This document shows, in pieces, positions 1-36,828 of a DNA stretch of 36,828 nt (its first letter is position 1; every line of letters begins with the position of its first letter). The position numbers and the translations under genes were made by a program. The DNA is taken from the NCBI GenBank assembly GCA_013204605.1, contig JABMNI010000079.1, forward strand, positions 1-36,828. Direction: 5' to 3'. The stretch is from Ignavibacteria bacterium (lineage in GTDB: Bacteria; Bacteroidota; Ignavibacteria; Kapaibacteriales; Kapaibacteriaceae). The notes beneath the pieces were generated by a model. The model had not been told where the DNA came from. It did no database searches and saw only the letters and a list, made by a program, of their open reading frames with translations.

Positions 1-18
1 CCCCCCCCCCCCCCCCCC
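1..18. other. Homopolymer C run at contig start
   Basis: The window opens with eighteen consecutive C residues and then AT-rich sequence. A run like this at a contig edge in an otherwise AT-rich stretch is typical of a sequencing or assembly artefact, not of biology. It also warns that the first 1.7 kb may be poorly assembled. Confidence 0.7.
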
Positions 19-110
19 ATGCATTTGTAATATTCGCAATAAAAAATAAACACTGCAGTTATTAAAGGTATTTTATGGGTATTCAATTTTTTAAAATGTT
101 AGGTAAATAA

Positions 111-1292
111 ATGATGAAGAAAATAGCACTACAAAGTATTCTATTGTGTTGCATCAGTTTTTCCTCTTATGGACAATGGCAACAATGTGCAGGAACAGCT
201 GGCTTGAATATGCAATCACTATTAACGAATGGTAATTATAATTATGCTGGTGGACAAACTGGAACATATCTATCTATTGATAGTGCAGCCAATTATTCAA
301 AATCAAATAGTGGAAATGATGCTGTAGGCCCAACGAGGGGTTTTACGAAGGACAACACCAATATTTACACTTGTACCAGTCAAGGCGCTTATAGGAGTTC
401 TGACAATGGAGCATCTTGGGTTTCTAAAAGTTCTGGATTGACGAATTTACTCGGAAGTGGAATCCTTAGTGTGGGTTCACGATTGTTTTATGTTGGACCG
501 ACAGGTGTCTTTATGTCAACCGACCAGGGAGACAACTGGAATGCCGCAGGTTTACCAACGACCGATATAAGATGTGTTGCTGCAATTGATGATACTTTAT
601 TTGTAGGTACAAATGGTGCTGGCATTTATAAGAGTATTGACTGGGGTGTTAACTGGGTTACCGTTAACAACGGTTTAGGAGGGTCCGTAAATTTTAGAGC
701 TCTTGAAAGCAAAGGGAGCACGCTATTTGCCGGAGGACCAACAGGAACAGGCGTTTATCGATCTACAGATTATGGAGCTAATTGGACGTTGCTAGGAGGG
801 GGACTTGCTTCGGGTTCTTACAGGGGCTTTGCCAGCAACTCACAGCTAATTGTTGCGGGATCCTTTGGAGGAGGAGTGTTTTACTCAACAAATAATGGAG
901 ACAATTGGACCACAATCAATACTGGCTTAACTGATTTAACAATTTTCGATCTAGAACTTAATGATAGCTACATAATTGCGGCTACGAATACTCAAGGGGT
1001 GTTTCGTATTGCTCTTTCTAACTTGAATTCATCTACAGGCATTGCTGATTTTGATGTTACATATGCCATTTCTCTTTTTCCGAATCCAACCACAAGTCAT
1101 ATCAATTTGAAAGCAGATTCTAAACTTATTGGAACGGCATATACACTCTATGAATATTTAGGCAAAGCCGTTTTGTGGGGAACAATAGATAATGAGAGTA
1201 CATTTATAGAAATGGAAAACCTACCTAGAGGTGTTTATATGTTGAGTATCGGAGATGATAAAAAACAAGTACTTAAATTAGTTAAACAATAG
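111..1292 (+). CDS. Secreted BNR/Asp-box repeat protein with T9SS sorting domain
   Basis: The 393-residue protein starts with a signal peptide (MMKKIALQSILLCCISFSSYG, mature protein from about residue 22). About seven repeats follow, built around phrases such as S-x-D-x-G-x-x-W (SSDNGASW, STDQGDNW, SIDWGVNW, STDYGANW, STNNGDNW). These are Asp-box/BNR repeats of sialidase-like or photosystem-II-stability-factor-like beta-propellers. The last ~75 residues (from SLFPNPTTSHINL to VLKLVKQ) match the type A T9SS C-terminal sorting domain, so the protein is probably exported and attached to the cell surface. No catalytic residues are recognisable and its ligand is unknown. The gene is distinctly more AT-rich than everything after position 1700 and may belong to a different genome or a transferred fragment. 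Confidence 0.85.
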   Translation: MMKKIALQSILLCCISFSSYGQWQQCAGTAGLNMQSLLTNGNYNYAGGQTGTYLSIDSAANYSKSNSGNDAVGPTRGFTKDNTNIYTCTSQGAYRSSDNGASWVSKSSGLTNLLGSGILSVGSRLFYVGPTGVFMSTDQGDNWNAAGLPTTDIRCVAAIDDTLFVGTNGAGIYKSIDWGVNWVTVNNGLGGSVNFRALESKGSTLFAGGPTGTGVYRSTDYGANWTLLGGGLASGSYRGFASNSQLIVAGSFGGGVFYSTNNGDNWTTINTGLTDLTIFDLELNDSYIIAATNTQGVFRIALSNLNSSTGIADFDVTYAISLFPNPTTSHINLKADSKLIGTAYTLYEYLGKAVLWGTIDNESTFIEMENLPRGVYMLSIGDDKKQVLKLVKQ

Positions 1293-1304
1293 AACCCGGC
1301 CATT

Positions 1305-1354
1305 GCAGCGGCTTTGCGTCAGGCGGAAAATCATTTCCGTTTGGCGCTTTCTGC
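1305..1354 (+). terminator. Strong hairpin after the BNR gene
   Basis: Positions 1316-1329 pair with 1334-1347 around a 4-base loop. All 14 positions pair in RNA if three G-U wobbles are allowed. GCAG (1305-1308) and CTGC (1351-1354) extend the stem after a bulge. It lies just past the stop codon at 1290-1292. There is no proper T run after it, so it could be a weak terminator, an mRNA 3' stabiliser or a copy of an interspersed palindrome. Confidence 0.45.
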
Positions 1355-1457
1355 GTATATCTAAGTTCAGTTCTTCGTATCAAAAATCGGTGCTAAAATC
1401 CCGCCCGAACTCAAAGCCTCAAAACACTATTAGTCAGCTAAAAAAACACTCTAAAAC

Positions 1458-1691
1458 ATGACAAACAGAGACTATCTAAATAATCTACGGGTTCCGACCA
1501 AAGACAATCCACTTCGAATTCTAATGAGTGCCTGTTTGACAGGAATAACTTGCGGTTTTGATGGTAGTGCAAATGGAGAATATCCAAGCGCGTTAAAATT
1601 TCCGACTTACGACACAGTTAAAATTGTAAAATTTTGCCCGGAAGAGTTTTCATTTGGTACACCGTATCCGCCCGAGCAAGTACATATATGA
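1458..1691 (+). pseudogene. DUF523 family protein, 3'-truncated
   Basis: The N-terminal ~73 residues fit the DUF523 (YbbK-like) family: RILMSACLTGITCGFDG matches the family's opening Cys-x-x-G-x-x-C-x-Y/F-D-G signature, and FCPEEFSFGTPYPPE matches its C-P-E...G-x-P-x-P motif. Family members usually run to about 150 residues, but this reading frame stops at residue 77 just after the second motif. The break coincides with the change in base composition near 1680. It is more likely a physical truncation or misjoin than a functional short gene. The molecular role of DUF523 is not established. Spacing to the upstream gene is 165 bp and no operon partner is visible. Confidence 0.7.
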
Positions 1692-1921
1692 ATGGATGAG
1701 TTGAGTAAGTAGGTTTGAGTCATCAACAAATTAGGGAAACGCGTAACACCTTTGCGGCACAATTCTACGATGATAGTAGGCGTACGAGCCACCAGATCGG
1801 TATAACGGTCTAGGTCGGTTAACTCTGGTTGTGGTGGTTGAAACCACGCGTGAAGCTCTGGCTGCTCCATGGCTAAGAGGTCATCCAACCGATCCATGTT
1901 GACACCGCAAATATCAGCCAC
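1607..1921 (-). CDS. Hypothetical ORF, probably a gene fragment
   Basis: A minus-strand frame opens with GTG at 1921, directly after an in-frame TAA, and reads 104 residues. The first ~79 residues (MADICGVNMDRLDDLLAMEQ to LLNSSIHI) lie in the downstream genome. The last ~25 are the antisense of the truncated DUF523 gene and so have no meaning as protein. I do not recognise the family. The N-terminal part is acidic and leucine-rich with a PQPELTDLDRY stretch. It may be the beginning of a real gene cut by the junction, or a chance frame. Confidence 0.25.
   Translation of the reverse strand: MADICGVNMDRLDDLLAMEQPELHAWFQPPQPELTDLDRYTDLVARTPTIIVELCRKGVTRFPNLLMTQTYLLNSSIHICTCSGGYGVPNENSSGQNFTILTVS
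1676..1692. other. Apparent sequence junction (composition break)
   Basis: The DUF523 frame loses family resemblance at about this point. A minus-strand reading frame that seems to belong to the downstream sequence runs across it without a stop. GC content, repeat content and the recurrent AAGGGGCT oligomer all differ on the two sides. The exact base of the join cannot be fixed from the sequence alone. Confidence 0.55.
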
Positions 1922-1989
1922 TTATCACGCTATAAATTGTACATTCCTTTCAAAGATTTATACAAATCACAGATGCGCTCATTTCTGGT

Positions 1990-2022
1990 GCCCGGAGGCT
2001 ACAAATGTCGCCCCCTCCGGGC
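1990..2022. terminator. Perfect 9-bp inverted repeat, possible bidirectional terminator
   Basis: GCCCGGAGG (1990-1998) and CCTCCGGGC (2014-2022) form a perfect 9-bp GC-rich stem with a 15-base loop. On the plus strand it is followed by the AT-rich TAATTGTTTATT. It sits in the 467-bp stretch with no convincing gene between 1691 and 2159, which otherwise holds only the unassigned ORF start and the repeats described separately. Confidence 0.45.
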
Positions 2023-2061
2023 TAATTGTTTATTACTAATTACTAATTGATAATTGATTAT

Positions 2062-2131
2062 TCGTCCCTTGTTGCGCTCGGGACTCGTACATCGTAATTG
2101 AAAGTTCGTCCCTCGTCGCGCTCGGGACTCG
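2062..2131. repeat. Two 26-bp direct repeats, each an inverted GTCCC/GGGAC element
   Basis: Copies at 2062-2087 and 2106-2131 differ at only two positions (TTGTTG versus TCGTCG in the middle). Each contains GTCCC and GGGAC arms, so each can fold on its own. They are embedded in a run of TAATT/AATTCG words (about 2030-2165). A related but decayed version appears near 17205-17235 between ndk and sucD, suggesting an interspersed intergenic repeat family. Confidence 0.6.
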
Positions 2132-2158
2132 CAATTCGTAATTCGCAATTCGTAATTC

Positions 2159-3940
2159 CTAATTGATCGAGTAGTCGATCTGCACTACCACGCCTTGCGA
2201 GCCCCCTTCAACAATAGATTTATCGAACCGAATTGTGCGCAGTGCGGAGATACTGAGCTTGAGGCCGGCGATGAGTTTTGCTGTGGCTGACATGTACATG
2301 CGGCTGCCTTGGCCCGACCCCATTACCGTGCGCATGTAGCCGTCGGTTTGTTGTTCGATGCTGTAGGGGGCTACATCGGGCGATTGCGCGGAGTAGACGG
2401 TGACTCTACTTTTGAACGAAAAAATTCCGTGCGCAAATGCAAGTTCGGCAAACGCTAGCGCACCGGTTTCGGAGGCGCGGTAGTTGTCGAACCACGCCCG
2501 ACGCACGTCGATTCTTGCGCGCATTTTTGTTTGCGGATTGATTGGTGTGGTGAGTTCGCATCGCATGGTTACTCGTTCCATGGTTATCATTTTTGTAAAC
2601 GAACTCTGCGGCAAATGATAGCCGTCGTCGTCAGATTCATACCGGAATCTACACGAAAACAACGCATGCTTGTTCAACTTGCGTTCGGCATCGAACGTTG
2701 CGTTTATGCCGTACGACATTAGGGGACGTCCGTACGATGCCGACACAATGCCATGTACATCCACACTACTTTCGGTGCGCCAACCACCTCGCTCGCTCCA
2801 TTGCATTCCCGCCGTAATGCCCCACTCATTTCCAATCGCCGACAGCGATGAAACCGCCGTTCCATACGGGTTGCGCACGTCTGCATGCATGTATCGAGCC
2901 GCCAATATCGCCGCACCATTCGAAGTTGGCAGTCGTAGAACCGCCGTCCCCAGTGGACGCAGCGAGTCATCCGCACCGGCTTCGAAAATTGCACTGATCG
3001 GTCCGATCATCGTGGAGCACGACACCGACGCTAATACGCGCCGCGCCTCATTCACAATTCGCATCGAATTCCTATCCACTGCCGAGGAGTACACCAACGA
3101 TTGAATATTAACACCCAACAAAACGCCACCAGAATTTCCACTACCTACCGCAAGATTTGCTGACGCGGAAACATTGGTTTCGTGCCTGCCATTCAACGTG
3201 ACGGAAGAGTAGAACGACATTATTGAAAGGGGCTTTTCAAAAAGTGAATCCGCGTAACGTAGAAGAATGCCTCGGTGCATGCCTTCTTGCCAGGTGGAAG
3301 TCCACGGACGAAACGCATGTTCACCATCAACGGACAGCGCAACAGAGAGTGGGGATCTCCCAAAGCCCCCTGCCGAACCTATAACTAAGCCTGCTCCGGC
3401 GCGTGCTGCAAAGTCGCCCACAGCTACGTTCAGGTTGCCCAGGCCAGAAACAAGCCAGCCACCTAGGGCGTTGGAAGTGGCCACGCGTTGCGTAATCATA
3501 CCCATCCGGCCGGCCTCGGTTCGCACGTCGATGCGTCCGTACGAGGTTGAGTTTGGCGAAGTCGAGGTGTTGGAAATTCTTGTGCGTGCTTGTGCGCCCG
3601 AGAAGAAATTTGTGCAGTTGCAATTCATTGTGGCGCAACTGAGCAGAATTATTTGTTGATCGATTGACAAACAAAGTGAGTCGGAAATTTCGTCGATTGA
3701 GAGGCTGGGAGAGCCCCTTACCAAACGCGAAATGCGCGATGCGGTTCGGGCGCCAATTCCGGGCAGCACCGTGAGTTGAGAGGGCTTCAGGCAGGGGAGG
3801 CAGATGGGGTCGTTGCGGAAAACGTCGATGGCGTCGATGAGCGGCGTGGCCCAAGCGGATTCGGCAGCGTCGTCGAATTGCGCGCGACATGTCTGGAATT
3901 GCATGGTTGCATAAAACAGTGTCGCAAACATCACGCGCAT
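2159..3940 (-). CDS. Helix-hairpin-helix protein with C-terminal beta-barrel-like domain
   Basis: Reading from ATG 3940 gives about 593 residues. There is a hydrophobic N-terminal export signal (MRVMFATLFYATMQF, then CRAQ). A single ComEA-like helix-hairpin-helix motif follows at about residues 52-75 (LTVLPGIGARTASRISRLV). After a Cys-rich linker (CATMNCNC) there are ~480 residues of alternating polar/hydrophobic, Gly/Ser-rich strands like an outer-membrane beta-barrel, without a terminal Phe. The frame stays open to 4132. However, those 64 extra residues lack signal-peptide character and cover a region with GAGTTGAATTG repeats, so the internal start is preferred. HhH motifs normally bind DNA backbone; combined with export and a barrel this suggests surface DNA handling, which is inference. 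It follows another outer-membrane-like gene on the same strand. Confidence 0.7.
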   Translation of the reverse strand: MRVMFATLFYATMQFQTCRAQFDDAAESAWATPLIDAIDVFRNDPICLPCLKPSQLTVLPGIGARTASRISRLVRGSPSLSIDEISDSLCLSIDQQIILLSCATMNCNCTNFFSGAQARTRISNTSTSPNSTSYGRIDVRTEAGRMGMITQRVATSNALGGWLVSGLGNLNVAVGDFAARAGAGLVIGSAGGFGRSPLSVALSVDGEHAFRPWTSTWQEGMHRGILLRYADSLFEKPLSIMSFYSSVTLNGRHETNVSASANLAVGSGNSGGVLLGVNIQSLVYSSAVDRNSMRIVNEARRVLASVSCSTMIGPISAIFEAGADDSLRPLGTAVLRLPTSNGAAILAARYMHADVRNPYGTAVSSLSAIGNEWGITAGMQWSERGGWRTESSVDVHGIVSASYGRPLMSYGINATFDAERKLNKHALFSCRFRYESDDDGYHLPQSSFTKMITMERVTMRCELTTPINPQTKMRARIDVRRAWFDNYRASETGALAFAELAFAHGIFSFKSRVTVYSAQSPDVAPYSIEQQTDGYMRTVMGSGQGSRMYMSATAKLIAGLKLSISALRTIRFDKSIVEGGSQGVVVQIDYSIN

Positions 3941-4110
3941 GAAAATGCACGAGAGAATATTGAACCGCTTTCTGCTATGAGTTGAATTGTAATGAGTTGA
4001 ATTGCGAAAAGGTGAACAGTGAAGTTGCGATTTGAGATGTTGCGAGAAGACTAAAGGAGATTTGGAAAGTAGAAGGTTGGAACGTAGGGAGTTGAGAAAC
4101 GTAGAAATAA

Positions 4111-4932
4111 TCATTTGCGGAACTCCAGACAAATGGAGGTGCGGAGGCCGAGGTGCATAATGAGGCGAGCGTCGAGTACGATGGTGACGTCGTCTTCGAG
4201 GAAGGTTTGGATTCCGAGGCCGAGTTGGAGCGGGAGGGTATTTATGTAAGTGCGGAGTGTGGCTGTGGAGTCGAATTGGTGTTGCAGGATGAAGAGGGCG
4301 GCAACGTTGCGCATGGCCGCCAGGTTGAGATCGAGTGAGATGGATGTATGAGATGTACCAGAGCCAGAACCACTGCTTTCAAGGAGAATGGCCGATGTGC
4401 CGATGGAGATACGAGGGGAAGCTGTGGAGGAAGAGGTGAATAGATCGGCAATAGCAAAGGCAATGGTGTAGTGGGGATCGATTTGTACGCGTACGGAGGT
4501 GGTGCAGGTGGCGCCGAGTTTGCTGCTGAAGCCCGACGCTTTTTGCCACGTGAGTTGTCCGCCGAGACCGGCGGTGAATTGGTCGGTAAGGGGGAAGGAG
4601 CGGACGGCCGACATCTTTAGACTCAACCAATCGGCCGAGGCTGAACCTTGAACTGCTAAGCCCGTTTCGAAAAATTCGAGGGGGAGCATGGCCGTAGCGT
4701 TTGATATTTCGAGCACTCCAAACGGGAGTGGCTCGGTTTTGAAGGAGGCGGAAAAGTTGGGTGAGTAGCTGGCAGATGCCTGCAGCATGTCTGTGGCCGA
4801 CAATATGCCGGTGCCTGTTACGCTTACCAATTGCGCCCCCACTACAGCCGAAAGCAAGCAAAGAGACAGGCAAAGGCATGAAAGAAATAGCAGGGTGCGT
4901 ACTTTAGTATAGTTTAATAATCGGAACATCAT
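4111..4932 (-). CDS. Outer-membrane beta-barrel-like hypothetical protein
   Basis: The 273-residue protein has a classical signal peptide (lysine/arginine n-region, then TLLFLSCLCLSLCLLSAVVGA, cleavage near residue 33). The rest is Ser/Thr/Gly/Leu-rich amphipathic strand sequence with few charges (for example SFPLTDQFTAGLGGQLTW and LQLGLGIQTFLEDDVTIVLD) and ends in LEFRK. This fits a 10-14 strand outer-membrane barrel, but no family is recognised. Its start codon lies one base from the start of the divergent porD-like gene, so any promoter must lie inside its neighbour. Upstream on the minus strand is GGAGTAAGGGGCT, which may act as a ribosome site and also contains the recurrent AAGGGGCT oligomer. 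It is probably co-transcribed with the HhH protein gene. Confidence 0.7.
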   Translation of the reverse strand: MMFRLLNYTKVRTLLFLSCLCLSLCLLSAVVGAQLVSVTGTGILSATDMLQASASYSPNFSASFKTEPLPFGVLEISNATAMLPLEFFETGLAVQGSASADWLSLKMSAVRSFPLTDQFTAGLGGQLTWQKASGFSSKLGATCTTSVRVQIDPHYTIAFAIADLFTSSSTASPRISIGTSAILLESSGSGSGTSHTSISLDLNLAAMRNVAALFILQHQFDSTATLRTYINTLPLQLGLGIQTFLEDDVTIVLDARLIMHLGLRTSICLEFRK

Positions 4933-4933
4933 A

Positions 4934-5857
4934 ATGAAAAAATGGATTAGCCCCTTACTCCTTATAGTGTACGCTACCGTTTGTACAGTGTGCGTTACCG
5001 TATGTAGTGTGACACTTAGCGCCCAGGAACTGAATCCAACGGTGAATGTGGTGCTTGATCAGCTTAGCATGGATGACCGGCAGGAAGTGAAAGGCATGGC
5101 GGCAACTGTGACCAATTACCTGAACAGCGTGCGGTATTCAAGCCGCGATTGGGAGGGTGAGCGGATTCCTGTTGACCTTACTATATATATCACCGGGAGG
5201 AGTGGAAATCAGTACAGCGCACGCCTAGCGGTGGTTAGCAAGCGTCTGGTGAATGGCGAAGTAGGCTCGGGCGCGGCCCTGCTACGCACCTACGATAAAA
5301 AATTCGATTTTACATGGTCATACAATCCAACGCTTACATATCAGCCGCTCCGGTACGATCCGTTTACCAGCGTGATTGATTTTTATATGCTGGTGGCCAT
5401 TGGTTTAGACCTTGATACGTATGAGGATTTGGGTGGCGACCGCATGTACGGCGCCGCAAAACAGATTGCGCAAAGTGGAAACGCTGCCGGCGTAACTCAG
5501 TTCAGCACAAATTATCAGCCGGGTGAGTTTACCCGCATGGCGCTCATTTCCGAGTTAACGGATTTGCGGTATGCCGGACTGCGCAGGCTGATGTATGACT
5601 ATCACGATGCCACCGATAAGTATGGAAAAAATCAAGAGGTCGGACGCAAGGCCATTGAACAAGTGATTTCTGACATCGCCGACTTTAAACGCAACTCCAT
5701 TAGTAACAGGTCGGTGCTTTTGCAGGCATTTTTCGATGCCAAGGGCATGGAGCTGGCCGACATTTTCAAGGGTCAACGCAATTCTCCTATTTGGACGTTA
5801 CTGAACTTTTTAGATGCCGGTAACAGCCAGATGTACGAGAAGGCCATGGGAGGATGA
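4934..5857 (+). CDS. porD: DUF4835 family protein (PorD-like, T9SS-associated)
   Basis: The 307-residue protein has a signal peptide (MKKWISPLLLIVYATVCTVCVTVCSVTLSAQ). The mature part has the layout of the Bacteroidota DUF4835 family: an N-terminal QELNPTVNVVLDQL segment, V-D-L-T-I-Y-I, a central FDFTWSYNPTLTYQPLRYDPFTSVIDFY block, LDLDTYEDLGGDRMY, and a helical C-terminus (ADFKRNSISNRSVLLQAFFDAKGMELADIF). The family is annotated as PorD in some resources and linked to the type IX secretion system. That fits the two sorting-domain proteins in this window. It is probably periplasmic. It is the first gene of a plus-strand run; its TGA is immediately followed by the GTG start of the tadA-rsmI gene. 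Confidence 0.75.
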   Translation: MKKWISPLLLIVYATVCTVCVTVCSVTLSAQELNPTVNVVLDQLSMDDRQEVKGMAATVTNYLNSVRYSSRDWEGERIPVDLTIYITGRSGNQYSARLAVVSKRLVNGEVGSGAALLRTYDKKFDFTWSYNPTLTYQPLRYDPFTSVIDFYMLVAIGLDLDTYEDLGGDRMYGAAKQIAQSGNAAGVTQFSTNYQPGEFTRMALISELTDLRYAGLRRLMYDYHDATDKYGKNQEVGRKAIEQVISDIADFKRNSISNRSVLLQAFFDAKGMELADIFKGQRNSPIWTLLNFLDAGNSQMYEKAMGG

Positions 5858-7075
5858 GTGTCAGAGACACAGCGCAAGCACGAACAATACATGCAGCAGG
5901 CACTTCAGCTTGCACTTCAAGCGGCTGAACACCACGATGTGCCAGTGGGCTGCGTAATTGTTCGAGATAACATAGTTGTGGGTAAGGGGGCTAACCAGAT
6001 CCAACTGACCGGTATACCTACCCAGCACGCGGAAATTGTTGCAATTGAAGATGCAACTCGGGCTATTGGCAATAAATTTTTAGACGACTGCACCCTATAT
6101 GTTACACTCGAGCCATGCCTGATGTGTGCCGGTGCCATTGTGCTAGCCCGCATACCTACAGTGGTGTATGCTGCGTCCGACGCAAAAACCGGCGCCGTGC
6201 GATCGGTTTTTGAAATGCTCGAAAACAAACATCTCAACCACACCTGCGTGGTGCGCACCGGAATTCTTGAAGCCGAAGCCTCTGAAATGCTCAGTGCATT
6301 TTTCGCTGACAAACGGAAGGCGGCTCCCGTCGAAGACAACGTTGGAACAAACGTTGGAACAATTGCCGGACTTAACAGCGCGGTGACCGGTACGCTGTGG
6401 CTTGTACCTACGCCGCTTGGAAATTTAGATGATGTAACAAAGCGGGCGTTAATAACGCTGCGCGAGGCCGACATTATTCTGTGCGAAGACACTCGCCGAA
6501 CCGGTCAGTTGCTTAGGCATTACGGAATTATTCCAAAACGTCTGATGAGCAATCACGACCACAATGAGCGTCAGCGGTCCGAGTACATCCCCCAGCTTTT
6601 GCAAGAAGGAAAAAGCATAGCCTTAGTTTCAGACGCGGGCATGCCCACCATAAGCGATCCCGGTTACCGAACTGTGGAAGCCTGTGTGGCAAAGGGATGC
6701 AAGGTAGTGGCACTGCCGGGCGGCACGGCAGCAATTACGGCGGTCGCCGCATCGGGTCTGCCAACAAATAAGATTTATTTTGCGGGATTCCCGCCGCAAA
6801 AAAAAGGCAGGGCCACATTCTTAAAGGAAGTTTTGGAAACGCCGGCAACCATTGTGTTTTATGAATCGCCACACCGAGTGCACCAATTAGTATCTGAAAT
6901 ACAGGGACTGGTAAGCCCCTTAACAAAAATTGTACTGGCGCGCGAGTTGACAAAAATGCATGAAGAATTCATTCGCGGAACGGCTGCCGAGGTCGAAAAA
7001 GTACTGTCGGACAGAGGCGGCGTAAAAGGCGAATGCGTGGTTTTGGTGAGTAACACAGCTGTCGAGGTTGAGTGA
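5858..7075 (+). CDS. Fusion of tRNA adenosine deaminase TadA and 16S rRNA methyltransferase RsmI
   Basis: The 405-residue protein is two complete enzymes in one frame. Residues ~5-155 are TadA, which converts A34 to inosine in tRNA-Arg(ACG). The zinc ligands His57 (T-Q-H-A-E), Cys87 and Cys90 (P-C-L-M-C) and the proton-shuttling Glu59 are present. After a ~22-residue linker with a repeated NVGT, residues ~178-405 are RsmI, the 2'-O-methyltransferase of C1402 in 16S rRNA. It shows LVPTPLGNLDD, ILCEDTRRTG, SDAGMPTISDPG, LPGGTAAITA and FYESPHR. No stop or shift separates the halves. The GTG start directly abuts the porD-like stop codon, with GGGAGG just upstream as ribosome site. The 3' end overlaps tmk by one base. 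Both activities tune decoding, so the fusion makes functional sense. Confidence 0.9.
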   Translation: MSETQRKHEQYMQQALQLALQAAEHHDVPVGCVIVRDNIVVGKGANQIQLTGIPTQHAEIVAIEDATRAIGNKFLDDCTLYVTLEPCLMCAGAIVLARIPTVVYAASDAKTGAVRSVFEMLENKHLNHTCVVRTGILEAEASEMLSAFFADKRKAAPVEDNVGTNVGTIAGLNSAVTGTLWLVPTPLGNLDDVTKRALITLREADIILCEDTRRTGQLLRHYGIIPKRLMSNHDHNERQRSEYIPQLLQEGKSIALVSDAGMPTISDPGYRTVEACVAKGCKVVALPGGTAAITAVAASGLPTNKIYFAGFPPQKKGRATFLKEVLETPATIVFYESPHRVHQLVSEIQGLVSPLTKIVLARELTKMHEEFIRGTAAEVEKVLSDRGGVKGECVVLVSNTAVEVE

Positions 7076-7698
7076 TGTTTATTACGTTCGAAGGTATCGA
7101 CGGAAGCGGAAAATCTACGCAGCTCACCATGTTGCGGGAGTGGTTGGAGGCGCAAAATAAATCGGCTATTGTTGTGCGTGAACCCGGGGCAACGAAGTTA
7201 AGCGAGGAGCTCCGAGCCATTTTGCTGAGTAACAAGCACACCATTACATCTACCGCGGAGTTGCTACTATTTAGTGCGGCGCGTACGCAATTGGTGGAAA
7301 AAGTGATTAGGCCCGCTTTGGAAAGGGGCGATATAGTGCTCTGCGACCGATATGTGGATTCTACTACGGCGTATCAGGGATATGGCCGACAATTAGACAT
7401 GGCCGAGGTGGAAGCTTGTAACAGGATAGCTGTTCAAGGACTCATGCCGGTTGTAACGTTCTTTATAGATGTTCCATACGAAGAGGCGCAGCAGCGAATG
7501 CAGTTTTTAGTGAACAGTGCCGAGCCAGACCGGATGGAAAGAAGTGGGAAGCAGTTTTTCGACCGGGTACGGCAGGGATATTTAACCATTGCACACCAAG
7601 AGCCCACCAGGTTTGTGGTAGTTGATGGAGTTCGACCTGCCGAGGCCATTCACCTAGACATAATACAACAGTTTCAATCCGTATCTTTACGGTTCTAA
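7075..7698 (+). CDS. tmk: Thymidylate kinase
   Basis: The protein phosphorylates dTMP to dTDP for DNA synthesis in the cytoplasm. Visible motifs are the P-loop FEGIDGSGKST at the N-terminus, VREPGATKLSEELR, the DRY-type motif LCDRYVDSTTAYQGYGR and a LID-region SAEPDRMERSGKQFFDRV. The length of 207 residues is normal. I chose ATG at 7075 because the family starts MFITFEG; a GTG three bases upstream would add only one Met. The start overlaps the stop of the tadA-rsmI gene in TGATG, implying translational coupling. Confidence 0.95.
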   Translation: MFITFEGIDGSGKSTQLTMLREWLEAQNKSAIVVREPGATKLSEELRAILLSNKHTITSTAELLLFSAARTQLVEKVIRPALERGDIVLCDRYVDSTTAYQGYGRQLDMAEVEACNRIAVQGLMPVVTFFIDVPYEEAQQRMQFLVNSAEPDRMERSGKQFFDRVRQGYLTIAHQEPTRFVVVDGVRPAEAIHLDIIQQFQSVSLRF

Positions 7699-7721
7699 TC
7701 AATAACAAGTAGAATCTCAGC

Positions 7722-10301
7722 ATGAACAGACTATTTCAAGTACTATCAGTTTTTGTATTCGGAAGTATTGTAGCGTTTGCGGGCACCTCGATTACTATTG
7801 ACGCCAGAAAAATAATGCCTACGATAAATAGAATCGTAAAGCAAAATGATGTGCAAGTAACATCTAGCATTCGTACCGTAATGCTGCAGCGCGACGTAGC
7901 GGCGCAGACCTTTAACGCGGGTGTCGATAACATTACCATTTCAAATTTTGCACTACCGTCAAATCCTAACGCCACGTTGCAGCTTAAGCGCTCGGCACCG
8001 GTGTTTGATGCGAACTCGCAGTTTTTAATCAATACTCCTAACGGTAAAAAACCATTCAAGGTTGGACCAGTAGCATCGTATTCAGGAACTATTGCTGAAG
8101 AGCCAGGTGCTTGGGTTACGTTGCATTATAGCAACGGAGATTTAACGGGCTTTGTTCAACACACAAATGGTGTTAGAACGGTGATTGCTAAGGATTACGC
8201 CCTTCGCGAAACTCAGCAAACCATGCCGCACGTGATTGGTTTGGAAAAGGACTTAACACCGGGTGCCGACCTTGGAAATTTCCTTTGTGGTAATGATGAT
8301 CTTCCCGTCGACCTGAAAGGCGTTGCAGAGGCTATGGCCATTACCGGTACTCGAAAAGATTACACGGAGCACGTACAGGGGTACAGTTTGAAGCAGTTAA
8401 AGGTTGCTGTTGTGCTGAGAGAAGATATCTACGAGTTGTTAAATCAGCGTGGATTGACCCCCGAGCAAATTGCTCAGCATTTCGTCAAAATTTACGCCGC
8501 AATGTCGCAAGCATACGAAGAAGACCTAGGCACTCGCCTGTTCTTCGAATACTTCCTTATGCATACTACCGATGCTCCATCTGGATATACGAACGACGGT
8601 CTCTCGCCTGGAGATTTGCTGGAAGAGTTTTCTTTAGATTGGTCTTCAGGCTTTAAGAGTGTTGACCGTGCTGTGGCTCACCTTTATACAAGAATTAAAC
8701 CATCTGGTTCTGGTTCGTTTGTTGGCGGAATTGCTTACGGTGGTCAGTCGGGGGTAAGACTTTGTGTAAAAAGCCACCAAGGTGGGTATGGAGTGAGCAC
8801 GGTATACTTAAATCCTGGTACAGTGATTCCTGGCAATCCTAATATTGCAAATGGGTTTACATGGGACGTTTTTGTAAGTGCTCATGAGATTGGTCATAAC
8901 ATTGGTGCGGCACACACGCACAGTTGTTATTGGAGTCCACCTGTAGATACGTGTCAACTTAAGCGAGACGGAACTGATGCGTGCTACGATGAACTAAGTT
9001 TCAGGAAAGTGCGCCCTGGTACAATCATGAGCTACTGTCATTTAGTGAATGGAAGTTCAGTGCCGCTTATCTTTGGTACGCGCGTTTCAGAGCGGATGCG
9101 TGGATGGATTGATGCAGCTTCCTCATGCAGTTTTGCAATAACGGAACCGCGAGTTACAATTACATCACCAAGGGGTTTGGAAACGTGGAACGCTGGGTCG
9201 ACAGTTACCATTCTATGGAAAACTGCCATGGTGCAAACCGTAAATCTAGACTACTCATCAAATGATGGGTCAACCTGGAGTGAAGTTAAACATGGATTAG
9301 CTGCAAGTGACGAACTGTACGCTTGGAAGGTGCCAGCAGTAAACGCACCAAAATTGTTGATCCGAATTAGCGATGCTAATAATGCCGCCGTGAATAACGT
9401 GGCTCCGGCGTACTACGCAATTTCGTTACCGTTGAGTTTAACTTCTCCTTCGGGTGGTGAGCGCTTAGGTAGAAAAAGTAGCTTTGCAATTCGTTGGAAT
9501 AAGGATGCCGGCGCAGGTAGTGTGACGGTTGAATTTGCACCCGATGGGACTACATGGTCTGAGTTAGCGGTTGTGCCTACGGGGACGTCGTATTCTTGGA
9601 CGGTGGCTGACATTGAAACAAGCAAAGCTCGGGTTCGCGTGAAGTTAACTACCTCCCCGAATGTTGTTTCGCAAAGCGAAGAGTTTTCAATTGGTACGCC
9701 ACGGTTTGAGTGGTTACTACCGGCCGATGGAATTATTCTTTGTAAAGATGTAGAAAACCAGTATAACTGGTCGGGTGACTTTATTGATAAGATTCGAATT
9801 CAGTATTCTACAGACAATGGCGGAAACTGGCGAAATGCCATTCAATCATTAAATGTGCCCGTGACAATGTGGCAGATTTTCAGCAAAAATTCAGGAATGC
9901 TTTCTATTCCTGACGCAACGCCCATCATTATGAGAATTTATGATGATGCAACTACCGATGTGTTGGGAACCCGTGCTGATATGACCATGGGAACTTGTAC
10001 AACACCTACTTCCGTTAGCGAAAATTCAACACTGGCGTCAGTACTTTCTATTGAAAGTGTTACGCCTAATCCGGCAACGGATAGAGCGATGATTCGAGTA
10101 TCGCATAGAGAAAATTCATCGGTGGAGATTTTTGTCGTGGATGCTTCCGGACGCACTATTCAATTGCTGAATAGTCAAACCGGTGGTTCTAATGTCAGCG
10201 ATATTTCTGTACCTCTAGACAAAATTGCTAGCGGTCAGTATCAACTTGTGGTTCGCAGCGGAACAGACCAAGCGAGTGCTTCATTACGTATTGCTCGTTA
10301 A
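7722..10301 (+). CDS. Secreted reprolysin-like (M12B-type) metalloprotease with T9SS sorting domain
   Basis: The 859-residue protein carries a signal peptide (MNRLFQVLSVFVFGSIVAFAG) and a ~180-residue propeptide-like region containing a lone Cys. The zinc metalloprotease domain spans about residues 215-465. The catalytic motif HEIGHNIGAAH is at 388-398, followed by a Met-turn candidate (TIMSYCH), as in metzincins of the M12B/ADAM-like group. Two or three Ig-like/fibronectin-like modules of the S-P-x-G-G-E...W type come next (ITSPRGLETWNAGS, LTSPSGGERLG, WLLPADGI). A T9SS C-terminal domain starts at SIESVTPNPATDRAMI. It is probably a secreted, surface-attached protease for protein degradation. 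No AAGGGGCT-type motif occurs in it, unlike the neighbouring housekeeping genes. Confidence 0.9.
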   Translation: MNRLFQVLSVFVFGSIVAFAGTSITIDARKIMPTINRIVKQNDVQVTSSIRTVMLQRDVAAQTFNAGVDNITISNFALPSNPNATLQLKRSAPVFDANSQFLINTPNGKKPFKVGPVASYSGTIAEEPGAWVTLHYSNGDLTGFVQHTNGVRTVIAKDYALRETQQTMPHVIGLEKDLTPGADLGNFLCGNDDLPVDLKGVAEAMAITGTRKDYTEHVQGYSLKQLKVAVVLREDIYELLNQRGLTPEQIAQHFVKIYAAMSQAYEEDLGTRLFFEYFLMHTTDAPSGYTNDGLSPGDLLEEFSLDWSSGFKSVDRAVAHLYTRIKPSGSGSFVGGIAYGGQSGVRLCVKSHQGGYGVSTVYLNPGTVIPGNPNIANGFTWDVFVSAHEIGHNIGAAHTHSCYWSPPVDTCQLKRDGTDACYDELSFRKVRPGTIMSYCHLVNGSSVPLIFGTRVSERMRGWIDAASSCSFAITEPRVTITSPRGLETWNAGSTVTILWKTAMVQTVNLDYSSNDGSTWSEVKHGLAASDELYAWKVPAVNAPKLLIRISDANNAAVNNVAPAYYAISLPLSLTSPSGGERLGRKSSFAIRWNKDAGAGSVTVEFAPDGTTWSELAVVPTGTSYSWTVADIETSKARVRVKLTTSPNVVSQSEEFSIGTPRFEWLLPADGIILCKDVENQYNWSGDFIDKIRIQYSTDNGGNWRNAIQSLNVPVTMWQIFSKNSGMLSIPDATPIIMRIYDDATTDVLGTRADMTMGTCTTPTSVSENSTLASVLSIESVTPNPATDRAMIRVSHRENSSVEIFVVDASGRTIQLLNSQTGGSNVSDISVPLDKIASGQYQLVVRSGTDQASASLRIAR

Positions 10302-10323
10302 AGATTAATCGGGGGAATGTACT

Positions 10324-11226
10324 TTGAGCCTTTTTAACAAGCTTGTGGTGGCAACAATGCCACTCATCCCAAAAAGAATTGTAAAAATGGTGGCTCGGCG
10401 ATATATCGCCGGGCCATCGTTAGTTGATGCTGTAAAGAGCACACAGGAATTGCGAAAAATTGGCGCCCTTTCAACAATCGATGTATTGGGTGAGTTTGTT
10501 ACTAGTGCCGAGCGCGCAAGGTTCGAAACTGAAACTTCGCTGAATGTTATTGAGGCCATCCAACAACACAGCCTTGAATCATACCTCAGTGTGAAACTCA
10601 CATCGTTGGGATTAGAAATCGATCCTGAGTTTGCCTTCGACAACATAGAGCAGATTGTAGTAGCAGCAAATGAGGCAGGTGTGTTTGTGCGGATGGATAT
10701 GGAGAATACTCCGTACACATCGCAAACATTGGAGTTCTACAAACGACTCCGCGATAAAGGATTGAACAACGTTGGAGTTGTTATTCAGGCGTACCTGCGC
10801 CGTTCACAAAACGATGTTGAGCAACTCCTAGCCTACAAGCCTAGCGTCCGCCTTTGCAAAGGGATCTATGTAGAAGATGTGGCCGATGCCTTTAAAGATG
10901 CAGACGAAATTCGAAACAATTACAAAGACCTCCTGCGCCTGCTTCTGAGTAATGGTGCCCGCGTTCATATTGCAACGCACGACGAAGAATTAATTATCGA
11001 CGCCGAACAGTATTTAAAAAGTCACACTATCAGCAAGGAACAGTACGAGTTCCAAATGCTGCTCGGTGTTCGCGAGGACCGGCGTAGCAAGCTTATCGCA
11101 AACGGACACCCAGTGCGTGTGTACGTGCCCTTCGGTGAGGACTGGTACGGCTACTCCACTCGGCGTCTCAAGGAAAATCCACAGGTTGCCGGCTACATTG
11201 CCAAGGCCGTTCTTTTAGGTAGATAG
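10324..11226 (+). CDS. Proline dehydrogenase
   Basis: The protein oxidises L-proline to pyrroline-5-carboxylate with FAD, feeding electrons to quinone. The 300-residue length matches the monofunctional PRODH family. Signatures include SVKLTSLGLEID, VRMDMENTPYT, VVIQAYLRRSQND, RLCKGIY, and near the C-terminus VRVYVPFGEDWYGYSTRRLKENP, which holds the substrate-binding arginines. The chosen start is TTG at 10324 with a G-rich ribosome site (GGGGGA) about eight bases upstream; an ATG at 10357 is an alternative. The preceding gene encodes a secreted protease, so using proline from digested protein is a reasonable inference. No P5C dehydrogenase is in the window. Confidence 0.92.
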   Translation: MSLFNKLVVATMPLIPKRIVKMVARRYIAGPSLVDAVKSTQELRKIGALSTIDVLGEFVTSAERARFETETSLNVIEAIQQHSLESYLSVKLTSLGLEIDPEFAFDNIEQIVVAANEAGVFVRMDMENTPYTSQTLEFYKRLRDKGLNNVGVVIQAYLRRSQNDVEQLLAYKPSVRLCKGIYVEDVADAFKDADEIRNNYKDLLRLLLSNGARVHIATHDEELIIDAEQYLKSHTISKEQYEFQMLLGVREDRRSKLIANGHPVRVYVPFGEDWYGYSTRRLKENPQVAGYIAKAVLLGR

Positions 11227-11231
11227 TCATC

Positions 11232-12122
11232 GTGAAAAAAATAATTCTTTCCCTCACGCTCACACTTGCCATGTGTGTTGGTGCCAGCATTTCGTTCATC
11301 GGCTGCTCTACCGGTCAGGTAAGTACAGATACAACTGCAACTATTGGCAGTTTTAATGTTGAGTGGCTGGGCGATGGCGAACGCGATAATAAGCCGCGTA
11401 CCGATCAGGATTACCTGCGCATTGCCGACATAATTATCAAAACCGAGGCCGATGTTTTAGGTGTGCAGGAAGTAGAAAATCCCGAAGCGTTGCACAAGGT
11501 ACTTCGCTATCTAGATGGCTACTCCGGCTACGTGCTTCAAGGCGATTCAAAGCAAAACGTAGCAGTGATTTTCAAGAAGGGTGTTTCGGTTAAGGTGATA
11601 GGGGGCTATGCGCCACTTACACTCGACCGACCCAATAGGCTGCGCCAGGGTCTGATTTTACATTGCCAAAAACGAAACTTCGACTGGATTCAAATGGTGG
11701 TGCATCTTAAAAGCACTTCCAGATATGATAGCACGGCCGAGTTACGTGATGAATCGAAACTCCTACGCAGCCGGCAATGCGAAGTGCTGAAAGCTTGGGC
11801 CGATTCAGTAATCGCGTTGGGAACCGAAACGGATATTATTATCACGGGCGACTTTAATGATTTTGTGCAGCGTAAAACTCAGCCAACGCTGCAAGCAATT
11901 TCTGAATCATCAAGTTTGACATTCGCAACCAAGGAATTGAAGAGTTGCAAGAACGCGCAATGGTTTACCATCGATCACGTGGTGGTTTCTACGTCGGCCG
12001 AGAAGCGTATAGTTCAGAGTGCTACACGTAATGAAAATTTCCGGTCGTTTTTAGATGATAAGGATGCCGATGCGGTAAGTGATCACTGTCCGGTGATCGT
12101 GAAATTCGACATTGTCAATTAA
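11232..12122 (+). CDS. Lipoprotein of the endonuclease/exonuclease/phosphatase superfamily
   Basis: The 296-residue protein begins with a lipoprotein signal (MKKIILSLTLTLAMCVGASI, lipobox F-I-G-C with Cys25 as the lipid-bearing residue). An EEP domain follows: IGSFNVEWLGD, VLGVQEVEN (metal-binding Glu), VVHLKS, IITGDFNDF (catalytic Asp/Asn) and SDHCPV (catalytic His) are all in the family order. Substrate class (DNA/RNA versus phospholipid or inositol phosphate) cannot be told. The GTG start is five bases after the proline dehydrogenase stop, so the two are co-transcribed. Its 3' end overlaps the convergent GAF-GGDEF gene by eight bases. Confidence 0.85.
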   Translation: MKKIILSLTLTLAMCVGASISFIGCSTGQVSTDTTATIGSFNVEWLGDGERDNKPRTDQDYLRIADIIIKTEADVLGVQEVENPEALHKVLRYLDGYSGYVLQGDSKQNVAVIFKKGVSVKVIGGYAPLTLDRPNRLRQGLILHCQKRNFDWIQMVVHLKSTSRYDSTAELRDESKLLRSRQCEVLKAWADSVIALGTETDIIITGDFNDFVQRKTQPTLQAISESSSLTFATKELKSCKNAQWFTIDHVVVSTSAEKRIVQSATRNENFRSFLDDKDADAVSDHCPVIVKFDIVN

Positions 12123-14715
12123 AGACCGTTACCTTGTTCCCAATTTTTTCGCTCTCAGCTAAAACAAGCAGAGCGTTCTTGGTAAGGGCCGACCAATCAT
12201 CGCGTGGGTTAGCTTGAGCAATACCAATCGAGACAGTTAAACTAAACCGCTTGTTCTCAATTTCAATTACATTGCTAGCAATATCTCGGCGCAGGTTATC
12301 TGTCCACAACTGTGCATCGGCGGCTTTGTACGCAACCAATCCAATAGCCACAGTGCCCCTTCCAATCCTTCCAACTACATCGTAATCTCGGAGCTGATTC
12401 TTTATAGTGTTCAGCACGCTTAGCACCATTGTTTCGAAGTGCTCCGCTGGTGCCTCCTCGATAATTTTCGACTTATCAATTCGAATAACGCACACAGTTA
12501 GCGGCAGCTGATAATCGATGGCGCGTGCAAATTCTTCGCGTAACCGCATGTCGAAACCGTCGCGATTTAAAACGCCGGTCGAGTAGTCAAGCAAGGCGCT
12601 CTCGCGCAACATTTGACGGTTGTAAATTTCCTTGATAAGCATGCCGGCTTCGGCGGCAACAGATTCGGTAATCGAAATGTCTTGCGGCGAAAGGGTTGAC
12701 AAATGGTTTTCAAAATACAGGGCGCCAAATGTGCGATCGGCAGTGCGTAATGGGATGGCCACAAACTGACCGTCTTCCATCGTCGACTCTGCATCAACAA
12801 CTCGCACAACGCCCGGAGCACTCGCGCTAATAACGGTCTTGCCGGAAGAAATGCAGTGTCCAACAGTCGAGGATTCGATGTCTATTTCCGCGCCAATAAT
12901 ATCTTCGTAGCCATCAACTACCGACTGGATATCAGCAACAAACCACGAATTTTTCGTTGAATCAAAAAGGCAGAGGCCAACCGTGTTTACGTCCAATGTG
13001 CGCACAACCGAATCGAACAGTGCCGTTGTTAAATCCGGAATATTCAGCGCCGAATCCTGCGTGTTCTCTTTGAAAAGTTGAATTGCATCCAATGTTTTCG
13101 ATGCCTGCAGCAAGTCGAATTTCGACGTGTACGAAGTAACCAAACCCGAAATAAGTTTGGTGAAGTGTCCAAAAAATCCAACCGTCACCTCGCTATACGC
13201 ATCCTCTTCTAACGAGTCGGCACAAAGAACCCCAATCACCTTGTTCGCATAGTACACAGGCACACCCACAAACGATACAGTGCCGGTGCGACTGCGGTAG
13301 TAGGGGATAAGGTCGAGCTCGGCCGATGGACTTATCTGGCTCAAAATCTCCGGCCGATTGTCCGTAGCAATCTGGCTCACGGCATCTCGACCAATCGGAA
13401 TTTTCCGATGCTCAATAAACGCATCTTTTGCCTCGGTAATTTTCGACTCTAAAACTAACTGCTGCTTTTCGTGATTCACCCAAAAGAATGCGGCCGTCCG
13501 AGCATTCGTTGCCGACCTAATAACCATCAATACCTTGTTCAACAAATAATCGAACTCCTTGCGCGGCTCTTCGAACGTCCCCAATTCCTCGTCGGTATCA
13601 TCCGTAAATACATTCACCGATACTTCCGGCGCCCTTCGCTTCGATGGCTTCACCGTCCGCGCAACCACCGGTCCGTCAGCCACCACCTCATCGGCTAGCG
13701 GTCCATCCGCAACAACTTCATCTGTCACCGCTCCGCCAGCTACAACCGCATCAGCCGCAACTCCGCCAGCTACAACCGCATCAGCCGCAACTCCGCCAGC
13801 TACAACCACTTCGGATGTAACGCCATCAAAATTTTGTTCCTCATCACCAGAATCTGGGCCAACTGTGTTGGCATCATCAATCGTAATGCGAGGTGGCTGG
13901 GCAGTCGGTGCAGTGACAGGGGGCTTTGTGGTTCCCGCACTTGGTTTCGACATTGGGCGTATCACCACATCGTCGGACAACTGTATTTCACTATCAATTG
14001 GCCCCGTTATTACCGCGCCGCCGGTAATCAACGATACGGGTGCGCCAGCGCTATCCATTGCAGTAGCCCGCTCCGGAGTAAGGGTGCGGTCTGGCATAAA
14101 CGTTCTATCTGGCCTTTGCTGACGTTCGGTAGAAAATGGTTTGTCCTGAACGGCGGCGGCCACCAGGGTTTGTGGCGGGTTGAAGCCTGGGCGTGCTTCG
14201 CGGACCTTCGAGTCGATAACAAGTGTAGGTGGCTTGGCAACGGGACGCGCACCGGTTTTTGGACGCGTTCCAACTATGCGAACTGATGAAGAATCATCTC
14301 CGCCCCCTTCAAAAACGGGAACCTTAATGGGGTTAGGTGCGCTTTCCTGTGTGAATAACAGACCCTGCGTTGGGTCGTGAAAGTCTTCTTCACCTTGCTC
14401 GTTCGAACCGAAATTTTTCTCATATGCTTCTTTGTCAAAAACCGTGCTGACGCTGTTTTCGTTTTTCTTGGTTTCGGAGTTAATGTTGGGTGAATCTGAT
14501 GGGCGTGGCGGCCGCATCATGGAAAGATCGGTGAGCCGCGGCGAGACCATCATGAACAAGGCAACGCCGCCCAAAACTGCAATACAAACACCAATTAAGC
14601 GCACGGCCATTTCATCTAAGAACAACGCAATAAACAAGCCTAGCGCAATTACAACAAATGCTGTAGTATCGCTAGGCTGAAAAATTTGCTTGAGTCTAAC
14701 CGCGCGTTTGGTCAT
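12115..14715 (-). CDS. Membrane protein with two GAF domains and a degenerate GGDEF domain
   Basis: The 866-residue protein has two hydrophobic segments at about residues 18-57 (FVVIALGLFIALFL; LIGVCIAVLGGVALFMMV). A ~320-residue low-complexity cytoplasmic linker rich in Pro, Ala, Val and Asp follows. Two GAF domains come next at about residues 385-540 and 550-705. A GGDEF-like domain occupies ~706-866 (SALLDYSTGVLNRDGF opening, FSLTVSIGIAQ closing). The catalytic loop reads G-R-I-G-R-G-T-V in place of G-G-D/E-E-F, so diguanylate cyclase activity is unlikely. It may be a regulatory or c-di-GMP/GTP-sensing remnant. The linker holds the 10-residue repeat described separately. The gene follows the DUF6263-like lipoprotein with a 7-bp gap. 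Confidence 0.85.
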   Translation of the reverse strand: MTKRAVRLKQIFQPSDTTAFVVIALGLFIALFLDEMAVRLIGVCIAVLGGVALFMMVSPRLTDLSMMRPPRPSDSPNINSETKKNENSVSTVFDKEAYEKNFGSNEQGEEDFHDPTQGLLFTQESAPNPIKVPVFEGGGDDSSSVRIVGTRPKTGARPVAKPPTLVIDSKVREARPGFNPPQTLVAAAVQDKPFSTERQQRPDRTFMPDRTLTPERATAMDSAGAPVSLITGGAVITGPIDSEIQLSDDVVIRPMSKPSAGTTKPPVTAPTAQPPRITIDDANTVGPDSGDEEQNFDGVTSEVVVAGGVAADAVVAGGVAADAVVAGGAVTDEVVADGPLADEVVADGPVVARTVKPSKRRAPEVSVNVFTDDTDEELGTFEEPRKEFDYLLNKVLMVIRSATNARTAAFFWVNHEKQQLVLESKITEAKDAFIEHRKIPIGRDAVSQIATDNRPEILSQISPSAELDLIPYYRSRTGTVSFVGVPVYYANKVIGVLCADSLEEDAYSEVTVGFFGHFTKLISGLVTSYTSKFDLLQASKTLDAIQLFKENTQDSALNIPDLTTALFDSVVRTLDVNTVGLCLFDSTKNSWFVADIQSVVDGYEDIIGAEIDIESSTVGHCISSGKTVISASAPGVVRVVDAESTMEDGQFVAIPLRTADRTFGALYFENHLSTLSPQDISITESVAAEAGMLIKEIYNRQMLRESALLDYSTGVLNRDGFDMRLREEFARAIDYQLPLTVCVIRIDKSKIIEEAPAEHFETMVLSVLNTIKNQLRDYDVVGRIGRGTVAIGLVAYKAADAQLWTDNLRRDIASNVIEIENKRFSLTVSIGIAQANPRDDWSALTKNALLVLAESEKIGNKVTVFN
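13671..13820 (-). repeat. 30-bp coding tandem repeat in the GAF-GGDEF linker
   Basis: Five 30-bp units run head to tail. Copies at 13731-13760 and 13761-13790 are identical, while the outer ones have diverged. In protein they give ten-residue units of the V-V-A-G-G-V-A-A-D-A type, shading into V-V-A-D-G-P-L-A-D-E. Identical central copies indicate recent slippage-type expansion. The period keeps the frame, so copy number can vary without killing the gene. Confidence 0.85.
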
Positions 14716-14722
14716 TTGCAGA

Positions 14723-15781
14723 TTAATTGATCAATTCAATCTTATAAAACAGACTATTGGATTTCGTCTCATTCTGCTTGGTCTTATTGGCCTTATTAAC
14801 GACCGTTCCTGTAACACTCATGTTAATCTTGTATTCCTTGGTAACGGTTGTTCCACGGCCGGCGTCAACAAGCGCACTCAACGTTCCACTCATTCCTGAC
14901 TTACTCACTGTAATTAACACGGGCAGGTTCGGATCCTTTTCGCGGGCGAAAATTTCACCACTAATGATTGCATTAACCTGGGCCAATCTTGTATCGTTTA
15001 ACTTTTTTACACCGGTAATTTTAGATACGGTAGTGCTTTTCAAATCAAACACATCGCTAAGGGGCGACTTGGTTACGGTCTCCCAAGTATAACTGGAATC
15101 CAATTTTTGCTCGGGGTACTGTAAAAATTCTTGACTTGCAAATGTGGCAAACATTACGTTTTCGATCTGCTGTGTTAACTGAGCTTTATACTGCTCCGGA
15201 AAATTAGGGGTTTTATCAACAATTTTAGCGGTAATCTTATCAACGCCCTTCATCCCCGTTATCCGACAGTTTTTATCGATGTTCAAAACCACTTCCATGC
15301 CCATAACGGCAGAAAGGTGGACGTTGCGTACGTTATTGAAATCGGCCGTATCGCTGGAATTGTAATGTTGCTCGAACAACACGTCGCCGGTTTTCGGATT
15401 TGTTGATTTCACATCCTGAATTGTAGATACGAATTCCATACCCAAATCAAACGTACCATCGGGCTTGACAGCAATAACGCGTTGCTTGTAGATGTGGACG
15501 GTACTCTGACGCGTTATCTCGTTGTCAGAATCCGTATTGTTTTCTTGTGTGACCTTATACTTAAAAGTATCGCCCACTTTTAGGTTTAGTGCAAAGCCTT
15601 CAATCTTGGCTTCTGCAACTGGGATTGTTTTGGCAGCCGCAGTATCGGCTACCGAGGTAATCACACCTTCTGCATTTGGCTCCTTAGCCTCTTCGCCAGC
15701 CTTGGTGCAACCAAATACAAACAGAGTAATAAATACGCTGCAAAGCAGCCTTACCAAATATATTGTCCGGTTAATTTCCAC
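14723..15781 (-). CDS. DUF6263-like lipoprotein
   Basis: The protein begins with a lipoprotein signal ending in lipobox V-F-G-C (Cys25), then an Ala/Glu-rich spacer. A ~300-residue beta-rich domain follows (LNLKVGDTFKYKVTQENNT, FDLGMEFVSTIQDV, SYTWETVTKSPLSDVF, AGRGTTVTKEYKINMSVTGTV). This resembles the Bacteroidota DUF6263 family of exported proteins of unknown function. The frame opens with GTG at 15781, which overlaps the previous gene by 31 bases. A TTG at 15757, overlapping the upstream stop in TTGGTAA, is an equally good start and would shorten the signal peptide to a more usual length. It is similar in layout to the gene just upstream, suggesting an ancient tandem duplication. Confidence 0.7.
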   Translation of the reverse strand: MEINRTIYLVRLLCSVFITLFVFGCTKAGEEAKEPNAEGVITSVADTAAAKTIPVAEAKIEGFALNLKVGDTFKYKVTQENNTDSDNEITRQSTVHIYKQRVIAVKPDGTFDLGMEFVSTIQDVKSTNPKTGDVLFEQHYNSSDTADFNNVRNVHLSAVMGMEVVLNIDKNCRITGMKGVDKITAKIVDKTPNFPEQYKAQLTQQIENVMFATFASQEFLQYPEQKLDSSYTWETVTKSPLSDVFDLKSTTVSKITGVKKLNDTRLAQVNAIISGEIFAREKDPNLPVLITVSKSGMSGTLSALVDAGRGTTVTKEYKINMSVTGTVVNKANKTKQNETKSNSLFYKIELIN

Positions 15782-16704
15782 GTTGTTTTCGACTTGATTT
15801 TGTGATTAAAAATTTCGTTGCTAACCTTTGCTGTAAACCATGCGTTAACATTCGAAGTAACGAGGTTTATTGTTCCTGTGTTCGTGAGTTCAACTGAGTG
15901 ATCAACTATTGCATCCCCGTCAATCAAATCTGACACATAAGGAATTCCATACGCATGAATTCGTTGCGGATCTGCTACTATGGTGTCTTTCGTTTCCAAA
16001 ACATACACCCCACCCGCATTCTTCGCAAACTTCGATTTCACATTATTACTATACACCACGCCATCAACACGAAGAGTGAAATCGTGGTCCCACGTTGAGT
16101 CTACCGAAACTCGGTTACCCGGTATTACGCGTTTCTGCAAATCGCCATACTGCAATAAATTCGGACGCTCTAATGATTGAATCCAAATCATGTAAAGCAC
16201 AGAATCCATGTCGTTCTTATTCTCGTTTAAATAGTTACGCCAGAAATCCAACTGGTCACCCGCAACCTTTGTTACTTCGCCGTAGGGCGAAACCGTAATC
16301 TCGAACGACCTGCTAAGTGGACCCGAATAATTATACAGATCTGCAAAATTTTTCGGCGTAATGTCAACCTGCGAATCGTACGTTACGTCCAAGCCATCGG
16401 CCGTAAACTTATACCTATTTGAATCGAGCGTCACCGTTAAAACAGCAATACCATTCATACTCTCAATTGCACGAATGGTAGCAAAATATTTCACCCAACG
16501 CTTGTAAGTTTTTTTCGAGCTATCGCTATGCGTTCGCACAACTTCGGTGTTCTCTTCTATTTCGTACGACTGTGCCACGCCGGCCCTATACAACGCCTGC
16601 ACTCTAAACGCATCGGGTTCAATAGGCGCACTGCCCGACCTTTGCGCAAACAACCCAGTGCTGCCCAGTAGTAGTATTAGAATAAATATCGATGCTTTAA
16701 TCAT
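15751..16704 (-). CDS. Exported DUF6263-like protein
   Basis: From ATG 16704 the protein is 317 residues with a signal peptide (MIKASIFILILLLGSTGLFA). The preceding GAAAGGG is a good ribosome site seven bases upstream, which is why I prefer this start over an open frame to 16764 that would overlap ndk. The mature domain repeats the pattern of its downstream neighbour: a K-R-W-V-K-Y-F-A-T-I strand, YDSQVDITPKNFADLYNYSGPLSRSFEITVSPYGEVTKV, DSTWDHDFTLRVDG and a closing KIKSKTTWKLTG. The pattern resembles DUF6263-type proteins. There is no lipobox, so it is probably periplasmic. Function is unknown. Confidence 0.7.
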   Translation of the reverse strand: MIKASIFILILLLGSTGLFAQRSGSAPIEPDAFRVQALYRAGVAQSYEIEENTEVVRTHSDSSKKTYKRWVKYFATIRAIESMNGIAVLTVTLDSNRYKFTADGLDVTYDSQVDITPKNFADLYNYSGPLSRSFEITVSPYGEVTKVAGDQLDFWRNYLNENKNDMDSVLYMIWIQSLERPNLLQYGDLQKRVIPGNRVSVDSTWDHDFTLRVDGVVYSNNVKSKFAKNAGGVYVLETKDTIVADPQRIHAYGIPYVSDLIDGDAIVDHSVELTNTGTINLVTSNVNAWFTAKVSNEIFNHKIKSKTTWKLTGQYIW

Positions 16705-16723
16705 TGCAAGCCCTTTCGTCCGT

Positions 16724-17146
16724 TTAGATAAGCTCAGATCCGGCAAAGAAAAACGAAATTTCAATCATTCCATTTTCAACTGAATCCGAACCATGTACTG
16801 CATTTTCGCCCTTGCTTGACGCGTAGGCTTTACGAATCGTGCCTTCTTCAGCCTCGGCAGGATCAGTAGCACCAATAAGCGCCCGGTAATCCGCAACAGC
16901 GTTTACTTTTTCGAGTGCAATGGGAACAATCGCCCCGCTCGACATGAACTTAACTAGCTCACCGTAAAAAGGTCTCTCGTTATGCACAGAATAAAATTCT
17001 CCCGCAACCGCTTCCGAAATGCTGATCTGCTTCATTCCCAGAATTCTAAACCCAGCAGCCTGAATCATTGCGATAATATTTCCAGCATTGTTAGCGCGAA
17101 CTGCATCGGGCTTAACTATACAAAGTGTACGTTCCATTTTTCCCAT
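16724..17146 (-). CDS. ndk: Nucleoside diphosphate kinase
   Basis: The enzyme balances NTP/dNTP pools by transferring gamma-phosphate through a phospho-histidine. The active-site motif N-A-V-H-G-S-D-S, the N-terminal [28 protein letters not shown] and the ending IEISFFF are all present. At 137-140 residues it has the standard length. Two starts are possible, ATG 17146 or ATG 17137; the family usually begins at the second (M-E-R-T-L). It is followed 19 bases later by the exported DUF6263-like gene. Confidence 0.95.
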
Positions 17147-17250
17147 TTTCTTTCGTAATTAATTTCTTGTTCTATTCTTAATTTTTAATTTTTAACCCTT
17201 AATTCTCATCGTCGTCGCCCTCGGGAATGCTAATTGCTAATTATTATTTG
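17147..17250. repeat. AT-rich spacer with TAATT words and a decayed palindromic element
   Basis: The 104-bp gap between sucD and ndk is composed of repeated TAATT/TTAATTTTT words. It also carries a CGTCGTCGCCCTCGGGAATGC segment resembling the repeats at 2062-2131. No gene is visible. It may carry a minus-strand terminator for sucD or a promoter for ndk, but neither is distinct. Confidence 0.4.
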
Positions 17251-18324
17251 CTAATTGTCTTTTGATTTTTTCGAAGTTGCTGTTACTTTTTTTGCTGCCG
17301 TTTTCTTAACGGCGGGTTTTGCAACAACAGGTTTTACACCAGAAGATTTTGCTACTGCAGCTTTTTCAACTGCGGGTTTTCCATTTCCTTTTTTGGCAAG
17401 GGGCTTAGTGGCAACCCCGTTGTGCATCTTGCTTAGCACGTTTTTCATCGTAATGCCAATTGATGCGGGCGAATCAACCACGGTAATTCCGCACTCACGC
17501 ATGATGGCCATTTTCTCGGCGGCTGTGCCCTTGCTACCGGCAACAATGGCACCGGCGTGACCCATCCGGCGTCCGGGAGGTGCAGTTTGACCAGCAATGA
17601 AGCCAACTACTGGCTTCGTAACATGCTTCTTGATGTACATTGCTGCTTCTTCTTCGGCCGAGCCACCAATTTCACCAATCATAACAATGGCTTCGGTAGC
17701 AGGATCTGCGTTGAAAAGTTTGATTACGTCGATAAACTGGGTGCCAATAATGGGATCGCCCCCTATACCAATACAAGTGGTCTGACCCAGCCCTACATCT
17801 GAGAGCTGTTTTACGGCTTCGTACGTAAGCGTGCCGGAGCGAGATACCAAGCCCACGTTGCCTTCAGTGAAGATAAAGCCTGGCATAATGCCAATCTTAC
17901 ATTCGCCGGGCGTGATGATGCCGGGGCAGTTGGGTCCGATAAGCACACTGTTCGACTGCAAAAGCGCCGCTTTCACCGTGATCATATCGTTAACGGGAAT
18001 TCCCTCGGTAATGCAGACAATAACGCCAATGCCGGCCTCGATGGCTTCTAGGCAAGCGTCGGCAGCCATAGGAGCCGGAACAAAAATTATTGAAACGTTG
18101 GCCTTAGTGGCTGAAACGGCATCAGAAACCGTGTTGAAAACAGGAACTGGCCGATTAAATGTATCTTCGCCCTTGCCTGAATACATTGATCCACCTTTAC
18201 CGGGCGTAACACCACCAACTACATTGGTACCGTATTCTAACATTTGCGATGCGTGAAACGTGCCTTCGCTGCCAGTAATACCTTGAACTAAGATTTTAGA
18301 GTCTTTATTTACTAAGACGCTCAT
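17251..18324 (-). CDS. sucD: Succinyl-CoA ligase alpha subunit with lysine-rich C-terminal tail
   Basis: The protein forms succinyl-CoA synthetase with SucB in the TCA cycle. From ATG 18324 ([21 protein letters not shown]) it is 357 residues. The CoA-binding fold, [30 protein letters not shown] and the phosphohistidine region [17 protein letters not shown] are intact. The family normally ends around residue 300 ([10 protein letters not shown]). Here about 50 extra residues follow, almost entirely Lys, Ala, Val, Pro and Thr ([20 protein letters not shown]). This is a histone-H1-like tail not expected in SucD. The frame opens upstream at 18408, but that part has no family match. sucB is not in the window. 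Confidence 0.93.
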
Positions 18325-18353
18325 ATTGTGAACTTTCAAATTGAAATAGACCG

Positions 18354-18361
18354 CAAATTTA
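18354..18361 (-). promoter_or_regulatory. Putative -7 element upstream of sucD
   Basis: On the minus strand the sequence reads TAAATTTG inside CCGTAAATTTGCGG, matching the Bacteroidota sigma-A -7 consensus TAnnTTTG. It lies 30 bases before the sucD start. No clear -33 TTG is present. A nearly identical TTCGTAAATTTGTGG occurs ahead of dnaN, which raises confidence. Confidence 0.4.
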
Positions 18362-18392
18362 CGGACTTTAAACGAGTTCTCGGGAGAATAGC

Positions 18393-18803
18393 ATGGTAGA
18401 ATTGACACTTATTTACAATGGGGAGCTGCGCACTACCGCCACACACGGTCCATCGGGCTCTGAAATCCAAACCGACGCCCCCACAGACAACCACGGTCTG
18501 GGCCAACGCTTCTCTCCATCAGACCTTCTTGCTGCCGCCTTAGGCTCGTGCATGCTAACCTACATAGGCATTGCAGCCAACAAACATGCCTGGAATGTTG
18601 AAGGTACCAAACTCACCGTCAAGAAGGAAATGGTGGCCGATCCATTGCGTCGAATTGGACGCTTGGTAGTAGACGTGTACCTAACCAGTCAGTTCGATGA
18701 CAAAGACCTCCGAATCATCACCAACTCCATAACCACGTGTCCCGTAAAACTGAGTATCAATGACCAGATTCAGGTGCCGATTACGTTGCACACGCCAGAG
18801 TAA
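18393..18803 (+). CDS. OsmC family peroxiredoxin-like protein
   Basis: The 136-residue protein matches the OsmC/Ohr superfamily. It has a basic N-terminal beta-sheet, the [23 protein letters not shown] helix with the first redox Cys, and the second Cys in [10 protein letters not shown]. These two cysteines reduce organic hydroperoxides in characterised members. The Cys spacing and short length are closer to the OsmC/YhfA-type branch than to Ohr. It diverges from sucD across a 68-bp gap and its 3' end overlaps gatA convergently by 23 bases. Confidence 0.88.
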
Positions 18804-20205
18804 TCTGCTCCGCTACGTCCAGCAGCATTTCATCGGTAAACATGGCGCTCTGTAATTGCAGGCCAATGGGAAGCCCCTTACCATCCTTGCCGTAGGGGAT
18901 GCTGATGGCAGGGATGCCGGCAATGTTGGCGCTCACGGTGTAAAGGTCTGACAGCCACATCGAAACTACGTCGGCGGTTTTGTCGCCAATTGGGAAGGCG
19001 GTGGTTGGCGTGGTAGGTAGAGCCAGGACATCTACGGTGGTGAACATGGTGGCGTAGGCGTTGCTAATCAGACGCCGCGCTTGCTGCGCTTTTTTGTAGT
19101 AGGCGTCGTAGTAGCCGCTACTCAGCACGTAGGTGCCCAACATAATTCTACGTTTTACTTCTTCGCCAAAACCGTCGGTGCGTGAATCGGTAATAAAATC
19201 CGAGGTCCCATCGCCCACGCGGTTGCCGTAGCGCACCCCATCGAAGCGCGCCAAATTGCTCGACGCTTCAGCCGTTGCCAAAATGAAATATGTTGGTATC
19301 CACGTTTCAATGTTGGGCAACAAAACTTCTTCTACCACGCAGCCGCGCTGTACCATGTCTTGCAACATTGCGTTGTACGCGGAAATAATTTCTGGTGCGC
19401 AGCCTACTAAATATTTCTCGGCGAGTTTTCCAACACGTATTTCTGCAAGGGGCTCTGTGTTCGCGTTGCCGTTTGCGTTGCCGTTTGTGTTCGCGTTACC
19501 GTTTGTGTTTGCGTCTTCATTAAAAGCGGCGTTAACGTGCGAGGTGCTATCGAACTTATCGTGCTTGGCTATCACGCGGAAAACATTTCGCATGTCGGTG
19601 ATGTTGTTCGAGAAGATTCCGATTTGGTCGAGGGAAGATGCGAAGGCGGTTAGACCGTATCGGCTGACCCTACCGTAGGTTGGTTTGAAGCCGTAGACGC
19701 CGCAAAAAGCGGCTGGCTGACGTATGCTGCCGCCGGTATCTGAACCTAGGGCTACGTCGCAAATGCCCGCCGCAACGGCAACGGCCGAGCCGCCGGAAGA
19801 GCCGCCAGGGACGCATTGTTTGTTGTGTGGATTTCTTACAGGGCCGAAGTACGAGGTCTCGTTTGATGAGCCCATGGCGAACTCGTCCATGTTGGTTTTT
19901 GCAACCATCAGCGCGCCTGCATCGGTTAATAATTCCACAACGGTTGCATTGTACAAGGGCTGAAATCCGTTGAGGATTTTCGAACCACAGGTGAGCTGCA
20001 TTCCCTTGATAGAAATGTTGTCTTTCACTGCTACGGTAACGCCCTCAAGTGGACGTGCCAAACCTGCTGCAATTCGTTCGTCGGAAATTGCGGCTAAGGA
20101 ATCGAGTTCGGAATTAATTGTAATGAACGCATTCAAATCAGAATGCTGTTCAACATTTTTTAAAAACTCAGAAATTTTTTCAGATATAGAAATCGATGCG
20201 TTCAT
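18781..20205 (-). CDS. gatA: Asp-tRNA(Asn)/Glu-tRNA(Gln) amidotransferase subunit A
   Basis: This is the glutaminase subunit of the GatCAB complex that makes Gln-tRNA(Gln) or Asn-tRNA(Asn). The amidase signature is complete: catalytic Lys in VAVKDNISIKG, cis-Ser in GGSSGGSAVAVAAG and nucleophile Ser in SDTGGSIRQPAAFCG. Length is 474 residues. An unusual insertion of about 25 residues made of Asn, Gly, Ala and Thr (around residues 230-256) interrupts the middle of the enzyme and is encoded by a DNA repeat. The start codon overlaps the tatB-like stop in ATGA, so the two are translationally coupled. gatB and gatC are not in the window. Confidence 0.93.
   Translation of the reverse strand: MNASISISEKISEFLKNVEQHSDLNAFITINSELDSLAAISDERIAAGLARPLEGVTVAVKDNISIKGMQLTCGSKILNGFQPLYNATVVELLTDAGALMVAKTNMDEFAMGSSNETSYFGPVRNPHNKQCVPGGSSGGSAVAVAAGICDVALGSDTGGSIRQPAAFCGVYGFKPTYGRVSRYGLTAFASSLDQIGIFSNNITDMRNVFRVIAKHDKFDSTSHVNAAFNEDANTNGNANTNGNANGNANTEPLAEIRVGKLAEKYLVGCAPEIISAYNAMLQDMVQRGCVVEEVLLPNIETWIPTYFILATAEASSNLARFDGVRYGNRVGDGTSDFITDSRTDGFGEEVKRRIMLGTYVLSSGYYDAYYKKAQQARRLISNAYATMFTTVDVLALPTTPTTAFPIGDKTADVVSMWLSDLYTVSANIAGIPAISIPYGKDGKGLPIGLQLQSAMFTDEMLLDVAEQITLACAT
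19461..19520 (-). repeat. Coding repeat inside gatA (Asn/Gly/Ala/Thr insertion)
   Basis: Alternating units of the GTTCGCGTTGCC/GTTTGT type repeat across this stretch. In protein they give N-x-N-A-N-T-N-G-N-A-N units. The expansion keeps the frame and lies between conserved GatA blocks, probably in a surface loop. Confidence 0.75.
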
Positions 20206-20750
20206 GATTCATTTTTGGGAGAAAGATTCCCACCCTCGTTTTCGGTAAATCTTTCAGGATCGGCGTCGGTGTTAATATCAAAATCGTCGGCTAAGTCAGT
20301 TGAATCAGTTGAATCTACAGAATCGATATCAGTATCAACCGCGGAATCGTTATCAGTATCACCCGCGGAATCGATATCAGTATCAACTTCAGATGCGTTC
20401 TGAGAATCATCTCCAAACAGTTCGTCCGCGCCATCTCCAATCAAATCGTTTGCACCATCTGCTACGTTGGATTTGGAATTTCTCGGACTATCGCGGGAGA
20501 CGGAGAAGGGGTCGGACTTTATCTCAAACGACTGTTTAATACCCTCCATGTCCTTCTGGATGGTCCGCACGGGCTCGGCAGCTTCGGCTGAAATGTCCCG
20601 AATCTGTTGAGTTAGATCCTCTTGGGCTTTGCGGAAATGTCTTAGCCCCTTACCAACCTGACGGGAGAGTTCGGGAATTTTCTTCGGACCAAACAACAGC
20701 AGGATGACAAGAATGATAAGTACAAGTTCGCCGCCGCCAACATCAAACAT
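20202..20750 (-). CDS. tatB: TatA/TatB-like twin-arginine translocase subunit with acidic tail
   Basis: The 182-residue protein starts with a short periplasmic end, one transmembrane helix (ELVLIILVILLLFG) and the hinge F-G-P-K-K-I-P-E-L. An amphipathic helix (RQVGKGLRHFRKAQEDL) completes the TatA/B fold. The Pro after Gly, the Glu near the helix start and the longer cytoplasmic region favour a TatB-like role, but this is uncertain. The last ~90 residues are a disordered Asp/Ser/Thr-rich tail with eight-residue repeats of the D-T-D-I-D-S-x-x type. It lies 14 bp downstream of a second, shorter TatA gene and overlaps gatA. Confidence 0.85.
   Translation of the reverse strand: MFDVGGGELVLIILVILLLFGPKKIPELSRQVGKGLRHFRKAQEDLTQQIRDISAEAAEPVRTIQKDMEGIKQSFEIKSDPFSVSRDSPRNSKSNVADGANDLIGDGADELFGDDSQNASEVDTDIDSAGDTDNDSAVDTDIDSVDSTDSTDLADDFDINTDADPERFTENEGGNLSPKNES
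20316..20387 (-). repeat. 24-bp coding tandem repeat in the TatB-like tail
   Basis: About three 24-bp units (near 20316-20339, 20340-20363 and 20364-20387) share GAATCG(A/T)TATCAGTATCA. They encode D-T-D-I/N-D-S plus two variable residues. The period preserves the reading frame. Confidence 0.8.
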
Positions 20751-20764
20751 TTGTGATCACGCTA

Positions 20765-20944
20765 TTATGATTTTGGAGTATCGTTGGTGTCGGAATTATT
20801 CGGTTCGTCTACCGAGGCACTCTTTTTAAATTCACGAATACCGGTACCAAGACCGCGCATTAACTCGGGAATTTTTTTCGCGCCAAACAGTAGAACGACT
20901 ACTAACAAAATCAGAATAATTTCTGTGGTTCCTAAGCTAGGCAT
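20765..20944 (-). CDS. tatA: Sec-independent translocase subunit TatA
   Basis: This short gene encodes 59 residues starting at ATG 20944 ([20 protein letters not shown]) and ending in TAA at 20765. One transmembrane helix, the hinge F-G-A-K-K-I-P-E-L and an amphipathic helix ([13 protein letters not shown]) identify TatA, which oligomerises into the pore for folded twin-arginine substrates. A short acidic tail ([14 protein letters not shown]) follows. Compared with the adjacent tatB-like gene it has Ala instead of Pro after the hinge Gly. It sits 32 bases downstream of purQ and 14 bases upstream of the tatB-like gene. tatC is not in the window. Confidence 0.93.
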
Positions 20945-20976
20945 AATGATGTCCTTTAAATTTGTTTCAGTAATAA

Positions 20977-21702
20977 TTACGCTACTACCTGCGCTTGTTT
21001 GCGCTGGAAGTGGGCGAGTAGACCAGTGAATACGGTAAAGCCATCTGCCGATCCAAGAAGGGCTTCTGAGGCGCGTTCCGGGTGGGGCATTAAGCCCATA
21101 ACATTTCCATCTTTATTGCAGATACCGGCAATGTTGTGCATGCTTCCATTTGGATTTGCTTCGGCGTTTTTCTCGCCTGTTTGCGATACATACCTATACA
21201 CGATCTGCTTATTCTTTTCAAGTAATATTATCTCTGCTTCCGAGGCCGTGTAACGTCCGTCGCCATGCGCAACCGGCATACGCAACACGCTTCCTTTTTT
21301 CACCGTGTTGGTAAAAGGTGTGTTAGTATTTTCAACTTTCAGAAACACATCTTTACAAACAAATTTCAAATTTTCGTTTCTGATTAACGCGCCTGGTAGC
21401 AGGCCACTTTCGCATAAGATTTGAAAGCCGTTACAAATGCCCAATACAACACCACCGTTGTTGGCAAAGGCAATTACTTCCTTCATAATGGGCGAGAAAC
21501 GTGCAATTGCACCGGTACGTAAATAGTCGCCATAGGAAAAACCGCCGGGCAATATTATCGCGTCTAGCCCTTGCGGAATAACTGAATCTTTGTGCCAAAG
21601 TTGATGAACAACGTCGCCATTATCGGCATTCGCCAACGCAGCGGCGTGGCGCGCATCTGCATCGCAATTCGATCCGGGAAATGTTACTACGCCAACGTTC
21701 AT
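20977..21702 (-). CDS. purQ: Phosphoribosylformylglycinamidine synthase, glutaminase subunit PurQ
   Basis: The protein supplies ammonia from glutamine to PurL in step four of purine biosynthesis. The 241-residue class I glutamine amidotransferase has the start [31 protein letters not shown], nucleophile Cys in [12 protein letters not shown] and the His-Glu pair in [10 protein letters not shown]. The ATG overlaps the stop of purS by one base (TAATG), consistent with stoichiometric assembly of PurS, PurQ and PurL. purL itself is not in the window. Confidence 0.95.
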
Positions 21703-21974
21703 TACGCTTTCTCCGCCGCTACCACTTCGGTAAGGTAGATTGAATAATCCTCCATCACCGGATTAGTCAACAATTTTTTACAGGCATCGTCAACTTCCTC
21801 ACGCGCAGTATCGGCATCTGGTGCCGTAACGGTAAGCTGAATATGCTTTCCAATTCGAACATCGCTAAGCGCGGGCATGTGCAATGAATGTAGCGCGTGT
21901 TCGACGGTCTTTCCCTGAACATCCAATATGGATGAGCGGAGCGTAACTGTTACGTTGGCAGTAAAATGTTTCAT
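21702..21974 (-). CDS. purS: Phosphoribosylformylglycinamidine synthase subunit PurS
   Basis: The family starts at MKHFTANVTVTLRSSILDVQG, so I place the start at ATG 21974, giving 90 residues, the usual PurS size. The frame remains open to 22076, but the extra 34 residues are antisense-like sequence over the pssA end. Typical features are GKTVEHALHSL and the ferredoxin-like strand RIGKHIQLTVTA. PurS bridges PurQ and PurL and helps channel ammonia. It overlaps purQ by one base and lies 25 bases after pssA. Confidence 0.92.
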   Translation of the reverse strand: MKHFTANVTVTLRSSILDVQGKTVEHALHSLHMPALSDVRIGKHIQLTVTAPDADTAREEVDDACKKLLTNPVMEDYSIYLTEVVAAEKA

Positions 21975-21999
21975 TAGTACAATCTCGATGAATTCTTCG

Positions 22000-22773
22000 C
22001 TAAAGTGAGAACGGATCAGTTTCCGATTCCTCAATTGTATCGTCGTCCTCTTCTTCGTCGGCCCGCTTTCTGACAACCATTATTGCGTGCCTAATAGCCC
22101 CACCAATAAGGTATAGCATCATAAACGGAAAAATTGCGCGACCCTTTGTGAACACCGCCGCAACAACTCCAGCCAAAAATACGAGAAAAATCAGTGGTCT
22201 CTGGCGTAACGCCTGTTTGGTGGGTCGGGGGAGATTGTCATACTTAATTGTGCTCACCATGGCGCCCGCGGCTAACACCGTTACGGCAACAATGGCAAGG
22301 GGCTTGGCAGTATCGGGAATGATATCTGTAAGGTGGACAGAAACTATGTACGAAACGATAACCAGCGCGCCCGAAGGGATGGGCATTCCGCGGAAGTACA
22401 ATTTGTCTTCCATGCTGGTAAGCTGAACGTTAAATCTGGCCAACCGCAGTACACCGGCAAGCGCCGGTAACGAGGCCAATAGAATTCCCCAATTCAGCCA
22501 TTCGTGGAAAAACACACTGTATAGCATCACGGCAGGTGCCACACCAAAGCTCACGGCATCGCATAATGAATCTAGCTCCACGCCAAACTCACTCGTGCTA
22601 TTTACTAGCCGTGCTATCACGCCATCTAAAGCGTCGAAAATGCCGGCCAATAGAATAAACACGGCAGCACGTTCAAACTCGCCCGAGGTTGAGGCGATAA
22701 TTGAGTTAAAGCCACAAAAGAGGTTAGCCAGTGTGAACAGGTTGGGAATAATCGACCTAGTAACGCGCATCAT
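22000..22773 (-). CDS. pssA: CDP-diacylglycerol-serine O-phosphatidyltransferase
   Basis: The enzyme makes phosphatidylserine from CDP-diacylglycerol and serine in the inner membrane. The CDP-alcohol phosphatidyltransferase signature D-G-x2-A-R-x8-G-x3-D-x3-D is complete (DGVIARLVNSTSEFGVELDSLCD). About six to seven hydrophobic segments surround it and an acidic tail (RADEEEDDDTIEESETD) closes the 257-residue protein. The start overlaps the psd stop in ATGA. With psd upstream, the pair forms the complete route from CDP-diacylglycerol to phosphatidylethanolamine. Confidence 0.95.
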   Translation of the reverse strand: MMRVTRSIIPNLFTLANLFCGFNSIIASTSGEFERAAVFILLAGIFDALDGVIARLVNSTSEFGVELDSLCDAVSFGVAPAVMLYSVFFHEWLNWGILLASLPALAGVLRLARFNVQLTSMEDKLYFRGMPIPSGALVIVSYIVSVHLTDIIPDTAKPLAIVAVTVLAAGAMVSTIKYDNLPRPTKQALRQRPLIFLVFLAGVVAAVFTKGRAIFPFMMLYLIGGAIRHAIMVVRKRADEEEDDDTIEESETDPFSL

Positions 22774-23447
22774 GTGGTTTGAACGTTACCGGTAAGGGTT
22801 GCTAAAAGAGTGTCGGAACTGCGCACTGATTGTCCAATTTGGACGTGGATTTCGGCCGTTGCGGGGACAATAACATCCATTCTCGACCCAAACTTCATCA
22901 TTCCAAATCTATCTCCTACACGAACCACATCGCCCCTTTTAGTATCATAAACTATTCGCCGAGCCAAAAAACCGGTGATTTGTGTGAACATAATGGTCCC
23001 AAATTCCGAGGCTAACAAAAACACCGAGCGCTCATTCTCCTCGCTCGCCTTTGGTTCGAACGCCATCAAGTATTTGCCCGGGATGTATTCGGCATGGGTT
23101 ATAGTTCCGCTCATTGGATATCGATTTACGTGCAAATTAACGGGTGAAAGGAAGATGGTAATGTGTGTAACAGGATGGGAAAATAGCGAATGTTTTTCCA
23201 GATTTGTGATTTCCATCACCTTGCCATCCGCAGGTGCCACAATAATACGGGGATTTGCGAGCGCTTTGGGGTTCACCGGGCGCTCTGAATCGCGAAAAAA
23301 CCACAACGTAAAGGCGGTAATCACAACGCCCAAAAGTGCGAAAATCACCGTTAAAATGGGGCCTACAGGCGTAAATGTGAGCAATATGAAACAAGCGCCC
23401 ACAGCCAGCATCAAAAAGGCATTGTCGTAACCGTAATGTGTTATCAT
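22770..23447 (-). CDS. psd: Phosphatidylserine decarboxylase proenzyme (short form)
   Basis: The enzyme converts phosphatidylserine to phosphatidylethanolamine using a pyruvoyl cofactor made by self-cleavage. Two N-terminal membrane segments are visible (FLMLAVGACFILLTF; LTVIFALLGVVITAFTLWFF). They are followed by IVAPADGKV, FLSPVNLHVNRYP and the cleavage region MMKFGSRMDV, where G-S is the processing site in this short archaeal/actinobacterial-type branch. Length is 225 residues. It is the first gene of the minus-strand run psd-pssA-purS-purQ-tatA-tatB-gatA and diverges from dnaN over 97 bp. Confidence 0.94.
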   Translation of the reverse strand: MITHYGYDNAFLMLAVGACFILLTFTPVGPILTVIFALLGVVITAFTLWFFRDSERPVNPKALANPRIIVAPADGKVMEITNLEKHSLFSHPVTHITIFLSPVNLHVNRYPMSGTITHAEYIPGKYLMAFEPKASEENERSVFLLASEFGTIMFTQITGFLARRIVYDTKRGDVVRVGDRFGMMKFGSRMDVIVPATAEIHVQIGQSVRSSDTLLATLTGNVQTT

Positions 23448-23464
23448 TTAATCCACTTCTTTCA

Positions 23465-23495
23465 TTGTTCCGTGACCCTGTGTTTCGTAAATTTG
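23465..23495 (+). promoter_or_regulatory. Putative Bacteroidota-type promoter for dnaN
   Basis: TTG (23465-23467) and TAAATTTG (23488-23495) are separated by 20 bases, matching the -33 TTG / -7 TAnnTTTG arrangement of Bacteroidota sigma factors. The expected transcription start is about 40 bases before the dnaN ATG. The -7 context CGTAAATTTGYGG is shared with the sucD upstream region. Confidence 0.45.
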
Positions 23496-23544
23496 TGGCT
23501 TAAATTAAGCGTTTTCGCTTCCCTCCCAACGATATCCAGGAATC

Positions 23545-24666
23545 ATGAAGTTTACAGTCGCGCTCCCTGACTTACATAAGGCGTTACAAAAAGTTATACC
23601 TGCCATTCCAACCAAATCTACAATTCCTGTGCTAGAACACGTGCACACGGCTCTTGTTGGTAACGAGTTGAAATTCACAGCAACCGATGTTGAGATAACA
23701 ATTTCCCTTACAATCGATGTGGTAGGAGAGGTAGATGGAGCGGTATTAATTCCGGCCAGACATTTCAACGATCTCATCAAGGAATTGGGCAACGCCGGAA
23801 ACGTAACAGTTTCTGTCGATCCCGATAATTGGCTGATAGCCATTCTCACTCCTTCAGGAAATTTTGAGATGAAGGGGCTTAATGTTCATGAGTTCCCGAA
23901 TATTCCTGCCTTCCCGGAATCTGTGAAGGCGTGGATACCTAAGGATGACATGGCCAAGATGGCCAACAAAACGGTGTTTGCCGTTTCAACTGAAGAGTAC
24001 CGTCCAAGTATGACGGGTGTGTTCTTTCAATTCACCCCCACTGCCGTTACCTCAGTTGCTACTGATGGTTTTCGATTGTCGCGCGTTACCGTTGCGGCAC
24101 CGAAAGACAAACCATTTCCGGATGCGCTTGAAGTAATTGTTCCCGCACGCGCTGTTGAGCTATTGCGAAAAATTGAAGGCGATGTTGATCTTGATGTATC
24201 GCGCACGCACGCCCGGTTTGTGATTGGTGCGCTTACGTTAACTACGCGTGTGATTGACGAAAAATATCCGCCGTATCAGAATGTTATTCCAACGGATAAT
24301 GATAAAACGCTAGTGGTAAATCAGCGCGATGTGTTGAATGCTATTCGGCGCGTTTCGCTGTTTGCGAATACTAACACACGTCACGTACGTTTCAAGATGA
24401 CCGAGAATAAATTATCCGTGCATTCAGAGGATGAAGACTCGGGCGGAAAAGGAACTGAAACTATTGCATGTGAATTTTCAGCCGAGAATTTTGAAGTTGG
24501 TTTTAACTATCGATTTTTAGAAGAAGCAATTAAGAATGTCACTACGGATGATGATCCTGATTTGAATGTTCGCATGACGTTTTCTACTCCAATTCGTGCC
24601 GTATTGATAACACCGGGTGTAACTGCTGACAGTTTGTTGATGTTAGTGATGCCCGTAAAAATTTAA
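23545..24666 (+). CDS. dnaN: DNA polymerase III beta sliding clamp
   Basis: The 373-residue protein forms the ring clamp that tethers DNA polymerase III. Three clamp-fold domains are recognisable: MKFTVALPDLHKALQKVIPAI at the start, VVIPARHFNDLIKEL-type strands, SVATDGFRLSRV in domain two and the closing LLMLVMPVKI. It opens the block dnaN-recF-dciA-like-gyrB. The AGGA ribosome site is six bases upstream. A Lys-Gly-Leu at 23872-23880 is written AAG-GGG-CTT, an instance of the recurrent oligomer; the other glycine codons I read in this gene's N-terminal third are GGA, GGC or GGT. Confidence 0.96.
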   Translation: MKFTVALPDLHKALQKVIPAIPTKSTIPVLEHVHTALVGNELKFTATDVEITISLTIDVVGEVDGAVLIPARHFNDLIKELGNAGNVTVSVDPDNWLIAILTPSGNFEMKGLNVHEFPNIPAFPESVKAWIPKDDMAKMANKTVFAVSTEEYRPSMTGVFFQFTPTAVTSVATDGFRLSRVTVAAPKDKPFPDALEVIVPARAVELLRKIEGDVDLDVSRTHARFVIGALTLTTRVIDEKYPPYQNVIPTDNDKTLVVNQRDVLNAIRRVSLFANTNTRHVRFKMTENKLSVHSEDEDSGGKGTETIACEFSAENFEVGFNYRFLEEAIKNVTTDDDPDLNVRMTFSTPIRAVLITPGVTADSLLMLVMPVKI

Positions 24667-24680
24667 AAGGGTCTGAAACC

Positions 24681-25858
24681 ATGGTTATCCGCTCAGTGAG
24701 CGTTACGCGTTTGCGGAACCATGTTAGTTCTCGCATTGAATGCGCAAGTGCTTTAACCATAATTTCTGGCGCTAACGGTGCAGGTAAAACGTCTATACTA
24801 GAAGCAATCAGTTTGTGTGCAATTGCAAAAACATTTGTGCCCGTTCAAGATTCTTCCGTGATACAGTTCGGATTTGATGATTGTATGGCCAGCGTAGAAG
24901 CTACTTCAGATAGAGAGGTTCCATACAACGTTCAGATAGAGTTGCGAAGAGGTACAAAAAAACGGATTCAGTCTAATCATGGCGGTAACTTGAATCCAAA
25001 AGATATTATTGGCGAACTACCCATCGTGGCGTTGTCTCCCGACCACAAAAGCATTACGTTGGGTGCACCACAAGACCGGCGTGCGTTTGTTGATGCCGTT
25101 ATGGCACAGTCGAGCAAGCGGTACACAGAGTTGCTGTATGAGCATCGCAGAATTTTGAAGCAGCGAAATATTCTGTTGGATACCGTTCGGTCACACGGAG
25201 TGAATGATACGCTGCAAGCTGAGCTGGATACGTGGACGAAGATGATGATTGAAGTAAGCGCAAATATTGTTAACAGGCGCAGTGAGTTTTTACTGAAGCT
25301 TGAAGTATTGGTTCGTGAGTTTCATGCCACAGTAAGTAGTGGTGCGGAAGAAATTAAAGTGGAATATCAACCGGATAATATTACGTTGAACGCCGATACA
25401 AGGACGATAGATCTCGAGACCGCTCGGATTCAGTTTGGAATTCAGGCCGGTGCCGTTGGGCGGCAAGAGTTTAGCCGCGGAACCACAGTGTTTGGTCCGC
25501 AGAAGGATGAGATTTCCTTGCTGATTAACAACATGGCGGTGCGCGACTCGGCATCGCAAGGACAGCACAAGTCCCTATTGGTTTCGTTAAAGCTAGCTGA
25601 GTGCGTGATGTTGAATGAAACATTATCTGAACGACCGGTGGTATTACTCGATGATGTTTTTGCAGAGTTGGATGCCGAACGGTGTTTGCAGGTGATGGAC
25701 ATAGTGGTGAAAATGGGAATGCAGTGTTTTGTGACAACAACGAATTCAGAAGATATTCTGCGGTTGTTTGAAAACAGTGCACACACCAACACAGAACTGT
25801 ATGCATTGCGAAACAGCAACGAGATATGTGTACGGAACATTGAAAAACTGGAGGCTGC

Positions 25859-25862
<4 letters not shown>
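24681..25862 (+). CDS. recF: DNA replication and repair protein RecF
   Basis: RecF is an SMC-like ATPase that loads RecA at gaps with RecO and RecR. It shows an N-terminal RLRNHVSSRIECASALTIISGANGAGKTSILEA with Walker A, a central coiled-coil-like region and the C-terminal ABC signature plus Walker B (ASQGQHKSLLVSLKLAE; VVLLDDVFAELD). Length of 393 residues is normal. It starts 14 bases after dnaN and its stop overlaps the DUF721 gene by four bases, so the order is a tightly coupled operon. Confidence 0.95.
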
Positions 25863-28170
<2,308 letters not shown>

Positions 28171-28184
28171 TTGTTTTTTGAATG

Positions 28185-30207
28185 TTAATGGGCTCTCTTG
28201 ATTTCAGGAGAGCCTTCCTGCGCCGTTTGATTCTGTGCAGTGCTTATTTTCTCAAGCCAGTACGTACTGAGTGTGCCCTTGCCTTTAACAATCACCCCCA
28301 AACGTGGAATGCAGTTAAATTGGTGACAGATAGGTGACTTGCTGAGCGCCAGTGCAAATTGTTCCGACACATGAATTTTACCAGGCATTGAGGTTTGTTC
28401 CATACGTGCGGCAACATTCACGGCGTCGCCCCATATGTCGTACGCAGTTCTGCTGTGGCCAATCACACCGGCAACAACGGGTCCGTTGTGGAGGCCTATT
28501 CTGACGTTGATATCAGCCATATCTCGGGTCCAAGAAGTGTCGGCCATATCACTTAGGCATTTGCAATACCAACTCATTCATACTGGTTAGCAAATCAACA
28601 GCAGCCAATGCAGCTGCTCCTACGTTATCGGTCATTGGTTCGGGAAGGCCCGACACAGCCAAATACGCGTCGCCTATAGTTTTGATTTTCGTGAGTTTAT
28701 GGCGGATCATTACTTTGTCTGCCGCTGCAAAAACGGCATCGAGCAAGTAGATAAGGTGAACTGGTGGAATGCGAGAGGCTAAGCTAGTAAAGTCCACCAT
28801 ATCCAAAAAGAGCACCGACACATTATCGTACGTATCGGCAATCTTTTTTTCACCCTTCAATAATCTATCAGCAATTGAAGCAGGTAATATTGAATGCAGT
28901 AACGCTTCGCGTTCCAATGCAATGGTACGTTCGCGTTCCACCTGCTTGCGTTCATCTGAAAGCCGTTGCTCAGATTCCATCATGAGGAACTGACGTTGTG
29001 TTTCCAGACCGATTAAATCAGATTCTATCTGTGAAGCCCGCTCGTGAAAAACCAAAGCCGTTTCAAAATCTCCTTTGAGTTTGCTGATATGATATATCAA
29101 CGAGGTTGCATCGAATTGCTCTCTAATCCTACCTTGACTCACGGCTTCATCTAGACAGCTCTGAGCTATCGTCATGGCTTCGTCAATATTGCCTTCAATA
29201 ATACACAGCTCGGCAAGGTTAATGGCAAGCTCTAACAGTAGCAAATTATTCCCTGTGCTACGTAACTCTTCCTCGATTGACGCAGCCAATTGACGCGCTT
29301 CAGCAGCTTTATCTGAACGTATCAGCAAGTTGATTTTGGAAACAGTTGCTCCTAACCGAATCTTGTGGTCTCCTACTTTTTCAGAATATTCAATTGCACG
29401 TACCACATGAGGAAAAGCTTCGTCAGTGTTCCCCATGCTAGCGTACACATTGCCAAGGTTCCCATGCACACTTGCCAGCCCTGCCTGATCGTTAGCCTTC
29501 ATGCGTAATTCAAGAGCTCTGTGTAACCACTCAAGTGCCTTTTTGTAATCGCCAGTGTTACGGTATAGAATTCCAATGTTTCCAGTTACTCGCCGAATTC
29601 CAGATTCGTCGTTTAATTCTTCGTGAATGGTGAGCGCGCGCAAGTAGTACTCAAGTGCAAGGGGGTAGTTTGAAGTGTGCAAATACAAATTTCCAATGTT
29701 GCCGATAATCACGGCTTCATCAGTTAATGATTTGTTTGCACGGTGAAGGGCTAATGCATCTTCAAAGTATTTCAGTGCTACAGTGTTCTCACCCTTGTGT
29801 CTGTATAGTGATCCAAGGTTGCCTGTCACCTTTGCTACACCATCGGTATCGCCCAATTCCGAAAACAAATCCAACGAAATGCAATACCATTTGTTCGAGT
29901 CATCCAGTAGCGCTGTTTTGAAAAAAATGTTCCCCAACATTCTCGCAACGGCTGCTTGCTCCAATGTAAGGTTCTACGTGGAAAAAGATTCGAACGCTGC
30001 CTGAAGTTTAACAACGGCCTGATCGTTTTTCGATTCCAATAGTGCACACACACCCAAATACTTGTCCAAATAGGCCAAGTGACTTGCATTCCCGTCAACC
30101 AGCTGCTCCATTTATTTGCACACCTTATGCAGGTCATCAGACTTCTGCCCAATGGTGAACTGCTCGGCTTGTTCAATGAGTTTCTCTATGGAGTTGGTTT
30201 CAATCAA
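28185..30207 (-). pseudogene. Decayed TPR-class III adenylate cyclase
   Basis: Read on the minus strand, coding sense starts near 30207 and gives a helical N-terminus. At least seven tetratricopeptide repeats follow (GNLGSLYRHKGENTVALKYF and similar), then a coiled coil and a class III cyclase domain. Three lesions interrupt it. An in-frame TAA lies at 30112-30114, an in-frame TAG at 29974-29976, and a one-base frame change close to 28549 splits the cyclase domain. Protein similarity is continuous across all three. Catalytic residues survive in the pieces: metal Asp in FLDMVDFT and GDAYLAV, Lys in IKTIGDAY, Asp in YDIWGD, and Asn and Arg in NVAARME. The Lys/Asp pair indicates ATP rather than GTP. 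Two other explanations are sequencing errors or reinitiation from ATG 30111, which follows AAGGTG. Confidence 0.8.
28191..28214. terminator. Weak hairpin between convergent gyrB and cyclase remnant
   Basis: GGCTCTC (28191-28197) and GAGAGCC (28208-28214) form a 7-bp stem with a 10-base loop, 20 bases after the gyrB stop. It overlaps the last codons of the cyclase remnant and no T run follows on either strand. A terminator role is only possible. Confidence 0.3.
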
Positions 30208-30243
30208 GCTACAAACTTCGAAAAAAAATCGCGTGTTGGTTGC

Positions 30244-30276
30244 AAAAAAAAAATGGGCAACCCGAAAGGGCTGCCC
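30244..30276 (-). terminator. Rho-independent terminator of ahcY
   Basis: On the minus strand a 9-bp stem with one mismatch (GGGCAGCCC and GGGTTGCCC arms, 30268-30276 and 30255-30263) closes a four-base TTTC loop. It is followed after one A by ten T residues (30244-30253). This is a textbook intrinsic terminator about 50 bases after the ahcY stop codon. It separates ahcY from the cyclase remnant. Confidence 0.88.
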
Positions 30277-30326
30277 AAGATAAAATCAACTACTATGAAT
30301 TGACACTAGAAAATCAGATGGTGCAA

Positions 30327-31910
30327 TTAATAGCGGTAGTAGTCAGGCTTGTACGGACCCTTCACGGCCACACCAATGTACTCAGCTTGCTCTGGTGTAA
30401 GAACGTCCAACACAACACCAATCTTCTTCAAGTGCAAACGAGCAACTTTTTCATCAAGGTGCTTAGGAAGTACATACACTTCGTTTTTGTAATTCTTGTA
30501 GTTCAACCAAAGTTCTAGTTGAGCTAGAGTTTGGTTAGTAAAGGAGTTCGACATAACGAACGACGGATGGCCCATGGCGCAACCAAGATTCACTAAACGA
30601 CCTTCGGCCAAAATAATAATGTCCTTACCACCCACACGGTACAGGTCAACCTGCGGTTTAATCTCGACACGTTTCTTGCCATAATGCTTGTTCAACCAAG
30701 CCATGTCAATTTCATTGTCGAAGTGACCAATGTTACAAACAATTGCCTTGTCCTTCATGGCCAAGAAATGTTCCTTGGCAACAATATTTTTATTTCCGGT
30801 AGCCGTAACAATAATGTCGGCCTCTTTAACAGCCTTCAACATCTTCTTCACTTCAAATCCGTCCATAGCTGCTTGCAACGCGCAAATCGGATCAATCTCC
30901 GATACAATCACGCGTACCCCAGCCCCCTTCAATGATGCAGCTGAACCCTTTCCAACATCGCCGTAGCCGGCAACAACGGCAACTTTTCCAGCCATCATTA
31001 CATCGGTTGCTCTGCGAATTGCATCAACCAACGATTCTTTGCAACCATACTTATTATCGAACTTGCTTTTCGTTACCGAATCGTTAACGTTAATCGCCGG
31101 CATTGGAAGTGTGCCTTTTTTCATGCGTTCGAATAAGCGGTGAACGCCCGTAGTAGTCTCTTCCGACAATCCGCGAATTTCGGGAATCATTTCCGGATAT
31201 TTGTCCAATACCATGTTGGTCAAATCGCCACCGTCATCGAGAATCATGTTAAGGGGCTTTCTGTCTTTCCCAAAAAACAATGTCTGCTCGATACACCATT
31301 CAAATTCCTCCTCGGTCATACCCTTCCATGCAAAAACCGGAACGCCAGCTTTAGCAATGGCAGCGGCTGCATGGTTTTGCGTTGAGAAGATGTTGCAGCT
31401 CGACCATGTTACTTCGGCACCAAGGTCGACCAAGGTTTCAATTAACACGGCTGTTTGAATTGTCATGTGTAAACAGCCGGCTATCCTAGCCCCCTTCAAT
31501 GGTTTTTTACCCTTGAATTCTTCGCGCAAACTCATTAAGCCGGGCATCTCTGCTTCGGCTAACATGATTTCTTTGCGTCCCCATTCCGCTGCGGCAAGAT
31601 CGGCAACGCAGTACTGATTTGCTTTGTGGGCAAACACATTCTTCGTAACGCGTGCCGGAAGTGGCATCATCTTGTCGATGAGTTTTGGCGTAGTTTTTTT
31701 TGCGTCAACTTTTACAGTTTTTTTTGCGTCAGCTTTTGCAGTTTTCTTTGCTTCAGCTTTTACCGTTTTCTTTGCGTCAACTTTTACGACCTTCTTAGGT
31801 GTCGCTTTGGCCTCGCCATTTTTTGCCGCACCGTTTGTAGCTGCGCCGTTTGAAGCTGCACCTTCGGTGGTTACTTTTTTGTTCGATTTCTTTTTCGACG
31901 ATACTGACAT
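30327..31910 (-). CDS. ahcY: Adenosylhomocysteinase with lysine-rich N-terminal extension
   Basis: The enzyme hydrolyses S-adenosylhomocysteine to adenosine and homocysteine with bound NAD. Core features are [20 protein letters not shown], [21 protein letters not shown] segments, the NAD fold [34 protein letters not shown] and the C-terminal KPDYYRY. At 527 residues it is longer than usual. The first ~78 residues are an extension of Lys, Ala, Thr, Val and Asp containing about four eight-residue repeats of the V-D-A-K-K-T-V-K type (DNA ~31690-31790). The ribosome site AAGGAGT directly precedes ATG 31910, so the extension is likely translated. It lies 25 bases after metK: the two enzymes complete SAM use and SAH removal. 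Confidence 0.95.
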
Positions 31911-31935
31911 AGGTACTCCTTGTTATGCTAATTCT

Positions 31936-33081
31936 TTATGCTAATTCTTTTTTAAACATGTCAACCAAATCCAGGTGTTCCCATGGGAACTGGTGGCGAC
32001 CAAAATGACCGTACGATGCGGTCTCGCGATAGATAGGACGGCGAAGGTCCAGACGTTTGATAATTCCATCGGGAGAAAGATCGACGTTCTTTTTAATTGC
32101 TTCGGTGATTAATGCACCCGGAATTCTTGTGGATCCGTGAGTGTCTACGTGAATCGAAACTGGCTCGGCAACACCAATGGCGTATGCCAACTGAATTGTA
32201 CACTCGTTAACGATTCCGGCAGCAACAATATTTTTTGCAAGGTGACGCGCCGCGTACGCCGCTGAACGGTCAACCTTGGTTGGATCCTTACCAGAGAAAG
32301 CGCCACCACCGTGAGGGGCTTTGCCACCGTAGGTATCCACGATTATTTTTCTACCCGTTAGACCAGTGTCGCCGTGAGGTCCACCAATTACAAACGTACC
32401 AGTTGGATTAATGTGAAACTTTGTATCGGCGGTAATCAAATGCTCCGGTATAACCGCTTTAACAACGTTCTGAATTACATCTTCGCGAATGCGTTTTTGT
32501 GCTTGATCCATTGGATCGTGCTGCGTTGAAACCACAACGGTATCAACTCTGATTACTTCGTTGTTGTCTCCGTACACTACAGACACTTGCGCCTTTGCAT
32601 CGGGACGCAAATAGGGCATAAGCATATCGTTTGTTTTACGAATATCTGCCAAGCGTTTTACCAACTTGTGCGAGTAATAAATTGCTGCCGGCATATACTC
32701 ATCAGTTTCCATGCAGGCGTAACCAAACATCATGCCTTGGTCACCGGCACCACCGGTATCAACACCAGCAGCAATATCTGGTGACTGACGATTGATAACG
32801 TTTAGTACGGCGCAAGAATCGGCATCAAACCGATACTCGGCGCGAGTGTAACCGATGTCGCGAATTACTTCGCGAACAACATCTGGAAGATCAATGTATG
32901 TGGTGGTAGTTATTTCGCCCCCTACCACAATCATTCCGGTGGCGGCAAAACATTCGCAGGCAACGCGGCCCATGGGATCTTCTGATAAGACTTTGTCTAG
33001 AACGGCATCGGAAACCTGATCGCAGATTTTATCCGGATGTCCTTCCGACACAGATTCAGAAGTAAAAATGTACGTGCTCAT
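31936..33081 (-). CDS. metK: S-adenosylmethionine synthetase
   Basis: The enzyme makes SAM from methionine and ATP. The 381-residue protein has [21 protein letters not shown] at the start, [12 protein letters not shown], the ATP-binding [21 protein letters not shown] and [22 protein letters not shown]. All are canonical. The 3' end carries a perfect 13-bp tandem duplication (31923-31935 and 31936-31948) that includes the stop codon. It is followed at once by ahcY. No SAM riboswitch is visible in the 30-base gap upstream. Confidence 0.97.
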
Positions 33082-33111
33082 TTTAGTTTTTACAGTTCAA
33101 AAAAAAATATT

Positions 33112-34092
33112 TTACTGAGTTAGGCGGACAATAGAAGCGTCGCCAATATTTATACTGGCAAACCGACCTGAAACTTGGGCGTTCTCCCCAATAATCGACC
33201 TGTCCAAAGAAATGTGACTCACCGTAGCATTGTCACAAATAATACTATCACGAACAATGCTGTTGCGTACCACAGCCCCCTTTGAAATAGAAGCGTTGGG
33301 TCCAATCACACAGTGTTCAACAATCGCAGTTGGATCAATATGAACCGGTGGAATTACCACAACGCCCGGAGGCGACGCGTACTTCGTAGTGCGCTGATTA
33401 AGTAGGAATCGGTTTGTTTCTAAAAGGGTCTCAGGCTCGCCGCAGTCATGCCATCCTTCTACGTTAAAAGTTGTAAACTTTTCGCCGCGGTCAACCATTA
33501 ATTGCAGAGCATCCGTCAATTGATACTCGCCCTTAGTTTTAATGTCGTTCTTAATTAAATAGTCTAAAGATTCAGCCAGAATGCGTGGGTTCTTTATATA
33601 GTACAAACCAACCAAGGCATCGTGCGAAACTGCTGTTTCGGGTTTTTCAACCAATCGTACTACGAACGACTCATTCTGAATTACAACGCCAAATCTTTTA
33701 GGATCATCAACATGCTTCACACCCAAGGTTGAAAAAGCTGCAGTGTTCAACACACTTAGGTCAACGTCGAAAACAGTGTCACCCAGAATTATCAGAACCG
33801 GCTCATCCAAAAGTGTTTCTCGAGCAACCCAAATAGCGTGTCCTAGCCCCTTCATCTCAACCTGATCCACAAAGTCACATTCCAGCGCATAATTTGTACG
33901 CACATAGTCTTCTACCAGGTCGCCCATGTAGCCGGTGATAATAGTAGCACCAGAAACACCTTGAACTGTAAGTGCATCAAGAATATGACCAAGAATGGGT
34001 TTCCCTGCAACGTTCACCAGAACCTTGGGGAGCGTGTGGGTGTGCGGCCGAAGGCGCGTTCCAACGCCTGCAACCGGAATTATAGCTCGCAT
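33112..34092 (-). CDS. NDP-sugar pyrophosphorylase (nucleotidyltransferase with beta-helix tail)
   Basis: The 326-residue protein has the sugar-phosphate nucleotidyltransferase signature AIIPVAGVGTRLRPHTHTLPK at the N-terminus, ILGDTVFDVD as the metal-binding region, RFGVV and LVEKPE. GEYQLTDALQLMVDRGEKF and GWHDCGEPETLLETN follow, as in RmlA/GlmU-like pyrophosphorylases. The last ~85 residues are hexapeptide repeats forming a left-handed beta-helix (VIGPNASISKGAVVRNSIV). The exact sugar (glucose-1-phosphate versus another) is not settled by the sequence. It lies between metK and the lytic transglycosylase, so a cell-envelope polysaccharide role is plausible. Confidence 0.88.
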   Translation of the reverse strand: MRAIIPVAGVGTRLRPHTHTLPKVLVNVAGKPILGHILDALTVQGVSGATIITGYMGDLVEDYVRTNYALECDFVDQVEMKGLGHAIWVARETLLDEPVLIILGDTVFDVDLSVLNTAAFSTLGVKHVDDPKRFGVVIQNESFVVRLVEKPETAVSHDALVGLYYIKNPRILAESLDYLIKNDIKTKGEYQLTDALQLMVDRGEKFTTFNVEGWHDCGEPETLLETNRFLLNQRTTKYASPPGVVVIPPVHIDPTAIVEHCVIGPNASISKGAVVRNSIVRDSIICDNATVSHISLDRSIIGENAQVSGRFASINIGDASIVRLTQ

Positions 34093-34124
34093 AGACTACA
34101 AAGATACGTCACTGAAAAGATACG

Positions 34125-36581
34125 TCACTGAAGTCGGATACGCTGTCCAGGGTGAATCACGCTCGAATTTCTCAACGACGGGTTTTTTCGACGAATGTCT
34201 TCGATACTCACGCCGAATTTATCCGCTATGGTTGTTAGTGCATCGCCTGCGCGAACGCGGTACGTTTTTGGAAGTTTTTTCGACGTCGAAGTGCCCGCAC
34301 TACCTTTTTGCGTAGCCGTAGTGAACACCTTTAGGCGCGATCCGCTATAAATCGTCGTCCCGTCAACTTCGTCAGCATTCCATCTTTTCAAGTCGTCCTC
34401 GGCCACCGAATACAGGGCTGCAATGCTTCCCAGACTCTCCCCGGCACGCACTTTATGGGTAAGGGGCTTTCCAGACGGTTTAAACCGATCGATGGCTGCA
34501 AGTTCAGATTTGCTCAGTTGCGATTCTACCTTGATTACTTTGCCGGCCCGAAGCGCAGCATTCTTTTTCATGTTGTTGAGGTCGCGAATGCGATTTTCGG
34601 TTGTTCCATACAACGTTGAAATGGAACCGAGTGATTCACCTTTTGCTACGGTATGATCAACCACTCTGTTTACGCTAAGGCGTTCTACCGATGCGCTAGA
34701 GTTTGGCCTATCTACCACGGCAACTATCAAGGCATCGCCGATTACGATATTCTCCTTGTCGTACGCAATATCGTTCCAGTTACGCAGGTCGGCAATGCGC
34801 ACGCCATAGCGTCGGGCAATATTGGTCAGGTTATCACCGCTGGCAACCACGTGGGTGATTTGAGACCTACTTGGTTCGTTCCTAGCAGTGGTGCTGCCTG
34901 TGCGTGCAACCGTTGTTTCGATTTTAGGTGCGGGTGTTGTTTCGTTTTTGGGTGCAAGTGCTGTTTCGTTTTTAGGTGCAGGTGTAACGGCAGCAACTGA
35001 AACTTCAGTCTCAACCTCTGTGGCTCCAATTGGAATACGCAACGAAGCGCCTCTACGAAGCCGGCTCTTGTAACCTTTTATGCCATTAATGCTAGCAATT
35101 TCTGAGGCCGAAGCACCGTACTTGCGCGAAATGCTCGACAGCGTTTCACCGCGGGCAACCACATGGGTCATCCATGGACGCTTAGCCTCATCCGTAAGCA
35201 CCACAAAACGCCGGTGAAATGACTCACGCGTTCCGCCTGGAATTTTCAGGTTATAGGTTTTTGAAGGGGGCGTACAAGAGCGGACTAATTCGGGGTTGAG
35301 CCCCTTTAAAGAATCCATTGGAATGTCGGCGCAAACAGCTAGGGCCGACAAATTGACGGCCTCGTTGATTGTATAGATTTCAACATCGTGTGGAGGTTGA
35401 AATGAAAGGGAGTCATCGCTGAAACCATAGGCTTTCCGATCCATGGTGATCATGGTGGTGGCGATGTACAGCGGGACGTAGTTCCTGGTTTCGCGCGGTA
35501 GGAAGTCGCGGATTTCCCAGAAGCTGGTACCAGCGGTGCCGGACTTGCGGATGGCGCGGCGTACCCCGCCTGCACCGCAATTATATGCTGCAAGGGCTAG
35601 TTGCCAATCGCCCAGCTCGTTATAAAGGTCTTTCAGAAAGTGCATGGCCGAGTGAGTGGCTTTTTCAACATCACGGCGTTCGTCAATCCAGAACGAGGTT
35701 TCCAGGTGGTACTGCTCGCCGGTTGACTGGATAAACTGCCACATACCAACGGCTTTTGCGCGCGAAACGGCGTTAGGGTTAAGGCCAGATTCCATCATTG
35801 CTAGGTACACAATTTCAGGCGGCATGCCTTCTTCTTTGGCAATCCTCGATAGCATACCCATCCACTTACCAGTGCGCTCCAGCCACTTTTTCATGAACTT
35901 GCGTCCACGGTCGCCCGACAAAAACGCAAGATTCTTCTCTACAAATTCGTTGTAATCAAGGGCGATGGTAGTTATGGCCGGCGATACTCGCGGCGCTACA
36001 TTTGGAACGGTCAGTGTTTCAACGGTAGGTCGGGCGGCATCAACTTCTTCGAATAACCTATCGCGCAGCACAAAGATCGAGGAGTTTTCATCCAGTTTAT
36101 CGATGTTCTGAACATAGGCTTCATAATCTTCAATAATCGACTGGACCAAATCAGTAAAATCTGCATTCGCTTCGATATTCGGAATCGATGCCAATTCATT
36201 AAGCATACCGATGGCCAATTCAAATTGTTCGGCTGCTTTTGCAGTATCGTGCTTTTCCACAAGCTGCAAAGCTTTTAGGTACTTCTGCCTAGCCCGTTCC
36301 AATTGCTGAACTACATCGTCCCCAAAACGGTCTATTCGCGCTTCGGTCTTACTCTCATCTAAATCACTAAACTCATCAGGAAACACGGGACTAATCCGCT
36401 TAGTCGAATCCGATAACTGCATTGCAGGAGCCTGCAACGCGGTGAACTGCATCGAATTTAACGAAGCTAGAGGTTCACTATTCACCTCTCCGCTCAATGA
36501 GGAAGCAACTGCGAAAGTGGCCGAAGCCAACAATGCAACAAAACAAGCGCCTAGGCGCCGGGGTATGATTTGATAAACCAT
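34125..36581 (-). CDS. MltD-like membrane-bound lytic transglycosylase with five LysM domains
   Basis: The 818-residue protein has a signal peptide (LGACFVALLASATFAVASS) and a ~180-residue helical region. An SLT transglycosylase domain at about residues 235-400 carries the catalytic Glu in YLAMMESGLNPNAVS, plus AVGMWQFIQSTGEQY and LALAAYNCGAGGVRRAI. A degenerate LysM-like segment (VNLSALAVCADIPMDSLKGLNPE) comes next. Five LysM repeats follow, opening HVVARGETLSSIS, HVVASGDNLTNIA, HTVAKGESLGSIS, HKVRAGESLGSIA and YRVRAGDALTTIA. It cleaves peptidoglycan glycan strands with LysM anchoring to the wall. A linker of A-P-K-N-E-T-T-P repeats sits between LysM 1 and 2. The 3' end contains a perfect 16-bp tandem duplication (34101-34116, 34117-34132) spanning the stop. 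Confidence 0.93.
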   Translation of the reverse strand: MVYQIIPRRLGACFVALLASATFAVASSLSGEVNSEPLASLNSMQFTALQAPAMQLSDSTKRISPVFPDEFSDLDESKTEARIDRFGDDVVQQLERARQKYLKALQLVEKHDTAKAAEQFELAIGMLNELASIPNIEANADFTDLVQSIIEDYEAYVQNIDKLDENSSIFVLRDRLFEEVDAARPTVETLTVPNVAPRVSPAITTIALDYNEFVEKNLAFLSGDRGRKFMKKWLERTGKWMGMLSRIAKEEGMPPEIVYLAMMESGLNPNAVSRAKAVGMWQFIQSTGEQYHLETSFWIDERRDVEKATHSAMHFLKDLYNELGDWQLALAAYNCGAGGVRRAIRKSGTAGTSFWEIRDFLPRETRNYVPLYIATTMITMDRKAYGFSDDSLSFQPPHDVEIYTINEAVNLSALAVCADIPMDSLKGLNPELVRSCTPPSKTYNLKIPGGTRESFHRRFVVLTDEAKRPWMTHVVARGETLSSISRKYGASASEIASINGIKGYKSRLRRGASLRIPIGATEVETEVSVAAVTPAPKNETALAPKNETTPAPKIETTVARTGSTTARNEPSRSQITHVVASGDNLTNIARRYGVRIADLRNWNDIAYDKENIVIGDALIVAVVDRPNSSASVERLSVNRVVDHTVAKGESLGSISTLYGTTENRIRDLNNMKKNAALRAGKVIKVESQLSKSELAAIDRFKPSGKPLTHKVRAGESLGSIAALYSVAEDDLKRWNADEVDGTTIYSGSRLKVFTTATQKGSAGTSTSKKLPKTYRVRAGDALTTIADKFGVSIEDIRRKNPSLRNSSVIHPGQRIRLQ

Positions 36582-36630
36582 CCTCGCCCTTTCTTTTAAA
36601 AAACCGAACCTTCACTCCACTGCTAAGTGG

Positions 36631-36662
36631 CAATATAAGGCTAGGGGGCTACCCACGCCAAA
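36631..36662 (-). promoter_or_regulatory. Putative promoter of the transglycosylase gene
   Basis: On the minus strand TTTG (36662-36659) is followed after 21 bases by TATATTG (36637-36631), close to the Bacteroidota TTG / TAnnTTTG pattern. The ribosome site AAAGAAAGGG lies before ATG 36581. The stretch also contains one copy of the G-rich oligomer variant (36644-36650). Confidence 0.35.
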
Positions 36663-36712
36663 CAAAAAGGATTAGTGTAGGATTAATATAAGTTCATAGT
36701 CCGCAAGTACTT

Positions 36713-36828
36713 AATGTGAAAATGTGGAAATGTGAGAATGCCAATCAGTCCAATGTGAAAATGTGGAAATGTGAGAATGCCAATCAGTCCAATGTGAAAA
36801 TGTGGAAATGTGAGAATGCCAATAGGAC
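36713..36828. repeat. 39-bp tandem repeat, three copies at the contig end
   Basis: Copies start at 36713, 36752 and 36791 and are identical until the last few bases of the third, which is cut by the contig end. Each unit is itself built of degenerate octamers (AATGTGAA, AATGTGGA, AATGTGAG, AATGCCAA) plus a seven-base TCAGTCC. There are no spacers and no open reading frame. It probably stopped the assembly here. Confidence 0.9.

Follow-up and report, generated by a model that had tools for sequence, protein, structure and literature searches.

We have analysed two neighbouring genes in a 36,828-nucleotide stretch of DNA from an Ignavibacteria bacterium, hereafter the window. The larger gene encodes a protein in which a signal peptide is followed by an HhH domain and then by a predicted beta-barrel, and which we call the HhH-barrel protein. 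The smaller gene, its partner, lies upstream of it and back to back with the divergent gene porD. The features of the locus are as follows.

2159-3940, minus strand: HhH-barrel gene, 593 aa from the ATG at 3940; signal peptide, HhH domain and predicted beta-barrel
3881-3940, minus strand: signal peptide, residues 1-20, from the sequence; predicted cleavage before Q21 (AQ), with an AQ or SQ site in most relatives
3629-3847, minus strand: HhH domain, residues 32-104, from AlphaFold2 helices, with ComEA as the nearest solved relative and HHH_3 in relatives
3752-3766, minus strand: hairpin LPGIG, residues 59-63; GhG is intact in this protein and degenerate across most of the HhH-barrel family
2162-3604, minus strand: predicted outer-membrane beta-barrel, residues 113-593; about 24 strands, from AlphaFold2 and hydrophobicity alternation
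4111-4932, minus strand: partner gene, 273 aa with a signal peptide; a diverged member of the PorV/PorQ (FadL-like) family, from hhalign to the PorV-like neighbours of distant homologues
4934-5857, plus strand: porD, T9SS protein (DUF4835), with NF052317 T9SS_PorD just above the cut-off; outside the pair, in the same place in relatives

The export signal of the HhH-barrel protein reads MRVMFATLFYATMQFQTCRA^QFDD, and among 30 relatives, most have AQ or SQ at the corresponding site. An alternative TTG start at 4132 would lengthen the reading frame, but the ATG at 3940 is likelier because the signal peptide it yields has the AQ end found in most relatives. The AlphaFold2 model, which was built on an alignment of five sequences (mean pLDDT 65.8, pTM 0.65), showed helices at residues 32-43, 53-56, 64-76, 82-89 and 93-102 and, after these HhH helices (32-104), about 24 strands across residues 113-592. 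Averaged over the family, the within-strand hydrophobicity alternation was 1.12 versus 0.51 +/- 0.08 for within-strand shuffles, and none of 2000 shuffles reached 1.12. The final strand, QGVVVQIDYSI, resembles a beta-signal. With both a signal peptide and amphipathic strands found in the protein, residues 113-593 are predicted to form an outer-membrane beta-barrel. The sequence-only reading had described an export signal, one HhH motif and about 480 barrel-like residues at 2159-3940, and the signal peptide, the HhH of the relatives and the modelled strands agree with that description. The protein is conserved in Bacteroidota, appears from its sequence to belong to the outer membrane, and is uncharacterised. 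We found no description of this architecture in the literature searched, in which coverage of subscription journals was thin.

The partner protein of the window gave no NCBIfam match to NF033709 (PorV_fam). The neighbours of the HhH-barrel gene in distant families score with this PorV/PorQ model at E values of 7e-23 to 4e-6 (27-82 bits, cut-off 90), and profile-profile comparison relates the partner to these neighbours with an hhalign probability of 96.8 and an E value of 2e-10. A P-x-PFGL-x-EL-like motif is common to both. These comparisons place the partner among the PorV/PorQ (FadL-like) barrel proteins, as a highly diverged member. Many relatives show the HhH-barrel gene and its upstream neighbour in the same orientation, often with an overlap of a few bases, and porD is divergent beyond the neighbour. 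The same order of HhH-barrel and partner genes recurs in distant families, and some families do not show this context (e.g., loci L071, L081, L082 and L084). The earlier proposal of a second barrel-like gene with a signal peptide, upstream and on the same strand, is supported by this conserved pairing and by the PorV/PorQ relation. In the neighbourhoods read, no competence gene was found beside the HhH-barrel gene. Beyond porD, the frame at 5858-7075 (plus strand), judged by sequence, apparently encodes a fusion of a TadA-like tRNA adenosine deaminase and an RsmI-like rRNA methyltransferase, and relatives are alike in this. The contig opens with a run of 18 C (positions 1-18), which is possibly an assembly artefact.

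Relation of the HhH domain to ComEA

A ComEA-type HhH domain (PF12836/TIGR01259) is recognisable in the HhH-barrel family, both by profile and by distant homologues. In the protein of the window, Pfam detected the HhH weakly (RecR_HhH, E 0.005) and below the HHH_3 cut-off. Four distant homologues pass the HHH_3 cut-off with E values of 8e-19 to 7e-7, and TIGR01259 comE matches one of the distant homologues (E 9e-13). The best solved match of the family profile is 2duy, a ComEA-related protein of T. thermophilus (E 7e-4). On the one hand, the protein resembles ComEA in having an exported HhH domain. On the other hand, ComEA is small, soluble or TM-anchored and has no barrel, whereas the HhH-barrel protein adds about 480 predicted barrel residues.

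The HhH motif at residues 56-70 reads LTVLPGIGARTASRI, and it had been read as a binder of the DNA backbone. ComEA keeps GhG hairpins and basic residues, whereas the domain of the HhH-barrel family is acidic and degenerate. The expected GhG hairpin is intact in the protein of the window, but it is degenerate in most of the phylum: in the wider families it reads GhS, YhS, LhS, AhD and others, and GhG is kept in few relatives. The net charge of residues 36-104 is -1 on average across the family and falls to -7 or lower, compared with +7 for the small ComEA of the same genome. Vibrio cholerae ComEA depends on a pair of lysines that follows the hairpin (PMC3879209). Here the positions of the basic pair are R65 and T66, so that the pair is absent, and position 66 is basic in none of the 29 alignment rows. 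The ComEA combination of a GhG hairpin and basic backbone-contact residues was thus not found in the family. We consider the missing pair an argument against DNA binding and not proof, because the first motif of the small ComEA of this genome lacks a basic pair as well; its second motif has one. The HhH of the HhH-barrel protein is probably not a DNA grip of the ComEA kind, and the degenerate hairpin, the mean charge and the missing pair lend no support to the idea of a backbone binder. The HhH found here should not be taken for a DNA grip, since most lineages show it in a seemingly degenerate form.

In genus g2, five genomes carry HhH-less copies of 506-550 residues, in which the barrel and the signal peptide are kept (loci L069, L104, L105, L106 and L107). 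Cysteines 47, 50, 90, 107 and 109 recur in many members of the window's own family and are rarely found elsewhere; they would suit an oxidising periplasm.

Distribution of the gene and of competence genes

A search with the single sequence found the HhH-barrel gene in 49 of 60 relatives, and the profile search found it in 243 of 296 genomes of the phylum (233 at E <= 1e-10), usually in one copy. Because of this conservation, chance can be excluded as the origin of the HhH-barrel arrangement. All seven genera (g1-g7) of the window's family carry the gene. Family f32 does not have it, in f29, f31, f6, f45 and part of f42 it is weak or missing, and about 6 of 54 families are without it.

ComEC was found in 288 and DprA in 290 of the 296 genomes. 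The eight ComEC-less genomes are seven members of f45, none of which has the HhH-barrel gene, and the fragmented genome G299. Dense sampling of the order of f45 gave the same result, as 16 of 16 f45 genomes have neither ComEC nor the HhH-barrel gene. DprA is absent in three of the seven f45 genomes of the phylum sample and divergent in the other four. In G299 and G340, both fragmented, the HhH-barrel gene is present and ComEC was undetected. A raw Fisher test of ComEC versus HhH-barrel gave 3e-5, ignoring relatedness. Because f45 is one family, its co-loss may be one event, and with the gene missing from about 6 of 54 families, the probability of chance agreement at the family level is about 0.11 (roughly 1 in 9). 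In f42, genomes with the HhH-barrel gene have a better-conserved ComEC (66 of 68 pairings, p 0.001, uncorrected for phylogeny). A link of the distribution to competence genes had been put forward for testing, and it is supported in part: the gene is absent throughout the ComEC-less f45 and does not track T9SS, but 46 ComEC-positive genomes of the phylum sample, including all of f32, are without it, and many genomes of f32 and other families have ComEC and DprA without the gene.

The secretin domain PF00263 was found in none of the 60 relatives, while control genomes were positive. A small ComEA, separate from the HhH-barrel protein, is present in 59 of the 60; that of this genome is TM-anchored and has two GhG hairpins. 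Since ComEC, DprA and small ComEA are present and a secretin is not, the Bacteroidota considered here need a different port. The PilQ secretin of transformation type IV pili would fill the same place, as an outer-membrane port, and it has no sequence relation to the HhH-barrel protein. Natural transformation is on record in Bacteroidota that have no pilus homologues (PMC8459023).

Possible roles of the two barrels

We consider that the two proteins may form a two-barrel outer-membrane complex, most likely one that passes or receives DNA in natural transformation, and we give this reading a probability of roughly 0.4. DNA passage is the leading explanation because the gene is independent of SprA and absent from the ComEC-less f45, and because a secretin is lacking while a separate small ComEA is present. 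The complex would consist of the large barrel with its periplasmic HhH (2159-3940) and the small PorV/FadL-type barrel (4111-4932). DNA would cross through the large barrel or alongside it. On the periplasmic side, the HhH would serve as a plug or dock from which the small ComEA would receive the DNA, and one strand would then be carried inward by ComEC. Against DNA passage stand the acidic, degenerate HhH and its loss in five genomes, the 46 ComEC-positive genomes without the gene, the possibly single co-loss in f45, the two fragmented genomes (G299 and G340) with the gene and no detected ComEC, and the lack of an adjoining competence gene in the neighbourhoods read. The conserved, mostly single-copy pair can accordingly be named as a candidate for outer-membrane DNA entry in Bacteroidota without pili or a secretin. 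The broader proposition, that in most Bacteroidota the HhH-barrel protein and its PorV-like partner are the DNA translocon of the outer membrane, working without pilus or secretin, seems to us rather unlikely.

A parallel exists in Riemerella, where transformation without pilus homologues involves an HhH protein and a candidate barrel protein among RA0C_RS02645, RS04915, RS04920 and RS09020 (PMC8459023). There the HhH and the barrel are on separate proteins, whereas the HhH-barrel protein joins both in one. That the Riemerella screen for transformation genes pointed to other outer-membrane candidates counts against a DNA-passage role of our pair (PMC8459023).

A different function of the two barrels comes next, and we regard it as a serious contender. 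In this case, the complex would serve the export, assembly or uptake of cargo other than DNA, and the HhH fold would be a protein-docking domain. In its favour, the HhH is acidic and degenerate, the partner belongs to the PorV/PorQ family, and f32 has ComEC without the HhH-barrel gene. Furthermore, pairs of a large and a FadL-type barrel recur in Bacteroidota. PorV is docked on SprA (PMC10994853), and this T9SS translocon resembles our pair in its large barrel with a PorV-family partner; the pair also has porD next door. SprA is nevertheless unrelated to the HhH-barrel protein and much larger (frames of about 2400-2700 aa), and the pair persists without it. In the BAM complex of Bacteroidota, the FadL homologue BamG is bound to BamA (PMC12578637), which again pairs a large barrel with one of FadL type. 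Unlike BamA, the HhH-barrel protein showed neither POTRA domains nor BamA similarity, and its partner is nearer to PorV/PorQ than to BamG. A complex for other cargo leaves two observations unexplained, namely the absence of the gene from the ComEC-less f45 and the ComEA kinship of the domain.

Type IX secretion and the repeated AAGGGG(G)CT word

An accessory role in type IX secretion is suggested by porD, which adjoins the pair divergently throughout most of the class and also in f34, and by the PorV/PorQ-like partner, but it is improbable in view of the distribution. SprA is absent in 68 of the 296 genomes, and 66 of these 68 retain the HhH-barrel gene (counts tallied by hand from genome listings), among them the large family f28 and at least two other lineages. 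Conversely, all seven f45 genomes of the phylum sample have SprA and lack the HhH-barrel gene. The HhH-barrel protein is therefore not a part of T9SS, and the distribution separates the candidate pair from that system. At another locus (L085), an SprA-like N-terminal frame at 6914-7999 is separated from the small ComEA gene (632-1177) by about 6 kb, and the presence of SprA in that genome was confirmed separately.

The window carries 15 copies of AAGGGGCT versus 0.8 expected. Genome-wide there are 973 copies (486 and 487 per strand) versus 70 of the reversed word. Sites of the form A(A/G)GGGGCT lie, for example, at 3227-3234, 3712-3719 and 4949-4956 of the window. The flanks prefer T-K-G upstream and Y at +11. 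We rejected a terminator or Chi-like role for the word, as there were no close pairs among 145 sites, the share inside genes (132 of 145) equalled the base-pair share (p 0.64), and one sampled single-contig relative showed no replication-strand bias (134:117, p 0.31). From its pattern the word resembles an uptake signal, and it may be regarded as a candidate for one outside Pasteurellaceae and Neisseriaceae.

The HhH-barrel protein is very unlikely to read this word: the strong enrichment and the uptake-signal look (equal strands, no replication-strand bias, flanking preferences) would be in keeping with a reader, but word and gene dissociate both ways, and HhH motifs show no sequence preference in DNA binding (PMC3879209). 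All seven genera of the window's family have the gene, and the word is strongly over-represented in only four of them (g1, g2, g4 and g5); g3, g6, g7 and other families carry the gene without the word. The five genomes with an HhH-less copy still carry 748-1005 words. The suggested link between the gene and the word was accordingly given up. In one genome (G004, C1:800001-820000, locus L129), 20 kb are without the word, which elsewhere occurs about once per 2 kb, and nearly all genes there lie on one strand; this may be acquired DNA. In another genome (G024, loci L121-L123), a different word, GTTTCAATCCA, is enriched and is possibly a CRISPR repeat.
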